A DNA stretch of 64,000 bases from contig NZ_LIUF01000001.1 in NCBI RefSeq assembly GCF_001280425.1, positions 724,945 to 788,944 on the forward strand, read 5' to 3'. Both the position numbers and the translations under genes were made by a program. The notes under the pieces were generated by a model, which did no database searches, was not told the DNA's origin, and was given only the letters and a program-made list of their open reading frames with translations. The stretch is from Haloarcula rubripromontorii. GTDB lineage: Archaea > Halobacteriota > Halobacteria > Halobacteriales > Haloarculaceae. Below, piece after piece: positions 1 to 64,000 of the stretch. The first letter of the stretch is position 1. Every line of letters starts with the position of its first letter.

Positions 1-210
1 GGAGAACAACCTTATATCCATAATATCATACCATAATCTGGACGGTCGTCTACCACATCCCCTCTAATTTCCGCATTCATAAAGGCAAACCTTATGTAGT
101 GTTGTTACCAGAGCCTTTCTCGTGAAAGAGTTGAAGAAGTTGAGCCAGAATGGGGGAAAGTTGGACATGCAGACGGCAGTCGATAACAAAACGAAACAGG
201 TGAACTAGAA
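1..210 (+). promoter_or_regulatory. Upstream region of amt
   Basis: No gene of normal size is visible. The stretch holds two similar AACCTTAT tracts (about 10-17 and 88-95), either of which could be a TATA-like promoter element for the amt-glnK pair. A 13-codon reading frame (167-208) stops two bases before the amt start, and a second tiny frame begins at 150. Neither has other support. The exact promoter is inferred only from base composition. Confidence 0.35.
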
Positions 211-1539
211 ATGAGCTACACTGCACTACAGGTCGACCCGAACGTGCTCGCAGAAGGTGTCAACCTTCTGTGGGTCCTTACAGTATCGTTCCTGATCTTC
301 TTCATGCACGCAGGCTTCGCCATGCTTGAGGCGGGCCAAGTGCGCTCGAAGAACGTCGCGAACCAGCTAACGAAGAATCTCCTGACCTGGTCGGTCGGCG
401 TCGTCGTGTTCTTCCTCATCGGATCCGGCATCTCGTCACTCGTCGGGTCCGGGTCCTTCGCGCCGGCGTTCGGGGCTGAGGCCGCGAACGACTACGTCGG
501 GTGGCTGTTCGGTGCTGTCTTCGCGATGACGGCGGCAACCATCGTCTCCGGGGCAGTGGCCGGCCGAGCCAAGCTCCGTGCGTACATCACGTACACGTTC
601 CTGCTGGCCGCAGTCATCTATCCCGTCGTGACCGGGCTCACGTGGGCCGGATCCCACATCAGCCTCGGCGGCGTGGTGTTCAAGGACTTCGCCGGCGGGA
701 TGATCGTCCACGGCATGGGCGGCATCGCCGGCCTCACGGCCGCCTACGTACTCGGTCCGCGCATGGGCCGGTACAACGAGGACGGCTCCGCGAACGTCAT
801 TCCGGGCCACTCGATGACCTTCGCCGTGCTGGGGACGCTCATCCTCGCCTTCGGCTGGTACGGGTTCAACGTCGGGACTGCAGCGAGTGTCTTCGTCGTT
901 GAAGACGGCGCACTCGCGCTCGGTGCCTTCGCAACGGTTGGCCGCGTCGCGATGACGACGACCGTCGCGATGGCGATGGGCGCAATCGGTGCCGCACTGG
1001 TCGCGTGGCTGAAGACCGGCAAGGTCGACACGCTGTACGTCGCAAACGGGCTGCTCGCCGGACTGGTCGGTATCACGGCAATCCCCGACACCACGACCTG
1101 GTGGGGTGCCCTCATCGTCGGCGTCCTCGCTGGCGGTCAGCTTCCGATTGTGTTCAGCTTCATGGAAAACCGCATGAAGATTGACGACGTGTGCGCTGTG
1201 TTCCCGGTCCACGGCAGTGCCGGTGTGCTGGGCACGATTATGTACCCACTTGTCGCAACCTCCGGCACCGTTGGCTCTATCGGTAGCGCCCTCGCCGTGC
1301 AGGTGGTTGGTGTCGCCGTCATCGCCGGCTGGACGATTGTGACCACCGGCCTCATCTGGTACGGCCTCAAGGCGGCCGGCCAGGCACGCGTTACGCCCGA
1401 ACACGAGCAGGAAGGGCTGGACGTCAGCGAGCACGGCGTCGAGACCTACCCCGAGTTCGGTGGCGGCGAAAGTGTTGTCGCCGATGGTGGTAAAGTGAGT
1501 CCGAGCGTGCGTACTGACGGAGGTTCCAAAGATGACTGA
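211..1539 (+). CDS. amt: Ammonium transporter (Amt/Mep/Rh family)
   Basis: This 442-residue membrane protein should carry ammonium/ammonia into the cell as a trimeric channel. It shows about eleven hydrophobic segments, the N-terminal Amt signature around [14 protein letters not shown], and the two pore histidines in VHGMGG (H167) and VHGSAG (H334). The last 55 or so residues form a charged cytoplasmic tail typical of the site where GlnK binds. The length is normal. The ATG at 211 opens directly into the first membrane segment, with no signal peptide. It overlaps the start of the PII gene by 8 bases, the usual amt-glnK pairing, so the two are certainly co-transcribed and probably induced by nitrogen limitation. 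Confidence 0.96.
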
Positions 1540-1897
1540 CGAAACTGACGACTCCGAAATCAAGATGGTAGTCGCAATGGTTCGACCAGACAAACTCGGC
1601 GACGTAAAGAAGGCACTCGCCGAGGTCGGCGCGCCCTCGCTGACAGTGACGAACGTCTCCGGCCGCGGCTCACAGCCCGCCAAGAAGGGCCAGTGGCGCG
1701 GCGAGGAGTACGTCGTCGACCTCCACCAGAAGGTCAAAGTCGAGACAGTGGTCGCAGACATCCCCGCAGAGGATGTCGTCGACGCTATCGCCGACGGTGC
1801 CCACACTGGCGAGAAAGGTGACGGCAAGATATTCGTCCTCCCCGTGGACAACGCCTATCAGGTCCGAACCGGCAAAGAAGGCCCAGAGGCAGTCTGA
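1532..1897 (+). CDS. glnK: Nitrogen regulatory protein PII (GlnK)
   Basis: A 121-residue PII trimer subunit that senses 2-oxoglutarate and ATP/ADP and plugs the Amt channel when nitrogen is sufficient. The core [19 protein letters not shown] and the C-terminal [13 protein letters not shown] signature are both present. In the T-loop the segment [10 protein letters not shown] keeps the tyrosine that matches Tyr51 of enteric GlnB (here Y60), while the preceding Tyr46 equivalent is Trp (W55). An acidic N-terminal extension of about nine residues is typical of halophiles. The start overlaps the end of amt, which implies translational coupling. Confidence 0.95.
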
Positions 1898-1906
1898 GCG
1901 GACGAA

Positions 1907-2365
1907 ATGGTCGATGATACCGACAGACAGGTAGTGAACGCACTGCTTCAGGACGGCCGTGCGAGCGCCCGTGATGTCGCCGCCGCAACCGGTATCGCGG
2001 CGACCACGGTATCGCGCCGGATGGACGACCTGGAGTCGACCGGTGTGATCGACGAATACACCGTCGACATCGATTACGGGGCGCTGGGCTACGACGTGAC
2101 CGCCGTGTTCCAGCTCTCCGTCGAGGGCGACGGGCTCGGACGGGTGGTGGACCAGTTACGTGATCGACGCGAGATGGTTGCGGTTTACGAAGTGACCGGC
2201 GACCACGACATCGTGGCCGTCGGGAAGTTCACCGATACGCAGTCGATGAACGAGCGGATAAAGACGCTGCTGACCGACGAGGACATCCGATCCGCCTCGA
2301 CATCAGTCGTACTGAACACAGTGTGTGAACACGAGCAGTTCCCGGTCGACGGAGCTGACGTCTGA
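1907..2365 (+). CDS. Lrp/AsnC family transcriptional regulator
   Basis: A 152-residue regulator with an N-terminal winged helix-turn-helix (about residues 4-55; ASARDVAAATGIAATTVSRRMDDLE is the recognition region) and a C-terminal RAM/AsnC ligand-binding domain containing VYEVTGDHDIVAVGKF. It begins nine bases after glnK, so it is probably part of the same transcript. That placement suggests it answers to an amino acid or nitrogen signal, perhaps glutamine, and acts on nitrogen genes; this is inference from position only. Lrp proteins of this length usually form dimers or octamers. Confidence 0.9.
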   Translation: MVDDTDRQVVNALLQDGRASARDVAAATGIAATTVSRRMDDLESTGVIDEYTVDIDYGALGYDVTAVFQLSVEGDGLGRVVDQLRDRREMVAVYEVTGDHDIVAVGKFTDTQSMNERIKTLLTDEDIRSASTSVVLNTVCEHEQFPVDGADV

Positions 2366-2572
2366 GGCGCCGGCGGTCCGGTTTTCGCTGCCAGTTCGGG
2401 ACGGAGAGACACGCCATGAGGCGCAACGGGATGTGTCTGTCGTGACTACGTGGTGACTGAATTTCTTGGCTCGTACCCTGTGGAACCGGCAACAGATGGC
2501 GGTCAGATCCCATCCGCTGGTGAGTGTGGCTCCCAGCGGTGGCGTTAAGCCGCTCGCGCCGCTCCAGAAGAT

Positions 2573-3217
2573 ATGGGCTTGAAAGTCGACGTGCGGAAGC
2601 TGGACCTTTTCAATCAGATGGCAAAGGAGGGGTCCGGGACAGTCGCGGAGAACCTCGGCCAGTTGACTGGCCTCGACGCGACAGTTCGGACCTCACAGAT
2701 CAATTTTCTCGACATCGAGGACGTCAAAACACACATCGGCGACGACAAGGGCGTCGGCATCTACGTCGAACTGAACGAACCGCCCTACGGCTACGTCCTG
2801 TTTCTGCTCGAACCGGCCGATAGCAAGCGGATGGCCGGCGCGATGATGGGTGGAATGGGTGAGCCAAGCGAGGGGGAGGGGTTCTCCGACATGGAACGGT
2901 CGGCGATGCAGGAGATCGGCAACATCATGACCTCCGCGTTCATCGACGGGTGGGCGAACGTGCTGGAGACGACCATAGACATGGGGACACCGAACTTTGT
3001 GTTCGGACCGGCCGACGGCATCATCGATAAGATGGGCGGCTGGCCGGACTCCGACCTGGTGTTTGTCGTCGACTCGCGTATCACCGTCGACGACGGTGAC
3101 CTCGGGATGACCGTGTACACGTTCCCCGAACTGGAGGACCTCGTCGCGCTGATTCAGGATATCGATCTCGACACCGACGTCGCGGTAGACACCGAAGCCA
3201 GCGACATTCTTGACTGA
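2573..3217 (+). CDS. cheC: CheC family CheY-P phosphatase
   Basis: A 214-residue CheC-like protein that would dephosphorylate CheY-P in archaellum-based taxis. The second active site is intact: E-x2-N in MQEIGNIM, followed by the spaced proline in MGTPNF. The first half-site is degenerate: the matching positions in NQMAKEGSGTVAENLGQL carry Gln and Lys in place of Glu and Asn. So the protein looks like a single-site CheC. No other che gene is nearby; neighbours are a nitrogen regulator and a solute-binding lipoprotein. The start at 2573 has a clean acidic N-terminus. Confidence 0.85.
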   Translation: MGLKVDVRKLDLFNQMAKEGSGTVAENLGQLTGLDATVRTSQINFLDIEDVKTHIGDDKGVGIYVELNEPPYGYVLFLLEPADSKRMAGAMMGGMGEPSEGEGFSDMERSAMQEIGNIMTSAFIDGWANVLETTIDMGTPNFVFGPADGIIDKMGGWPDSDLVFVVDSRITVDDGDLGMTVYTFPELEDLVALIQDIDLDTDVAVDTEASDILD

Positions 3218-3357
3218 CAGCGACACGCTGTCTCTGCTTCCCCGTTGCATTTCGTCTCTATCGTTGCTGTAACCGCTGGTACGACGGTTATCAGTCCGGT
3301 ACCACCTGAGACCAGTCGGGCCTATGCTAATTGGTCACTCTTTTCTACTGAAATAAG

Positions 3358-3373
3358 TATTATATATATTTAT
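3358..3373 (+). promoter_or_regulatory. TATA-like tract upstream of the binding protein gene
   Basis: A pure A/T run centred about 24 nt before the ATG at 3390. In haloarchaea this spacing places the transcription start at or next to the start codon, so a leaderless mRNA is likely. Confidence 0.5.
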
Positions 3374-3389
3374 CATCAAAACAGCTGGT

Positions 3390-4745
3390 ATGCGATTGGA
3401 AAGTGGGGGCGCAGCGGTTGATAGGCGGTCGCTACTACAGTTCGCCGGTGGGGTCGGTGCTGCGGGGCTCGCCGGGCTGGCGGGATGCCAGGGCGGGGGT
3501 TCGAGAGCCGAAAACACACCAGAGCACCCACCGCTTGGGAACTATCCGGTCGAAGGGGACACGGTCACGTTCGGCTTCAACGTCCCACAGTCCGGGACCT
3601 ACGCCGCCGAAGGACGCGACGAACTGCGGGGGTACGAACTCGCTGTCGCCCATCTCAACGAGGGCGGCGGCTGGGTCGGGCAACGCTCCTTTGACGTACT
3701 CAGCGGCGACGGCGTGCTCGGAAAGACCGTCGAGTACGTCACGGCAGACACGGAGACGAAACCGGATGTCGCGACGACTAACCCCGAGGAGATGATCGAG
3801 CAAGACGACGTCATCATGTTCTCCGGCGGCTCGTCCAGTTCCGTCGCCATCGCTCAGCAGAAGGTCGCACAGGCCCGGAAAGTCCCGTATATGTGCTGTC
3901 TGACGCATTCGAACGACACGACGGGGAGCGACTGTGTCCGCTACAGCTTCCGAGAGATGTTCAACGCGTACATGACCGCACAGGCGCTGATTCCGGCGCT
4001 CAAAGAACGGTTCGGCCGAGACGCCGAGTACGTCCAGATCTACGCGGACTACAACTGGGGGCAAACGATGGAGTCGTCGATTCGTGACTTCTTCACGTCG
4101 AGTGGCTGGGTCGAACTCACGAGCATCCCAACGCGCCTCGGAACGACAGACTACGAGGAACCGCTCAAACAGGCCCGGGACGCCGGCGCGGAGGTCGTCT
4201 TCCTCGACCACTACGGACTCGACGCCGCGAACTCGCTGACAACGGCTCAGGAGATACTCCCTGACGAGGTGGGGATTGTGGTGCCGCTGTACAACCGTAT
4301 CGTGGCACAGAACGCCTCGACGGCACTCGATGGTGTCGTCGGGACGGTCGCGTGGGACACCAGCGTCTCGTCTGCCCTCTCCAATGCGTTCAAGAACGCC
4401 TTCACCGCGGAGTACGGGAACGCACAGCGGCCCTCCGGCGTGGCCCATCTGGCCTACGCACAGACGCTCCAGTTCGCCGCAGCCGTCGAGCGGGCCGGCA
4501 CGTTCTATCCGCCGGCGGTTATTCGAGAGCTGGAAGACCACGAATACTCGGTCGGGCTGGGCAGCCAGACGATGCGGAGCTGTGACCATCAGGCCCAGCG
4601 TGGCGTCCCGGTGGTCGAGGGACTGCCAGAGTCCGAGCAGTCCCTCGGTCGATTCTATGACCTGCTCAGCGTCACGAAAGCGGTCGGGTACGACTGTGAC
4701 GGCGGCCCGGCCGCCGAGTGCGAACTCGGCGACTACGGGGACTAG
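3390..4745 (+). CDS. ABC-type substrate-binding lipoprotein (urea/branched-chain amino acid class)
   Basis: A 451-residue exported binding protein of the type I periplasmic fold, related to UrtA/AmiC/LivK. A twin-arginine signal (R12 R13) leads to a lipobox ending at C33 (LAGC), so it is exported folded and lipid-anchored outside the membrane. The mature part opens with VTFGFNVPQSGTYAAEG, a typical first strand and ligand loop. Three cysteines near the C-terminus (CDGGPAAEC and the one in RSCDHQ) could form disulphides. No permease or ATPase gene adjoins it. The position between amt/glnK and nitrite reductase points to urea, amide or amino-acid uptake or sensing; the ligand is not determinable from the sequence. 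Confidence 0.82.
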   Translation: MRLESGGAAVDRRSLLQFAGGVGAAGLAGLAGCQGGGSRAENTPEHPPLGNYPVEGDTVTFGFNVPQSGTYAAEGRDELRGYELAVAHLNEGGGWVGQRSFDVLSGDGVLGKTVEYVTADTETKPDVATTNPEEMIEQDDVIMFSGGSSSSVAIAQQKVAQARKVPYMCCLTHSNDTTGSDCVRYSFREMFNAYMTAQALIPALKERFGRDAEYVQIYADYNWGQTMESSIRDFFTSSGWVELTSIPTRLGTTDYEEPLKQARDAGAEVVFLDHYGLDAANSLTTAQEILPDEVGIVVPLYNRIVAQNASTALDGVVGTVAWDTSVSSALSNAFKNAFTAEYGNAQRPSGVAHLAYAQTLQFAAAVERAGTFYPPAVIRELEDHEYSVGLGSQTMRSCDHQAQRGVPVVEGLPESEQSLGRFYDLLSVTKAVGYDCDGGPAAECELGDYGD

Positions 4746-4903
4746 AGCCGGAGCGTGACGTTACTGCGCACCGAAAAACACGGCAAGCGGAGAACCGAGA
4801 GGGGACTGGACACAAGCAGTCCCCGGCTGTCAGAGGCAGACGGACGCGCCCTGCAACGGGCAGGTCACGTCGGCACATCCGGCTGTTCGGAGCCGGGGCC
4901 GCG

Positions 4904-5005
4904 TTACTCCAGTAGCTCCGGTGCGGCGTCGTATGCCACCCCCTCGGCCGCGGATTCCGACGGCTCGTCACCAGCGTGGTCGGTCGGACAGTCTGTCTCA
5001 GCCAT
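4904..5005 (-). CDS. Small acidic ORF downstream of nitrite reductase
   Basis: A 33-codon frame starts (ATG 5005-5003) two bases after the stop codon of the nitrite reductase gene. It encodes a very acidic peptide beginning MAETDCPTDH and ending APELLE. The tight spacing and acidic composition fit a real haloarchaeal small protein translated by re-initiation. I recognise no domain, and a single cysteine gives no metal site. It may equally be chance open sequence. Confidence 0.42.
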   Translation of the reverse strand: MAETDCPTDHAGDEPSESAAEGVAYDAAPELLE

Positions 5006-5007
5006 GG

Positions 5008-6774
5008 TCAGTCGTCCGCCGAGATGGGCTGGCCCTCGGCGTCGGTCGGGGCTGGGCTGTCGCCGTCGTCGAAGGGGTACCACGACTGCTTGCCGTCGGC
5101 CAGACAGGGGTCGGTGTACCCCTCGACCTCGTGGGGTTCGGCCAGTTCCACGATGGTCTCGTGGCCGGTGGCGTCGACCCACTCGCGGAAGGTCTGGCCC
5201 TCCGAGCGCAGCGCGGCGTAGGCCTCGACAATGTTGGCGATCATGCCCGGCACCTCGTCCGCGGGGACGCGCTGGCGGACCCACTCGATGAACGTCGGCT
5301 CCGCGCCGATGCCGCCGCCGACGCCCACGTCGACGGCTTCGACCATCTCGCCGTCCTTGCGGGCGCGCATTCCCTGTAAGCCGATATCGGCCGTCATCGC
5401 CTGCCCGCAGTCGGCCGTACAGCCCGAGAAGTGCATCTTGATGCGGTCCACGTCGTCGGGCACGTCGACGTTGTCGCCGAGCCAGCGGAGCAGGCGCGCC
5501 ATCCGCGCCTTCGTCTCGGTCAGCGCCAGCGAGCAGAACTCCGTCCCGGTACAGGCCATCGCGCCCTGAACGAAAGGGTTGGGCTCGGGCGAGTGCTTGT
5601 CCAGCAGCGACTCGTTGAGCAGGTTCGAGAGCTTGTCGTCGGGCACGTCCATGATGAGCGGGTTCTGCCGGCGGGTCAGCCGCACCTCGCCGGAGCCGTA
5701 GGCGTCCGCGAGGTCCGCCAGTTCGATGGCGTCCTCGGCGGAGAGTCGGCCGACGGGCACGGAAAGTCCGACGTAGTTCTTGCCGTCGGTCTGGTCGTAG
5801 ACGCCGACGTGGTCGTGGGCACCGTACTCGGTGGGCTTGCCGGCGTTGTACGTGTACTCCCCGCGGAAGTCCGTGCCGGCGGTCTCGAACGCGAAGTCCA
5901 GCCGTTCGTCGAGTGCCTCGCGGATGGCGTCGGTGCCGTGCTCGTCGACGAAAAAGCGTGCGCGGTTCTTCGACCGGTTCGTTCGATTGCCTTCCTCGTG
6001 GTAGTACTCGACGAAGGCCCGGACCGTCTCGACGGCGTGTTCGGGCCGGACGAACAGGTCGAGCGGGCGGGCCTCGCGGGGCTCGCGGCCGCCGAGGCCG
6101 CCGCCGACGCGGACGTTGAACCCCTCGACCTCTTCGCCGTCGACGAACTTGTGGGCCGGCTCAAGCCCGATGTCGTTGATGCTGTCCTGCGCACACCCCT
6201 GCTTGCACCCCGTCACCGAGATGTTGAACTTCCGGGGCATGTTGGACAGGTCGTTGTCGTCGCGGATGGTCTCCTGAATCTCGTCGAGAATCGGGCGGGA
6301 CTCGACGAACTCCTCGGCCTTGCCGGCGACCGGACAGCCGGAGATGTTCCGCATCGTGTCCCCGCCCGCCGAGCGCGAGGAGACGCCGACGGCTTCGAGT
6401 TTCTCCCATATCTCGGGGATGTCCTCGAGCTTGAGCCAGTGCAGTTGGATGGACTGGCGGGTCGTGAAGTCTATCCAGCCGTTCCCGAACTCGGGGTTCT
6501 CGGCCGGCCCCTTCGCGTAGTCGCGGGCGACCTCGCCGATGGCCCGGAGCTGGTCCGGTTCCAGGATGCCGCCGCAGTTGGTCAGCCGCATCATGAAATA
6601 CGACTCCTGGCCGCCGCGGTGGTGGAACACGCCCCAGAACTTGAACCGCGAGAACCACTTCTCGCGTTCGTCCTCGGGTATCGACTCCCAGCCCCGCTCG
6701 GCGAACTCCTCTAGCTTCTCCCGGACCTCGTCGCCGTACAGCTCCGCCTTGTACTCCTCTTTCTTGTGTGCCAT
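5008..6774 (-). CDS. nirA: Ferredoxin-dependent nitrite reductase (siroheme, assimilatory)
   Basis: A 588-residue member of the nitrite/sulfite reductase family, reducing nitrite to ammonium with six electrons from ferredoxin. It shows both ferredoxin-like half domains, and the 4Fe-4S/siroheme ligands C-x5-C (C408, C414 in CTGTEFC) and C-x3-C (C452, C456 in CTADC). The N-terminal half has the siroheme-contact motifs SGCPVAGK and TGCKQGC. It is called nitrite rather than sulfite reductase because narK, mobA and two nitrate reductase-like genes lie next to it; Haloferax calls the equivalent gene nasD. It appears to have its own promoter in the AT-rich region before 6774. Confidence 0.93.
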   Translation of the reverse strand: MAHKKEEYKAELYGDEVREKLEEFAERGWESIPEDEREKWFSRFKFWGVFHHRGGQESYFMMRLTNCGGILEPDQLRAIGEVARDYAKGPAENPEFGNGWIDFTTRQSIQLHWLKLEDIPEIWEKLEAVGVSSRSAGGDTMRNISGCPVAGKAEEFVESRPILDEIQETIRDDNDLSNMPRKFNISVTGCKQGCAQDSINDIGLEPAHKFVDGEEVEGFNVRVGGGLGGREPREARPLDLFVRPEHAVETVRAFVEYYHEEGNRTNRSKNRARFFVDEHGTDAIREALDERLDFAFETAGTDFRGEYTYNAGKPTEYGAHDHVGVYDQTDGKNYVGLSVPVGRLSAEDAIELADLADAYGSGEVRLTRRQNPLIMDVPDDKLSNLLNESLLDKHSPEPNPFVQGAMACTGTEFCSLALTETKARMARLLRWLGDNVDVPDDVDRIKMHFSGCTADCGQAMTADIGLQGMRARKDGEMVEAVDVGVGGGIGAEPTFIEWVRQRVPADEVPGMIANIVEAYAALRSEGQTFREWVDATGHETIVELAEPHEVEGYTDPCLADGKQSWYPFDDGDSPAPTDAEGQPISADD

Positions 6775-7091
6775 CGTTATCGACTCCCCGTTTCGAAAGT
6801 TCGTACTATTTTATCACTCATATATGCTCGAATGTACGCTAATTTACGCCTCAATATTTTATTTGGAGTGTTAAAACCCTATTCGTTAACAAAATCGACA
6901 TAGACGCAGCGTTAGCACACGCCCGTCAAGAAGCGACCCGAGACGGCGGTGATAAGGCGGGCCGTTTGACGAACGGACGGTCAGGTCCGCTCGGGCGGAC
7001 GAGTGTCCAGAAGTGAACGGTGGCGGTGACACAGTCGCTAGAGAGGACGGGAAGGCGGGGAAACGGGCGGCGAGAGGGCCGCCTCGGTCGG
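6775..7091 (-). promoter_or_regulatory. nirA promoter region
   Basis: The 317-base gap between mobA and nirA. Its nirA-proximal 130 bases are strikingly AT-rich for this genome, with TATA-like tracts near 6808-6814 and 6857-6868, and a CGTACATTCG-type word (minus strand, 6829-6838) that resembles words in the narK/nasA gap. The rest (about 6905-7091) is GC-rich and I see no gene in it. Confidence 0.5.
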
Positions 7092-7676
7092 TTACGCGGA
7101 CTGGTCCCGGGAGGTGCAAAGCGCGGCCGTGGCGTCGAACTCGTCGGACGCGTGTTCGGGAACCGGGTCCGAAACGGTGACCGGCGAGAGCCGCGCGAGG
7201 AAGTCCGAGACGGCCGGCGAGCCGAGTCCGATGGTCGTCTCGCAGGCCTCGACGGCCGCCGTCGTGCCGTAGACGGCCGATAGCGGGCGGGCTCGCCCGC
7301 TGACAAGCGGCACCGCGCCGTCGCCTTCGGCCGCCTCGAACAGCCGCTCGGGGAGCACGGCGGGGACGAACGGTCGGTCACAGGGCGTGACGAACGTCCA
7401 GTCGCCCCGCGCGACCCGACAGCCGGTCCGGATGCCGGCGACCGGGCCGCCGTCGGGAACCGGGTCGAACGCGAACCGGACGTCGAGCCCCGAGAGCGCC
7501 GCCTCGACGTCGGCCCGCCGGTCGTCGCGGCAGTTGACGACCACTTCGTCGACGGCGTCACCGAGCCCGGTCACGACGCGGCGAATCACCGGTTCGCCGT
7601 CGAGGTCGGCTGTCGCCTCGTCCGCGTCGCCAAAGCGGGTGGCGCGCCCGCCGGCGAGGACCACGGCCGAGCGCAT
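7092..7676 (-). CDS. mobA: Molybdenum cofactor guanylyltransferase-like protein
   Basis: A 194-residue nucleotidyltransferase of the MobA family, which would attach GMP to molybdopterin for the bis-MGD of the nearby nitrate reductase. The N-terminal loop VLAGGRATRFG and the second motif DPVPDGGPVAGI are clear, as is the metal-binding TPCDRPFV. The lysine that normally follows the first loop (DK in Escherichia coli MobA) aligns to glutamate here (DADEAT), an unusual loss. The chosen ATG (7676-7674) overlaps the narK stop by one base, so the two are translationally coupled. Longer upstream frames lie inside narK and are not credible. Confidence 0.85.
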   Translation of the reverse strand: MRSAVVLAGGRATRFGDADEATADLDGEPVIRRVVTGLGDAVDEVVVNCRDDRRADVEAALSGLDVRFAFDPVPDGGPVAGIRTGCRVARGDWTFVTPCDRPFVPAVLPERLFEAAEGDGAVPLVSGRARPLSAVYGTTAAVEACETTIGLGSPAVSDFLARLSPVTVSDPVPEHASDEFDATAALCTSRDQSA

Positions 7677-8998
7677 CAGTCGTCCCCGGACGGAACCGTC
7701 TCCGTCCCGCCCGACTCGCCGACGAAGCCGGCGGTGTTGGCGACGCGTGCGATTTCCGGCTGGAACACCCACGCGGCGAGCAACACGATGGGAATCATCG
7801 AGGCCGCGACGATGGAGTAGCCGAGGTGGAGGTTCGCCAGCCACGGGGCGGAGTAGACGAGCGGGTAGACGATGCCGCCGACGGTGCCGACGCCGCCGAC
7901 GACGCCCGCGACCGCGCCGGAGCTGTTGGGGAACATCGAGGGGACCATCGCGAAGATGGAGCCCTCGGCGAAGGCACAGGCCGTGCCGACGAGGAAGCCG
8001 ATGACGACGGCGTTCATCAGCACGCCCGAGAGCCCCGCGAGCGTCATCGCAAACATCGTCACGACGATGAAACACAGCGTGACGAACGTCCACTGCTCGC
8101 GGTAGTGGCCTTTGAAGAACGGCAGGATGTCCTTCTCCTTCCGCGCGAGCACGTCGCTGAGGTAGCCGCCGATGGGACGCAGGAGGCCGGCGGCGACGGA
8201 GAACGTCGCGGCGAACGTGCTCGCGACGACGAGGTTGTCCTGGTTGAACGCCTCGCGGTAGTAGGTGGCGAGCCAGCCGTTCATCGAGAGTTCGAGGCCG
8301 AAGGACATCACGTACGCCAGCGCGAGGACGACGGTCCCGTAGCGGGTCGCCGTGTGGACCCAGTCCTTGAAGCTCGCGTTGTCCTTCGTCGCCTGGCGCT
8401 TCTCCTCGCTCTTTGCCGCCTCGCCGAGCGTGTAGTACGCCACGGCGAGGCCGATAGAGACGACGCCGGTGTAGAAGAAGGCGGCCCGCCAGTTGGTGCT
8501 AAACAGCGGCCCGCTCCACCCGGTGTTGAACACGCGCGGGAGGACGAGCGCCCCGCCCGCCGCGCCGGCGTTCCCGACGCCGGCGTAGATGCCCTCGGCC
8601 AGGCCGAGGTTCTCCTCTTCGAACCACTCAGCGACGTGCTGGATGCCGATGACGAACGTGATGCCGGCCGTCGCGACGATGAGCCGCGTCACGAAAAACA
8701 GGGAGTAGTCCTGGACGAACGCACTCGCCATCGAGAACACGCCGACGTAGGCCAACACGATGGCGAAGATGGCCGGCGCGCCGAACTTGTCGGAGAGCCA
8801 GCCGGTCACCATCCGGCCGAATGGAGCCATCCAGATGGCCGAGCTGGCGAGGATGCCGATTTCGGCCGTCGTGAGGCCGAACTCGTCGGCGATTGGCCCC
8901 GTAAACGGCGCGAACGAGAACCAGATGAGAAACGAGAAGTTGAAGCCAATCGTCGCCAGCAGCAACGTCCGGTGTTTCGTCATCCGAATCAGACCCAT
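7676..8998 (-). CDS. narK: Nitrate/nitrite transporter, MFS NNP family
   Basis: A 440-residue major facilitator protein with twelve predicted membrane spans that should import nitrate (and perhaps export or import nitrite). The glycine-rich nitrate signature is present in the fifth span region as [17 protein letters not shown]. The C-terminal half has a second glycine-rich stretch, [14 protein letters not shown]. The MFS loop 2-3 motif reads GWLSDKFG. The first gene of a narK-mobA pair, it is divergent from nasA across a 0.5 kb regulatory gap. The start at 8998 ([10 protein letters not shown]) leads straight into the first span. Confidence 0.92.
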
Positions 8999-9460
8999 AG
9001 CGACACCTCCGGGACCGCCGTCGAACGACCAACCGAAGCGAACTTTCGTTGAAGTTTGTTATCTTTACCCCAAATTTCTACCACGTTCGAACACATTGTA
9101 TCAATATATGCTATCGAACAGAGGATTATAACGGTGTTCGTTTACAAAAACGGAATATATCGTCTCGATTCAGACATCCCGACAATGCCGCCGTTTCTGG
9201 TCCGGTCCGGCGAGCGATTCTTACGAACGTCAACGAAGTCGCGGAAGTAGGTGTGGAATCGTCAATCGAACGCCCCCGGACCCACACGGGCGTCCGGACG
9301 GACAGCGTCGACGCAGGATTCGGACAGCGGGGACCGCGTGTAGTAACTGTGTCGATATTTTCTTTCAACGAAAGCGTTATTCGGCTACTCGTACGAATAT
9401 CCCAAATATATAGGGCCAAGTCGTGTACGAACATCGAGTACGGACCCGTATAACGTTACA
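8999..9460. promoter_or_regulatory. Divergent narK / nasA regulatory region
   Basis: A 462-base gap with low GC in patches and no convincing gene. For narK, a TATA-like tract lies about 9101-9113. For nasA, AAATATATAG at 9404-9413 would place a start near 9437. Words of the type CGAACA recur at 9088-9094, 9115-9120 and 9428-9433. They could bind a nitrate or nitrogen regulator; this is inference. Confidence 0.5.
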
Positions 9461-9586
9461 ATGAGAGACGAACGACGGACCGATTCGCACGCGCGCTGTC
9501 CCGTCCGACGCCGCTCGGCCGGCCGCGGCGGCGTCGACACGCGGGCACAGTGCGACGAACCGACGGCGAACCGTCCCACGAGATGA
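9461..9586 (+). CDS. Possible leader ORF coupled to nasA
   Basis: A 41-codon ATG frame located between the putative nasA promoter and the nasA start. Its TGA (9584-9586) overlaps the ATG of nasA (9583-9585) in an ATGA junction, the arrangement seen in coupled genes. The peptide is rich in arginine (about 11 of 41) and has two cysteines. No family is recognised. It may be a translated leader or only an untranslated 5' region with an open frame. Confidence 0.33.
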   Translation: MRDERRTDSHARCPVRRRSAGRGGVDTRAQCDEPTANRPTR

Positions 9587-11697
9587 GCTACTGGAAGCCA
9601 ACCACCTGCATGCGCTGTGCCGTCGGCTGTGGCCAGCAACAGCTCGGCGTCGACGAGGGGTACGGTATCGACACGGTTCGCGGGAACCGGAACCACCCCG
9701 TCTCGGAGGGGCTCGCCTGCGAGCGGGGCATCAGAGAGACGCAGAACCCGGACGGCGAGTGGCTCACGGAGCCGCTGGTCCGTCGCGGGGACACGCTCAA
9801 ACCCGCCTCCTGGTCGACGGCGCTGGGCATCGTCGCCTCCGAGTTCATCCAGACGATTGCGGAGGACCCGAACAGAATCGCCGTCCTGGGAAGCGGCCAG
9901 CAGACGAACGAGGCCGCCTACGCGCTGGGGAAACTCGCCCGCGCCGGCATCGGGACCGAACACTTCGACGCCAACACGACGCTGTGTATGTCCTCGGCTG
10001 TGAAAGCGTACTACGACGCCTTCGGCAGCGACGCGCCGCCGTGTACCTACGACGACATCCCGATGGCCGAAACCCACGTCGTCTGGGGGGCGAACCCGGC
10101 CGCGGCACACCCCGTCCTCTATCGCTGGCTCATCGACAGCGCGAGCGAGCCGGACAGCCGCCTCGTCGTCGTCGACCCGGTGCGGAGCGAGACCGCCGCC
10201 GACGCCGACCAGTACGTCCGGCTCGAGGCCGGGACGGACGTGGAACTGGCGCGCGCGGTCCTCGCGCGGCTGGTCGAGACCGACCGGGTCGACCGCGAGT
10301 TCGTCGAGGACCACACCGACGGCTACGACGAACTCGTCGAGTCGCTCCCGGCGGTCGAGCGCGCCGCGGACACCGCCGGCGTCTCCGTCGAGGCCGTCGA
10401 CGCGCTGGCCGACGCCTTCGAGGACCGGACGCTCGTCTACTGGGGGATGGGCGTCAACCAGAGCACGAACGGCACCGACGCCGCGCGGTCGCTCATCAAC
10501 CTGTGCCTGGCCTCGGGGAACATGGGACCCGGCAGCGGCCCGTTCTCGCTGACCGGCCAGGCCAACTCGATGGGTGCGCGCGTCGTCTCCTCGAAGGAGA
10601 CGTGGCCCGGTCACCGGCCGTTCGACGACGACGACCACCGGGCGGCGGTCGCCGACCACTGGGACGTACCGCTGGGCCGGCTCCCCGACTCGCCCGGGCC
10701 GGGGCCGGTCGGCATCGTCGACGAGATCAACCGCGGCCACATCGACGCCGTCTGGACGGTCGCGACGAACCCCGTCGTCGGGATGCCCGACGCCACGAAC
10801 GTCAGGCGGTCGCTGGACGACGTCTTCCTCGTCGTCCAGGACGCGTTCCGGTCGGAGACCGTCGAGTACGCCGACGTGGTGTTGCCGGCGGCGACCTGGG
10901 GCGAGAGCGAGGGCACGACGATGAACATGGAGCGGCGCGTCTCGAAGGTCACGGCCGTGACCGACACGGTCGACACCGTGTGGCGGGACCTCGATATCAT
11001 CGCCGCCATCGGCAACCGCATCGACGAGACGCTCTTCGACGGCCCGCCGGTCGACCCGGAGACCGTCTTCGAGGAGTTCGCGGCGCTGACCGAGGGCACC
11101 CCGGCCGACTGCTCGGGTATCACGTACGACCGCCTCGACAGGGAACTGGCCGTCCGGTGGCCCGCGCCAGACGCCGACAGCGAAGGTGGGTATCGGTACT
11201 ACGAGCCCGACGCCGACGACAAGACGTGGTCGTTCCCGACCGACACCGGCCGGGCACAGTTCACGACCGCGACGTACCAGGGGCTCCCAGAGCCGACGGA
11301 CGCGACCTATCCGCTGACGCTGACGACCGGGCGGCGGCCCGGGGCGTACAACACGGACGCCAGGACGGAGGGCGCGGACGACGGCGTCCCGACGGCCCGC
11401 ATCCACCCCGAGACGGCCGGCCAGTACGTCCAGCTGTTCGACCGCGGCCGGACCGTCGTCGAGTCGCGGCGAGGCAGCGTCACCGTCGACCTCGCGCCGG
11501 ACGACGCCGTCCCGCAGGGGACCATCTGGATGGACATCCACAACACCGCGGTCAACGAGCTGACGCTCCCGGCCGTCGACCCCGATTCGAACGAACCCAA
11601 CTACAAGCAGTGCGCCGTCCGTCTGGCGACGCCCGACACCTCCTCGACGGTGACCCGAAACGGGCTCCCGCGGAGCGGGACGCTCGGGGGCGACTGA
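9583..11697 (+). CDS. nasA: Assimilatory nitrate reductase (Mo-bisMGD oxidoreductase)
   Basis: A 704-residue molybdopterin oxidoreductase that would reduce nitrate to nitrite in the cytoplasm. An N-terminal 4Fe-4S site is formed by C9, C12, C16 and C46 (TCMRCAVGC ... GLACERG). The molybdenum ligand is probably C135 in TTLCMSSAV, the Nas/Nap-type cysteine. The C-terminal MGD-binding domain begins near YPLTLTTGRRPG. There is no twin-arginine signal, so the enzyme is intracellular. I chose the ATG at 9583 over a GTG at 9550 because the paralogue's conserved block aligns there and a short ORF ends in ATGA overlap. It is convergent with its paralogue. Confidence 0.88.
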   Translation: MSYWKPTTCMRCAVGCGQQQLGVDEGYGIDTVRGNRNHPVSEGLACERGIRETQNPDGEWLTEPLVRRGDTLKPASWSTALGIVASEFIQTIAEDPNRIAVLGSGQQTNEAAYALGKLARAGIGTEHFDANTTLCMSSAVKAYYDAFGSDAPPCTYDDIPMAETHVVWGANPAAAHPVLYRWLIDSASEPDSRLVVVDPVRSETAADADQYVRLEAGTDVELARAVLARLVETDRVDREFVEDHTDGYDELVESLPAVERAADTAGVSVEAVDALADAFEDRTLVYWGMGVNQSTNGTDAARSLINLCLASGNMGPGSGPFSLTGQANSMGARVVSSKETWPGHRPFDDDDHRAAVADHWDVPLGRLPDSPGPGPVGIVDEINRGHIDAVWTVATNPVVGMPDATNVRRSLDDVFLVVQDAFRSETVEYADVVLPAATWGESEGTTMNMERRVSKVTAVTDTVDTVWRDLDIIAAIGNRIDETLFDGPPVDPETVFEEFAALTEGTPADCSGITYDRLDRELAVRWPAPDADSEGGYRYYEPDADDKTWSFPTDTGRAQFTTATYQGLPEPTDATYPLTLTTGRRPGAYNTDARTEGADDGVPTARIHPETAGQYVQLFDRGRTVVESRRGSVTVDLAPDDAVPQGTIWMDIHNTAVNELTLPAVDPDSNEPNYKQCAVRLATPDTSSTVTRNGLPRSGTLGGD

Positions 11698-11751
11698 GAC
11701 GCGTCGAGGTCGGCGAGCCGGCGGATACGTTCTCGGTGACGGCAAGCCCCG

Positions 11752-13857
11752 TCAGTCGGCCGTGGCGGGCGGCAGTTCGGCCTCGGCGGCGACGAGGCGG
11801 GCGGCACACTGTTTGAAGTTCGGCTCGTCGGACTGAGGGTCACGGTCAGAGAGCGTCAGCCGGTTCGTCGCCGGGTGGTGAATCGGGAGCCACACCATCC
11901 CGCAGGGGACGCCCTCGTCCCGGTCGATGACGACCGTCGCGGAGCCGCGGCGGGTCTCGACGGTCAGCGTCCCGTCGGTGACGAGCCCGCTGTGTTCCTC
12001 GACCGTCTTGGGGTGGATGCGGGCCACCAGCGGCCCGGCCTCGCCGCCGCGGGACCGGACGCCGGTGTTGTACCCGTCGGCCTCGCGGGCGGTGGTCAGG
12101 GTCAGCGGGTAGTCGTCGTCGGTCGGTTCCGGAAGCGACCCCTGGCGGCCCGTCGAGAACTGCGCCCGGCCGGAGGGGGTCGGGAACGACCACGATTCGT
12201 CGTCGTAGTAGCGGTAGCCGCCGGCGCTGTCGGCGTCGGGAGCGGGCCACCTGACGGCGTGGTTCTCGTCGAGGCGCTCGTAGGTGATGCCCGAGCAGTC
12301 GGCGACCGTCCCCTCCGTGAGGGCGGTGAACTCGTCGAAGACGTCGGACGGGTCCGGCGACGTGCTCTCGAACAGGCCGGGGAACAGCCGCGAGCCGATG
12401 GTAGCGATGATGTCGATGTCCTGCCTGACGCCGCTCGGCACGTCGGTCGCCGACCGGACCCGGGAGATGGTCCGCTCCATGTTCGTGGTCGTCCCGTCGC
12501 TCTCGCCCCAGGTCGCCGCCGGCAACACCACGTCGGCGATCTCCGTCGTTTCGGTGTGGAAGGCGTCCTGCACGACGACGAAGGCGTCTTCGAGCGTCTC
12601 GCGGACGCTCTCGGCCTCGGGCATCCCGGCGACGGGGTTCGTGGCGACAGCCCAGACAGCCTCGGGACCATCTTCGAGCATCCCGACCGGACCGGGGCCG
12701 GTGTCGTCGGGCAGACGGTCGACGGGCACGTCCCAGTGGTCGGCGACGAGGCGGCGGTGGTCCGGGTCCTCGAAGGCGCGCTGGCCGGGCCAGGACCCCT
12801 TCGAGGAGCAGATGCGGGTCCCCATCGAGTTGGCCTGACCGGTCAGCGAGAACGGGCCGCCGCCGGGCCGGAGGTTCCCCGTCGCCAGCGTCAGGTCGAT
12901 GAGCGCCCGGGCGGTCTCAGTCCCCTGAACGTGCTGATTGATGCCCATGCCCCAGTAGACCAGCGCCCGCTGGTCGAGCACGTCGGCCAGCAGGTCCACC
13001 TCGGCCATCTCGACGCCGGCCTCGGCGGCCGCGTCCGTGGCGTCGGGCAGAGCCGCGAGCAGGTCCTCGAAGCCCTCCGTCGCCGCGTCGACGAACTCGC
13101 GGTCGACCCGCCCCGTCTCGACGATGCGGGCGAGGACGGCCCGGGCCAGCGCGAGGTCCTTCCCGGGGGCGGGCGCGACGTGGTGTTCGGCGTTCTCCGC
13201 GGTCTCCGAGCGGACGGGGTCGACGACGACGATCTCCACGTCCTCCTCGTCGGCGGCCTGCTGAATCCAGCGGAACATCACGGGGTGGGCGACCGCCGGG
13301 TTCGCCCCCCAGACGACGTGACGGTCGGCGTCGCTGATATCGGCGTAGGTACACGGCGGCGCGTCACTGCCGAAGGCCTGGTAGTAGGCGGTGACGGCGC
13401 TTGCCATGCACAGGGTCGTGTTGGCGTCGTAGTTGCGCGTGCCGAAGCCGCCACGGGCGACCTTCCCCAGCGCGTAGGCCGCCTCGTTTGTCTGCTGGCC
13501 GCTGCCCAGCACGGCAACGGAGTCGGGGTCCCGTTCGTGGACGGCCTGCAGTCCCTCGACGGCACGGGCCAGCGCCACGTCCCACTGGGTCTGGCGGAGT
13601 TCACCACCGCTGCGGACCATCGGCCGCGTGAGCCACTCCCCGTCGGGGGCCTTGCTCTCCCGGAGCCCGCGAGCGCATGCCAGTCCCTGACTGACCGGAT
13701 GGGCGGCATCGCCGCGGGCGGCGTCGATGCCGTACCCCTCGTCAGCCCCCTGGTGCATGTGTCCACAGCCGACGGCACACCGCATACACGTCGTCGGGAC
13801 CCAGTCGCTCACAGCCGTCCACGCGCCGTGACGACGCCCATTCGTCCAGTTTGGCAT
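11752..13857 (-). CDS. Second nitrate reductase-like Mo-bisMGD oxidoreductase (nasA paralogue)
   Basis: A 701-residue paralogue of the neighbouring nasA, facing it tail to tail with only 54 bases between. The Fe-S cysteines are C24, C27, C31 and C61; the molybdenum cysteine is C150 in TTLCMASAV. Long stretches match nasA, for example GSGQQTNEAAYALGK and SLTGQANSMG, so the pair arose by duplication, yet the two clearly differ along their length. It may be a second nitrate reductase, or a paralogue with another oxyanion as substrate. The ATG at 13857 was chosen over an upstream frame start at 13911, which would add an unconserved cysteine-containing leader. Confidence 0.85.
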   Translation of the reverse strand: MPNWTNGRRHGAWTAVSDWVPTTCMRCAVGCGHMHQGADEGYGIDAARGDAAHPVSQGLACARGLRESKAPDGEWLTRPMVRSGGELRQTQWDVALARAVEGLQAVHERDPDSVAVLGSGQQTNEAAYALGKVARGGFGTRNYDANTTLCMASAVTAYYQAFGSDAPPCTYADISDADRHVVWGANPAVAHPVMFRWIQQAADEEDVEIVVVDPVRSETAENAEHHVAPAPGKDLALARAVLARIVETGRVDREFVDAATEGFEDLLAALPDATDAAAEAGVEMAEVDLLADVLDQRALVYWGMGINQHVQGTETARALIDLTLATGNLRPGGGPFSLTGQANSMGTRICSSKGSWPGQRAFEDPDHRRLVADHWDVPVDRLPDDTGPGPVGMLEDGPEAVWAVATNPVAGMPEAESVRETLEDAFVVVQDAFHTETTEIADVVLPAATWGESDGTTTNMERTISRVRSATDVPSGVRQDIDIIATIGSRLFPGLFESTSPDPSDVFDEFTALTEGTVADCSGITYERLDENHAVRWPAPDADSAGGYRYYDDESWSFPTPSGRAQFSTGRQGSLPEPTDDDYPLTLTTAREADGYNTGVRSRGGEAGPLVARIHPKTVEEHSGLVTDGTLTVETRRGSATVVIDRDEGVPCGMVWLPIHHPATNRLTLSDRDPQSDEPNFKQCAARLVAAEAELPPATAD

Positions 13858-14034
13858 AAGATTACAGTACGTTCGGATGCCATTGTCGTACGTACATAGA
13901 TGAATACACACCGTATAACAGTGACTCTTTACGAAATACTTATTTCACCCGAGAGTATGTGACATCCGTCCACTAGATCGGTAGCACCGCCGGGTAACAA
14001 CAGTTTCTTTCTGACAGCGGTCAAACGGCCGCGT
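13858..14034. promoter_or_regulatory. Divergent promoter region, nasA paralogue / hemL
   Basis: A 177-base gap between two divergent genes. AT-rich tracts include a TATACGG-like word at about 13909-13916 (minus strand) for the nasA paralogue and AAATACTTATTT at about 13936-13947 on the plus strand for hemL. A TACGTTCGGAT word (13868-13878) resembles words in the narK/nasA gap. Confidence 0.4.
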
Positions 14035-15372
14035 ATGAACCACGAGCAGTCACGAGCGCTGTACGACCGCGCCCTGTCGGTGCTGTCGGGCGGCGTCAAC
14101 TCCTCCGTGCGAGCGACGCGGCCCTACCCGTTCTTCGTCGAGAAGGGGGACGGCGGGCATGTCATCGACGCCGACGGCAACCGCTACATCGATTTCGTCA
14201 TGGGCTACGGGCCGCTACTACTGGGCCACAGCCTGCCCGAACAGGTCCAGTCGGCCATCCAGCAACACGCCGCCGAGGGGCCGATGTACGGCGCCCCCAC
14301 CGAGGTCGAGGTCGAACTGGCCGAGTTCGTCACCCGGCACGTCCCCAGCGTCGAGATGCTGCGGTTCGTCAACAGCGGGACCGAGGCGACCGTCTCGGCG
14401 GTCCGACTGGCTCGTGGCTACACCGGGCGGGACAAGATAGTGGTGATGCAGAGCGGCTACCACGGCGCACAGGAGTCGACGCTGGTCGAGGGCGAGGGCG
14501 ACCACACCACACCCTCCAGCCCCGGCATCCCCGAGAGCTTCGCCGAACACACGCTGACGGTCCCGTTCAACGACGAGGACGCCGCCCGCGAGGTGTTCGA
14601 GGAACACGGCGACGACATCGCCGCGGTCCTCACGGAACCGATCCTCGGGAACTACGGCATCGTCCACCCGGTCGAGGGCTACCACGAGACGCTGCGGGAA
14701 CTGTGTGACGACCACGGCTCACTGCTGGTCTTCGACGAAGTCATCACCGGCTTCCGCGTCGGCGGCCTCCAGTGTGCCCAGGGCGCGTTCGACATCGACC
14801 CCGACATCACCACCTTCGGGAAGATAGTCGGCGGGGGCTTCCCAGTGGGCGCAATCGGCGGCAAGAGCGAAATCATCGAGCAGTTCACGCCCGCCGGCGA
14901 CGTGTTCCAGTCGGGCACGTTCTCGGGCCACCCGGTCACGATGGCCGCCGGGCTGGAGACGCTTCGGTATGCGGCTGAACACGACGTATACGACCACGTC
15001 AACGACCTCGGCGAGCGCCTCCGGGCGGGCCTACAGGACATCCTCGAAGACCAGGCCCCCGAGTACACCGTCGTCGGCCGCGACTCGATGTTCAAGGTCA
15101 TCTTCACCCGGGACGGGCCGGACTCCTTCGAGGGGCACTGCGAGGCCGGCTGCCAACAGCAGGAGTCGTGTCCCCGCTTTGATTACTGTCCGAAGACCGG
15201 CCACGACGTGACACAGGCCGAGACCGAGCGGTGGGAGCGGCTGTTCTGGCCCGCGATGAAGGAACAGGGCGTGTTCCTCACGGCGAACCAGTTCGAGTCA
15301 CAGTTCATCTGTGATGCCCACACAGGTGAAGACATAGAGAATGCGCTCGAAGCGTACAAAGAGGCGATATGA
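14035..15372 (+). CDS. hemL: Glutamate-1-semialdehyde 2,1-aminomutase
   Basis: A 445-residue class III PLP aminotransferase converting glutamate-1-semialdehyde to 5-aminolevulinate, the tetrapyrrole precursor needed for heme, siroheme and cobamide. The PLP lysine is K263 in [18 protein letters not shown], and substrate and phosphate contacts [15 protein letters not shown] are present. An insertion not found in bacterial HemL carries C369, C373, C379 and C385 (C-x3-C-x5-C-x5-C), enough to hold a metal or cluster. The gene lies next to the siroheme-dependent nitrite reductase island, which fits demand for tetrapyrrole, though hemL is also a core gene. Confidence 0.95.
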
Positions 15373-15373
15373 A

Positions 15374-16174
15374 GTGAGCGACGACGACATCGCACTCTCG
15401 GAAAAGCGGATGTACGGCGAGAAGCGCCCGGAGACCCACGCGTACGTCGCGTCGGGGCTGGGCGTCACCCGCGTCGAAACGGCCGGCGGCCAGATCGGCC
15501 GGTTCAGCCTGAGCGAGCGATGCAACGCCCGCGACGTGGCCGGCGGAAGCGGCGAAGTCGCGGTCGCTACCGACGAGGACGTGCTCGTGTTGACCGACGA
15601 CGGCTTCGTCCCGACCGGGTTCGGCCCGGCCACCGCTGTCGGCTACGACGGCGCGGGCCTGCTGGCGGCCGGCGAGGGCCGCGTCGCCCGCTACGCTGAC
15701 GGCGACTGGGCCGAACTCGGAACCGTCGACGACGTTCGCGCCATCGATGGCGACCGCATCGCCGCGGCCGATGGCGTGTACGCCCTGCCGTCGCTCGACC
15801 GACTCGGCCTGATAGACGTGGCCGACGTGGCCGGCGACTACGCCGCGACCGAGAGCGGGCTGTACCGCCGGAACGGCGACGACTGGACCGAGGTTCGCTC
15901 GGGGAGTCACCGGGCCGTCGCCGCCGACGGCGAGCGCGTCCACGCCGCCGCGGCGGATGGACTGTACGAACTGACAGCCGGCGGCTGGGAGCCATGTGCG
16001 TTGCCGGCGACCGAGCGCGTGGTCGACGTGGTTCACGGCGACGACACCTACGCCATCACCGAGAACGGCACCTTCCTCGTTGCGACCGCGGCCGAGGCGA
16101 CCGCCGACGGACAGGGCGGCTGGCGACAGCGCTCGCTGGGCGTCCCCGATGTCGTCGGCGTCGCCGTGGCCTGA
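15374..16174 (+). CDS. Beta-propeller protein, HVO_0234-like
   Basis: A roughly 266-residue acidic protein made of repeated short beta-strand units (for example VAVATDEDVLVLTDDG, GLLAAGEGRVARYADGDW, RVHAAAADGLYELTAGGW), as expected for a beta-propeller. I believe it matches the haloarchaeal family known from Haloferax HVO_0234; its function is unknown. The GTG at 15374 follows the hemL stop by one base and gives a start (VSDDDIALSEKRMYG) that looks conserved; an ATG at 15341 would overlap hemL. It is likely co-transcribed with hemL. Confidence 0.78.
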   Translation: MSDDDIALSEKRMYGEKRPETHAYVASGLGVTRVETAGGQIGRFSLSERCNARDVAGGSGEVAVATDEDVLVLTDDGFVPTGFGPATAVGYDGAGLLAAGEGRVARYADGDWAELGTVDDVRAIDGDRIAAADGVYALPSLDRLGLIDVADVAGDYAATESGLYRRNGDDWTEVRSGSHRAVAADGERVHAAAADGLYELTAGGWEPCALPATERVVDVVHGDDTYAITENGTFLVATAAEATADGQGGWRQRSLGVPDVVGVAVA

Positions 16175-16269
16175 CCCCGACAGCAGTAATCGGCCGCGTG
16201 CCTGTCTCACGCGCCACACCCGCTTACAGAACCGAAACAGGGTTTAGCCCGGGCAGCCACCCACCGCAC

Positions 16270-17124
16270 ATGATTATCCCCGGAGCTGATACGCAGGCGT
16301 TCGCGGCGACTCTCGCCGAGGCGACCGGCGAGCAGCTGGGACGGGTCGAGTACGAGCGGTTCCCCGACGGCGAGCACGTCGTCCGCGTGCCCGAGGCGGT
16401 CTCGGGCGAACGAGCCGTCGTCGTTGCCTCGACCGTCGACAGCGACGCCCACGTACAGGTACTCCAGTTGCAGGACGCGGCCCGCGAGAGCGGAGCCAGC
16501 GAGGTCGTCACTGTGATCCCGTACATGGGCTACGCCCGGCAGGACGAGGCGTTCAAGCCCGGCGAGCCGGTTTCCTCGCGGGCGATGGCCCACGCTATCT
16601 CGACCGGGACGGACCGCGTGGTGACGGTGAACCCCCACGAGCCGGCCGTCTGTGACTTCTTCGACGTGCCGGCCACCCACGTCGACGCCGCGAGCGTCCT
16701 CGCGGACCCGCTGCCGGACACCCTCGAAGACCCGCTCTTCCTCTCGCCCGACGAAGGCGCAATCGACCTTGCGAGGACAGTCCGGGACGCCTACGGCGAG
16801 GGTGAAACGGACTTCTTCGAGAAGGACCGCGACTACGACACCGGCGACATCGAAATCCGACCCAGCGACGCGCCGGTCGAGGGCCGGGACGTGGTGCTTG
16901 TCGACGACATCATCGCCACCGGGTCGACGATGAGTGAGTCGGTCAGCGTCCTCGGCGACCGCGACGCACAACGGGTGTTCGTCACCTGCGTCCACCCGAT
17001 GCTCGCCAGCAATGCCCTGACAAAGCTCAACACCGCCGGCGTCGAGGCCGTCTACGGCACGGACACGCTCGAACGCGCCGTCAGCGAGGTCAGCGCCGCG
17101 CCGGTCGTCGCAGACCAGTTGTAG
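16270..17124 (+). CDS. prs: Ribose-phosphate diphosphokinase (PRPP synthetase)
   Basis: A 284-residue enzyme that makes PRPP from ribose 5-phosphate and ATP for purine, pyrimidine, histidine and tryptophan synthesis. The PRPP-binding loop DVVLVDDIIATGSTM is near residues 206-220, and the catalytic N-terminal segment with FPDGE and PYMGYARQDEAF is present. It is shorter than bacterial Prs (about 310-320), which is normal for archaeal class enzymes. The ATG at 16270 gives the family's usual MIIPG start; a longer in-frame extension falls inside the previous gene's end. Confidence 0.94.
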   Translation: MIIPGADTQAFAATLAEATGEQLGRVEYERFPDGEHVVRVPEAVSGERAVVVASTVDSDAHVQVLQLQDAARESGASEVVTVIPYMGYARQDEAFKPGEPVSSRAMAHAISTGTDRVVTVNPHEPAVCDFFDVPATHVDAASVLADPLPDTLEDPLFLSPDEGAIDLARTVRDAYGEGETDFFEKDRDYDTGDIEIRPSDAPVEGRDVVLVDDIIATGSTMSESVSVLGDRDAQRVFVTCVHPMLASNALTKLNTAGVEAVYGTDTLERAVSEVSAAPVVADQL

Positions 17125-17148
17125 TCACGCCTTGTTTGAGCGGGGACG

Positions 17149-17190
17149 TCACTCCGACGCTTCCGCAGCCGCGACCGGAGCAATCGCGAT
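17149..17190 (-). pseudogene. Displaced second copy of the ileS 3' coding end
   Basis: On the minus strand this encodes IAIAPVAAAEASE and a stop codon, against IAIAPVAAVEASD and stop at the true ileS end 148 bases upstream in the gene's direction. Over the 33 best-aligned bases (17158-17190 against 17306-17338) 28 match. Four of the five differences are at third codon positions, so the copy appears to have diverged while it was coding. It is separated from ileS by a hairpin-rich element. Confidence 0.72.
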
Positions 17191-17296
17191 CCCGCATCCA
17201 CCTTTTTCAGCGTCGGGTTCGCTCGCGATACTCGCGAACCGCTCCTTGAAAAACGTGGGTGAAAAAGCAGCACGCTCCCTCCGGTCGCGTGCTGTT
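17191..17296 (-). repeat. Hairpin-rich dispersed element behind ileS
   Basis: A 106-base element between the ileS stop and the displaced 3' end. In gene orientation it has a GC hairpin and T5, then CCCACGTTTTTC (17248-17259), an inner inverted repeat GGTTCGC/GCGAACC (17217-17239), and GAAAAAGGTGG (17198-17208). The outer CCAC(C/G)TTTTTC words form an imperfect inverted repeat (10 of 11 bases). Two related elements lie at 47914-48065 and 48105-48203. No coding capacity for a transposase. Confidence 0.72.
17262..17294 (-). terminator. Hairpin plus T5 behind ileS
   Basis: An 8-bp stem CAGCACGC/GCGTGCTG (17268-17275 with 17287-17294) followed, in the ileS direction, by a run of five T. It looks like an intrinsic-type terminator and is part of the dispersed element. 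Confidence 0.5.
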
Positions 17297-20200
17297 CTAA
17301 TCAGATGCTTCCACGGCCGCAACGGGAGCAATCGCGATCTCCATCTCCACGCCCTCGACATCCCACGTTTTGCGGTGGCCATCTTCGACGCTGTCTAGCT
17401 CGTCCGCGCGGACCTCCTCTTTGATCAGGGATTCGTGTTCGCGGACCAGCGAGTCCACGCGCTCGTCGTCGATTGCGAGGTCAACGACAATCCGTTCCTC
17501 GATGTCCAGTTCGAGGTCCTTGCGCATCTCCTGAATTCGGCGGATGACCTCGCGGGCGTACCCCTCGCTCTCAATATCCTCAGTGAGCGCAGTGTCGACG
17601 TAGACGACGCCGCCGCCGTCGAGGGCAGTGAACTCCGTGCCGGTGACGCCGTCGGGCGTCTCGCGGCGGAATTCGACCATCTCCTCGGTGAGATCGATGT
17701 CCTCACCGAGCGCGTCCGAGACCGTGCCTTCGAGGGTATCGAGGGACTGCTCTGCGACGCGGGACTCGTTGAGCGCGTTCATCACGCGGCCGGCATCGTC
17801 GCCGAAGGCCGGGCCGAGTTCGCTCATGTCGGCCTCGGCGGAGTAGGCGAGTTCGCCCCACTCGTCGTCAGCGCCGACGACTTCGACCGCGCGGGCGTTC
17901 AGGCGGTCGGCGATGATGGCCTCCTGGGCGCGGACGGCGTCAGCCACGTCGTCGCTGTCCACGTCGACGACGACGCGGGTGACGGGCCAGCGGAGCTTGC
18001 GCTCGGCCTGCTGGCGGGCGTTCGACCCCGCTTCCTCGACCTCGCGGACGACCTCGATTTCGCGTTCGAGGGCGGGGTCGTGCAGGTCGTCGTCGGCCTC
18101 AGGCCAGTCGCACATGTGGACCGTCGGGTGGCCGGCGTCGCCGGTGAGCGCCTCGTAAATCTCCTCGGCGACGAAGGGCGTGAACGGCGCGAACAGGGCA
18201 GCGACCTCCTCAAGCACGCGATAGAGGGTGGCGTAGGCGGCCTGCTTGGAGGCGCTGTCCTCTTCTTCCCACATCCGTTCGCGGACGACCTGGATGTAGA
18301 ACCGCGAGACGTCTTCGACGACGAACTCCAGGAGTTCGTCGACCGCCTTGTCGTTCTCGAAGTCGTCCATCGACTCGGTCATCGCCGCCTCGACGCTCTG
18401 GAGTCGGGAGAGGACCCACTCGTCGACGAGTTCGAGGTCGTCCCGCACGTCCTCGACGGTGGTCGCTTCGGCGGCTTCGCCGCCTTCGCCTCGATCCGAC
18501 TGCGTCGGATCGCCGGGCTCGAAGTCGTCGGCCCGCATGTACGGCAGCGGGAAGCGCGCGACGTTCCAGAGGATGTTCAGCCGGCGCTGCATCTCGGCGG
18601 TCTCCTCCCAGGAGAAGTTCATGTCCTCGCCCTGGGCGGTCACCGACAGCAGGAACAGCCGCATCGGGTCGCGGCCGTGTTTCTCGATGACCTCGTGGGG
18701 GTCGACCAGGATACCCTTCGATTTGGACATCCCGCGGCCGTCGGGCATGTTGGCGTAGCCGTGCATCAGCACCTGTTTGTACGGAATCTCGCCCGTCGCG
18801 GCGGTGCTCATGCCCAGCTGGGACCAGAACCAGCCGCGGGTCTGGTCGTGGGCCTCCATGATGAGGTCGGCGGGCCACAGCTCCTCGAAGTCCTCGGTCT
18901 GTTCGGGGTAGTCGACGGTCCCCCACGTGGCCACGGAGGAGTCGAGCCACACGTCGAAGACGTCGCCGACGCGGGTGTAGGTCGTGCCGTCCTCGGTGAT
19001 GGTGAGGTCGTCGACCGTACCCTTGTGGAGGTCGACCGACTCGGGGTCGATGTCCTGGTCGACGCGCTCGGCGAGTTCCTCACGGTCGCCGACGACGATG
19101 GCGTCGTCCATCGACCCCGACCAGTCTTCGGGCAGCCAGATGGGGATGGGGATGCCCCAGTAGCGCTGCCGGGAGACGTTCCAGTCCGGCGCGTCCTCGA
19201 CGAAGTCGCGGAAGCGGTTGTCCCGCGCCCACTGGGGGTACCACTCGCTGTCCTCGATGTTTTCGAGCAGTTCGTCCTTGATGTCGGTGACCGTGATGAA
19301 CCACTGGTCGGTGACGATGCGGACGATGTCGGTGTCACAGCGCCAGCACTGCCCCTCGCGGACGGTGTGGCCCTCCTCGCTGGAGAGGAGGTGTCCGTTG
19401 TCGTCGAGGTCGGCGATGACGTCGTCGTTGGCGTCGCGGACGAAGGTGCCCTCGTACTTGCCGGCGGCGTCGGTGTAGACGCCGTCGGAGCCGACCGGAC
19501 AGAAGATTTCGAGGCCGAGTTCCTGCCCGCGCTCGAAGTCCTCCTCACCGTGGCCGGGCGCAGAGTGGACCAGCCCGGTGCGGTCGGCCTCAACGTAGTC
19601 GGCGGTGTACACCTGCCCCGAGCCCTCGCCCTGGGCGTGGTCCGGCACTTCCTCGGCCAGCGGGTGGTCGTACTCCCAGCCGACCATCCCCTCGCCGGTC
19701 AGTTCCTCGACGACCTCGTAGTCGTCGTAGCGGCCGGCCTTCAGCACGTCCTCGACGCAGGCCTCGGCGACGTAGAGGCGTTCTGTCTCGCCGTCTTTCG
19801 TGGCGTCGACGCCCACGTAGTCGAGGTCGCCGTCGACCGCGACGAAGGTGTTGGCGACGATGGTCCAGGGCGTCGTCGTCCAGATGACCAGACTGCCCTC
19901 GCGGTCGGCGAGTTCGAATTTCACGTAGATGGAGGGCTTGCCCACGTCGTGGTACTCGACCTCGTTGTTGGCGATGCCGGTCTCACAGCGGGGGCACTGG
20001 TTGATGGAGCGCTGGCCCTGCTCGACGAGGCCGCGCTCGTGGGCCTGCTGGAAGCCCCACCAGGCGGCCTCCATGTACTCTGGGTTGACCGTCTTGTACG
20101 GGTCGTCCCAGTCCATCCAGACGCCGAAGTCCTGGAAGTCGCTCTGGAGGCCTTCGAGTTGCTCCTCGGCGAAGTCCTTGCACTCCTCGATGAAGTTCTC

Positions 20201-20545
20201 CTCGCCGAAGCGCTCGATGTCCTTCTTGTTCTCGAAGTCCAGGCGCTCCTCGACTTTCGTCTCGATTGGGAGCCCGTGCATATCGTAGCCCGGCCGGTCG
20301 GTGACGTCGTAGCCCTGCATCCGCAGGTAGCGGATGTAGCAGTCCTTCAGGGTCTTGTTCCACGTCGTCCCCATGTGGGCCGCGCCGGAGGTGTATGGCG
20401 GCCCGTCGACGAAGAAGTAGTCCTCGCCGTCGGCCCGGTGGGCCTTCGTCTGCTCGTAGGCGTCGACGTCGTCCCAGTACTCGAAGACGCCGTCCTCGAC
20501 GGCGTCGGGGTCGTACTGGTCGTCGACAGCGGCGAAACGTTCCAT
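17297..20545 (-). CDS. ileS: Isoleucine--tRNA ligase
   Basis: A 1082-residue class I synthetase that charges tRNA-Ile. The HIGH-type motif is HMGT in PPYTSGAAHMGTTWNK, the KMSKS motif is GMSKSKG, and the large CP1 editing domain and the long C-terminal domain characteristic of the archaeal/eukaryotic IleRS type are present. I start at the ATG at 20545 (MERFAAVDDQ) instead of eight codons upstream because the alignable region begins there. Two GC palindromes inside the anticodon-binding half encode an extra peptide of about 17 residues. The 3' end is duplicated downstream after a hairpin element. Confidence 0.95.
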   Translation of the reverse strand: MERFAAVDDQYDPDAVEDGVFEYWDDVDAYEQTKAHRADGEDYFFVDGPPYTSGAAHMGTTWNKTLKDCYIRYLRMQGYDVTDRPGYDMHGLPIETKVEERLDFENKKDIERFGEENFIEECKDFAEEQLEGLQSDFQDFGVWMDWDDPYKTVNPEYMEAAWWGFQQAHERGLVEQGQRSINQCPRCETGIANNEVEYHDVGKPSIYVKFELADREGSLVIWTTTPWTIVANTFVAVDGDLDYVGVDATKDGETERLYVAEACVEDVLKAGRYDDYEVVEELTGEGMVGWEYDHPLAEEVPDHAQGEGSGQVYTADYVEADRTGLVHSAPGHGEEDFERGQELGLEIFCPVGSDGVYTDAAGKYEGTFVRDANDDVIADLDDNGHLLSSEEGHTVREGQCWRCDTDIVRIVTDQWFITVTDIKDELLENIEDSEWYPQWARDNRFRDFVEDAPDWNVSRQRYWGIPIPIWLPEDWSGSMDDAIVVGDREELAERVDQDIDPESVDLHKGTVDDLTITEDGTTYTRVGDVFDVWLDSSVATWGTVDYPEQTEDFEELWPADLIMEAHDQTRGWFWSQLGMSTAATGEIPYKQVLMHGYANMPDGRGMSKSKGILVDPHEVIEKHGRDPMRLFLLSVTAQGEDMNFSWEETAEMQRRLNILWNVARFPLPYMRADDFEPGDPTQSDRGEGGEAAEATTVEDVRDDLELVDEWVLSRLQSVEAAMTESMDDFENDKAVDELLEFVVEDVSRFYIQVVRERMWEEEDSASKQAAYATLYRVLEEVAALFAPFTPFVAEEIYEALTGDAGHPTVHMCDWPEADDDLHDPALEREIEVVREVEEAGSNARQQAERKLRWPVTRVVVDVDSDDVADAVRAQEAIIADRLNARAVEVVGADDEWGELAYSAEADMSELGPAFGDDAGRVMNALNESRVAEQSLDTLEGTVSDALGEDIDLTEEMVEFRRETPDGVTGTEFTALDGGGVVYVDTALTEDIESEGYAREVIRRIQEMRKDLELDIEERIVVDLAIDDERVDSLVREHESLIKEEVRADELDSVEDGHRKTWDVEGVEMEIAIAPVAAVEASD
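18470..18512 (-). repeat. Two palindromes encoding an in-frame insert in ileS
   Basis: GGCGGC-TTC-GCCGCC (18470-18484) and CGATCCGAC-TGC-GTCGGATCG (18492-18512) are perfect stem-loops with three-base loops inside the reading frame. They encode the stretch GDPTQSDRGEGGEAAE, a low-complexity acidic segment at a domain boundary that I do not expect in other IleRS proteins. The look is that of a palindromic element inserted in frame. Confidence 0.55.
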
Positions 20546-20632
20546 ACCCGTTCCATCCGCCGCCGGCAATAAAGGACAATCGATTGTGTGCCTATCGTTC
20601 AGACACCACAGTTGGCGGCCTCCCGACGCCGG

Positions 20633-20803
20633 TTAGCGCTCGCGCTGGAGGAGCAGCCCGGCCGTCTGCCCGCTGTTTTCGGTTATCGGTGCGACGACTT
20701 CCCAGCCGTCAGCGCCGAGTTCGTTCAACTTCTCGGTAGGGACACTACTGCTTCCGAACATCCCGGTGTCGACGTCGAGGGTCTTGTACTCGTAGGAGGG
20801 CAT
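20633..20803 (-). CDS. Small DUF4177-like protein
   Basis: A 56-residue protein (MPSYEYKTLDVDTG ... GWEVVAPITEN ... LLLQRER) with the pattern of the DUF4177 family: a YEYK strand near the start, the central LNELGADGWEVV motif and a final hydrophobic strand ending in basic residues. Function unknown. It is transcribed in the same direction as ileS, 87 bases ahead of it, and is divergent from the uracil-DNA glycosylase gene. Confidence 0.82.
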   Translation of the reverse strand: MPSYEYKTLDVDTGMFGSSSVPTEKLNELGADGWEVVAPITENSGQTAGLLLQRER

Positions 20804-20887
20804 ACACGCACTGTGGCGGCGACCAGCGGCAAACCTCTTGTGGTAGCGACCGCCACGGCTTTGCCGCCGACGGCCGTGCCCTCGCGT

Positions 20888-21511
20888 GTGCCCGCGTTTC
20901 CCGACGACGAGCGGCGCAACGCTCTCGCCGACGAGTGCCGGCGCTGTCCCGGCCTCGCCGAGAGCCGGACCTGCATCTCGTGGGGCAACGGCCCGCTGGA
21001 CGCCGACCTCGTGGTCGTCGGCGAGGCCCCGGCCGAGGGCGACCCCGAGGCCGAGCAGTGGCGGGGCGGCAACCTGACCGGGATGGCCTACACCTCGCGG
21101 CGCTCCGGCCGGACGGTCAGGGCGGTGCTCGCCGACGCCGGCTACGGCCACGACGCCTGCTACTTCACGAACGCCGTGAAGTGTCACCCGCCGGGGAACC
21201 GCGACCCGACCGACGCGGAGCTTTCGAACTGCCGGCCGTACCTCGTCGAGGAGGTCGAAGCGGTCGAGCCGGCGGCCGTCGTGACGACCGGCAAGCACGC
21301 GACGAAGACGGTGCTGGCGCTGGACGACGCCGCCCTCGATGGCTTCCTCGACAGCGTGCTCGACCCCCGCCGGAGCGAGGCGCTGGGCGTGCCCGTTGTC
21401 CCGCTGCTCCACCCCTCGTACCAGGAAGTGTGGCTCTCGCGGCTCGGCTACGACCGCGGGGCGTACGTCGACGCCATCGCCGAGACGGTGGCCGGCGTCG
21501 CCGACACCTAG
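20888..21511 (+). CDS. Uracil-DNA glycosylase, family 4/5 type with Fe-S cluster
   Basis: A roughly 207-residue glycosylase that removes uracil from DNA in base-excision repair. Motif 1 reads VVGEAPAEGDPEAEQWRGGNLTG, motif 2 is HPSYQE, and NAVKCHPPGNRDPTDAELSNCRPYL is the thermostable UDG signature. Cysteines C-R-R-C near the N-terminus plus the two in NAVKC and SNC match the 4Fe-4S ligands of family 4. The true start is uncertain: GTG at 20888 (chosen) or 20876; a much longer upstream frame overlaps the oppositely oriented DUF4177 gene and is not credible. Confidence 0.87.
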   Translation: MPAFPDDERRNALADECRRCPGLAESRTCISWGNGPLDADLVVVGEAPAEGDPEAEQWRGGNLTGMAYTSRRSGRTVRAVLADAGYGHDACYFTNAVKCHPPGNRDPTDAELSNCRPYLVEEVEAVEPAAVVTTGKHATKTVLALDDAALDGFLDSVLDPRRSEALGVPVVPLLHPSYQEVWLSRLGYDRGAYVDAIAETVAGVADT

Positions 21512-21545
21512 AACCTTCTTGTGACCGCCGGACGCAGGGGCGACC

Positions 21546-21974
21546 ATGAGCGAGGACTGCATCTTCTGTCAGATTGTCGCCGGCGACATCCCCAGCCGCA
21601 CCGTCTACGAGGACGACACCGTGCTGGCGTTTCTGGACGCCAACCCCCTCTCGCCGGGCCACACGCTCGTCATCCCGAAGGCCCACCACGAGCGGCTGAA
21701 CGACACGCCCGACGACGTAGCGGGGGCGGTCATGTCGACCCTGCACGACCTCGTCCCCGCGGTCGAGGCGGTCGTCGACGCCCCCGCCAGCACGGTCGCG
21801 TTCAACAACGGCGAGGCGGCCGGCCAAGAGGTCCCCCACGTCCACGGCCACATCGTCCCGCGGTTCGAGGACGATGGCGGCCGCCCGATTCACGCGCTGG
21901 TCACCGACCGGCCGGACCTCTCCGACGACGAACTGGACGCCATCGAATCGGACATCGTCGCCGAGCGGGACTAA
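21546..21974 (+). CDS. HIT (histidine triad) family hydrolase
   Basis: A 142-residue HIT protein, a nucleoside phosphoramidase or dinucleotide hydrolase. The catalytic triad is in EVPHVHGHIVPRF, and the N-terminal CIFCQIVAGDIPS matches Hint-type proteins with a possible zinc-binding C-x2-C. The second half has the expected GHTLVIPKAHHERL. It starts 34 bases after the uracil-DNA glycosylase stop and is probably in the same transcript. Confidence 0.93.
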   Translation: MSEDCIFCQIVAGDIPSRTVYEDDTVLAFLDANPLSPGHTLVIPKAHHERLNDTPDDVAGAVMSTLHDLVPAVEAVVDAPASTVAFNNGEAAGQEVPHVHGHIVPRFEDDGGRPIHALVTDRPDLSDDELDAIESDIVAERD

Positions 21975-22016
21975 AATTCCGTATCCTTTTATCGAAAGAT
22001 ACGCCAACAGCGACGC

Positions 22017-22745
22017 ATGGGGGTTTCGACGCTCGCGTTCGTCGGGTGCACCGGTGGGGCTGGAACGACCAGGTTGACAGTCGAGACAGCGGCGACGCTG
22101 GCCCGGAGTGGACGGTCCGTCGCCGTCGTCGACGCGGCCTTCGGGACACAGGGGCTGGCTACCTACGTCGGCGGGCGAATCGACGCCGACGTGACCGCGG
22201 TGGCGGTCGGCGACGCGTCGGTCGATGACGCGCTGGTTGAGTGGGATATCGACGCTGACGGGCGAGTCGCGCTCTGTCCGGCCCACGCGCCGTTCGAGCG
22301 CCTCGCTCGGGCGAAGTCGGCCGAGAGCGCACAGACGCTCGAACGGGCAATCGAGGAGTTGGCCGGCCGGTTCGACCACGTGCTGCTGGACGTGCCGCCG
22401 ATTGCATCGAATCAGGCCGTCGCTGCTGCCACGACCGCACAGCGGCGGGTGCTCGTGGTACCGGCAAGCCAGCGCGGGAGCGACCTGCTTCCGCGACAGC
22501 AGGGCCGGCTCCGGGACATCGGCGCGCCGGCCACAGCCGTCGTCGCGGCCCGGGTGGACGGCGACGACGCCGAACCGGTCGAGGACGCGGCACACACGGT
22601 CGGGCACATCGGGGCGGACGCGCCCAGGCCGCTCGCGACCGACCCCGACACCGAGGTCGCACCGGCCGTCGCCGCGATGACCGAGGACTTGCTCGACGTT
22701 GACCTCGGCCTGACCTTCGAGGACGACGGGCTGTTCTCCCGCTAA
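22017..22745 (+). CDS. ParA/MinD-like P-loop protein with altered Walker A
   Basis: A 242-residue protein with the SIMIBI fold pattern: a Walker A-like loop at GCTGGAGTTRLTVETA, a Walker B-like strand DHVLLDVPPI, and a switch-like AAFGTQGLATYVGG. The normal deviant Walker motif KGGxGKT has two lysines; here both are replaced by threonine, so ATP hydrolysis is doubtful. Similar proteins act in septum placement, archaellum or chemoreceptor positioning, or DNA segregation; which applies is unknown. The stop overlaps by four bases with the convergent Usp gene. Confidence 0.78.
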   Translation: MGVSTLAFVGCTGGAGTTRLTVETAATLARSGRSVAVVDAAFGTQGLATYVGGRIDADVTAVAVGDASVDDALVEWDIDADGRVALCPAHAPFERLARAKSAESAQTLERAIEELAGRFDHVLLDVPPIASNQAVAAATTAQRRVLVVPASQRGSDLLPRQQGRLRDIGAPATAVVAARVDGDDAEPVEDAAHTVGHIGADAPRPLATDPDTEVAPAVAAMTEDLLDVDLGLTFEDDGLFSR

Positions 22746-23116
22746 GGGAGCGGGACGACGACGACCGGACGGTCGACCTGGGTGAGCAGTTCCGCGGCTG
22801 TCGAGCCGACGCCGTCGCTGTCGTCGGTCCCGCGATGGGGTCCGATGATGAGTTCGTCCGGGTCGTACTCGTCGACGGCCGCCAGTATCTCCGTCACGGG
22901 CGCTCCCTCCCGCGTCTCCGTCGCGGGCGCGAACGCCGCGAGCCGCGAACGGGCGACGTTGACCGCGTCACCCGCATCGCGCGACGGCGCGTCGGGGTCG
23001 CGGACGGCGACCACGACGACTTCGGCGTCGGCTCCGGGGTCGAGCCGGTCCTGGAGGTAGTCGGCGGCGGCCGCGGTGACGTGGACGGACCCGGTGGCGA
23101 GCAGAAACGTCGTCAT
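22742..23116 (-). CDS. Universal stress protein (UspA family)
   Basis: A 124-residue single-domain UspA-like protein. The Usp nucleotide loop is weak: the usual G-x2-G-x9-G-S/T reads roughly GPHRGTDDSDGVGSTAAELL. The N-terminal strand FLLATGSVHVTAAAADYL is a divergent form of the family's start, so ATP binding is uncertain. Convergent with the MinD-like gene, sharing four bases. Confidence 0.72.
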   Translation of the reverse strand: MTTFLLATGSVHVTAAAADYLQDRLDPGADAEVVVVAVRDPDAPSRDAGDAVNVARSRLAAFAPATETREGAPVTEILAAVDEYDPDELIIGPHRGTDDSDGVGSTAAELLTQVDRPVVVVPLP

Positions 23117-23159
23117 GAACGACTATCTGGGGCCGGTTGGCTTCGGGCTTTCGCTCGTC

Positions 23160-24245
23160 TCAGACGGCCGCCAGCAGTAGCTGGAGCGCCTTCGGCATCA
23201 TGACGCCGACGACGAGCTGGGTCCACATCGTGAACGTCGCCGGGTACTCCTTGGTCCCGGTGACGAACTCGACCTGCTTGCGGTAGCGGCGGTACTCCGA
23301 GGGCGGATTGAGCGCGTCGAACGACCGGATGTCCCACGGCGCGTCGACGTGGTCCCTGGCCCGCCTGTCGAGGTCGTAGAGGAGTTCGCGCTTCTGTCGG
23401 GCCATGTGCTGGTGGAGGACGTAGATGCCGTAGGCCATGATGCCGACCGACAGAACCCAGACGGCGGTGAACGCGGCGTTGACCGCCAGCCCGGGCGCGT
23501 CCAGCGCGCTGTAGCCGAGCGCGCCGGTGAGGATGTGGGGGCCGTACGTCGCGACGGCGTAGGCGACGAGCCCGACCATCAGGTAGTAGTAGGCCAGCTT
23601 GACCAGTTCGCCGACCGGCCGCATCCCGCCGAGTTGCTCCGGGTCGAGGTAGTCGAGTGTCACGTCCGCCGCCGCAATCCGTCGGGGTAGCAGTACCTCG
23701 ACGGCGACGTACGTCGCGAGAAACGCGGCAAGCACCGGGACGTAGCCAAACGGCGTCACGACGAGGAAGCGAAACACCCGCGTCGCGCCGCCGGCGTCGT
23801 AGAGCTGTGGGACGGTGAGGATGACGACGGCGTTGACGAGCGTGAATCCGGTGCCCAGGCCGATGAGCAGCCAGACGAGGCGGTCCGGCACCAGCCCGTC
23901 GAACTGCGACGGGTCGTCGACACGCGCTTCGATATTGCTCCGGGCGAGCGCCCGGTCGTAGCGACGGTACAGCGACTCCGTCGCGAGCGCGGCCCCGAGC
24001 AACACCAGCGGCCGGAGCAGCCACAGCGGGTTCTGGACGAACGTCAGCACCTGGCCAGTGAGAAGGCGGTACCCCTGCAACCCGACCAGTTCCACGGCGA
24101 CGACAGCGACGGCGAACCACGTGAGCGGCCCCCACGTCGGCGTCTCGGTCGAACGGTCGCTTCGCATGCCCAGTCTGCCGGCGAGGCCGGCAAAGGGTGG
24201 ACTGCCGGCGCGCGGACGCCGGCCTGAATGGTCACCGGTATCCAT
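23160..24245 (-). CDS. Multi-spanning membrane protein of unknown function
   Basis: A 361-residue protein (or 335 if it starts at the ATG at 24167) with about seven or eight predicted membrane spans and a charged loop, then a soluble segment RRARDHVDAPWDIRSFDALNPP before a final hydrophobic helix. I do not recognise the family. An AT-rich tract about 25 bases before 24245 supports that start as a leaderless transcript, but the first 26 residues are low-complexity and could be untranslated. It stands alone between convergent and divergent neighbours. Confidence 0.75.
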   Translation of the reverse strand: MDTGDHSGRRPRAGSPPFAGLAGRLGMRSDRSTETPTWGPLTWFAVAVVAVELVGLQGYRLLTGQVLTFVQNPLWLLRPLVLLGAALATESLYRRYDRALARSNIEARVDDPSQFDGLVPDRLVWLLIGLGTGFTLVNAVVILTVPQLYDAGGATRVFRFLVVTPFGYVPVLAAFLATYVAVEVLLPRRIAAADVTLDYLDPEQLGGMRPVGELVKLAYYYLMVGLVAYAVATYGPHILTGALGYSALDAPGLAVNAAFTAVWVLSVGIMAYGIYVLHQHMARQKRELLYDLDRRARDHVDAPWDIRSFDALNPPSEYRRYRKQVEFVTGTKEYPATFTMWTQLVVGVMMPKALQLLLAAV

Positions 24246-24432
24246 GTGTTAACTGTCCACATGAAAATCTAATCAAACTGGCGGCGAGACGGGTCCCCGG
24301 TGAACTGACGGCCGGGTCCCGACGAGAGCCCCGTCTTCGCCCGCCGCACCGTCTATACAGATAGCGACAGCACCACAGTCGCCGTATGTACGTAGCGGAC
24401 AGGCATTCACCGGCGAGTCACTGCGTGTACCC

Positions 24433-24597
24433 ATGTCCAGACCCGAGACCGCCGGCACGTCCCTGTTCGTCTGTCCGTTCTGTGAGCGGACGTTCGAACA
24501 GTCGCTGACGGCGTGTTCCAACTGCGACAGCACGGTCGTGCTACCGCTAGAGTGTCAGTCGGCCTACGACAGCATCCTCTCGATGTGTCGGAAGTAG
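24433..24597 (+). CDS. Small zinc-ribbon protein
   Basis: A 54-residue protein with two C-x2-C knuckles (CPFC at residues 14-17, CSNC about 15 residues later) plus two further cysteines near the C-terminus. Haloarchaea have many such micro zinc-finger proteins; no function is known here. The ATG at 24433 is the only one before the first knuckle. Confidence 0.72.
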   Translation: MSRPETAGTSLFVCPFCERTFEQSLTACSNCDSTVVLPLECQSAYDSILSMCRK

Positions 24598-24679
24598 GTC
24601 GCCCGGACGCGATACCGGCCACCGGCCGGGGCCGGCGTCACCGACGGGCTTACATATAGCCCACCCTGTACCCGAGAGC

Positions 24680-25417
24680 GTGCGCGTCGAGAACAGTTTC
24701 ATCGGCACCGACGGCGTCGGGGAGAAGACCGAGCGGTCCATCTGGGAGCAGGGCGTCACCCACTGGGACGAGTTCGAACCGTCAGTCGTCGGCGGGCAGC
24801 GCGGCGACCGCATCCAGCAGTTCATCGACGAGGGGCGCAAGCGGGTCGCCGAAACCGATGTTACCTACTTCGATCAGACTTTCCCCAACAGCGAGCGCTG
24901 GCGGTTGTACGAGACCTTCCGCGACCGGGCCTGCTTTTTCGACATCGAGACGACCGGGTTAGACCAGGACCGCAATCAGGTGACGACGGTGAGCCTCCAC
25001 CAGGACGGGGAGACACAGACGCTCGTCGCCGGCGACGACCTGACCGCGGCGAACCTCCGGGCCGCGTTCGACGGCGCGGACCTGCTGGTGACGTTCAACG
25101 GCAAGCGCTTCGACGTGCCCTTCCTCGAAGCGAACTTCGACGTCGACCTCGACCGCCCGCATCTGGACCTGATGTACACCTGCAAGAAAATCGGACTCTC
25201 CGGTGGGCTCAAACAGGTCGAGCAGGACATCGGTATCGAGCGAGACCGGCCGGATATCTCAGGTCGGGACGCAGTCCGACTCTGGCGGGAACACGAGCAG
25301 GGCCGCGACGGTGCACTCGAAACACTGGTGTCGTACAACCGCGAGGATACGGTGAATCTCAAGACGCTGGCCGAGACCGCGACCGAGCGGCTCGACGAGG
25401 AAGTTTTCGTCGGCTGA
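24680..25417 (+). CDS. RNase H-like 3'-5' exonuclease, YprB family
   Basis: A 245-residue protein with a DEDD-type exonuclease fold. Acidic motifs are visible in order: FDIETTG (exo I), LVTFNGKRFDVPFLE (exo II) and VSYNREDTVNLKTL (exo III). The N-terminal 80 residues, ending in SERWRLYETF, resemble the leader of YprB-type proteins. Likely DNA or RNA 3' end trimming, probably in repair; substrate unknown. It uses a GTG start at 24680, 82 bases after the zinc-ribbon gene. Confidence 0.84.
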   Translation: MRVENSFIGTDGVGEKTERSIWEQGVTHWDEFEPSVVGGQRGDRIQQFIDEGRKRVAETDVTYFDQTFPNSERWRLYETFRDRACFFDIETTGLDQDRNQVTTVSLHQDGETQTLVAGDDLTAANLRAAFDGADLLVTFNGKRFDVPFLEANFDVDLDRPHLDLMYTCKKIGLSGGLKQVEQDIGIERDRPDISGRDAVRLWREHEQGRDGALETLVSYNREDTVNLKTLAETATERLDEEVFVG

Positions 25418-25511
25418 AGATGAGGGAGTGAATCGTCACCATACCCCCATCGTTTCAGGTGGAAAGCGGAGTGATTATCGTCTGTGGAGGAGTAGTGAGA
25501 CGGTTGCCAGG

Positions 25512-25817
25512 CTACTGACTCCAGAATGGCGTGTGCCCGTGGCCGAGGACGAGAGAAGCCATATGCCAGACAACAAGGTCGAGGAACAGCGCCGTGTCCT
25601 GTTCAGTACCGACGCCGTAGAGCGAGGGGAGGTACAACAGCGGCAGCAACACCGCTCCCCAGAACGCAAAGGGTCGGATACCAGCAAGCGTCACGGTCCA
25701 GGCCCCGCGGGCGGCGAGCGCGAGCGTATCGAGATATCGACCGGTGTCCGTCGGTCGTAGTGTGTCGGTGTCGCTCTGGTGCGGGAGCGGAGGACTATCG
25801 CCGCTCGATGATCCCAC
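25512..25817 (-). CDS. Small membrane protein, unknown function
   Basis: A 101-residue protein with an acidic/polar N-terminus (about 30 residues) and two or three hydrophobic segments, including FAFWGAVLLPLLYLPSLYGV and FLDLVVWHMASLVLG. No family recognised. Hydrophobic pattern and base use look like real coding sequence; nothing in the context hints at a role. Confidence 0.62.
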   Translation of the reverse strand: MGSSSGDSPPLPHQSDTDTLRPTDTGRYLDTLALAARGAWTVTLAGIRPFAFWGAVLLPLLYLPSLYGVGTEQDTALFLDLVVWHMASLVLGHGHTPFWSQ

Positions 25818-25966
25818 CGTCTCTCCCCCTGTCTGACCTCGGTATCATTGGTTGAATCAACAGTATACCCCACCTAATCCGTGGTCACTACACAGATAGG
25901 CGACTGCACCAGCGCGTCTATCTGTATTCACGTTCGCAAGGTCTGTCATGTCTGTGCCGACAGGAG

Positions 25967-26134
25967 TCACACTGGATTCACGGCGTCTTCACAATCCGGA
26001 CACGTGGCGAGCATCCGCGGCCAGTCTCCGGCCGTGTCGTACGCGATGACGAGGTTCGCCGCAGGAATCGTCACGTCACATGCCGGACACTGCCCCAGCG
26101 GTGGGTCGATCGTTTCTATATCACTGTCCCACAT
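25967..26134 (-). CDS. Small zinc-ribbon protein
   Basis: A 55-residue protein with two C-x2-C pairs (CPAC and CPDC) about 29 residues apart, the layout of a zinc ribbon. The ATG at 26134 is preferred to an upstream start at 26194, which would add an unrelated cysteine-rich stretch. Function unknown; such proteins are common in haloarchaea. Confidence 0.68.
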   Translation of the reverse strand: MWDSDIETIDPPLGQCPACDVTIPAANLVIAYDTAGDWPRMLATCPDCEDAVNPV

Positions 26135-26194
26135 ACACCAAACTACGCACTCAACACATATTGTTACCAGGCTCCTACGGCATGTGCGGCACAC

Positions 26195-26476
26195 TTACGT
26201 GTCGTCGTCCTGCGGCGGCCGCTTCGATAACCGGTCGAACCGACGCTGGGCTTCGCTCGCCCGGTCGGCGGTTTCCTCGGGCTCAGGGGTGACATCCGCG
26301 AGCGCCGAGTCCGTGACAGTGATTTCCAGAACCACGTCGGCCGTCTGTGCCTCGGCTGGCAGTTCGGCCGTCTCGATGTCGAGGGCAGATAGTCCGTCCT
26401 CGGTGTCTACTTCCAGCGTGGCAATCCCGTCCTCGATTCGGTCGACGATAGCAGTGTAGGTTCCATCAGGTAGCAT
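26195..26476 (-). CDS. DUF3006 family protein
   Basis: A 93-residue protein whose N-terminal 45 residues match the DUF3006 pattern (YTAIVDRIEDGIATLEV). The C-terminal part is charged and probably disordered. Its start overlaps the stop of the upstream metallo-beta-lactamase gene by one base, so the two are coupled. DUF3006 proteins are often found beside ComEC/Rec2-like hydrolases, as here, and their role is unknown. Confidence 0.83.
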   Translation of the reverse strand: MLPDGTYTAIVDRIEDGIATLEVDTEDGLSALDIETAELPAEAQTADVVLEITVTDSALADVTPEPEETADRASEAQRRFDRLSKRPPQDDDT

Positions 26477-27912
26477 CAGTAACTCCGTTCCAGTACGGTC
26501 TCGTTGTCAGCGTCGGTCACGGTCACGGTGTCGCCGCCGTTGTTCCATATCGGACGCTCCGACCCCCAGTAAAGCTCGGTGTCCGTGTCGGCGCCGCTGC
26601 CGGTGTGGAGGGTCACGGTCTCGTCCGGGTCGAGCGTAAACCCGTCGGGGACGGTGTATCTGTGGTCGGCTTCATCACTGACAGTCCAGCCGCCCATTTC
26701 CAGCGGCTCCGCGCCCGCGTTCCGGAACACGACGTACTCGTCGTTGAGGTTGTCCCAGTCATCACCCGCCGCATCGGCGTTGACGCGGTCGATGATCAGG
26801 TCGCCACTCGTGTTCTCAGTGGGCGTTCCGCCGTCGGTCACGGTTTCGACCGGCGTAGCAGTCCGCGGGGACGAGCGGGGCAAGTAGGTCGCTCGCTGGG
26901 TAACCGGTTCGGTCGCACCCGGCGCAATTGCGTCGCCGGAACGGAGCGCCAGCGGGTCCGTCGGTGCTGGCCGTTGCGTGCTGACAGTCACAGCGGTCCC
27001 GTTGCTAGACAGGACGATGTCTCCGTGGGTTGCGGTCCAGTACGTCGGAACCGAGCGTGCCGCAAGCCGCTGGAGTGTCTCGTTGTTCGGGTGGCCATAC
27101 TGCGAATCGTAGGCGCTCGATACCACGACCACCCGGGGGCCGGCGGCGTCCAGCAGCGGCCCGCTCGTGCTTGACGCGCTGCCGTGGTGCCCGGCTTTTA
27201 GTACGGTGGCCCGGAGCGTTGCTCCGTAGGTGTCGACGAGATACGCCTCCTGATCGTCCTCCGCATCGCCGGTAAAGAGGAAACTCGTCTCGCCGTGCTC
27301 GATCCGGAGGACGATGCTGTTCTCGTTTCGGGCCCCGTTTTCGAGGTATGGCTCCGGCGGGCCGAGCACGGTCGTCTCGACGCCGGAGAATCCGATCCGG
27401 TCTCCCTCGCGCGTCTCGTACAGCGTCACGTTGTGGGCTTCGACGGCATCGAGATATCGCTCGTAGGTCTGCGTACTCGCGGCGATACCGGGGTCGTACA
27501 CCGCGCCGACGCCGTTTTGCTCGGTCTCGTAGTGCCTGATGACGGCCGCGTTGCCGCCGATGTGGTCGGCGTCGTTGTGTGAGACGACGAAGTGGTCGAT
27601 TCGGTCAATGTCCTGTCGGTCGAGATACTGCAGGACGTACTCACCGTCGTCGGTGAAGTCTCCGGAGTCGATGAGCATCGTCTCGTTGTCGGGACTGACC
27701 AACAGGGTCGCCACCGACTGGCCGACGTTGATGAAATGGACCTCTAGCGTCCCGTTCGCTGCGGCCGGTGAGGGGGCGTCCGGCGTCGCTGTTTCGGTTG
27801 CAGTCGGCTGATTCGCGCTGCTGTCTATCCCGTTCGCCACGAACCCGCCACACCCGGCAAGTACCAGCAGTACTGCGGCGGCTATTGACGCAACCCCGCG
27901 ACTCCGTACCAT
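26476..27912 (-). CDS. Secreted metallo-beta-lactamase (ComEC-like) with lamin-tail domain
   Basis: A 478-residue lipoprotein: a hydrophobic leader ends in LAGC, then a threonine/proline-rich linker. Residues about 55-320 form the ComEC/Rec2-type hydrolase (HFINVGQSVATLLVSPD, the metal motif SHNDADHIGG, and LKAGHHGSASS). The last 110 residues are a lamin-tail domain (IIDRVNADAAGDDWDNLNDEYVVF ... WNNGGDTVTV split over the segment). The likely activity is extracellular hydrolysis of nucleic acid or another phosphoester, perhaps for nutrient use or DNA uptake. It lacks the membrane channel of true ComEC. Confidence 0.88.
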   Translation of the reverse strand: MVRSRGVASIAAAVLLVLAGCGGFVANGIDSSANQPTATETATPDAPSPAAANGTLEVHFINVGQSVATLLVSPDNETMLIDSGDFTDDGEYVLQYLDRQDIDRIDHFVVSHNDADHIGGNAAVIRHYETEQNGVGAVYDPGIAASTQTYERYLDAVEAHNVTLYETREGDRIGFSGVETTVLGPPEPYLENGARNENSIVLRIEHGETSFLFTGDAEDDQEAYLVDTYGATLRATVLKAGHHGSASSTSGPLLDAAGPRVVVVSSAYDSQYGHPNNETLQRLAARSVPTYWTATHGDIVLSSNGTAVTVSTQRPAPTDPLALRSGDAIAPGATEPVTQRATYLPRSSPRTATPVETVTDGGTPTENTSGDLIIDRVNADAAGDDWDNLNDEYVVFRNAGAEPLEMGGWTVSDEADHRYTVPDGFTLDPDETVTLHTGSGADTDTELYWGSERPIWNNGGDTVTVTDADNETVLERSY

Positions 27913-28009
27913 TCCGTTTGTCTACGCGCCCGAGTTATTTGGTATCACTTACCAACTACGTGCCACGAGACAGCGCGTGTCGCCGCGCCCCCGAGACAAC
28001 GGCACGCCG

Positions 28010-28642
28010 TCAGTAGTTCACGGTCTCGGGCGTCTGCGGCGAGTCCGTCGGCCGCAGCAGGTGGACGCGCCCGGCAAGAAACCCCAGCAAAAGGCCGGTG
28101 AAATGTGCGACGAGCGCGACACCGGGGTTCGCGGTGGCAAGCGTGATCGCAGCAGCGACGACGCCAGCGAGAAGCAGCTGGACGCGCGGCGCAAGTTCGA
28201 ATCCGCCAACGACGGTGTCAGTCAGGCGGTTGGCGGCAAGCAGGTATCCAAAGAGCGCAAACACTGCGCCGCTGGCCCCGAGCACGGAGACGTGACTGAC
28301 CATCCCGGGAACGAACGGGCCGATGAGACTGGCTATCGAGACCTGTGAAACCCCGGCAAGTGCGCCGGTCGAGACGAAGAAGGCGTGGAATCGGAGTGGA
28401 GACGTCTGGCGTTCGAGGACAACGCCAGCAAGCGCCAGGCCGACGGCGTTTGCGAGGAGGTGGGGCAGGCCGGCGTGTGCATACACGTTGGTGACAAGCG
28501 TCCAGGGACGACTGAGCAGCGGAGGGGAGAGGGCAAACAGGCTCCGCGGGGCGGTCACCACGCCGACGGCCTGCTGTGCGAGGAACACAGCAACGATGAC
28601 GGCCAGCGTGACCGCAGTTGGGCTCTGACGCAACGGTTTCAT
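28010..28642 (-). CDS. Rhomboid family intramembrane serine protease
   Basis: A 210-residue protein with six predicted spans. The catalytic serine is in LGASGAVFALFGYLL and the histidine in LVAHFTGLLLGFLAGR; the HLLANAVGLAL motif of the oxyanion region is present. It should cleave membrane-anchored substrates within the bilayer. It is divergent from a small acidic protein gene with a 92-base gap holding the promoters. Confidence 0.9.
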   Translation of the reverse strand: MKPLRQSPTAVTLAVIVAVFLAQQAVGVVTAPRSLFALSPPLLSRPWTLVTNVYAHAGLPHLLANAVGLALAGVVLERQTSPLRFHAFFVSTGALAGVSQVSIASLIGPFVPGMVSHVSVLGASGAVFALFGYLLAANRLTDTVVGGFELAPRVQLLLAGVVAAAITLATANPGVALVAHFTGLLLGFLAGRVHLLRPTDSPQTPETVNY

Positions 28643-28734
28643 TACGACGATATTGTCGCCCTCACTACAAGAAACGCTCGGACACCCCGAACCGTTGCAG
28701 AACGCATACGTGGCATCGTGGCGTTGTCTCGTGT

Positions 28735-29025
28735 ATGTCCGACCTAACTGACACCCTCACCGCGGCGTTCGCAGACGAGACCGACGACGAAATCGCACAG
28801 ACAGCCGCCGAAAACATCGCCGACTTCGCCGAGGAGTACGACGAGGACCTGACGAGCGACCGCGTCGCCGATCTGCTCGCGGACGCGCCCTACGACGACT
28901 TCGGCCGCCGGTTCAACTGGGTCGTCGGCGAACTCGCCGCCGAGAACGAGGACTGCACGGACTCCCGAGAGTTCCGCATCGACGGGTTCGGTGAACTCGC
29001 TGCCGACCCCGACATCGGGACCTGA
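28735..29025 (+). CDS. Small acidic haloarchaeal protein
   Basis: A 96-residue, strongly acidic, probably all-helical protein (MSDLTDTLTAAFADETDDE at the start; FGRRFNWVVGELAAENEDC in the middle). No known domain is recognised. It precedes a DUF123 gene by six bases and is probably co-transcribed with it. Confidence 0.72.
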   Translation: MSDLTDTLTAAFADETDDEIAQTAAENIADFAEEYDEDLTSDRVADLLADAPYDDFGRRFNWVVGELAAENEDCTDSREFRIDGFGELAADPDIGT

Positions 29026-29031
29026 ACGGGG

Positions 29032-29460
29032 ATGGCGGGCGGAACCTACACGCTGGTGCTCGAACGGGACGCCAGCGGGCCGATTTCGGTCGGCGCGCTG
29101 GGCGAACTCAGGTTTCCGGCGGGCTGGTACGCCTACACCGGGAGCGCGCTGGGCAGTGGCGGGTTCGGCCGTATCGACCGCCACCGCGCGGTCGCCGCCG
29201 GCGACAACGACACCCGACACTGGCACGTCGACTACCTGCTGGGCGACGCCGCGACGGCCGTCGAACAAGTCGTCACGACCGAGGCCGACATCGAGTGTGC
29301 CGTTGCCCGGCGTGTCGACGGCCCGTCAGCCGAAGGGTTCGACCGCGTCGACGCCTTCGGCTGTTCCGACTGTGACTGTCGCTCGCACCTGGCGTACCAC
29401 GAGCACCGGGACCGGCTCGTCGAGGCGGTGACCGACGCCCACGCGGCCGCGACCGGGTAG
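29032..29460 (+). CDS. GIY-YIG/DUF123 nuclease-like protein
   Basis: A 142-residue protein of the DUF123 (UPF0-type GIY-YIG) family. The GIY-YIG-like elements are TYTLVLERD and WYAYTGSALGSGGFGRI, followed by DTRHWHVDYLL, which supplies conserved histidines. In other archaea this domain is sometimes fused to endonuclease III, so a role in DNA repair is possible. Its stop codon abuts the stop codon of the convergent leuS gene with no base between. Confidence 0.86.
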   Translation: MAGGTYTLVLERDASGPISVGALGELRFPAGWYAYTGSALGSGGFGRIDRHRAVAAGDNDTRHWHVDYLLGDAATAVEQVVTTEADIECAVARRVDGPSAEGFDRVDAFGCSDCDCRSHLAYHEHRDRLVEAVTDAHAAATG

Positions 29461-32136
29461 TCAGGAGATGTGAATCGCGGGCTTGTTCGGTCGCGCTTTG
29501 GCCGCGAGGTCGTGGTCGGGCGCGGCCCGACGGACCACGACGTCACAGCCGAACTCGTCTTCGAACAGCCACGCGGCCTGCTGGAGTGTGTCGAGTTCCC
29601 GCTCGCCGTCGATAATCGGTTCGAGGCCCGCCCCGCGGTCGGCCAGTCGGTCGGCGAAGTCGGCGGCCGCGTCCCCGTGCTGTTTGATTTCGTCGTCAGC
29701 CATGATTTCACCGACGATAGCGTCGTCGGGGTCTGACTCGCGGGCGATCTCGTAGGCACGGTACTTCCAGTCGGCGGCGACGACGAGTTCGATCTCGTTC
29801 GGTTCATCGATGTCGACGACCGCCGTGATCTCGCGCACGTCGTCAAGCGTCCGCCGGACGACCTGCCGCTCGATGCGGTAGTCGTCCACGTCCCGCAACG
29901 GTTCCGGCCACCGGCTCTCGGCGACGAGGCCGTCCTCGTCGAGCAGTTGCCACATCTCCTCGGCGAGGAACGGCGCAATCGGCGCGACGAGGCCGGCGAG
30001 CACCCGCAGACCCCGGCCGTAGGCGAACTGGTAGGGCCGGTCGTAGCCCGCATAGCGGCCGAGCAGGCGAGCGAAGCGCTGTATCTCGCCGATGACCCGA
30101 TGGAAGCGAAAGCGGTCGTACTCCTCGGTGACAGCCGCGATGGTTCGGTCGATTTCCCGTTCCAGGTACGCGTCGTGGTCGGCGCTCTCGGTGCGCGTCT
30201 CCGTTCGGTCAGTGTACTCCGTGACAAGACGGTACAGCGTCTGCTGGAAGTCGTAGGCCGTCGAGACGTCCTTGACAGTCCACTCGAAGTCCTGGGACGG
30301 GTGGGCCGCCGAGAGGACGAACAGCCGCGTCGTCTCGGCCCCGTACTCGTGAGGCGCGATGTCGTTGCCCTTCGACTTGGACATCTTCTCGCCGCCGTGG
30401 AGTACCGTCCCCTGATTGATGAGCCGGTCGACCGGCTCCTCGCGGTCCAGCAGGCCGATATCCGACAGGGCACGAGTAAAGAAGCGGATATAGAGGAGAT
30501 GCAACACCGCGTGTTCCTCGCCGCCGACGTACACGTCGACCGGGAGCCACTCGTCGGCGGTGTGCTGGTCGAACGGAGCCGATTTGAAGTGTGGCGACAG
30601 ATACCGGAGGAAGTACCACGAGGAGTCGACGAAGGTGTCCATCGTGTCCGTCTCGCGGACGGCGTCGGCCCCGCAATCGGGACAGGTGGTCTGTTTCCAC
30701 TCCTCAGCCGCATCAAGGGGATTACCCGTCGTCTGGACGTAGTCGGGTAGTTCCACCGGGAGGTCGTCCTCGGGGACCGGGACGTGGCCGCAGTCGTCGC
30801 AGTGGACGATTGGAATCGGCGTCCCCCAGTAGCGCTGCCGCGAGATGAGCCAGTCCCGCAGGCGGTAGGTCACCGCCGCCTCGGCGGCGTCGTGCTGACA
30901 TAGGCGTTCGCGGGCGGCGGAACTGGCGAGGCCGTCGTACTCGCCGCTGTCCGTGAGCATCCCGTCGCCGGTGTAGGGCGCGTGCGGGAGGTCCGTCCCG
31001 CTGCCGTCGACGGGTTCGACAGCCTGCTCGACGGGCAGATCGTGTTCGTCAGCGAAGGCGTGGTCCTGTTCGTTGTGAGCGGGGACGCCCATAACCGCGC
31101 CCGTGCCCACGTCGTCCAGCACGTACGCCGCGACGTACACCGGCAGTTCTTCGCCGGTGTAGGGGTGGGTCGCGGTGAGGTCCGTCTCGACGCCGCTCAT
31201 CCCGGCGTCGTCCGTATTCGCCACTGATTCTACGTACTCGGCGACGGCCTCGTCCGACTCGGCGAGCGCCCGCGCGAGGTCGTGGCCCGGCGACAGCGCC
31301 AGGTACGTCGCGCCGTAGACCGTATCGAGCCGCGTCGTGAACGCCTCGACGGTGTCGTGGTCGTCGTGGGCAACGGGAAACGAGACGCGGGCCCCTTCTT
31401 GTCGGCCGATCCAGTTCCGCTGGCTGTCCCGGACGCCGTCGGGCCACCCCTCGAGATCGTCCAGCCCGTGATACAGCTCCTCGGCGTAGTCGGTGATGGC
31501 GAAAAACCACTGGTCGAGGTCACGCTGCTCCACGCCGGTCCCGCAACGCCAGCAGACGCCACCGTGGGTGTGGCTATGGCCGGTGCCGGCGGTCGTCTCG
31601 CCGTCGTCGGCTTCCGGCGGCGTGTCGACCTGCGCGTCGGCAAGCACCGTCTCGCAGTCCGGACACCAGTTCACGGTCGCCGCGCCGTAGTCGACCAGGC
31701 CCTCGTCGTAGAACTGGGTGAACAGCCACTGATTCCACTGATAGTATTCAGGGTCACACGTTGTGGTTTCCCGGGACCAGTCGTAGCCAAAGCCCATCTC
31801 CCGGAGATCGGCTTTCATCTGGTCGATACACGTTCGGGTCCAGGACTCGGGGTCCGTGTTCCGTTCGTATGCCGCGTTCTCCGCCGGCAGGCCGAAAGCG
31901 TCCCACCCCATCGGGTGAAGTACGTCGTCGCCGGCCATCCGCCGGTACCGGGCGTACGCGTCGGTGATGGCGTAGTTCCGGATGTGTCCCATATGCAACG
32001 AGCCGGACGTGTACGGGAACATCCCCAGTACGTACGTCGGGTCGTCAGCGTCAGTGGGACACTCGAAAACGCCCTCGCGCTCCCAGGCCTGCTGCCAGTA
32101 CTCCTGCACCCGAGCGTGGTCATATCGGCGCGACAT
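29461..32136 (-). CDS. leuS: Leucine--tRNA ligase
   Basis: A 891-residue class I synthetase that charges tRNA-Leu. HIGH appears as HMGH in PYTSGSLHMGHIRNY, KMSKS as GEKMSKSKGND, and the editing domain carries the T-rich loop LDTVYGATYLAL. The size and zinc-binding C-x2-C pairs (CPDC, CWRC, CDDC) match the bacterial LeuRS type that haloarchaea are known to have. Transcribed alone; ATG at 32136 gives MSRRYDHARVQEYWQ, the usual start. Confidence 0.95.
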   Translation of the reverse strand: MSRRYDHARVQEYWQQAWEREGVFECPTDADDPTYVLGMFPYTSGSLHMGHIRNYAITDAYARYRRMAGDDVLHPMGWDAFGLPAENAAYERNTDPESWTRTCIDQMKADLREMGFGYDWSRETTTCDPEYYQWNQWLFTQFYDEGLVDYGAATVNWCPDCETVLADAQVDTPPEADDGETTAGTGHSHTHGGVCWRCGTGVEQRDLDQWFFAITDYAEELYHGLDDLEGWPDGVRDSQRNWIGRQEGARVSFPVAHDDHDTVEAFTTRLDTVYGATYLALSPGHDLARALAESDEAVAEYVESVANTDDAGMSGVETDLTATHPYTGEELPVYVAAYVLDDVGTGAVMGVPAHNEQDHAFADEHDLPVEQAVEPVDGSGTDLPHAPYTGDGMLTDSGEYDGLASSAARERLCQHDAAEAAVTYRLRDWLISRQRYWGTPIPIVHCDDCGHVPVPEDDLPVELPDYVQTTGNPLDAAEEWKQTTCPDCGADAVRETDTMDTFVDSSWYFLRYLSPHFKSAPFDQHTADEWLPVDVYVGGEEHAVLHLLYIRFFTRALSDIGLLDREEPVDRLINQGTVLHGGEKMSKSKGNDIAPHEYGAETTRLFVLSAAHPSQDFEWTVKDVSTAYDFQQTLYRLVTEYTDRTETRTESADHDAYLEREIDRTIAAVTEEYDRFRFHRVIGEIQRFARLLGRYAGYDRPYQFAYGRGLRVLAGLVAPIAPFLAEEMWQLLDEDGLVAESRWPEPLRDVDDYRIERQVVRRTLDDVREITAVVDIDEPNEIELVVAADWKYRAYEIARESDPDDAIVGEIMADDEIKQHGDAAADFADRLADRGAGLEPIIDGERELDTLQQAAWLFEDEFGCDVVVRRAAPDHDLAAKARPNKPAIHIS

Positions 32137-32331
32137 TTGCTACCTCGTCCTGTGCCGGCGGCGCACATCAGTGTTCGGCTATGTGTGCCTGTTCAGACTG
32201 CTTTCGTGGACAGCCAGAAAGCCCCCGTCCCGCCCGTAGCTGGGTAGCCGAATGCAGATGATGCGGGACTTTCCGACGGGTCGCGATTTAAATAAAAGCG
32301 GTTCGAGAGCCGATAGCCCCCGGTCTCTAGC

Positions 32332-33396
32332 TCATTCCTCGCCGGACTCGTAATGCTCACCGGCGGCTTCGGGCAGGCGAGTCTTGCCCACCAGAGCGAG
32401 CACGACGATGACGGCGACGAACGGAATCGTCTGGACCAGTGAGTCGGGGACGGCGATGACATCAGCCGTCTGGAGGCGCAACTGGACGGCGTCGAGACCG
32501 GCAAACAGCGTGGTCGACAGCAGCGCACCGACCGGGTTGTAGTTGCCGAACAGATACGCGACGATGGCGATGAACCCCTTGCCGTTGACCATCGTCGGCC
32601 CGTTGCCGGTGAACTGGCCGATATTGATGGCCAGCGCGGCCCCACCCATCCCAGAGAGGACGCCGGACAGCAGGACGGCGGCGTAGCGGACGCGGGACAC
32701 GTCAACGCCGGCAGTGTCCAGTGCCTTCGGGTTCTCGCCGGCGGCCCGGACCCAGCGGCCAAAGCTGGTGCGGTTTAGCACGTACCACGACGCCGCCACC
32801 GCAAGGAACATGATATACACTGCGGGCGAGGCATCGAACAGCGCGCCGAAGAACGGGATGTCAGCCAGCCCCGGGACCGTTATCGTATCGAAGGTCCCGA
32901 CGTTGCTCGTGTTTGGCCCGCCGTAGAACACCTGCGAGGCGAACGGCGCGAGGCCGAGCGCGATGAGCCAGACGGCCAGGCCGGCGATGATCTGATCCGC
33001 GCGGAACTCGATACAGACGACGGCGAAGACGCCAGCGAGCAGCGTGGACGCGACAATACCGATGAGGAACCCGAGCCACAGCGACCCAGTGGCGTCGGCC
33101 CCGAAGATAGCTGCAAACGCCGAGATAATGAGCAGCCCTTCCAGCCCGATGTTGATGATGCCGCTTTTTTCGGCAAAGATGCCACCGAGCGCGGCCAGCA
33201 CGATCGGGACCGAGAGCCGTAGCGTCGATGACAGCGTCGATTTCGAGGCCAGCACCCAGAATATCTGCCCGGGGGTCGAGGCCGGTGCCACGAGGCCGAA
33301 CCCGGCGAGGACAGCCAGCGTGAGGAACGCCGCAGCGGCGATGAACAGTCGGCCTGACGCTGACGAAAGTCGGTCCATGGCGCTGTCGTTAGTCAT
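32332..33396 (-). CDS. ABC transporter permease (BMP/nucleoside type)
   Basis: A 354-residue permease with about nine spans, of the family that includes YufQ/NupC and RbsC-like proteins. The conserved helical loop NIGLEGLLIISAFAAIFG is diagnostic. It is the second of two permeases and overlaps the upstream permease by eight bases. I start at the ATG at 33396 (MTNDSAMDRL); a longer frame runs back into the previous gene. Confidence 0.9.
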   Translation of the reverse strand: MTNDSAMDRLSSASGRLFIAAAAFLTLAVLAGFGLVAPASTPGQIFWVLASKSTLSSTLRLSVPIVLAALGGIFAEKSGIINIGLEGLLIISAFAAIFGADATGSLWLGFLIGIVASTLLAGVFAVVCIEFRADQIIAGLAVWLIALGLAPFASQVFYGGPNTSNVGTFDTITVPGLADIPFFGALFDASPAVYIMFLAVAASWYVLNRTSFGRWVRAAGENPKALDTAGVDVSRVRYAAVLLSGVLSGMGGAALAINIGQFTGNGPTMVNGKGFIAIVAYLFGNYNPVGALLSTTLFAGLDAVQLRLQTADVIAVPDSLVQTIPFVAVIVVLALVGKTRLPEAAGEHYESGEE

Positions 33397-34645
33397 CAGC
33401 ACCACCTCCCGCGGTCGCGGCGGCCGGACTGTCTGGCTCGCGCGTTGCGAGCCGCCGGCCGATGATACGGAAGAACTCCGGCATCGCGACGAACAGGATA
33501 ATAAGCCCCCGGAGAACGCCGACCAGCTGTGGTGGCACGTTGGTCGCGAACGCCACCACGTTCGAACCGGACTTGAGGACGCCGAACAGAAGCGCAGCGA
33601 AGACGGCTCCAATCGGATTGTTGCCGGCGAGGATGGAGACGGTGATCCCGTCGAAGCCATAGCTCGGGATACCAGTCTGGAACTTCCCGAGGGTCATCAT
33701 CACGAACACGGCCCCGCCGATACCGCCGAGCGCACCGGAAAGCGTCAGCGACGTCAGGATAGTCCGGGCGGAGTCGACGCCGCCGTACTCCGCGGCTGCG
33801 GGCTGGATACCGGCGGTTCGCAGATCGTAGCCGAAGGCGGTGTGTTCGAGCAGGTAGTAGACGCCGCCGACGAACGCGAGGGCAAGCAGGAGCGCGAGCA
33901 GCGAGAAGTCCGTCCGCGGATCGAACAGGATCGAGGGGAACTGCCCTTCGACTGGCAGCGTCCGGGTCTGTGTCGCCTGGCTCGTCGGGTCGGCGAAGTG
34001 GTTCCGGACGAGATACAGGGTGACCCGGACAGCGACGAAGTTGAGCATAATCGTGGTAATAACCTCGTTAGCGTCGGCATACGCTTTCAGCGCGCCGGGT
34101 ATCGCCCCGTAGAGACCGCCGCCGATTGCGCCAGCGAGCAGCCCGAGCGGAATAAACAGGACGAGTGCGAGCGTCCCGGAGACTAGCGAGCCGGCCCAGA
34201 GTACTGTCAGTGCGGCCGCCAGCGCGCCGATGATAAGCTGGCCTTGCGTCCCGATGTTGAAGATGCCGGCACGGAACGCTAAGGCAACCGAGAGCCCGGT
34301 GAACACCAGAATCGTCGTCTCCCGGAGCGTCGCCGCGAACTGCGCGTTCAGCGGCGACCAGCCGCCAGCGAAGGGGTCGCCTAGCGCGCCGAGGAACAGC
34401 CGGTTGAACACGTAGAACGGGTCATAACACAGCGTCGTGGAACCGAAGGTAAGTACCGGCGAGCGACACGTCGCCATCAGTCCCGCGACGGTGACGATGA
34501 CAGTTCCGACGACGATAGAGAGCAACAGCGCCGAGACGGCGATGAGAATCCGCTCACCGACAGAGGTCTGCCCCAGTCTGATGAGTCGCTGTCGGTACTG
34601 TGCCCACCGGTCGTCGCCGTTCCGCGACGGGTCGCTATCGCTCAT
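33389..34645 (-). CDS. ABC transporter permease (BMP/nucleoside type)
   Basis: A 418-residue permease with about ten spans; the FNIGTQGQLIIGALAAAL loop matches the same family as the next gene, similar to YufP/NupB. Together they form the membrane channel for the ATPase and binding protein encoded upstream. Overlaps the ATPase gene by four bases (ATGA), which indicates translational coupling. Confidence 0.9.
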   Translation of the reverse strand: MSDSDPSRNGDDRWAQYRQRLIRLGQTSVGERILIAVSALLLSIVVGTVIVTVAGLMATCRSPVLTFGSTTLCYDPFYVFNRLFLGALGDPFAGGWSPLNAQFAATLRETTILVFTGLSVALAFRAGIFNIGTQGQLIIGALAAALTVLWAGSLVSGTLALVLFIPLGLLAGAIGGGLYGAIPGALKAYADANEVITTIMLNFVAVRVTLYLVRNHFADPTSQATQTRTLPVEGQFPSILFDPRTDFSLLALLLALAFVGGVYYLLEHTAFGYDLRTAGIQPAAAEYGGVDSARTILTSLTLSGALGGIGGAVFVMMTLGKFQTGIPSYGFDGITVSILAGNNPIGAVFAALLFGVLKSGSNVVAFATNVPPQLVGVLRGLIILFVAMPEFFRIIGRRLATREPDSPAAATAGGGADD

Positions 34646-36198
34646 TGGTGTCCCTCCCCGTCCGCCGCAATGGTCGGGGCGGCGTCAGGTTGCTGTCCGG
34701 CCATCAGCAGTCCGAGCTGTTCCTCGGTCACGCGCTCGGGATCGACGATGTCGACGATCTCGCCCTCGTAGACGACGGCGAGGCGGTCCGAAAGCGACTG
34801 GACCTCATCGAGGTTCGAGGAGATCAGCAACACGGCCCGGCCCGCTTCGCGGAGCGCGTTGATCTGGTCGTGGATGAACTCCATCGACCCCACGTCCACG
34901 CCGCGCGTGGGGTGGGAGGCAACGACAAGACGCGGATCCCGGGCGAACTCCCGGCCGACGACGAACTTCTGCTGGTTCCCGCCGGAGAGGGATTTCGCGT
35001 GAGCGTTGGCATCCGGCGGCCGAACGTCGTACTCTTCGATTATCTCCTCCGCGTGGTCGCGCGTGAAGTCCCAGTCAATGCGACCATTCGAGGAGTAGTC
35101 AGCGGCGTGCTGGCTCCCCAGCAGGCCGTTCTCGACGAGGTCGAAGTCCATCACCAGCCCCCGCTCCTGTCGGTCTTCCGGGATGTAGGCCAGTCCGGCC
35201 TCGATGCGCTCCCGGCGGCTGTCGGTTGTCCGGTCGACGTCGTCATATGTGATCGTTCCCTCGTCAGGCATCTGGAGCCCGGTAATTGCCTCGACCAGTT
35301 CCGACTGGCCGTTCCCGTCAACGCCGGCGATACCGAGCACCTCGCCGGCTCGGACCTCAAGCGAAATCCCGTCGACCGCGCGGACACCCCGGTCGTCCTC
35401 CACGACGAGGTCCGAAACCTCGAGGATAGAGCGGCCCGGCTCGGCGGGGTCCCGGTCGAGGTCCAGCAGCACCTCCCGACCGACCATCATCTCGGCCAGT
35501 TCTTCGCGGGTGATGTCGTCGGCCGGCACCGTCCCGACGTTTTTCCCCTCACGCAACACAGTGATTTCGTCGGCAGCCTCCATCGCCTCGCCGAGCTTGT
35601 GCGTGATGAAGATAATCGTCTTGCCCTGGTCGGTCAGCTCTTCGAGCACGCGAAAGAGGTCTTCGACTTCCTGTGGCGTGAGTACTGCCGTCGGCTCGTC
35701 CAGAATCAAGACATCCGCGCCGCGATAGAGCGCTTTGAGTATCTCGACGCGCTGCTGGACGCCGACACCGACATCCTCGATTCGGGCGGTAGGGTCCACG
35801 TCAAACCCGTACCGCTCGGACAGTTCACGGACCTGTTTTCGGGATTGCTCGCTGTCGACCGTGAGACCGAGCCACTTGCGAGGCTCGTTCCCGAGCGTGA
35901 TGTTTTCGGTGACGGTCATCGGATCGACCAGCATGAAGTGCTGGTGGATCATACCGACACCCTCGTCGATGGCGTCGCGCGGCGAGTCGAACTGCTGTGG
36001 CTCGCCGTGTACGTTGACCGTCCCCTCGGTGGGCTGGTAGAGCCCGTAGAGGACGTTCATCAGGGTGGTTTTTCCCGCACCGTTCTCGCCGAGCAGTGCG
36101 TGAACCGTCCCCTTCTCGACCGCCAGATCGACATCGTCATTCGCGACTACCCCCGGAAACCGCTTTGTAATACCATCGAGGTGGACGGCCTGTTCCAT
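34642..36198 (-). CDS. ABC transporter ATP-binding protein (two ABC domains)
   Basis: A 518-residue protein with two fused ATPase domains, like YufO/RbsA. The first has Walker A GENGAGKTT, a signature-like VGVGVQQRVEIL and Walker B VLILDEPTA. The second has GVDGNGQSE in place of a normal Walker A lysine site, signature LSGGNQQK, and VVASHPTRGVD for Walker B. Such asymmetric pairs with a degenerate second domain are usual in sugar/nucleoside importers. Second gene of the operon behind the binding protein. Confidence 0.93.
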   Translation of the reverse strand: MEQAVHLDGITKRFPGVVANDDVDLAVEKGTVHALLGENGAGKTTLMNVLYGLYQPTEGTVNVHGEPQQFDSPRDAIDEGVGMIHQHFMLVDPMTVTENITLGNEPRKWLGLTVDSEQSRKQVRELSERYGFDVDPTARIEDVGVGVQQRVEILKALYRGADVLILDEPTAVLTPQEVEDLFRVLEELTDQGKTIIFITHKLGEAMEAADEITVLREGKNVGTVPADDITREELAEMMVGREVLLDLDRDPAEPGRSILEVSDLVVEDDRGVRAVDGISLEVRAGEVLGIAGVDGNGQSELVEAITGLQMPDEGTITYDDVDRTTDSRRERIEAGLAYIPEDRQERGLVMDFDLVENGLLGSQHAADYSSNGRIDWDFTRDHAEEIIEEYDVRPPDANAHAKSLSGGNQQKFVVGREFARDPRLVVASHPTRGVDVGSMEFIHDQINALREAGRAVLLISSNLDEVQSLSDRLAVVYEGEIVDIVDPERVTEEQLGLLMAGQQPDAAPTIAADGEGHQ

Positions 36199-36361
36199 AC
36201 TCTGAGCCGTTACCGTCCCGGTGTTTTAACTTCACGGTTCCACATGTCTGCCAAAAATATGCGGCAACTGCGTGTGTGGCCGCGACGACTCATCCGAACT
36301 GGTGTAGAGTATCTCGGTCTTAGAGTCGGCCCAAACCGGGACACTGCGCCACTGATCCGCC

Positions 36362-37492
36362 TCAGGCGTTTTCTGGGTCGGTCGGCACGCTGATGTCTCC
36401 GTCGATGATGCTCTGGCGGACCTCGGACACCTCGTCTTTGACGCTCTGTGGGATTTCCGAGCCGAGCTGCTGACCGTACACCGCTTCGACACCGTTCTGT
36501 TCGAGGCCGAGCGTGTTCACACTGCCGCCCTCGAAGTTATCATTGACGACCGATTCGACCGACGTGTACACCGCGTTGTCGACGCGCTTGACCATGCTCG
36601 CGAGGATAACGTCGCTGAAGTTCTCTTTCGTGACCGACTGGTCGCGGTCGACGCCGACTGCGAAGCGCCCGGCCTCCTGGGCCGCACGGAACACGCCAGT
36701 CCCGGTGTTACCGGCCGCATGGTAGACGATATCCGCACCGGAGTTGTACATCGAGAGGGCCGCCTCCTGGCCGCCCGATGGGTCGTTGAAGTCGCCAACG
36801 TAGGCTGTTTGGATGTCGACATCCTCCTCTGCGTGCTTGACGCCGGCTTTGTAGCCGGCTTCGAAGCGGCCGATGAGGTCACCCTCGACGCCGCCGACGA
36901 AGCCGACGCTCGCGGAGTCACTCTGCGTGGAGCCGGCGCCAGCCGAGAAGTCCTGGCTGGTCAGCTTCGCAGCCATCAGCCCAATGAGGAACGACCCCTG
37001 ATGCTCACCGAATACGTACGAGCCGACGTTGTCCGATTCGACGACGGAGTCGACGATCATGAAGTTCTGCTCTGGGTACTGTTCGGCGTTCTCCGTGAGG
37101 GCGTCTGCCTGCAGGAAGCCGATACAGCAGACGAGGTCGTAGTCCGGGTTCGAGGACTGTGCGTACTGCTGCTGGAGGCTGCCGAAGTCCTGTACCGCTT
37201 CCGGCTGAGACTCGTCGTATTCGATGTTTAGCTCGTCCGCTGCTCGAATAGCGCCGGTCTGGGCCTGGTCGTTGAACGACCCGTCGCCGAGCCCGCCCGT
37301 CGCGTACACCATTCCGATACGAGCGGCCGGACCACTGTCGCCGCCGTCTCCGCCGTCGCCGCCGTCGCCACCATCCCCACCGTCTCCGCCGTCGCCGCCG
37401 CCGTCCCCGCCATCGCCGCCAAGACATCCGGCTAGCCCGATTGCAGTTGCGGTACCAACACTACTGATGAACGTGCGCCTTCGCTGTGACAT
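36362..37492 (-). CDS. BMP family substrate-binding lipoprotein
   Basis: A 376-residue exported binding protein of the BmpA/PnrA family, which binds nucleosides in known cases. An RRR-containing twin-arginine-like leader ends at a lipobox LAGC. Next comes a Gly-Asp repeat linker, then the domain start ARIGMVYATGGLGDGSFNDQA, the family signature. The ATG at 37492 (MSQRRRTF) is used; an upstream frame to 37558 has no leader features. It heads the operon with the two-domain ATPase and two permeases, 163 bases before the ATPase gene. The substrate is probably a nucleoside or related compound. Confidence 0.91.
   Translation of the reverse strand: MSQRRRTFISSVGTATAIGLAGCLGGDGGDGGGDGGDGGDGGDGGDGGDGGDSGPAARIGMVYATGGLGDGSFNDQAQTGAIRAADELNIEYDESQPEAVQDFGSLQQQYAQSSNPDYDLVCCIGFLQADALTENAEQYPEQNFMIVDSVVESDNVGSYVFGEHQGSFLIGLMAAKLTSQDFSAGAGSTQSDSASVGFVGGVEGDLIGRFEAGYKAGVKHAEEDVDIQTAYVGDFNDPSGGQEAALSMYNSGADIVYHAAGNTGTGVFRAAQEAGRFAVGVDRDQSVTKENFSDVILASMVKRVDNAVYTSVESVVNDNFEGGSVNTLGLEQNGVEAVYGQQLGSEIPQSVKDEVSEVRQSIIDGDISVPTDPENA
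37336..37425 (-). repeat. Gly-Asp minisatellite in the BMP lipoprotein linker
   Basis: A run of near-identical nine-base units (about CCGCCGTCG on the plus strand) encodes the repeated GGD tripeptide after the lipid-anchored cysteine. It is a typical flexible, acidic linker in haloarchaeal lipoproteins, likely to vary in copy number. Confidence 0.7.
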
Positions 37493-37697
37493 GTCCCACC
37501 AGCGGTGTCGATAGGCGTTAAAGACTTCGGTGTCGCACATTAGCCACATCGGCGACAAACCATGGCAAGGCGGGCCGATAACTGTTCGCTGCCGACGCCG
37601 CGGACATTTTATCTACTGGGTGTGAACGGCTGGCAATGACAGTCTGGTCGCGTTCACACAGCAACAACTGGCAGGCTCCATCGGAGTCCGGCACGCG

Positions 37698-38891
37698 GTG
37701 ACCACCGCCGTCTTCTGGGCGCTAGTCGCCCTCGCGACGATTACCGGCCTCGTGACGGCCTGGACACTCGGTGCGAACAGCAACTCACCGCCGTTCGCCC
37801 CAGCGATCGGTGCAAACGCCATCTCGACGATGCGCGCCGCCTTCCTCATCGGCATCCTCGCCGCGCTGGGCGCGCTGACACAGGGCGGGAGCATCTCGGA
37901 AACGGTCGGGGCCGGTCTCATTGACGGCGTCGCAATCACCTCGCTTGCGGCAGTCGCCGGCCTGCTGACCGCGACTGGGTTCATGGCGTTCGGTATCTAC
38001 TCGGGCTACCCCGTTCCGGCGGCGTTCGCGACGACGGGCGCGATGGTCGGCGTCGGCCTCTCGCTCGGCGGCGACCCCGTCTTCGATACCTACCGCCGCA
38101 TCGCCACCTTCTGGCTGCTCGTCCCGCCTGTCTCGGGAAGCCTAGCTTATCTCACCGCGACGGTGTTGCGTCGAGACGACATCCCCGAAACGGTCGGCGT
38201 CCCGTTGCTCGCCGGCGTTGTCGGCGGTATCGTCGCCAACGTCCAGTTGAGCATCATCCCGTCGCCTGCCGGCACCGACCAGGGCTCGCTGGCCGGCTTC
38301 GCCGCGATGGTCACCGGGACGGATATCGCCGCCGTCGCCGCGACGCTACTCGTCGCCGCCGGGAGCTTCTACTACATCCGCCTGCAGACGCAGGCCTCCG
38401 TCGACAAGGGTATCAAGACCTTTCTCGTCGTTCTCGGCAGTGTCGTCGCCTTCTCCAGTGGCGGCAGTCAGGTCGGCCTCGCAACCGGGCCACTCGAAAA
38501 CCTCTACGGTACCGAACTCGGCCTCCCCGGAATCGTGTTGCTGGCGCTCGGTTCCGTGGGCATCCTCGGCGGCGCGTGGATGGGTGCCCCCCGCCTGCTA
38601 CAGGCGACCTCCCGCGAGTACGCACAACTCGGCGTCCGCCGGTCCATCGCGGCGCTGGTCCCCGGTTTCATCATCGCGCAGGCCGCCATCGCGCTTGGCA
38701 TCCCCATCTCGTTCAACAACATCATCATCTCCGGAGTCATCGGCGGGGGCCTCGCTGGCGGCTCCGCCGGGGTCTCCCGCCGGAAGATAGGCGTGACTGT
38801 CGGGTTCTGGCTCATCACCCTCGCCACCAGCGTCGTGATCGGCTTCGGCGTGTATCAGGGGCTGGAAGCGCTCCTCGGCAGCCAAGCGTGA
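37698..38891 (+). CDS. pit: Inorganic phosphate transporter (PiT family)
   Basis: A 397-residue permease with about ten to eleven spans. Duplicated PiT/PHO-4 half-signatures are seen in GANSNSPPFAPAIGANAIS and near VAFSSGGSQVGLATGPL, where GANDxAN is modified to the haloarchaeal form. Substrate is probably phosphate, with a cation; sulfate is possible in this family. GTG start at 37698. It is divergent from the BMP operon. Confidence 0.85.
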   Translation: MTTAVFWALVALATITGLVTAWTLGANSNSPPFAPAIGANAISTMRAAFLIGILAALGALTQGGSISETVGAGLIDGVAITSLAAVAGLLTATGFMAFGIYSGYPVPAAFATTGAMVGVGLSLGGDPVFDTYRRIATFWLLVPPVSGSLAYLTATVLRRDDIPETVGVPLLAGVVGGIVANVQLSIIPSPAGTDQGSLAGFAAMVTGTDIAAVAATLLVAAGSFYYIRLQTQASVDKGIKTFLVVLGSVVAFSSGGSQVGLATGPLENLYGTELGLPGIVLLALGSVGILGGAWMGAPRLLQATSREYAQLGVRRSIAALVPGFIIAQAAIALGIPISFNNIIISGVIGGGLAGGSAGVSRRKIGVTVGFWLITLATSVVIGFGVYQGLEALLGSQA

Positions 38892-38929
38892 GTCCCCGCA
38901 GGCTATCTCCGACCCCCCGGCGTCCGTGA

Positions 38930-39361
38930 CTATCGGACGACCGTCACCGTCACCGGCGCTTCGCTGACGACCGCCGTCGCAACGGTCCCCAGCAACCGCC
39001 GGGCGATCTCGTTTCGCGTCCCGCCATGGCCGCCCATCACCACCTGATCCACGTCGACCGCCTCGACGTAGTCCAGAATCGTCTCGGCCGGATCACCGGT
39101 CTCGACGGCTGTCTCGACCTTTTGGCCGGCCTCGCTGGCCTGCTGTGACGCCCTGTCGACGAGATTCGTGGCCCGCTCGTCGGCCGCCGCTTGGCGGTCT
39201 TCGTCCGGTTCGAGCATCCCCCCTTCGCTCATTCCCGTATCGAGCGGCGCAACGACGTTCAGAACTGTAAGCCGGCAGTCAAACGTCTCCAGCGCGTACG
39301 TCAGCGCCTCGTCGGCCAGCGGTGACCCGTCCAGCGGGACGAGGACGTGCGTCGGTGCCAT
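38930..39361 (-). CDS. Universal stress protein (UspA family)
   Basis: A 143-residue UspA domain. The N-terminus THVLVPLDGSPLADEAL and the C-terminal nucleotide-binding stretch VMGGHGGTRNEIARRLLGTVATAVV fit the family's G-x2-G-x9-G-x pattern. An ATP-binding type is likely. I use the ATG at 39361 (MAPTHVLV); an upstream frame to 39427 has no conserved sequence. Convergent with the phosphate transporter. Confidence 0.9.
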   Translation of the reverse strand: MAPTHVLVPLDGSPLADEALTYALETFDCRLTVLNVVAPLDTGMSEGGMLEPDEDRQAAADERATNLVDRASQQASEAGQKVETAVETGDPAETILDYVEAVDVDQVVMGGHGGTRNEIARRLLGTVATAVVSEAPVTVTVVR

Positions 39362-39440
39362 ACGTTCCCTCTGGAAGGGAGCTATAAGTAGCCAGTGGCA
39401 AGCCGATGCTTGCCAGATATGTGTCAAACCTGTTCCGCAT

Positions 39441-39641
39441 GGGTTCGAACCAGAGGAAGACTCGCTTCGCTCGTCTTTCAGGGCTCGAATCCACTAATCA
39501 CGACGCTGTTGCTCACGGTTTATTCGCGACAAGAGTAGTCCATCCTGGATTCGAACCAGAGGAAGACTCGCTTCGCTCGTCTTTCAGGGCTCGAATCCAC
39601 TAATCACGACGCTGTCGCTCACGGTTTATTCGCGACAAGAG
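39441..39641 (-). repeat. Tandem 106-base repeats behind tRNA-Gln with copied tRNA 3' end
   Basis: A 106-base unit occurs twice. The 91-base blocks 39444-39534 and 39550-39640 differ at one base only (39510 T against 39616 C). Between them, 39535-39559 is an exact 25-base copy of the tRNA-Gln 3' end and T-arm (39641-39665). The block contains an imperfect stem of AAGAC/GTCTT type around TCGCTTCGCTC. A third, diverged T-arm-like end (TTCGAACCCATGCGGA on the minus strand) lies at about 39434-39449. This looks like repeated 3'-end duplication, as left by integration at a tRNA. Confidence 0.78.
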
Positions 39642-39714
39642 TAGTCCATCCTGGATTCGAACCAGGGTCGAAGCCCCCAGAAGGCTTCAGGATTGGCCTC
39701 TACCCCAATGGACT
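39642..39714 (-). tRNA. tRNA-Gln (anticodon CUG)
   Basis: A 73-base cloverleaf on the minus strand: acceptor AGTCCAT/ATGGACT, discriminator A at 39642, D-arm from GGGGTAGAGG, anticodon stem AAGCC/GGCTT with loop TTCTGGG, giving CUG, and T-arm CCTGG-TTCGAAT-CCAGG. The 3' CCA is not encoded. No intron. Its 3' quarter is duplicated in the adjacent repeats. Confidence 0.93.
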
Positions 39715-39880
39715 GTGTGCACTCTACAGTATCGGGTGCCCCTTTGTAAGCGTTGCGCGATTCGGTCGGACATGAAGCGTGTCAGCAGCCCTCACAACCC
39801 CATCAGGACAACAGCATCACGACGACACCGGGCGACGAAACATCGACAGCGCTTTTTTGGGGTGCTGTGCACACTCGCGT

Positions 39881-40489
39881 ATGTACGTTGGACGATTCGT
39901 CGTCGTCAGTCCCGAGGTCGGCGCGTACCGCGTCTCCTCGCGCTCGTTCCCCAACCGCCAGGCAGTCCAGCGAGACGGAACGGTGACCATCGAGCCGACG
40001 CCGGATGCACCGGAAACGGACAACCCCTACATCTCCTACAACGGCGTCCGCATCACCGAGCGCGGCGCAGTCGTCGGTAACGGTTCTCACGTCGACCCAA
40101 TCGCCGAGAAGCTGGAACTGGGCTATCCGGCGCGGGACGCCCTTGCTGAGCCGCTCCTGTCGCTCGACTTCGAGAAGGACGACTACGACACGCCGCGGGT
40201 CGCTGGCATTGTCGGCGTCGACGCGGCGGACCCAACAACGAACGCCGACGGTCCGGGTGCGGTCATCGGGACCGTCCGCCGTGACGCGTTACTCGTCGAG
40301 GAGGTCACCGAACCGACGCTGGTGGCGACCTACGAGGAGAACAGTCCCACAGCGTTCGACCTGACCGCGACCGACGCGGACGCGGTGGCTCGCGAAGTGT
40401 ACGACCACGAGTACGAACACGCGGTCTGTTCGGCCGGTGTCGCGGGGTCGGCGGGTGAGTTCGACGTGGCAGTGTACAACGGAGAGTGA
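39881..40489 (+). CDS. purO: IMP cyclohydrolase, archaeal type (PurO)
   Basis: A 202-residue enzyme closing the ring of FAICAR to form IMP, the last step of purine synthesis in many archaea. The start MYVGRFVVV and the segments [11 protein letters not shown] and [12 protein letters not shown] match PurO. Length is as expected. The ATG at 39881 is chosen because the conserved region begins at residue 1; the upstream frame to 39779 overlaps nothing useful. It is unrelated to bacterial PurH. Confidence 0.93.
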
Positions 40490-40569
40490 AGATGGCAGCA
40501 AACGCGCTACGGACACAGATACTGAGCCAGGACCGACACTCAAGACCCCGCAGGGGGTAGACACGAACA

Positions 40570-41268
40570 ATGAAACTCGGGATACTCTCTGATATTCATG
40601 GCAATCGGATAGCGCTCGCGGCAGTGCTTGCAGATATGCCGCCGGTTGACGGGCTAGTCTGTGCGGGCGATGTCGTCGGCTACAATCCCTGGCACGCCGA
40701 CTGTGTCGACGCGATGCGGGGGCACACCGACGCGCTCCCTGCGGACGGTCCTTGGCCAGCCGAAGAAGTCCCGACAGTGATGGGCAACCACGACAGGGCA
40801 GTCGCCGCCGAGACGCCGTTCGCGTTCAACGGAATGGCTCAGGCCGGCGTCGAACACGCCACGGAACAGTTGTCCGACGAGCAGATAGCGTGGCTGGCGG
40901 CACTGCCCGACGAGCGACTGGTGTGTGACGAGCGGGTGAAGCTCGTCCACGGCCATCCGGACGACCCGGACCACTACACCTATCCCGAGGAGTTCGGGCC
41001 GGACCTGCTGGGTGACGAGGACGTACTCGTGATGGGACACACGCACCATCAGCACCACGATGTGTACGAGGACGGCGTCGTGCTGAACCCAGGCAGCGTG
41101 GGTCAGCCCCGCGACAAGGACCACCGGGCCGCCTACGCCGTACTCGACCTCGCGGACCTGACTGTCGAGGAACACCGCGTGGCCTACGACACGAGCGCGG
41201 TCATCGATGCGGTTGCCGACGCTGACCTGCCGCGGCAAATCGGTTTCCGGTTGACACAGGGCCGGTAG
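40570..41268 (+). CDS. Metallophosphoesterase, YfcE/MJ0936-like
   Basis: A 232-residue calcineurin-like phosphoesterase. Metal-binding motifs in order: LSDIHGN (residues 6-12), CAGDVVGYNPW, MGNHD, and MGHTHHQHH. It is probably a protein or nucleotide phosphoesterase; substrate cannot be inferred. It has its own promoter after purO (gap 80 bases). Confidence 0.92.
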   Translation: MKLGILSDIHGNRIALAAVLADMPPVDGLVCAGDVVGYNPWHADCVDAMRGHTDALPADGPWPAEEVPTVMGNHDRAVAAETPFAFNGMAQAGVEHATEQLSDEQIAWLAALPDERLVCDERVKLVHGHPDDPDHYTYPEEFGPDLLGDEDVLVMGHTHHQHHDVYEDGVVLNPGSVGQPRDKDHRAAYAVLDLADLTVEEHRVAYDTSAVIDAVADADLPRQIGFRLTQGR

Positions 41269-41357
41269 CCCGGGACCAGCGCGTCGGCCGTCGTCGGTAG
41301 CCTGCAGATACTGCAGCGGGGGGAGGGGATTTATGTCCGTGACCGCTACTGTGTGGC

Positions 41358-42020
41358 GTGGAGTCCCCATTCGAGGTCCTCGGAATCACACCGGACGCCG
41401 ACGACGGGGAAATCGTCGACGCGTACCGCGAGCGGGTGAAAGAGGCACACCCGGATCAGGGCGGGTCCGCGGCCGAGTTCCAGGCAGTCAAGACAGCCTA
41501 CGAGCGACTGCAGAACGGGTACGAGCCCGGAGACCCCCTTCCAGACGAGGCATCGGAGTCCGAATCCGAGGCCGAGGAGGCCCCGCCGGAACCGGACGAC
41601 CCGATGGTAGAATTTCTCAACTTCGAGGTGCTTGAGGACCACGGCTGGGCACTGGAAGACGAGGATTTGTTCGCGAAAGCCGCCGACGCGAACCTGCAGT
41701 CGACTGATTTCGGGCGGTTCTACGTCGACCCGAACGACACGCTGCTTGAAGCGGCCGAAAAGAACGGCTTCGCGTGGCCGTTTGCCTGCCGTGGCGGCGC
41801 GTGTACGAACTGCGCGGTGGCGGTCGTCGAGGGCGAGATGCCGTCACCGGCGAGCCACATTCTCCCGCCGGACCTCACCGAGAAGGGGATTCGCCTGTCG
41901 TGTATCGCCGCACCGGTGTCTGAGGACGCGAAAATCGTCTACAACCTGAAACACCTCCCCGAAGTGAGAGAACTGTTGTTACCCGCGAGCCGGTTCGAGC
42001 AGGCCTCCTCAACCGATTAA
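41358..42020 (+). CDS. J-domain / 2Fe-2S ferredoxin fusion
   Basis: A 220-residue protein made of an N-terminal J domain (residues 3-50, FEVLGI ... EAHPDQGG with the HPD motif), an acidic linker, and a C-terminal halophilic-type plant ferredoxin (cysteines in CRGGACTNC and LSCIAAP, C-x4-C-x2-C and a fourth C). The ferredoxin part includes the acidic helix insertion characteristic of haloarchaeal ferredoxins. It may deliver electrons to chaperone-associated or Fe-S assembly targets; no partner is visible. GTG start at 41358. Confidence 0.9.
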   Translation: MESPFEVLGITPDADDGEIVDAYRERVKEAHPDQGGSAAEFQAVKTAYERLQNGYEPGDPLPDEASESESEAEEAPPEPDDPMVEFLNFEVLEDHGWALEDEDLFAKAADANLQSTDFGRFYVDPNDTLLEAAEKNGFAWPFACRGGACTNCAVAVVEGEMPSPASHILPPDLTEKGIRLSCIAAPVSEDAKIVYNLKHLPEVRELLLPASRFEQASSTD

Positions 42021-42033
42021 AAATACGCGGCGC

Positions 42034-43209
42034 TCAGAAGACGTTCTGTACGAGCGAGAGGGCCTGTTCGCGGTCCTCCCACGGGACGAACACGGAGACC
42101 GATGTCGCGGACGTAATCACATCGTAGAGATGGATGTGCGCGTCGGCAAGCGGTGCGACGACCTGGTGAGCCAGCGCCGACTGGCTGGGGTCGCCGCCGG
42201 TAACGCGGATGACGGCGATGTCGTCCTCGACAGTGACTGACGAGAGCGTCTCGTCGTCAACGATACGGGCGTGCAGCAGTGCTTCGGCTTCCTCGGCGTC
42301 GTCTTCGTCGACATAGAACGTCAGCGAGTCCATTCCCGAGGAGTTGGCCTCGATGTTGATCTCCTCGTCAGCGATAGCGCCCGACAGGTCCGCGAGGATG
42401 CCCGGGCTGTTCCGGATAGCGCGACCGGCGACGGTCACGCAGGCGATTGGCTGTTCCTGCAGGTCGATCAGGTTCTGGAACTCGCCTTCTATTGAAGTGC
42501 CACCGGAGAGCAGGTCGCCGTGCTGGTAATGGACGACGCGGACACCGAGGTCGTCGCTCTTGTACGACAGCGCCGACGGCGCGACCACCTCGGCCCCGCG
42601 GAACGACAGCGAACGGAGTTCATCGACGGAGATTTTGCCGACGTTCCGAGCGCCCTCGACAACCCGTGGGTCCCCGGTCATGACGCCCTCGACGTCGGTG
42701 ACGATGACGACTTCGTCGGCGTCCATGTAGTCGCCCATCATCACGGCGCTCGTATCGGAGCCGCCACGGCCGAGCGTCGTCACGTTGCCCTGGTAGTCCT
42801 GCGCGAGGAAGCCGGTGATAACCGGGACGACGTCCTTGAGCTGGCCGGCGAGCGCGTGGGCGCGCTTCTGTGTCTCCTCGACATCGACCTCGCCGTACTC
42901 GTCGGTGATGATCGGCCAGTCCTCGCTCCCGGGTTCGAGGAAGACCGCCTCGATACCGCGGGCGGCGAGCGCGCCCTTGAGCATCCGGACGGAGGTCCGT
43001 TCGCCCATCGAGACAATCTCCGCGCGGTCCGCGGAGTCGGCGTCGTAGTTGATCTCGTCGAGCAGTTCGTCGGTTGTGTTGCCCATCGCCGAGGCGACGA
43101 CCGCGACCTCGTGGCCCTGCTGGACGGCAGCAGCAATAGAGTCCGCGGCCCGGTTGATACGATCGCCGCTTCCGAGGCTCGTCCCACCGAACTTGGCGAC
43201 TACGCGCAT
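42034..43209 (-). CDS. lysC: Aspartate kinase
   Basis: A 391-residue aspartokinase, the first step in threonine, methionine and lysine synthesis from aspartate. The N-terminal motif VVAKFGGTSLGSG and the loop GRGGSDTSAVMMGDY mark the kinase domain; two C-terminal ACT domains (around GIL and EINIEANSSG) allow feedback control. It lies close to threonine synthase. An inverted repeat sits about 40 bases upstream of its start. Confidence 0.95.
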   Translation of the reverse strand: MRVVAKFGGTSLGSGDRINRAADSIAAAVQQGHEVAVVASAMGNTTDELLDEINYDADSADRAEIVSMGERTSVRMLKGALAARGIEAVFLEPGSEDWPIITDEYGEVDVEETQKRAHALAGQLKDVVPVITGFLAQDYQGNVTTLGRGGSDTSAVMMGDYMDADEVVIVTDVEGVMTGDPRVVEGARNVGKISVDELRSLSFRGAEVVAPSALSYKSDDLGVRVVHYQHGDLLSGGTSIEGEFQNLIDLQEQPIACVTVAGRAIRNSPGILADLSGAIADEEINIEANSSGMDSLTFYVDEDDAEEAEALLHARIVDDETLSSVTVEDDIAVIRVTGGDPSQSALAHQVVAPLADAHIHLYDVITSATSVSVFVPWEDREQALSLVQNVF

Positions 43210-43250
43210 GCTACCACCGTGTCCGTGTGCATGTGAACCATTGCCCTCGC

Positions 43251-43272
43251 GTTATCCGTCGCTCGGGATAAC
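43251..43272. promoter_or_regulatory. Inverted repeat upstream of lysC
   Basis: A perfect 7-base inverted repeat GTTATCC/GGATAAC with an 8-base spacer, 42 bases ahead of the lysC start in a divergent promoter region. It might be an operator; no regulator is suggested by the context. Confidence 0.3.
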
Positions 43273-43408
43273 TGTGTTCATCTGTGACCGCGTCTCACTG
43301 TCGACAGCGACAGTAGATTCCGTCGTGCGAAGCCCTGTTGGCGCGAAGCGGGTGCAGTCCGGAGCGTCCGACACACCGTTTATTTGCGTGGGGTTCCCAC
43401 GCACATGT

Positions 43409-43807
43409 ATGGATATCCGCGACGCTATCGAGGACGACGCTGAACGACTGGCCGCCCTCGCTGACGGGCCGCCGGACGTGATGCGAAACCTCGTCCACGA
43501 CCGCACCGTGCGCGTGGCCGAGGAAGACGACAACATTGTTGGGTTCGTGAGTTTTGACGCCGAGCGTGGGACCGTCCACGTGACGCAACTGGCCGGGTCA
43601 GGCGACGCCTGCGAGGAACTCCTGACAGACCCGATTGAGTTCGCACGTCGAGAACACATGACCGTCGAGCTACTGCTCCCGGAAGACGAATCGGAGGTCC
43701 GGGCCGCCGTCGAGGCGGTCGGGTTCGCCTCGACCGGAAACGGTCCCCGGTTCGATGGGCAGGCGACGACACGCTACCGACTGGAGCCAGAGCGGGCGGA
43801 GCACTGA
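43409..43807 (+). CDS. GNAT-type N-acetyltransferase domain protein
   Basis: A 132-residue protein with GNAT character: IRDAIEDDAERLAALADG at the start, VAEEDDNIVGFVSFD in the middle, then a helix with EEL and a C-terminal EAVGFASTGNG. The usual acetyl-CoA motif (Q/R-x2-G-x-G/A) is not clear, so activity is uncertain. Start ATG at 43409. Convergent with threonine synthase. Confidence 0.7.
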   Translation: MDIRDAIEDDAERLAALADGPPDVMRNLVHDRTVRVAEEDDNIVGFVSFDAERGTVHVTQLAGSGDACEELLTDPIEFARREHMTVELLLPEDESEVRAAVEAVGFASTGNGPRFDGQATTRYRLEPERAEH

Positions 43808-43836
43808 CGGAGACGAGACGCCTCGTCGCCGTCTTT

Positions 43837-45210
43837 CTACGAGCGGAATTTGCGGTAGAGATACGCGATGCCGAGACCGCCAGCGACCAGTGCCGGGACC
43901 AGTGGCGCGTCGGCGGCCTTCGACACCTGTCGTCGAACCGTCGCGGAGACCGACGACGGCTCTTCGATGAGGTCCAGCACGGCCTCGGTGCTGTTTGCGA
44001 CTGGTTCCGGCTCGTTCCCGGCTTCGGCGGCTGCCTCGGGGTCTTTGAGCAGGTGGCCCGTGGTCAGGCAGACGACCGACTCGTCGCTGTCGACCTCGCC
44101 CTCGCGCCGGAGCTTCCGGAGGCCGGCGACAGAGGCGGCAGAGGCCGGTTCGACGCCGACGCCCTCGCCGGCGATGTCGCGCTGGGCCTCGGTAATCTCC
44201 TCGTCGGAGACGGCCACCGCGGTGCCGCCGGTCTCCCGGATGCCCGGCAGCGCCTTCGGCGCGTTGACCGGGTTGCCGATGCGGATGGCGGTCGCGCGGG
44301 TTTCGACGTCCTCCCAGCGGCGGGTGTCCTCGTAGCCGTTCTCGATGGCCTCGACCATCGGAGCGGCCCCCTCGGCCTGGACGCCAGTGAGCTTCGGGAC
44401 CTGCTCTTCGGTTATCGCGCCGGCCTTGACGAGCTCGCGGAAGCACTTGTACAGCGCCGCGGTGTTGCCGGCGTTGCCGACCGGCAGGACGATGCGGTCC
44501 GGGTACTCGCCGTTGTCGGCGTAGAACTCCTCCATGATTTCCAGCCCGATGGTCTTCTGGCCCTCCAGACGGAAGGGGTTCAGCGAGTTCAGGAGGTAGG
44601 CCTCGCCGCGGGCGGCGAGGTCCTGCACGATGTCGAGACATTGGTCGAAGTTGCCGTCGACCTCCAGAATCCGGGCGCGGTGGAGACTCGCCTGTGCGAT
44701 CTTCCCGGCCGCGACCTTCCCGGCGGGCAGGAGGACGAGCGTCTCCATGCCGCCGCGTGCGCCGTAGGCCGCAAGCGCCGCGGAGGTGTTCCCGGTCGAG
44801 GCACAGGCCAGTCGGTCGACACCGACCTCCTGAGCGACCCGGACACCGACGGTCATGCCGCGGTCCTTGAACGAGCCGGTGGGATTCATCCCCTCGTGTT
44901 TCACGCGGAGCGCGTCGACGCCGATGTCGTCTTTCAGGCGCGGCATCTCGTGGAGCGGCGTGTCACCCTCGGGGAGCGTGACACCTTCCTCGAAGGGCAG
45001 GGCGGCGTTGTACCGCCAGACTCCCGAGCCTTCGAACTCGTCGAAGGTCGGCAGGTCGTCGTAGCGGACCTCAAGCAGGCCATCACAGTCGTCGCAGGTG
45101 TAGCGAATCTCGTCGAAGGGCGCGAACGTCTCACCACACTCGATGCAGGCCAGCCAGACGCCGTCGTCGGCAACCGGCGGCACGTCGTCGGTGAGTTGCA
45201 GGTCAGCCAT
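43837..45210 (-). CDS. thrC: Threonine synthase
   Basis: A 457-residue PLP enzyme forming threonine from O-phosphohomoserine. It has an N-terminal zinc-finger-like pair (CIEC, CDDC), the PLP lysine in NPTGSFKDRGM, and the phosphate loop PVGNAGNTAA. After the catalytic domain the chain continues for about 50 residues and ends in a hydrophobic stretch, LVPALVAGGLGIAYLYRKFRS broken by basic residues, which looks like a tail anchor; the family does not normally have this. ATG at 45210 (MADLQLTD). Confidence 0.93.
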   Translation of the reverse strand: MADLQLTDDVPPVADDGVWLACIECGETFAPFDEIRYTCDDCDGLLEVRYDDLPTFDEFEGSGVWRYNAALPFEEGVTLPEGDTPLHEMPRLKDDIGVDALRVKHEGMNPTGSFKDRGMTVGVRVAQEVGVDRLACASTGNTSAALAAYGARGGMETLVLLPAGKVAAGKIAQASLHRARILEVDGNFDQCLDIVQDLAARGEAYLLNSLNPFRLEGQKTIGLEIMEEFYADNGEYPDRIVLPVGNAGNTAALYKCFRELVKAGAITEEQVPKLTGVQAEGAAPMVEAIENGYEDTRRWEDVETRATAIRIGNPVNAPKALPGIRETGGTAVAVSDEEITEAQRDIAGEGVGVEPASAASVAGLRKLRREGEVDSDESVVCLTTGHLLKDPEAAAEAGNEPEPVANSTEAVLDLIEEPSSVSATVRRQVSKAADAPLVPALVAGGLGIAYLYRKFRS

Positions 45211-45285
45211 TGTCGGGACCATGCCCCCAGTGGGCAAAAGTCGGACGGTTGTCGGCGACCGACCGGCGCTCACGCCGCGCTCCGC

Positions 45286-45675
45286 TCACTCGCCGGGGCT
45301 GGCGTCGAACTCGTCGATACGGTGATGGACCGCGGCGGTCCACTCGTCGAGCGTCTCGTGCATCAGTTCGCGGGCCTCAGACGGCGGTGTCGCGGTGTAC
45401 TGATACACGTGGCCGCCGCCGTCGAGGAGGCGTCGTTTCCGCGCCGCGAGCCCCTTCTCGCGAAGCGTCGACAGCGAACGATTGACGTTCGAGCGGTCGC
45501 GGCCGAGTTCGTCAGCGAGTTCCTCGACAGTGCTTGCAGGTGTCTCAAGCAATGTCTGGTACGTCCGTACCTCGTGTTCTTGCACACCGAACACGCAAGC
45601 CATCACGTCAGAGAGATTCGGTTCGTCGTCGACCATCAGCTCGTGGAACTGGTCCGGAGACCGGTTGACAGACAT
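45286..45675 (-). CDS. Winged HTH transcriptional regulator (TrmB/PadR-like)
   Basis: A 129-residue regulator. The middle region, about residues 25-85, is a winged helix: HEVRTYQTLLETPASTVEEL, then the recognition helix GRDRSNVNRSLSTLREKG. The remainder is a charged C-terminal helix. Target unknown; next to thrC in the same direction. ATG at 45675 is preferred over GTG two codons before it. Confidence 0.82.
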   Translation of the reverse strand: MSVNRSPDQFHELMVDDEPNLSDVMACVFGVQEHEVRTYQTLLETPASTVEELADELGRDRSNVNRSLSTLREKGLAARKRRLLDGGGHVYQYTATPPSEARELMHETLDEWTAAVHHRIDEFDASPGE

Positions 45676-46114
45676 ACCCACTTGTATTATATCAACCCCG
45701 ATAAACTGGGTCGTTACCTCAACCTCACCGCCGTGGCACCGTCGTTGACTGCGTTCATCCGGTTCTCGATTATCGTCAGTAGCTCGGGGTACCCCTGCAA
45801 GCCGTTGCCAATCAGACTAAACAGAGGACTGTTTCAGCTGGAAGAGCCAACTAACAGGCTGCCAGCAGCATCTGTACTGTGAAAACTATTGACAATGTAA
45901 TCAAAAAGGGTGCTGTTTCGAGTGGAGAATCACCCTACAACAGAGCTTTGGCTGCCACAGATTACCTTTAATTTCAATACAATGTCGCGTCAGATTACAG
46001 ATCAAAAGCATTAACACTCACCGACGGATGTCACTCAAAAAGAAGTAAGCGCATTTCTCCTCGTGGTGTTCGAGCTGCGATGAGGGTGCTAATACTTCCC
46101 GATCCCAGACACCA
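45676..46114. other. AT-rich intergenic stretch with decayed coding traces
   Basis: A 439-base gap, lower in GC than its surroundings. From about 45900 to 46110 it has no long open frame and no recognisable RNA. Part of it (45714-45930) carries a broken reading frame described separately. The low GC and the unusual gene that follows suggest acquired DNA. Confidence 0.5.
45714..45930 (-). pseudogene. Possible decayed protein gene fragment
   Basis: In one minus-strand frame there is near-continuous coding-like sequence broken by one TGA at about 45833-45835: before the stop a stretch including STLFDYIVNSFHSTDAAG, then LFSLIGNGLQGYPELLTI and ENRMNAVNDGATAVRLR before a TAA at 45714-45716. It reads like the end of a real protein, but I cannot assign a family. 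Confidence 0.3.
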
Positions 46115-47092
46115 ATGAATTACAGGAGTTTCGAGCATCTCAGTGCTGATACGCAGGAGTGGATCGTCGATCTCCCAGACGACCTGGGTCTGATCGTCGG
46201 AATACCCAGAAGTGGGATGTTAGTGTCGAATTTACTCTCACTGCATCTCAATCTCCCGATGACGGACATCGACGGGTTGCGGGAGGGGAGACTCCTACAG
46301 ACGGGGGAACGGTACGACGGTGAGGTCGACTTCACGAAGTTCTCAAAGATACTGGTGGTCGACGATACCGTCTACACCGGAAGCGAAATGACCGATGCGC
46401 AGTCCACAATCGACGGGTTCGATCTGTCGGCGGACGTGTACTACGGCGCTGTGTACGTTGACGAGGGTTCTGAGCGGTTCGTCGATACGTACGCACAGAC
46501 CCTGGCGTTCCCGAGAGTGTTCGAGTGGAACATGATGCACCACGACTTCCTCGTGGACGCCTGTGTCGACTTGGACGGCATCCTCTGTCGTGACCCGACG
46601 CCGGAAGAGAACGACGACGGGCCGAGATACCGGGAGTTTCTTTCGACCGTCGATCCGATCTGTGTTCCCTCGGTGAAGATCGGGAAAATAGTCACCTGTC
46701 GACTGGAGAAATACCGCAACGAGACCGCTGCCTGGCTCGACGAACACGGGATCGAGTACGACGAGCTAGTGATGATGCAGTACCCTGATAAGGCCACACG
46801 AGTCGCTGCGGGCAACCACGGCGAGTACAAGGCCGAGGTGTACGAGTCTTCGGACGCCAAGCTGTTCATCGAGAGTTCCCATTCGCAGGCCCGAACCATC
46901 GCTATGCAGACGACCAAACCAGTCTACAGCAAAGAGCAAAACCGAATGCTCCAGCAGGGGTATCTCAACCGCGTCGCCAGAAACGGGCGGATGTCCATTG
47001 AAGCCGTCAAATCCGACCCGCTCAGATACGCCGAACAGTTCAGGTCGGACCCTGTCGACTTCGTCAAGCGGGCCTCGTCGGTGTTTCTCTGA
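46115..47092 (+). CDS. Phosphoribosyltransferase-like / HAD-like fusion protein
   Basis: A 325-residue protein. The N-terminal half is a PRTase fold: GIPRSGMLVSNLL for the PPi loop and KILVVDDTVYTGSEM for the PRPP loop. The second half opens with VDACVDLDGILCRDPTPEE, a HAD-type catalytic DxDG motif, followed by a charged region KIGKIVTCRLEKYRNETAAWL. Such fusions are found in nucleotide-salvage or polysaccharide contexts of phages and mobile regions, and the exact activity is unknown. The composition is more AT-rich than neighbours. Confidence 0.78.
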   Translation: MNYRSFEHLSADTQEWIVDLPDDLGLIVGIPRSGMLVSNLLSLHLNLPMTDIDGLREGRLLQTGERYDGEVDFTKFSKILVVDDTVYTGSEMTDAQSTIDGFDLSADVYYGAVYVDEGSERFVDTYAQTLAFPRVFEWNMMHHDFLVDACVDLDGILCRDPTPEENDDGPRYREFLSTVDPICVPSVKIGKIVTCRLEKYRNETAAWLDEHGIEYDELVMMQYPDKATRVAAGNHGEYKAEVYESSDAKLFIESSHSQARTIAMQTTKPVYSKEQNRMLQQGYLNRVARNGRMSIEAVKSDPLRYAEQFRSDPVDFVKRASSVFL

Positions 47093-47169
47093 CTCGCAGC
47101 CGTCGCCCGCTGTCACGGTGGCGGTCGCTTGGCCCAAACGCTAACCACGAGACGCCCGTGGGTCCGACC

Positions 47170-47913
47170 ATGGGTTCGGGACCACTCTCAGAGACAGCCG
47201 CACTCGTTACCGGAGCGAGTTCGGGTATCGGCGCGGCAACCGCTCGGAAGCTGGCACGTGACGGAGCCGACGTGGCACTGGTCGCCCGCCGGGAAGACCG
47301 CCTCACTGAACTGGCCGACGAAATCTCCGCCGAGCACACCGTCGACACCCACGTCGTGCCGGCCGACGTTAGCGACCGGGCACAGGTCACGGCCGCTGTC
47401 GAGTCCACCGTCGACACGCTCGGCTCGCTCGACGGCGTCGTTGTCAACGCCGGGGTTGGCCGCGGCTCGGACGTGGAGACCCTGTCAGATGAGCAGTACC
47501 GCACGATGATGGATGTCAACGTCGACGGCGCGTTCTACACCGCCCGCGAGTCGCTGCCGCATCTCCGTGCTGGGGCCGGGTCGCTCGTGTTCGTCGGGAG
47601 CTTCGCCGGACAGTATCCCCGGCCGTTCAATCCCGTCTACGCCGCAACGAAGTGGTGGCTCCGTGGCTTCGCCCACAGCCTCGCCGGGCAGGTCGGTGAC
47701 GACGACATCGGCATCACCGTAGTCAATCCTTCAGAGGTCCGGTCTGAGTTCGGCTCCGAGGACGGAACCCCGTTCAACGAGCGGTTCGAGCCGGGTGATG
47801 TGACCGAGCCCGAGGAGGTAGCCGACGCTATCGCCTTCGCTATGCGACAGGAGCCACCGACTACCATCAACAGCATCGACGTGTTCCGTCGGGACAAGTT
47901 CGAGCACTTCTAA
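47170..47913 (+). CDS. Short-chain dehydrogenase/reductase
   Basis: A 247-residue classical SDR oxidoreductase. The nucleotide loop is TGASSGIG, the NAG motif is VVNAGVGRG, and the catalytic Tyr/Lys are in YAATKWWLRG, with a serine in FVGSFAGQ. NADP(H) preference is likely because an Arg pair follows the second strand (ARRED). Substrate unknown. The ATG at 47170 is preferred over GTG at 47158. A hairpin element begins immediately after its stop. Confidence 0.92.
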   Translation: MGSGPLSETAALVTGASSGIGAATARKLARDGADVALVARREDRLTELADEISAEHTVDTHVVPADVSDRAQVTAAVESTVDTLGSLDGVVVNAGVGRGSDVETLSDEQYRTMMDVNVDGAFYTARESLPHLRAGAGSLVFVGSFAGQYPRPFNPVYAATKWWLRGFAHSLAGQVGDDDIGITVVNPSEVRSEFGSEDGTPFNERFEPGDVTEPEEVADAIAFAMRQEPPTTINSIDVFRRDKFEHF

Positions 47914-48065
47914 CCCACCACCTTTTTCATCGTCGGGTTTCCTCGCGGCGCGAAGCGCCGCTGTGGGAACCCTCCTCGAAAAACGTGGGCCAAAAAGGCG
48001 CGAATCGCGACGCGATTCGCGTGAAACCGCGCGCCGACGGCGCGCGGTACAGACACCGCAAACCG
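47914..48065 (-). repeat. Hairpin-rich dispersed element B
   Basis: A 152-base element starting at the base after the SDR stop. It has the same words as the ileS element: CCACCTTTTTC (47918-47928) and GAAAAACGTGGG (47978-47989). It also has three perfect stem-loops: GCGGCGC-GAA-GCGCCGC (47945-47961), CGCGAATCG with its complement (47999-48021), and ACCGCGCGCC-GAC-GGCGCGCGGT (48026-48048). It precedes the displaced argF end. Confidence 0.72.
47992..48021 (-). terminator. Hairpin plus T5 in element B
   Basis: Stem CGCGAATCG/CGATTCGCG (47999-48021) followed in the minus direction by five T (47992-47996): terminator-like and placed behind the displaced argF end. Confidence 0.45.
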
Positions 48066-48104
48066 TTATTCCTGCTCGGCCAGCCACGCCAGCAGTCCCT
48101 TCGT
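48066..48104 (-). pseudogene. Displaced second copy of the argF 3' coding end
   Basis: On the minus strand this encodes TKGLLAWLAEQE and a stop; the real argF end, 138 bases away, encodes QKGLLAWLSEQA and a stop. Over 30 aligned bases (48072-48101 against 48210-48239), 28 are identical. The copy lies between elements A and B. Confidence 0.75.
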
Positions 48105-48203
48105 CAGCCACCTTTTCCGCATCGGGTCGTTCGCGTCGCTCACGACCGCTCGCGCAAAACGTGGGCGAAAAGGCGAGTGCTCGCGCCGCTCGCACTCGGT
48201 GCG
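48105..48203 (-). repeat. Hairpin-rich dispersed element A behind argF
   Basis: A 99-base element between the argF stop and the displaced argF end. It shares CCACCTTTTCC (48108-48118), GCAAAACGTGGG (48154-48165), an inner GGTCGT/ACGACC inverted repeat (48125-48147), and a stem CGAGTGC/GCACTCG (48174-48198) with the elements at 17191 and 47914. Confidence 0.72.
48168..48198 (-). terminator. Hairpin plus T4 behind argF
   Basis: Seven-base stem CGAGTGC/GCACTCG (48174-48180 with 48192-48198) then four T in the argF direction (48168-48171). It would end the arg operon transcript. Confidence 0.45.
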
Positions 48204-49100
48204 CTACGCCTGCTCAGACAGCCACGCCAGCAGTCCCTTCTGGGCGTGCAAGCGGTTCTCCGCCTGGTCCCAGACGATGGCGTTGTCGGACTCGATGGCG
48301 TCGTCGGTGACCTCCTCGCTGCGGTGGGCGGGGAGACAGTGCATGAACGGGCGGTCGCCCAGCAGCTCCGTCGTAATCTGGAACCCCTCGAAGTCTTCGA
48401 GCTTCTGCTCGCGTTTGTCCTCCTGGCCCATGCTGACCCACACGTCGGAGTAGACCACGTCGGCGTCGGCGACGGCCGCTTCTGGGTCGTGGGTCGTTTC
48501 AGGCGCGTTGCCGAAGGCGGCGGCGCGGTCGGCCACGTCCTCGGAGATGCCGTAGCCCTCCGGCGTGGCGACGGTGAGGTCGAGCCCGACCATCGCCGCG
48601 CCGATGACGAACGACTGGCAGACGTTGTTGCCGTCGCCGACCCACGCCACCGAAACGTCCTCGAAGTCGCCGAACTGCTCGCGGATAGTCAGTAGGTCCG
48701 CAAGCGTCTGGCAGGGGTGGGCGTCGTCGGTGAGGCCGTTGATGACCGGGACCTCGGCGTATTCGGCCAGTTCCTCGGCGTCCGCGTGGTCAAACACGCG
48801 GGCCATGATGAAATCGACGTAGCGGCCGAGCGCGCGGGCGGTGTCCTTGACCGGTTCGCCGTGTCCCAGGTGGATGTCGTCGGGGCCGAGGAACACGGCG
48901 TGGCCGCCCAGTTGCGTCATCCCCGTCTCGAAGGACACCCGAGTTCGCGTCGAGGGCTTCTCGAATATCATGCCGAGCGTCTGCTGCTCAAGCAGGTCAC
49001 TCATGCTCCCCTCGCCGTGGTCGGCCTTGATGGCCGCGGCGCGGTCGAGGACAGTCGCCAGTTCGCCGGTCGTGAGGTCGTCGACGTCGAGTATGTCCAT
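48204..49100 (-). CDS. argF: Ornithine carbamoyltransferase
   Basis: A 298-residue enzyme making citrulline from ornithine and carbamoyl phosphate. The carbamoyl-phosphate loop STRTRVSFE and the ornithine motif HCLPAHR are clear. The ATG at 49100 (MDILDVDDL) is used; the longer frame would enter the previous gene. It is the last gene of the arg operon, one base after argE. Its 3' coding end is duplicated downstream. Confidence 0.95.
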   Translation of the reverse strand: MDILDVDDLTTGELATVLDRAAAIKADHGEGSMSDLLEQQTLGMIFEKPSTRTRVSFETGMTQLGGHAVFLGPDDIHLGHGEPVKDTARALGRYVDFIMARVFDHADAEELAEYAEVPVINGLTDDAHPCQTLADLLTIREQFGDFEDVSVAWVGDGNNVCQSFVIGAAMVGLDLTVATPEGYGISEDVADRAAAFGNAPETTHDPEAAVADADVVYSDVWVSMGQEDKREQKLEDFEGFQITTELLGDRPFMHCLPAHRSEEVTDDAIESDNAIVWDQAENRLHAQKGLLAWLSEQA

Positions 49101-49101
49101 G

Positions 49102-50163
49102 TCAGTCCTCCAGCAGGCGTTCGGTCGCGGTTTCGAGCACTGCAACGGCGCGGTCGTACTCGTCGAGCGGGAGGTGCTCGTCCGGTGCGTGGTCGAGGTC
49201 GGAGTCGCCGGGGCCGTAGGTCACCATCGGGCAGTCCCACGCTTTCGCGTAGACGTTCATGTCGCTGGTCCCGGTCTTGCGAAGCAGCGTGGGCTCGCCG
49301 CCCTGCTGACGGATGGCGGCCCGGAACGCCCGTGCGGCGTTGGTCCGGGGGCTCTGCATCACCGGTTCGACCCTGTCGTTCCAGTTGACGGTCCCGTTCG
49401 TCAGGTAGCCGTCGGCTATCTCCCGGATTTCGTCGGTGGTGTACTCCGGCGGGACCCGCAACTGGACGTCCATCGTCGCTTCGACGGAGAGTCCGTCGGC
49501 GGAGGGACCGCCCTCGAACTCGACGGGCTTGCAGGTGACCTGCTCGAACACCGGGTTCCACTCGTCGTCGTCGAACTCGTCGTCGACCGACGACCACCAG
49601 TCGATGGCGTCCTGGATGGCGTTGTTCTCCGGACGCGAGGAGTGCCCGGACTCACTCGTTGCGACGTAGGTCCCGGCCAGCAGACCGCGGTAGCCCAGCG
49701 TGATGCCCTCCCAGCCGGAGGGTTCGCCGTTGACGACGGCGTCGGGGGCCTCCTCGCGGTCCTCGACGAGGTAGCGCCCGCCGCGGGAGTCGACCTCCTC
49801 GCCGACGACGCCGACGAAGGACGCCCCGGTGCGGACGGCGGCCACGGCCATCGCACACAGCGGGCCCTTCGCGTCGACGCTGCCGCGCCCCCACAGCACG
49901 TCCCCCTCGTCGGTCTCCTCCACGCGGACCGGGATGTCCCCCGGGACCGTGTCGATGTGGGAGGTGAGCAGGACGCCGTCGTCGGCCGGGGCGCGGACGT
50001 TGCCCACCTCGTCGAGCCACGCCTCGCGGCCGTGGGCCTCGAAGAACTCGACCAGCCGTTCGGCTGCCTCCGTCTCGTTCCGTGAAACCGATGGGATGCG
50101 GACGATTGCTTCGAGCAGGTCGCGGGCCTCGGTGTCGGTCTCGTGGCTCGCGGCTTCGCTCAT
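49102..50163 (-). CDS. argE: LysW-carrier lysine/ornithine hydrolase (LysK/ArgE type)
   Basis: A 353-residue zinc-dependent M20 hydrolase that releases ornithine from the LysW carrier. Metal-binding residues are in LLTSHIDTVPG and WGRGSVDAKGPL, with the catalytic GVVGEEVDSRG. Starts with MSEAASHETD at 50163, overlapping the aminotransferase gene by four bases. The carrier gene is in the same operon, so the substrate is protein-bound and not N-acetylornithine. Confidence 0.9.
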   Translation of the reverse strand: MSEAASHETDTEARDLLEAIVRIPSVSRNETEAAERLVEFFEAHGREAWLDEVGNVRAPADDGVLLTSHIDTVPGDIPVRVEETDEGDVLWGRGSVDAKGPLCAMAVAAVRTGASFVGVVGEEVDSRGGRYLVEDREEAPDAVVNGEPSGWEGITLGYRGLLAGTYVATSESGHSSRPENNAIQDAIDWWSSVDDEFDDDEWNPVFEQVTCKPVEFEGGPSADGLSVEATMDVQLRVPPEYTTDEIREIADGYLTNGTVNWNDRVEPVMQSPRTNAARAFRAAIRQQGGEPTLLRKTGTSDMNVYAKAWDCPMVTYGPGDSDLDHAPDEHLPLDEYDRAVAVLETATERLLED

Positions 50164-51287
50164 CCCACCACCTCCGCCATCGCGTCGACGACGGCGTCGG
50201 CGTGGGCCTCGTCGATGGTCAGGGGCGGGAGCAGGCGGACGACCGTGCGGCCGGCCGGCAAAGCGAGTACCTGGTGGTTCAGCGCGAGTTTCTTCAGCGC
50301 CGCGTTCGCGCCGCGGCCGACCTCGACGCCGATCATCAGGCCCTCGCCGCGGATGTCCCGCACGTCGTCGCCGATAGCCGCCTCCAGTTCGGTCAGGAGA
50401 TAGTCGCCCATCACGGCGGCATTGCCGGGCACCGACTCCTCGATGATAGTCGAGACTGTTGCGCCGGCGGCCGCGGAGATGACCGGCCCGCCGGAGAACG
50501 TCGAGGCGTGGGAGCCGTAGTCCTCGGCAATCCAGTCCCGGCACAGCGTCGCGCCGATGGGGAGGCCGTTGCCCAGCCCCTTCGCCGCGGTTATCATGTC
50601 GGGCGCGACGGCAGCCCGCTGGGAGTTCCACAGCGCGCCGGTCCGGCCCATCCCGGTCTGGACCTCGTCGAAGATGAGCGCGGCTCCGGCCGCCTCGGTA
50701 ATCTCCCGTGCGGCTTCGAGGTAGCCGTCGGACGTGGGGTTGATACCGCCCTCGCCCTGGACGGGTTCGACGATGAACGCGGCGGTGTCCTCGTCGACGG
50801 CCTCGTCGAGCGCCTCGCTGTCGTCGTATGGGACGAACTCCACGTCGCCGATGAGCGGCTCGTAGGGCTTCTTGTACTTGTCCTTCCAGGTCGTCGCGAG
50901 CGCGCCCATCGTCCGGCCGTGGAAGCCCTGCATCGTCGCGACGATTTTGGAGTTCCCGGTGGCCGAGCGGGCAAACTTCAGCGCCGCCTCGTTGGCCTCG
51001 GTCCCGGAGTTACAGAGCCAGGTCTTGCCGATGGGGTCCGGCGCGGTGTCGGCGAGCAGGTCGTACAGCGCCGTCCGCTCGGCGTTGGGGTACGACGCCT
51101 GGACGTACGTTATCTTCTCTAGCTGCTCGGTGACGGCGTCCTGTACTGCCGGGTGGCCGTGACCGAGCGGGACACAGGCGTATGACGCGCCCATGTCGAG
51201 GTACTCTGTGCCGCTGTCGTCGTAGACGTAGGCACCGTCGCCGCGTTCTATCTGGATGGGTTTCTCGTTGAAGACGAATCCGCTCAT
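50160..51287 (-). CDS. argD: LysW-carrier aminotransferase (LysJ/ArgD type)
   Basis: A 375-residue class III PLP aminotransferase converting LysW-glutamate semialdehyde to LysW-ornithine. The PLP lysine is in TAAKGLGNGLPIGATL and the motif LIFDEVQTGMGRTG precedes it. Overlaps argB by four bases. Confidence 0.93.
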   Translation of the reverse strand: MSGFVFNEKPIQIERGDGAYVYDDSGTEYLDMGASYACVPLGHGHPAVQDAVTEQLEKITYVQASYPNAERTALYDLLADTAPDPIGKTWLCNSGTEANEAALKFARSATGNSKIVATMQGFHGRTMGALATTWKDKYKKPYEPLIGDVEFVPYDDSEALDEAVDEDTAAFIVEPVQGEGGINPTSDGYLEAAREITEAAGAALIFDEVQTGMGRTGALWNSQRAAVAPDMITAAKGLGNGLPIGATLCRDWIAEDYGSHASTFSGGPVISAAAGATVSTIIEESVPGNAAVMGDYLLTELEAAIGDDVRDIRGEGLMIGVEVGRGANAALKKLALNHQVLALPAGRTVVRLLPPLTIDEAHADAVVDAMAEVVG

Positions 51288-52138
51288 GTGTCTGTTTCCT
51301 CCGTCTGTTTGTCTGTGAGTGCGTCGGCGTAGACGTGCGTGCCGCCGCCGTCGAGCGCCGAGCGAATCGGCGCGTCGGCGTTGGCGTCGGCCACGACCGC
51401 CTCGGGCGCGCCGCCGTCGAGGGCCTCCTCGACGGCCATTATCTTCCGGCCCATGAAGCCCTCGGCCGCGTCTTCGAGCGCGTCCCAGTCGGCGGCCGTC
51501 TCGACTGATTCGATGAGCGTCGCCGGGTCGTCGGGGTCTTCGTAGACGCCCGCAACGTCGGTCAGGAGGACCAGCGTCGCGTCGAGTTCGGCGGCGATGG
51601 CCGCCGCCGAGCGGTCGGCGTCCGTGTTGACGGGAATGATTTCACCGTCATCGTCCCCTGCCATCGGCGGCGCGGCGACGGGTGTATAGCCATCGTCGAG
51701 CAGCGACTCCAGCAGGTCGCCGTTGACCCGCTTTATCGTCCCGGAGTGGTCGCCACGGCGGATTTTCTTCTTCCCGTCTTCGACGACCCGCACTGCGGAC
51801 TTGCGCGGTCCGTAGAGCAGTTTGCCGTCGACGCCGTTGAGCCCGACCGCGTCGACGCCCTCGCTCTGGAGGCCGGCGACGAGCTGGGTGTTGAGGTGGC
51901 CAAAGGCCATCTCGAACACCTCCATCGTGGTCTCGTCCGTGAACCGGCCGACGACGCCCGACGGCGTCTCGACGTATTCGGGCTCGACGCCGAGCCGTTC
52001 GAGCGTCTCGTCGACTTTGGTCGAGCCGCCGTGGACCACGACGACCCGCTCCCCGTCGGCCACTAACGATGCCACGTCCGCAAGCGCCCCCGCGGGGTCG
52101 ACCGCGCGAGCGCCACCGACTTTGATAACGACTGTCAT
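51284..52138 (-). CDS. argB: LysW-carrier glutamate kinase (LysZ/ArgB type)
   Basis: A 284-residue amino-acid kinase phosphorylating the side chain of LysW-bound glutamate. TVVIKVGGARAVDP and VVVHGGSTKVDE are the nucleotide-binding glycine loops, and IIPVNTDADRSAAAIA the catalytic segment. It lies 18 bases after argC. Confidence 0.93.
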   Translation of the reverse strand: MTVVIKVGGARAVDPAGALADVASLVADGERVVVVHGGSTKVDETLERLGVEPEYVETPSGVVGRFTDETTMEVFEMAFGHLNTQLVAGLQSEGVDAVGLNGVDGKLLYGPRKSAVRVVEDGKKKIRRGDHSGTIKRVNGDLLESLLDDGYTPVAAPPMAGDDDGEIIPVNTDADRSAAAIAAELDATLVLLTDVAGVYEDPDDPATLIESVETAADWDALEDAAEGFMGRKIMAVEEALDGGAPEAVVADANADAPIRSALDGGGTHVYADALTDKQTEETDT

Positions 52139-52156
52139 AGAAAATCACTCCAGGGG

Positions 52157-53194
52157 TTACGGTGCGCCGACGGGGTGGAGTCCCTGGAACTCCAGCCCCG
52201 CCGTCTCTTCGATGCCGAGGGCGACGTTCGCGGCGTGGACGGCCTGGCCCGCCGACCCCTTCATCATGTTGTCGATTGCCGAGAACACGACCAGTCGCTT
52301 GTTGCCGGGGTCGAGTTCGAAGCCGACCTCGGCGCGGTTCGTGCCCGCGACCGACTTCGGCTCGGGGTAGCGGTAGACGCCACCGCCGCCGGCGACGAGT
52401 TCGACGAACGGTTCGTCCTCGTACTCGCCGCGGTACGCGCCCCAGAGGTCCCCCTTCGAGACGGGGCCCTCTGGGAAGACGTGGCAGGTCGCGCTCGCGC
52501 CGCGGGTCATGTCCACCGCGTGGACCGTGAAGGACACGTCGATGCCGAGGAACTGCTGTATCTCGGCCTCGTGGCGGTGGCCCGTGGGGGCGTACGGGCG
52601 GACGACGCCCGAGCGCTCCGGATGCGAGGAGGCCTCGCCGCCGCCGGCCCCGCCCTCGCTGGAGCCGACCTTCACGTCAACGACGACCTGCTCGTCGCCC
52701 GAGAGGACGTCGGCCTCGAACAGCGGGAGCAGGCCCAGGATCGTCGCCGTGGCGTTACAGCCGCCGGAGGCGATGAGGTCCGCACCTTCGAGGTTCTCGC
52801 GGTTGAGTTCCGGCAGCGCGTACTCGCTCTCGGCCAGCAGGTCCGGGCGCGTGTGGCCGTCGTACCACTCGTCGTACTGGGCCTCGCTGTCGAGGCGGAA
52901 GTCCGCTGAGAGGTCGACGACCGTGCCGGCCGCGTCCTGGAATCGGTCTATCTGCTCCATCGAGACGCCGTGGGGCGTCGCGGCGAACAGCACGTCCACC
53001 GACGCCAGGTCCTCCGGCGAGGAGAAGCGCAGGTCCGAGTGCCGGAGGTTCGGGTGGGAGTGGCCGATGGTCTTGTTCTCCTTCGAGCGGCTGGTCGCCT
53101 GTTCGAGTTCGAACTCGGGGTGGCCATCGAGGATGCGAAGCAGTTCGCCCCCGGTGAAACCGGAGCCGCCGACGACGCTCGCCGTGTACGTCAT
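52157..53194 (-). CDS. argC: LysW-carrier glutamyl-phosphate reductase (LysY/ArgC type)
   Basis: A 345-residue NADPH-dependent reductase. The nucleotide loop is VVGGSGFTGGELLR, the catalytic cysteine lies in ASGGCNATATIL, and the histidine in SSHPERSG/THRHEAEI region. Overlaps argX by four bases. Produces LysW-glutamate semialdehyde. Confidence 0.94.
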   Translation of the reverse strand: MTYTASVVGGSGFTGGELLRILDGHPEFELEQATSRSKENKTIGHSHPNLRHSDLRFSSPEDLASVDVLFAATPHGVSMEQIDRFQDAAGTVVDLSADFRLDSEAQYDEWYDGHTRPDLLAESEYALPELNRENLEGADLIASGGCNATATILGLLPLFEADVLSGDEQVVVDVKVGSSEGGAGGGEASSHPERSGVVRPYAPTGHRHEAEIQQFLGIDVSFTVHAVDMTRGASATCHVFPEGPVSKGDLWGAYRGEYEDEPFVELVAGGGGVYRYPEPKSVAGTNRAEVGFELDPGNKRLVVFSAIDNMMKGSAGQAVHAANVALGIEETAGLEFQGLHPVGAP

Positions 53195-54090
53195 GCCGTC
53201 ACCTCGGCGTCGGCTTCCGTCGCCGCCTTCTCTTCGAGCCAGTCGACGACCTTCGCGGGCACGTCCACGTCGGTGACCTCGTTCAGCGCCTTGAACTCGA
53301 CAGTGTGGTTGACCTCGTGGACGGTGTAGTCCTCGAAGTCGTGGGCGTCGTCTTCTGACACCCCGACCTCCATCAGGTCGATACCAAGCAGTCCGCCGCC
53401 GACCGCGTCGGAGGCCTTCTCGACCAGTTCGAGCGCGCGGTCGTCCAGTTCGAACTCGGCGGTCTCCGCGCCTTTGGCAGCGTTGGTGAGCCAGTGGTCC
53501 GAGGAGCGGACCATCGCCGCGATGGGTTCGCCGTCGACAGCCAGTACGCGCATGTCGCGGCCGGGCTTTTCGACGAACTCCTGCACGTAGAAGATCTTGT
53601 GCTCGTAGTGGCCGAGCGTCTCCTTGTGTTCAAGGATGGCCTCGGCGGCAGAGCGGGAGTCGATCTTCGCCATCAGGCGGCCCCAGGAGCCGACGACTGG
53701 CTTGAGGACGCAGGGGTAGCCGAACTTCTCGATGGACTCCAGCGCGGCGTCCTTGGTGAACGCCACGTCGGTGTTGGGCGTCGGCACGCCCGCGGCCTCC
53801 AGCGCGAGGCTGTTGTTGACCTTGTCTGCACAGGTGTCGGCGACCTCGGGACCGTTGACGACTGGGACGCCGTAGGCCTGTGCGAACTTCGTCGCGTACA
53901 CGCTGCGGCTGGTCGCCAGGCAGCGGTCGACAACGATGTCGAGGTCGTCGAAGGCCTCGGGGGCCTCGTGGATGTTGAACTGCTGTTTTCGAACGTCTAT
54001 CTTCTCGATCTCGTGGTCGCGCTCGCGCAGTTCCGACAGGAGCAACTTCTCGTCCCGGCGGATACGCGAGTAGAGGAGTCCGACTTTCAT
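53191..54090 (-). CDS. argX: Glutamate--LysW ligase (ArgX)
   Basis: A 299-residue ATP-grasp ligase that attaches glutamate to the C-terminus of LysW, the first step of carrier-based ornithine synthesis. ATP-grasp segments FGYPCVLKPVVGSWGRLM and VQEFVEKPGRDMRVLAVDG are present, with a metal-binding HEVNHTVEFK near the end. It follows argW after a short ORF. ArgX is preferred to LysX because the full arginine set surrounds it; such enzymes can serve both routes. Confidence 0.91.
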   Translation of the reverse strand: MKVGLLYSRIRRDEKLLLSELRERDHEIEKIDVRKQQFNIHEAPEAFDDLDIVVDRCLATSRSVYATKFAQAYGVPVVNGPEVADTCADKVNNSLALEAAGVPTPNTDVAFTKDAALESIEKFGYPCVLKPVVGSWGRLMAKIDSRSAAEAILEHKETLGHYEHKIFYVQEFVEKPGRDMRVLAVDGEPIAAMVRSSDHWLTNAAKGAETAEFELDDRALELVEKASDAVGGGLLGIDLMEVGVSEDDAHDFEDYTVHEVNHTVEFKALNEVTDVDVPAKVVDWLEEKAATEADAEVTA

Positions 54091-54182
54091 GCTGAGTCCT
54101 CCGTGGGTTCGCGGCTCGCGGCGTCGAGCGCCACGGTCACGTACGGCGCCGAGCGCCGCGCCACCGCGAACACCTCACTCAC
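54087..54182 (-). CDS. 31-codon ORF bridging argW and argX
   Basis: A GTG-started frame (54182) that overlaps the argW end by eight bases and ends in a TGA overlapping the argX ATG in an ATGA junction. It encodes VSEVFAVARRSAPYVTVA followed by LDAASREPTEDSA. Third positions are about 85 percent G or C, as in neighbouring genes. It removes what would be an 84-base gap inside a tightly packed operon. No family known; may simply couple translation. Confidence 0.42.
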   Translation of the reverse strand: MSEVFAVARRSAPYVTVALDAASREPTEDSA

Positions 54183-54339
54183 CCCAGTCCTCTTCGAGCT
54201 CGGGTGCGCTGTCGAGCTCGACGGGGTCGGCGCCGACGACTTCCAGTTCGGCACCACAGGTGGCACAGTCAACGATCTCTCCGACTTCGAGGTTGTCGTG
54301 CAGGGACACGTCCGCCCCACACTCGATGCATTCTGCCAT
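54175..54339 (-). CDS. argW: Amino-group carrier protein LysW/ArgW
   Basis: A 54-residue acidic carrier protein. It has an N-terminal zinc ribbon (C4, C7 in CIEC; CATC further on) and the characteristic C-terminal EDWGE, whose last glutamate becomes the attachment point for glutamate or aminoadipate. The stop codon lies at 54175-54177. First gene of the argW-argX-argC-argB-argD-argE-argF operon. Confidence 0.95.
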   Translation of the reverse strand: MAECIECGADVSLHDNLEVGEIVDCATCGAELEVVGADPVELDSAPELEEDWGE

Positions 54340-54465
54340 TGTAGTTCATCCTGTGACAGGGATCCACTTAAAGTCTTCGAACATATCAGAATAAAATCAC
54401 TAGATATACTGCACCCTAATGGTATGAAAAGGCCGAATCCGCCACGTTACTGAATCGTGTATCAG

Positions 54466-54480
54466 AATTATGGTATAATT
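54466..54480. promoter_or_regulatory. AATTAT-GGT-ATAATT palindrome before argW
   Basis: A perfect 6-base inverted repeat with a three-base centre, 24 bases after argH in an AT-rich 165-base gap ahead of argW. A TATA-like GATTTTATTC lies at about 54391-54400 (minus strand). Candidate operator for the carrier operon; no regulator identified. Confidence 0.4.
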
Positions 54481-54504
54481 GTCCCGCGAGGGGACGGTGG
54501 TCGC

Positions 54505-56004
54505 TCAGACATATCGGTCCACCTCCGTCTGGCGGCGGTCAGCCGCCTGTGAAACCGCCTGCCGGCGGTCAGTCAGTGCCTCGCTGTCGGCGGCGAGTAC
54601 GTCTTCGGCCACCGATACTTGCTTGGCGACGGCATCGGAGGCCGGGCCTCCGCGAGAGTCCCGCATCGCGACACTTTCAGCCGGGTCGAGTGCGGCTTCC
54701 AGCTGGTCGCGGTCGACGTAGGCTGACAGCGGCTCGCCCAGCACGTCCTCGGCGACGGCCGACAGCGCCGCGTAGTCGGGCGCGTCTTCCTCAGGCCCCA
54801 AGCCGGCGGCGGCCTCGGCGACAACCTCGTGGGCTGTCCGGAACGGCACGCCGGCCATCGCCAGCAGGTCCGCCACGCCGGTCGCCGTCGCGAAGCCGTC
54901 GGCCGCCGCGGCTTCGAGCGTCTCGGCGGGCCAGTCGGCGGTCGCGACCGCGCCAGCGGCCACTTCCACGCTCTCTGTGACGCTGTCGATAGCGTCCCAG
55001 GCGTGCCGTCCCGCGCGCTGGAGGTCGCGGTTGTAGGCGCGGGGCTGGCCCTTGAGGTTGGTCAGCAGGCCGTTCAGCCCGGCGACAGCATCGCCGGTGC
55101 GCCCGCGGACCAGTTCCAGCGTGTCGGGGTTCTTCTTCTGTGGCATAATCGAGGACGTGGACGCGTAGTCGTCGTCAAGATCGACGTGGCCCTTGCTCGC
55201 CATCACGACCACGTCCTCGGCCAGCCCCGACAGCGTCGTCGCCAGCGTGGCGACAGCGCTCGTCGTCTCGACGAGGAAGTCCCGCGTCGCCGAGGCGTCC
55301 ATCGAGTTCTCCGCGACCGAGTCGAACCCGAGCAGTTCCGCGGTGCGCTCGCGGTCCACGTCGAACGGCGTCCCCGCGAACGCGGCCGACCCGAGGGGGT
55401 TCTGGTTGACTCGTTCGTAGGCATCAAGCAGGCGTGCTGTGTCGCGCTGGAGCGCCTGCTCGTAGGACAGCACCCAGTGGGCGACCGTCGTCGGCTGGGC
55501 GGGCTGGAGATGCGTGTAGCCGGGCATCACCGTTTCGCGCTCGGCGCGGGCCACGTCGAGCAACTGCTCGCGGGCCCCGACGACGGTCTCGACCAGGTCA
55601 AGCACGTCTTCGCGCAGGCGGTAGCGGATGCAGGCCGCCACTTCGTCGTTACGCGACCGGGCGGTGTGCATCTTGCCGCCGTCAGGTCCGACGCGCTCGA
55701 TGACGGCACTCTCGATGGCTTCGTGTACGTCTTCGCCGTCGGGCAGCGCCCCGTGGCCTGCGTCCGCCACGTCCGCCAGCGCCGCTAGCACCTCGCCGGC
55801 CGTCTCGCGGTCGATGATCTCCTGTTCGGCCAGCATCACGACGTGGGCGCGGTCGACCGCGAGGTCGGCCGCGAAGATGCGCTCGTCGTCGGACAGCGAG
55901 GAGAGGAACGACCGGGCGGGCCCCCCCGCGAAGCGGTCACGGCGGACGACCGTCTCACTGTCGGCGTTCGCGTCTGCCGTCTCGTGGTCCCCGCCGTCGC
56001 TCAT
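54505..56004 (-). CDS. argH: Argininosuccinate lyase
   Basis: A 499-residue fumarase/aspartase superfamily enzyme splitting argininosuccinate into arginine and fumarate. The signature SSIMPQKKNPDTLELVRG and the TARSRNDEVAA segment are clear. Begins four bases after argG. Haloarchaeal ArgH is slightly longer than the bacterial enzyme. Confidence 0.95.
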   Translation of the reverse strand: MSDGGDHETADANADSETVVRRDRFAGGPARSFLSSLSDDERIFAADLAVDRAHVVMLAEQEIIDRETAGEVLAALADVADAGHGALPDGEDVHEAIESAVIERVGPDGGKMHTARSRNDEVAACIRYRLREDVLDLVETVVGAREQLLDVARAERETVMPGYTHLQPAQPTTVAHWVLSYEQALQRDTARLLDAYERVNQNPLGSAAFAGTPFDVDRERTAELLGFDSVAENSMDASATRDFLVETTSAVATLATTLSGLAEDVVVMASKGHVDLDDDYASTSSIMPQKKNPDTLELVRGRTGDAVAGLNGLLTNLKGQPRAYNRDLQRAGRHAWDAIDSVTESVEVAAGAVATADWPAETLEAAAADGFATATGVADLLAMAGVPFRTAHEVVAEAAAGLGPEEDAPDYAALSAVAEDVLGEPLSAYVDRDQLEAALDPAESVAMRDSRGGPASDAVAKQVSVAEDVLAADSEALTDRRQAVSQAADRRQTEVDRYV

Positions 56005-56008
56005 TCGT

Positions 56009-57271
56009 TTACTCCTCCGTGTCCTCGCCGCTGCCGTCGGTGACGGCGGCCCCTTTCTTCGCGTCTTCGAGGATCTTGTTCGCGAGGCGGGACTGGAAGC
56101 CGTGGTACTTCGCGACGCCGGTGGCGTCCTGCTGGGTGATCCCGCCGGAAACGTCCTCCTCGTTGAACGAGGCCGCGGACTCGCTGTAGACGGCGTAGTC
56201 GGACTCGCGCGAGACCGGGCGGCAGTGGCCGCCTTCGAGCTTCACAGTAACAGAGCCGGTGACGCGCTCGTTGGTGTCGTCGATGAACGCTTCGAGCGCG
56301 CCCGTCAGCGGCGCGTCGACGAGGCCCTGGTACGCCTTCTGGGACCACTCCTGGTCGACCTGAGCCTTGAACTGGCGCTCTTCCTGCGTGAGGACGAGTC
56401 CTTCCAACGCCTCGTGGGCCGTCAGCAGGACCGTGGCCGCCGGGTGTTCGTAGTTCTCGCGGACCTTCAGCCCGAGCATGCGGTCTTCCATCATGTCCGT
56501 GCGGCCGATGCCGTGGGCACCCGCCTGCGCGTTGAGTTGCTCGATGAGTTCGACCCCGCCGAGTTCCTCGCCGTCGACGGCGACGGGAACGCCTTCCTCG
56601 AAGGCGACTTCGACCAGTTCAGCGTCTTTGTCGGAGGGGTTGTCGGTCCACTTGTAGATGTCGTCGGCTGGGATGGTGCCCGGGTCTTCGAGTTCTGAGC
56701 CCTCGATAGAGCGGCTCCAGAGGTTCGTGTCGATGGAGTAGCGACCGCCGTCGCCGCCCTCGACGGGCAGGCCCTTCTCCGCGGCGTACTCGTTTTCCCA
56801 CTCGCGGGTCAGCCCGAGTTCACGCACCGGCGCGATAACATCGAGGTCCGAGTCGCGCCAGACGGCCTCGAAGCGCAGTTGGTCGTTGCCCTTGCCGGTA
56901 CAGCCGTGTGCGACGGCCGAACAGCCCTCGTCCTCGGCGACCGAGAGAATGGCTTTGGCGATGACCGGGCGCGCGAGAGCGGTCCCGAGCGGGTAGCCCT
57001 GGTAGTCGGCGTTGGCCTTGACGGCCTCCATACAGAGGTCAGCGAACTCCTCGGTGGCGTCGACGACGTGCTGTTCGACGCCCAGCGCCTCGGCGGTTTC
57101 CTCGGCCTCCTCGAACTCGTAGTCGGGCTGGCCGACATCGACAGTGACGCCGATGACCTCGTCGTAGCCGTACTCCTCTTTCAGCAGCGATACGCAGACT
57201 GTCGTGTCGAGCCCGCCCGAAAAGGCGAGTGCAACGGTTCCGTTTCCTTCTGGCATGGATGTGTTCTGCAT
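56009..57271 (-). CDS. argG: Argininosuccinate synthase
   Basis: A 420-residue enzyme joining citrulline and aspartate with ATP. The N-terminal PP-loop ALAFSGGLDTTVCVSLL and the segments GCTGKGNDQLRFE and GRTDMMEDRMLG match ArgG. Start is uncertain: ATG at 57271 (MQNTSMPEG, chosen) or 57256 (MPEGNG); GTG at 57310 is less likely. First gene of the argGH pair. Confidence 0.93.
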   Translation of the reverse strand: MQNTSMPEGNGTVALAFSGGLDTTVCVSLLKEEYGYDEVIGVTVDVGQPDYEFEEAEETAEALGVEQHVVDATEEFADLCMEAVKANADYQGYPLGTALARPVIAKAILSVAEDEGCSAVAHGCTGKGNDQLRFEAVWRDSDLDVIAPVRELGLTREWENEYAAEKGLPVEGGDGGRYSIDTNLWSRSIEGSELEDPGTIPADDIYKWTDNPSDKDAELVEVAFEEGVPVAVDGEELGGVELIEQLNAQAGAHGIGRTDMMEDRMLGLKVRENYEHPAATVLLTAHEALEGLVLTQEERQFKAQVDQEWSQKAYQGLVDAPLTGALEAFIDDTNERVTGSVTVKLEGGHCRPVSRESDYAVYSESAASFNEEDVSGGITQQDATGVAKYHGFQSRLANKILEDAKKGAAVTDGSGEDTEE

Positions 57272-57654
57272 TGGTTCCGTGGTGTGCCTGTCGGTTTCTC
57301 GATCAAACACCAGATCGAGTATCCCATCGAACCGACGACGACGGCGTCTAGCGACGAAACGAACCAGTCAAGTGAAGAGTAAGTAGTAGTGGGCCTAGAA
57401 ACGGCCCGGTCGTCGTCGTGGGGAGAAACGGAGGGACCCCTCGCTATCCGCAGCGAGCGTCGTGGAGCGAGAGGTCTGCGTCATGTACTTGCTGCTGTGT
57501 GACTCGGGTACTAATAGTTTCCGTGTTCACAGTGGCGTGTGTATGGTCAACAAACACAGTCCCTCAGCAGCCATCACATCGCCCGTAGCGGCCAGCGCCG
57601 CCAGACAGACTGGCGTGTGACGAGCTTTGAACGGTGTATTCGGCGTCTCTCTGG
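57272..57654. promoter_or_regulatory. Region between argG and the secreted protein gene
   Basis: A 383-base gap. It holds the argG promoter and the tail of a gene ending at 57655. A CTCGCT/AGCGAG hairpin (57440-57457) and a GGGCC/GGCCC pair near 57390 are visible. No convincing gene. Confidence 0.35.
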
Positions 57655-58440
57655 CTATTGGCCGGCGTCGACGGTGTCGGGCGCGCCAGCCGGCGGCTCG
57701 GTTTCCCCGCCGCTGGTATCCGTCTCGTTGGCTGGCGTCGCGTCGGTATCGTCCGTCCGTTCACTCGCCGGCGTCCGCTCCGGCCCGCCCTCCTGACGGT
57801 CGCTTACTTCGGTTCTGTTCGCCGCTTCGGGGCCACGGTCATCGGCACCGTTAGGTCGAGCCTGCTGCCCGACGTTCGGCCCGGCGATGCCCTGTGCGAC
57901 AGCGGCGACTTCCGGCCCGGTCAGCTCGCTCGCGCGCTGTGAGAGGGTCTTGATGGCCGCCGCATCGATGCCTTTCTGCTCCAGCGCTTCGGCGGGAAGC
58001 TGGCTGGCGGTTTCGTTCGTCTCGTTTGCCAGTCGCTGGACGTTCTTCGTTTCGGCGTGGAGCTGTGCGGCCTTCGCCCGGTACTCACCCTCGCTCATCG
58101 AGCCGTTCTCACGGGCCTGCTCTAGCGCCTGCTTTCGCTGTTGGAGTTCTGCCAGTCGGGCCTCGGAGTCGTTCACCTGCTCGGCGACGACGGACGCCCT
58201 CGCAGCGTCAGTGTCCGCCCTCGCGACGCGGATGCCGAACGTTCGGGACTGGACCTCGCCGTCCAGTTCGGCCCCCTGGATGCTGACGACACCTGCCAGC
58301 TGTGCGCCGGGGGGCGTCGCATTCGCATCTGCCTGGTCGGTCACTGTTTCAGTCTCCTGTGCCATCGTCACGGCGGGCACCGCGGCGAGCGTGCTCACCA
58401 CGAGCAGCAGTGCCAGCAATACCGGGGTGGCTCGTCTCAT
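57655..58440 (-). CDS. Secreted coiled-coil/alanine-rich protein of unknown function
   Basis: A 261-residue exported protein with a clear Sec-type signal (RRATPVLLALLLVVSTLAAV ending at AMAQ-like cleavage). The middle is a helix-rich, Gln/Glu/Ala coiled coil (RLAELQQRKQALEQARENG, KAAQLHAETKNVQRLANE), and the last 80 residues are charged, Pro/Thr/Asp-rich and probably disordered. No family recognised. It follows the HTH membrane protein with a 136-base gap in the same direction, so a linked role in the cell envelope is plausible. ATG at 58440. Confidence 0.75.
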   Translation of the reverse strand: MRRATPVLLALLLVVSTLAAVPAVTMAQETETVTDQADANATPPGAQLAGVVSIQGAELDGEVQSRTFGIRVARADTDAARASVVAEQVNDSEARLAELQQRKQALEQARENGSMSEGEYRAKAAQLHAETKNVQRLANETNETASQLPAEALEQKGIDAAAIKTLSQRASELTGPEVAAVAQGIAGPNVGQQARPNGADDRGPEAANRTEVSDRQEGGPERTPASERTDDTDATPANETDTSGGETEPPAGAPDTVDAGQ

Positions 58441-58576
58441 TATATCTGTTACTTGCCCACCGAACATGGTATAAATAGGAGTCAGTGGTGCCGGGTTAGC
58501 GCCGATTAAGCCGGATTAAAACCGCAATACTGCGCTCGTCTCAATCGACAGAGGCGGTGAACAATCGGTGTCTTTA

Positions 58577-59671
58577 TTACTGGGTTTCGCCGCCACTGTC
58601 GGCTCCGTCGCTCCCGCCGCCGTCTCCCCCGGTCACGTCGGTGTCCGGTAACGTCACCACGTTCTCCCGACCGATGCGGAACGTCTCGACCTTGTCCTCG
58701 TCGCGCAGGCCACCGATGACCTGGCTCGTCTTGGCGTCGGTCCAGTCGAGTTCGCCGGCCACCTGCTGCTGTTTGAGCCGGCCGCCGTTCGATTCGAGCA
58801 GTTGCAGGACCTGTTCTTCGTTGCTCAGCAGTTCGGCCGGCGGTGTGCCAGCGTCAGCGTCCGTGCCGGCAGCGGTCTCCGCTTCGGAATCGTCCGAGTC
58901 GACCATCGACGCCGGCGGCTCGGCTGGTGCATCGCCGCCAAGGATGCCGTACCGTCGAAGGGCGTACGCCCCGGCAGCGATGCCGACCAGCGCGAGAACG
59001 CCACCGACGAGGAGCCCGTTCGACCCGCCATCACCGCCAGCGCTGTCTCTCGGGCTGACTATCACTCGCGGCTCGGTTTCCCCGAACGTCTGTTGGCCAC
59101 GCCAGGTGACCGAGGCGTTCTCCCGCTCGTCGGCCTGTGGTGCAACGGAGGCAGCCTGATAGCCCGCTGGCCAGCGGACAGTCAGTGAGGTTTCGCTGTC
59201 CAGAAACAGCCCCGAGAGCGCGTCGCCGATCTCGATGCGGTCGCCGGAGACGCTAGCGAAGTTCGTCCACTGGAACCGGTACGTGATGACGCCGTACGTC
59301 TGGCCGAACGTCTCTTCGCGCGCAGTCACGGTGACATTTTTGATAGCCATCTCGCGGCCGGTCGCGTTCTCCGCGGCCCCGGCAGTGCGTTGCATTCGAC
59401 TCTCGAAGCGGTCCGTGTACGCCGACGGGTTGGCCTGAATATCCGCTCGCAGGTCCTCGAACGCTTGCGTGGCGTTGTCGTCGTCCAGTCGAAGCCGGTA
59501 GGCGACCGTCCAGTCGGCGGTTCCGTCAGGATTCACGTCAGCGGTCATGACGACCACGTCCGCGTCAACGGACTGCTGGCTGAGACTGTCGAAACCCGCC
59601 CCGGTCGCTGTCGGGACAAGCAGTGCTACCGCGACGAATACGACGACCAGCGTTCCAACGGTCCGGCCCAT
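58577..59671 (-). CDS. Membrane-anchored winged HTH regulator
   Basis: A 364-residue protein. It opens with a signal or anchor segment (TLVVVFVAVALLVPTATGA), followed by an extracellular domain of about 190 residues with YGVITYRFQWTNFA and LSGLFLDSETSLTVRWP. A single membrane span (LLVGGVLALVGIAAGAYAL) and a cytoplasmic winged helix (EEQVLQLLESNGGRLKQQQV ... TSQVIGGLRDEDKVETFRIG) complete it. This is the layout of haloarchaeal one-component regulators that sense outside and bind DNA inside. The C-terminal end is Gly/Asp-rich. Ligand and targets unknown. Confidence 0.86.
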   Translation of the reverse strand: MGRTVGTLVVVFVAVALLVPTATGAGFDSLSQQSVDADVVVMTADVNPDGTADWTVAYRLRLDDDNATQAFEDLRADIQANPSAYTDRFESRMQRTAGAAENATGREMAIKNVTVTAREETFGQTYGVITYRFQWTNFASVSGDRIEIGDALSGLFLDSETSLTVRWPAGYQAASVAPQADERENASVTWRGQQTFGETEPRVIVSPRDSAGGDGGSNGLLVGGVLALVGIAAGAYALRRYGILGGDAPAEPPASMVDSDDSEAETAAGTDADAGTPPAELLSNEEQVLQLLESNGGRLKQQQVAGELDWTDAKTSQVIGGLRDEDKVETFRIGRENVVTLPDTDVTGGDGGGSDGADSGGETQ

Positions 59672-59828
59672 CCTACCGCGGCTATCCCCTCGGGAGGTAT
59701 ATCGTTTATTGCCGATTGTGTGAACTGATAGTCAGCGGCCTTACATACCAGGCCAGTCGCCGGAGAGCCATCAATCGCCAGACATCACGGCCACAAGGGG
59801 TTTGCCCCGCGAGGGAGTGCTTTCGAGC

Positions 59829-60017
59829 ATGGATAGAGCCAAACTCGACGTGGATACCCTGTTAAAGGTCGTCCTCGTCCTCATTGTGATCTGGTTAGGG
59901 CTCGAAGTGCTCGAAACGGCAGTCGGGCTGTTGGGGTGGCTTCTGGGACCACTCCAGCCGATACTCGGCGTGGTACTGGTCGTCCTCATCGTCCTGTGGC
60001 TGCTCGACCGGCTGTAG
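59829..60017 (+). CDS. Small membrane protein with two hydrophobic helices
   Basis: A 62-residue protein beginning MDRAKLDVDTLLKV, with two long hydrophobic helices separated by WLLGPLQP. This pattern is found in a small haloarchaeal membrane family of unknown function. It precedes the RNA-ligase-like gene by 40 bases and may be co-transcribed with it. Confidence 0.74.
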   Translation: MDRAKLDVDTLLKVVLVLIVIWLGLEVLETAVGLLGWLLGPLQPILGVVLVVLIVLWLLDRL

Positions 60018-60057
60018 GACCGCGCTCTTTTTGCCGACAGCGGGCGACCCGCCCACT

Positions 60058-60567
60058 GTGTACAGCATCAACGTCCCGCTCCCGTCGGCAGTCACGTCGC
60101 TGGCGGCTGACCTCGCGTCCGAACTGCCGCTCGCACAGCGGCGGGGCCGGGGCGAGCACACGCTGGTCGCCAAGCGACTGGGCGACGGCGACCACGCGGC
60201 CTACGCGCAACTGGAAGCAAAGGGGCGCGAGGTGCTTCGCGGCCAGCCGGCGTTCGAAGCGGAGGTTTCAGAGGTCGAACAGTTCGAGACGGCCGTGACC
60301 GGGCCGTCGCCGGTGGTGTATCTCGCCGTCGAGAGCCCCGGACTGGTCGCCCTGCACGAGCGGCTCTGCGAGCGGATCGACCCGGTCGACGAGATGGAAG
60401 GAGCGGAGTATATCCCGCACGTAACCGTCGCCCGCGGCGGGGACCGCGACGCGGCCGCACGGCTGGTCGAGCGAGACATCGAACCGATCCGATGGACCGT
60501 CGACGAACTCTCCTTCTACGACGCCGACCGGAACCAGCCGGTCAGCCGGGTGTCGCTGCCGGCATAG
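60058..60567 (+). CDS. 2'-5' RNA ligase/phosphodiesterase family protein
   Basis: A 169-residue 2H-superfamily protein, like ThpR, with cyclic phosphodiesterase activity on RNA ends. Two histidine motifs are seen: an N-terminal EHTLVAKRL and a C-terminal PHVTVARG. The first lacks the textbook H-x-T order (it reads HTL), and this may be a divergent site. GTG start at 60058 (VYSINVPLP) is preferred over an upstream start at 60031. Confidence 0.8.
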   Translation: MYSINVPLPSAVTSLAADLASELPLAQRRGRGEHTLVAKRLGDGDHAAYAQLEAKGREVLRGQPAFEAEVSEVEQFETAVTGPSPVVYLAVESPGLVALHERLCERIDPVDEMEGAEYIPHVTVARGGDRDAAARLVERDIEPIRWTVDELSFYDADRNQPVSRVSLPA

Positions 60568-60755
60568 CGCTGGTCTGACAACGTTCCCAGCGGAGTGGCG
60601 AACAGGCGGCACGCGTCAGTCCCGGCGCGGTGTGCCGCACGACCGCTCAGCGCGCCGGGCCATAGCTACGTCACAGCGGCCGTGGTCTCGGCTTCGGATA
60701 TAAACGGTTGGACCGAAAGCAATGCTTTTGGAGCGGCCTGCCATCCACTACAGAT

Positions 60756-61178
60756 ATGGATTACCGCGAAGTCGACAGTACGTCCGAGTTCGTCTGCCGA
60801 CTGGAACACGGTGGGGACTGGCGCGCGCAGATCGAGTCCTTCGCGGACGAACAGGGCATCGACGCCGGCTTTTTTTACGGGCTTGGGGCGGTTCAGGACG
60901 CGGAACTCATGTTCTACGACCAAGACCGGACCGAGTACGACTCGCTGACCTTCGACGAACCGCTTGAAGTCGCCGCTTGCATGGGCAACATCTCGCATCT
61001 CGACGGGGAGCGGTTCGCCCACACCCACGCCGTCCTCTCCCGTCCCGACGGTGAAGCGGTCGCCGGCCACCTGAACGCCGGCACCGTCTGGGCGGGCGAA
61101 CTGTACGTCCGGGGATTTGATACAGAACTCGAGCGGGAGCACGACGAACCGACCGACCTGGACCTCTGGGATATCTAA
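60756..61178 (+). CDS. PPC/DUF296 DNA-binding-type protein
   Basis: A 140-residue protein with the PPC/DUF296 fold, a trimeric domain found in plant AHL proteins and archaea. The histidine cluster FAHTHAVLSRPDGEAVAGHL is the metal-like site, and GAVQDAELMFYD and GELYVRGFDTEL match the family. Precedes the DNA polymerase D gene by one base and is likely in the same transcript. Function in archaea unknown; ATG at 60756. Confidence 0.85.
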   Translation: MDYREVDSTSEFVCRLEHGGDWRAQIESFADEQGIDAGFFYGLGAVQDAELMFYDQDRTEYDSLTFDEPLEVAACMGNISHLDGERFAHTHAVLSRPDGEAVAGHLNAGTVWAGELYVRGFDTELEREHDEPTDLDLWDI

Positions 61179-61179
61179 G

Positions 61180-64000
61180 ATGCGGGAGGCCGACGAACAG
61201 TACTTCGAAACGCTCGAAACCCAGCTCGACGCCGCCTTCGATGTCGCCGAGCGGGCCAAAGAGCGCGGTGGCGACCCGAAGCCGGAGGTCGAAATCCCGA
61301 CCGCCCGTGACATGGCCGACCGGGTGGAAAACATCCTCGGCATCGACGGCGTGGCCGAGCGAGTCCGCGAGCTGGAGGGACAGATGTCCCGCGAAGAGGC
61401 CGCGCTGGAACTGGTCGAGGACTTCGTCGAGGGGACCGTCGGCGACTACGACAGCCGCGAAGGGAAGGTCGAGGGCGCGGTCCGGACCGCTGTCGCCCTG
61501 CTGACCGAGGGCGTCGTCGCCGCACCAATCGAGGGCATCGACCGCGTCGAACTGCTGGAAAACGACGACGGCACGGAGTTCATCAACGTCTACTACGCCG
61601 GTCCGATTCGCTCTGCCGGCGGAACCGCACAGGCACTGTCGGTGCTGGTCGCCGACTACGCCCGTGCGCTGCTGGGCATCGACCAGTACAAGGCCCGCGA
61701 GGAGGAGATCGGCCGCTACGCAGAGGAAATCGACCTCTACGACAAGGACACCGGCCTCCAGTACTCCCCGAAGGAGAAGGAGACGAAGTTCATCGCCGAG
61801 CACATGCCCATCATGCTCGACGGCGAGGCGACCGGCGACGAGGAGGTATCCGGGTATCGGGACCTCGAACGCGTCGACTCAAACTCCCCGCGTGGGGGGA
61901 TGTGTCTGGTACTGGCCGAAGGAATCGCGCTGAAAGCGCCGAAGATCCAGCGCTACACCCGGAACTTGGACGAGGTCGACTGGCCGTGGCTGCAGGACCT
62001 CATCGACGGAACCATCGGCAAAGACGAGGCAGACGAAGGCGAGGACTCGAAAGACGCAGACGGCGACGGCGCAGGCGACGGGGCGGACGACGACAGCAGG
62101 GACGAGGCTGACGAGCAGGCAGGACCGCCGCGCGTCGAACCCGCCGATAAATACCTCCGGGACCTCATCGCCGGCCGGCCGGTGTTCTCCCATCCATCGA
62201 AGGCAGGCGGGTTCCGCCTTCGCTACGGCCGGTCGCGCAACCACGGCTTCGCGACAGCCGGCGTCCACCCGGCGACGATGCATCTCGTCGACGATTTCCT
62301 CGCGACCGGGACCCAGATCAAGACCGAGCGGCCGGGGAAAGCCGCCGGCGTCGTGCCGGTCGACACCATCGAGGGACCGACCGTCCGCCTCGCTAACGGC
62401 GACGTGCGGCGCATCGACGACGCCGAGGAGGCGCTGGCAGTCCGCAACGGCGTCGAGAAGATACTGGACCTGGGCGAGTATCTGGTCAACTACGGCGAGT
62501 TCGTCGAGAACAACCATCCACTCGCACCGGCCTCCTACACCGTCGAGTGGTGGGAGCAGGACCTCGACGCCGCCGGCGCGGACGTGCAGGCGATGCAGGA
62601 CTCGCCCCACATCGACCTCGCCGACCCGAGCGCCGAGGAAGCCATCGACTGGGCGACCGACTACGACGCCCCGCTGCACCCGAAATACACCTACCTCTGG
62701 CACGACGTGAGCGTCGATCAGGTGTGTGCGCTCGCCGACGCCGTCGCGGACGCACAGGTCGCACAGGCCGATGGTGCGTACGCCGACCCGGAGATGGACG
62801 GCACAGCGGGCGACGCGTACAGTGACGCCGGCGCGCTCGTCCTGCCACGGAGCGACACCGTCCAGCAGACGCTCGAACACCTGCTCGTCGAGCACACGCA
62901 AGACGAGGAGACGATTACGGTCACCGACTGGGTGCCGCTGGTTCGGACGCTTGGGTTCACTCGGACGCTGGAGCGGGACTGGACGCGGGACGACCTCTCC
63001 GAGCGCGCGCTGACCTACGGCGATAGCGAGTCGCTCGACGCAATCGGGGTTGCCGAAGACGCCGAGCGCGAAGACGGGCAGAACGCCATCGAGGCCATCA
63101 ACGAAATCGCGCCGTTTCAGGTCCGTGAGCGAGCCCCGACCCGCATCGGCAACCGGATGGGTCGCCCCGAGAAATCCGAGCGGCGGGACCTCTCGCCGGC
63201 CGTCCACACGCTCAGCCCCATCGGCGAGGCCGGCGGGGCACAGCGGGACGTGGCCAAGGCGACGAAACACGCTGACGGGATGAGCGACACGCCCGGCCAC
63301 GTCGAGGTGGAAATCGCCCGTCGGCGCTGTCCCGACTGCGGGACCGAAACCCACCAGGCGGGCTGTCCCGACTGCGGCGGCACCACCGAGCCGGTGTACG
63401 TCTGTCCCGATTGCGAAGCCGAGGTCGAGCGCGACGAGTCCGGCCGGGCGGAGTGTGCCCGGTGTGAGACGCTCGCCTCGCCGACCCAGTACAAAGTGCT
63501 CGACCTGCAGAAGGCGTATCGGGACGCCTTGCAGAACGTCGGCGAGCGCGAGACGGCCTTCGAGCAACTGAAAGCGGTCAAGGGACTCACCTCCGAGGAG
63601 AAGGTGCCGGAGCCGATCGAAAAGGGCATCCTCCGGGCGAAACACGACGTGTCGGCGTTCAAAGACGGCACGGTCCGCTACGACATGACGGACCTGCCGG
63701 TGACCGCAGTCCGGGCCTCGGAACTGGATGTCTCCGCCGAGCGACTCAGAGGACTGGGCTATACAGAGGACATCCACGGCGACCCGCTGACCCACGACGA
63801 CCAGCTGGTCGAGCTAAAAGTGCAGGACATCGTTCTCTCGGACGGCGCAGCCGAGCATATGCTCCAGACCGCCCGGTTCGTCGACGACCTCCTAGAGCAG
63901 TACTACGGGCTGGAGCGGTTCTACGAGTTCGACGACCGCGAGGATCTCGTCGGCGAACTCGTCTTCGGGATGGCCCCTCACACCAGCGCGGCGACGGTCG
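61180..64000 (+). CDS. polC: DNA polymerase D, large subunit DP2 (partial)
   Basis: The first 940 or so codons of PolD large subunit, the catalytic replicative polymerase of many archaea; the frame is open to the end of the window, so the gene is incomplete. It opens MREADEQYFETLETQLD, with the conserved INVYYAGPIRSAGGTAQAL and GGMCLVLAEGIALKAPKIQRY. A zinc-ribbon region follows, with many C-x2-C pairs (CPDC x3, CARC). Halophile-specific acidic insertion at about residues 280-310. Start ATG one base after the DUF296 stop. Confidence 0.95.
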   Translation, partial: MREADEQYFETLETQLDAAFDVAERAKERGGDPKPEVEIPTARDMADRVENILGIDGVAERVRELEGQMSREEAALELVEDFVEGTVGDYDSREGKVEGAVRTAVALLTEGVVAAPIEGIDRVELLENDDGTEFINVYYAGPIRSAGGTAQALSVLVADYARALLGIDQYKAREEEIGRYAEEIDLYDKDTGLQYSPKEKETKFIAEHMPIMLDGEATGDEEVSGYRDLERVDSNSPRGGMCLVLAEGIALKAPKIQRYTRNLDEVDWPWLQDLIDGTIGKDEADEGEDSKDADGDGAGDGADDDSRDEADEQAGPPRVEPADKYLRDLIAGRPVFSHPSKAGGFRLRYGRSRNHGFATAGVHPATMHLVDDFLATGTQIKTERPGKAAGVVPVDTIEGPTVRLANGDVRRIDDAEEALAVRNGVEKILDLGEYLVNYGEFVENNHPLAPASYTVEWWEQDLDAAGADVQAMQDSPHIDLADPSAEEAIDWATDYDAPLHPKYTYLWHDVSVDQVCALADAVADAQVAQADGAYADPEMDGTAGDAYSDAGALVLPRSDTVQQTLEHLLVEHTQDEETITVTDWVPLVRTLGFTRTLERDWTRDDLSERALTYGDSESLDAIGVAEDAEREDGQNAIEAINEIAPFQVRERAPTRIGNRMGRPEKSERRDLSPAVHTLSPIGEAGGAQRDVAKATKHADGMSDTPGHVEVEIARRRCPDCGTETHQAGCPDCGGTTEPVYVCPDCEAEVERDESGRAECARCETLASPTQYKVLDLQKAYRDALQNVGERETAFEQLKAVKGLTSEEKVPEPIEKGILRAKHDVSAFKDGTVRYDMTDLPVTAVRASELDVSAERLRGLGYTEDIHGDPLTHDDQLVELKVQDIVLSDGAAEHMLQTARFVDDLLEQYYGLERFYEFDDREDLVGELVFGMAPHTSAATV

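Follow-up and report, generated by a model that had tools for sequence, protein, structure and literature searches.

Why is the end of argF found twice in the short space between this gene and its convergent neighbor, and where did the second copy come from? The window analyzed here is a 64,000-nt stretch of the Haloarcula rubripromontorii genome (G000). The first-pass annotation of this window had described a duplicated argF 3' end with one element on either side, and this layout was confirmed. Downstream of argF, on the minus strand, the order is tail, hairpin, element E1, second tail, two hairpins, element E2 and the stop codon of a convergent gene:

48204..49100, minus strand: argF, ornithine carbamoyltransferase (Pfam OTCace and OTCace_N), C-terminus KGLLAWLSEQA-stop
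48202-48240, minus strand: live argF tail (T1), from repeat comparison
48172..48203, minus strand: hairpin 1, between the argF stop and E1, which begins 32 nt past the stop (from the sequence)
48108..48171, minus strand: element E1, 64 bp, formerly called element A (model R1, 62.4 bits, E 8e-12; fold z -2.65)
48064..48107, minus strand: second argF tail (T'), KGLLAWLAEQE-stop, which begins immediately at the E1 right end and matches the resident argF end of G009
47996..48063, minus strand: two hairpins upstream of E2, of the type that precedes elements facing a convergent gene, closest to G009, G027 and G019 (from the sequence)
47918..47995, minus strand: element E2, 78 bp, formerly called element B (model R1, 69 bits)
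47158..47913, plus strand: convergent short-chain dehydrogenase (SDR) gene (Pfam adh_short)

The right end of E1 reads ..GGAAAAGGTGG at 48108 (minus strand). The 39-nt argF tail copies (48202-48240 and 48064-48102) share 87% identity and lie 138 bp apart from start to start, which agrees with the 99-base stretch reported between them. Element B had been said to abut the SDR gene, and the E2 right end is indeed 4 nt from the SDR stop codon (47911-47913).

A second case of the same order had been claimed elsewhere in the window, and it was found at ileS, again as tail, hairpin element E and tail:

17297..20569, minus strand: ileS-like class I tRNA synthetase (Pfam tRNA-synt_1 and Anticodon_1)
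about 17301-17345, minus strand: live ileS tail, from repeat comparison
17198..17265, minus strand: element E behind ileS (model R1, 87.6 bits, the top match in its own genome)
17153..17197, minus strand: second ileS tail (T'), which begins immediately at E
15994..17124, plus strand: convergent ribose-phosphate pyrophosphokinase-like (prs-like) gene (Pfam Pribosyltran_N)

Downstream of ileS the order is stop, hairpin, E, second tail and the convergent prs-like gene, with the tail-E-tail arrangement present once (at 17.2 kb). The 39-nt tail pair (17301-17339 and 17153-17191) has 85% identity and a start-to-start distance of 148 bp. As had been stated, each of the two sites lies between convergent genes (argF/SDR and ileS/prs).

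Over 464 kb of the own genome, the tails of 356 genes were each compared with the 700 nt downstream of the same gene. The tails of argF and ileS were the only ones scoring at least 24, and the mismatched-tail null in the same scan reached a top score of 21.5. In two other Haloarcula samples (L158 and L173, metE), the strongest tail duplications also hold E in the gap, and the same tail scan of a sample from another family (G057) gave nothing clearly above the null. Tail copies beside E in the own genome scored 28-76 versus no more than 17.5 for control stretches at the same loci. This same-locus control is the tail-copy null quoted here; a G018 cross-locus null, inflated by arrays, and another tail null, contaminated by argF homologues, were left out. 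When the search for further pairs was run with the element model in the own genome and its relatives, many cases beyond the two were obtained. The hairpin elements do form a family, as had been proposed, and the order of gene end, hairpin element and second gene end is found at many genes.

Element E is a dispersed hairpin repeat of 60-80 bp with the fold CCAC.TTTTT..(variable hairpin)..AAAAA.GTGG (about -30 kcal/mol, z -2.6 to -4.5). Among the 23 sequences used for stem covariation, 95% of the pair cells were paired, and changes on both sides were seen in 18 cells versus 6.5 in shuffled data. The terminal inverted repeat (CCAC.TTTTT / AAAAA.GTGG) is present in nearly all of the aligned sequences, and some copies have the outer stem variants CGAC/GTCG and GTA/TAC. 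The own genome, surveyed through sampled stretches and the covariance model, contains at least 22 copies. In the Haloarcula genome G018 the same model gave at least 36 matches, including four that come from redundant contig ends, and 26 distinct copies were classified. Matches to E were found in at least 45 of 59 sampled haloarchaeal genomes and in at least 24 of 29 genera across the order; these copy and genome counts are lower bounds, because scoring covered the best candidates only. No Rfam match was obtained up to E = 1 for positions 46500-49500 of the window. A viral origin of E was rejected for lack of an exact match of its left arm in viral contigs. Ten of the 22 own-genome copies lie in G000:C1:620541-878517 (258 kb, about 6.5% of the genome). 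In G018:C1 (1-69590 and 3285065-3354654), matches at 56504-58031 and 3341568-3343096 show a constant offset of 3285064-3285065, which suggests a redundancy of about 69.6 kb between the contig ends.

A feature overlooked by the first-pass annotation is that the E right end nearly always adjoins a gene 3' end, be it a convergent stop, a tRNA end or a tail copy. This was the case for 21 of the 22 copies found in the own genome, which were divided into two classes. In class (a), with 13 copies, the E right end lies -1 to +12 nt from the stop codon of a convergent gene; shifted control points along the same loci met a convergent stop 5% of the time. In class (b), with eight copies, E stands directly before a sense copy of the tail of the upstream gene. 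The remaining copy belongs to neither class. The 26 distinct copies of G018 include five at convergent stops, 15-16 with tail copies and two located 1-2 nt from the 3' ends of convergent tRNAs (tRNA-Pro and tRNA-Ser). As its right ends meet stops, tRNA ends or tail copies in both G000 and G018, E is a 3'-end element. Most E copies carry TTTTTC on both strands, with the T tracts reading outward both ways, and E1 of argF has T4 tracts only. A reporter carrying a T5C sequence showed 95% termination in vivo in Haloferax volcanii, where a T-stretch motif is common to 748 of 807 intergenic termination sites (PMC7237163). Since TTTTTC on both strands resembles the T5C terminator, E most likely functions as a two-way transcription terminator.

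The joint between E and the start of a tail copy lies at the E right end in nearly all of 22 cases examined, and no microhomology was seen by eye in alignments of the E/tail joints. About half of the class (b) joints from G000, G018 and G057 (L301-L356) have 1-2 extra nt, mostly C or CC, placed 3-4 nt into the tail past the E right end; these extra bases are recurrent (e.g. ATG[CC]G, ACT[C]GG and CAG[CC]GAG). The duplicated tails are gene-specific and 36-234 nt long, and homology drops sharply within about -6 to +1 of the stop codon.

A total of 392 genomes were searched for an E end followed by argF tail codons. Such argF tail copies behind E were found in 30 of them, in three families (f1, which is that of Haloarcula, f7 and f4), and the reversed pattern gave almost no matches in the same search. 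The argF joint GTGGCTGCCGGACCAGG is common to Haloarcula and Halorientalis, and the f7 argF joint is shared with Natrinema L061. The joint in the window, GGTGGCTGACG.AGGG, looks like a shortened version of GTGGCTGCCGGACCAGG. Because it is also present in G004, it is inherited or exchanged and not the product of a fresh local event. An independent new argF insertion in each species was ruled out, since the joint is common within Haloarcula and to Halorientalis. In the near relative G009, argF has a plain end that equals the outer tail of the window and the hairpins of element B, so that the outer tail and B are the resident part and the inner tail and E1 came in. In G000, the displaced argF tail and its flank are closest to G009, and E1 is closest to G004. 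The proposed serial insertion of A and then B was therefore not upheld: B and the outer tail are the residents, A and the inner tail the newcomers. The window sites do not appear to be two fresh serial insertions. As a separate observation, a fixed sequence unrelated to argF, AAAAGTGGTTTCACACGCTCAAAATGC, occurs in several other haloarchaeal families (L203, L223-L229 and others).

Mosaic alleles were found at ileS. Between G003 and G005, the gene body upstream of the copied part has 29 mismatches in 300 positions, the live tail 2 in 234, the hairpin none and the displaced tail 26 in 200. The live tail of G003 differs from the displaced tail of the same genome at 61 of 234 positions, and it is the displaced tail, not the live one, that matches resident relatives (7 mismatches in 170 versus G021). 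Since the live tail is near-identical between the two genomes and the displaced tail is resident-like, a foreign tail-hairpin-E unit has been placed before the resident tail, with body and displaced tail being resident. The foreign segment starts no more than 36 nt from the point where the displaced tail starts. The best matches of the foreign tail were other Haloarcula (G017 and G027), so that a donor more distant than Haloarcula was ruled out. The ileS mosaic of G006 differs, as there the second tail, not the live tail, looks foreign. Exchange in either tail would produce both patterns. Downstream of ileS in L281, L273, L274 and L282, a spacer (CGACCAGCGGGAGGCCTC..GAGCCGCGAGC) lies between the gene end and a short tail copy, and this spacer is present twice in G021.

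In the case of metE, the joint is common to G018 and G020, and the tails are near-identical within G018 and within G020 and differ between the two genomes. This pattern of tails alike within and unlike between genomes amounts to concerted evolution. The metE locus of G013 has the E-less form; its reading frame (L261) is broken near the end (query residue 176, one TGA) by a frameshift or an assembly error. No near-identical second copy of the G018 metE element was found elsewhere in G018, and a fresh transposition of this element inside that genome was thus not supported. Identical E copies were seen only inside local arrays or redundant contig ends. Arrays of the form [tail-E]n-tail have a period of 130-190 bp, and in G245 ileS three tails lie about 355 bp apart. 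Such arrays with homogenised copies in other genomes point to exchange between tail repeats. Some genes have the tail-E-tail arrangement in distant lineages, namely argF and ileS in the Haloarcula family and f7, and a glutaredoxin-like gene in G000 and G018. Downstream of metE in L236, L246 and L254, copies of the last codons (GCGGACGATTGA) were observed every 55-60 bp with a hairpin-like spacer and no E.

On balance, we are inclined to regard E as a terminator-like 3'-end repeat, and the tail-E-tail arrangement as the outcome of recombination between alleles, spread and homogenised by exchange. One allele, bringing along its tail, terminator hairpin and E, would have been fused at the E right end into the tail of a second allele, and the own tail of the recipient would have been displaced downstream. 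The two tails could then serve as direct repeats: homologous exchange within them would move the cassette between species, gene conversion would keep the tails alike within a genome, and unequal exchange would grow the unit into [tail-E]n-tail or remove it. Intermolecular gene conversion is documented in a polyploid haloarchaeon (PMC8223754). As to the first joint, a joining of alleles at an end created at E is favored over an insertion with a long duplication, because the homology always stops at the stop codon. Four observations speak against this explanation. The constant joint at the E right end, often with a C or CC insertion three bases on and with no microhomology, is not predicted by plain illegitimate joining; the coincidence within 36 nt in G003 and G005 resembles a one-point insertion more than an allele replacement with a free left crossover; the foreign-looking tail of G006 ileS is the second one, not the live one; and the T tracts in E1 of argF reach only T4.

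We regard it as doubtful that E represents an undescribed kind of gene-end insertion, in which a protein-less hairpin cassette would enter the last codons, bring an in-frame tail and stop, displace the old tail and spread between haloarchaeal species via the tail copies. If true, this would be a strategy of harmless insertion without a protein of its own.

It is unlikely that E moves as a non-autonomous transposable element, inserting near stops and duplicating a tail of 36-234 bp by a widely staggered cut or by copying, with later homogenisation of the copies. The patchy presence of E at orthologous sites, its terminal inverted repeats, the exact start of the tail copy at the E end and the empty site in G013 metE all agree with transposition, as does the foreign segment of G003 and G005 starting near the point where the displaced tail starts. 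However, the duplication length is variable, the homology breaks off around the stop codon (about -6 to +1) and not at a random point, the G018 metE element lacks a near-identical copy elsewhere in that genome, and in G003 and G005 the live tail is of foreign type instead of being copied from the resident tail.

Replication slippage at the hairpin, with a stall at the far side of E, re-annealing upstream in the tail and recopying of tail and E, seems improbable. It would account for the constant right border at E, the variable tail start and the tandem arrays with E in every unit, but it predicts E after the last tail too, and many loci end in an E-less tail. Sequence past such E-less end tails also matches E-less relatives (metE of G018 versus G013; ileS of G006). 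We likewise give little credit to selection as the force that keeps tail-E-tail, whether, for example, because it supplies a spare 3' end, stabilizes the RNA or provides a recombination site that protects the end of the gene. The same genes carry the arrangement in distant lineages and tail copies remain intact; against this, the arrangement is missing from the genes in question in many close relatives, some copies have decayed, and the intact ones can be put down to homogenisation. An assembly artefact or chance similarity can be dismissed, given species-specific versions in 30 independent assemblies and null scores far under the observed ones: the duplicated tails are neither.

The feature is thus real, widespread and more interesting than two local insertions. 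It offers a countable sequence-level trace of gene-end exchange, extension and homogenisation in haloarchaea, across genera, and this trace is seen in housekeeping genes such as argF, ileS, metE and ilvD. It also adds a widespread, conserved, structured 3'-end element outside Rfam, and the candidate terminator role is directly testable.

No tested family fits E fully, and searches of the open-access literature turned up no report of gene tails copied around an element of this type. Repetitive extragenic palindromes (REP/BIME) are short, dispersed, imperfect intergenic hairpins that are sometimes clustered (PMC2817692, PMC3733652), and E is alike in all these respects (at least 22 copies in G000 and at least 36 matches in G018). 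However, the foot of E is CCAC/GTGG (or CGAC/GTCG, GTA/TAC) without the GTAG or CGTC tag of REP, and E adjoins the 3' ends of genes and goes together with tail copies specific to each gene. Like MITEs, E is small and non-coding, has inverted termini and is patchy at orthologous sites. Unlike them, it has no target duplication of fixed length, as the repeats on either side of it are gene tails, 36-234 nt long, that run to the stop codon; E copies facing a convergent gene have no flanking duplication. The e14 prophage, integrated in icd, restores the 3' end of this gene. The E unit similarly gives a live gene a substitute tail in frame, with the old tail displaced downstream (ileS of G003 and G005), but with about 100-340 bp it is non-coding and too small for an integrase gene of its own, although an enzyme could act on it in trans. 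Like the T5C terminator (PMC7237163), E and its leader have T-tract signals, on both strands and immediately past gene ends, but E is more than a bare T tract, being a conserved family whose hairpin arms are long and imperfect. Gene conversion as documented (PMC8223754) would account for the homogenised tails, although there it acts between chromosome copies and not between two tails at one locus. The parts of the feature have known counterparts: hairpins of the REP or MITE kind, terminators based on T tracts, insertions that restore gene tails, and gene conversion.
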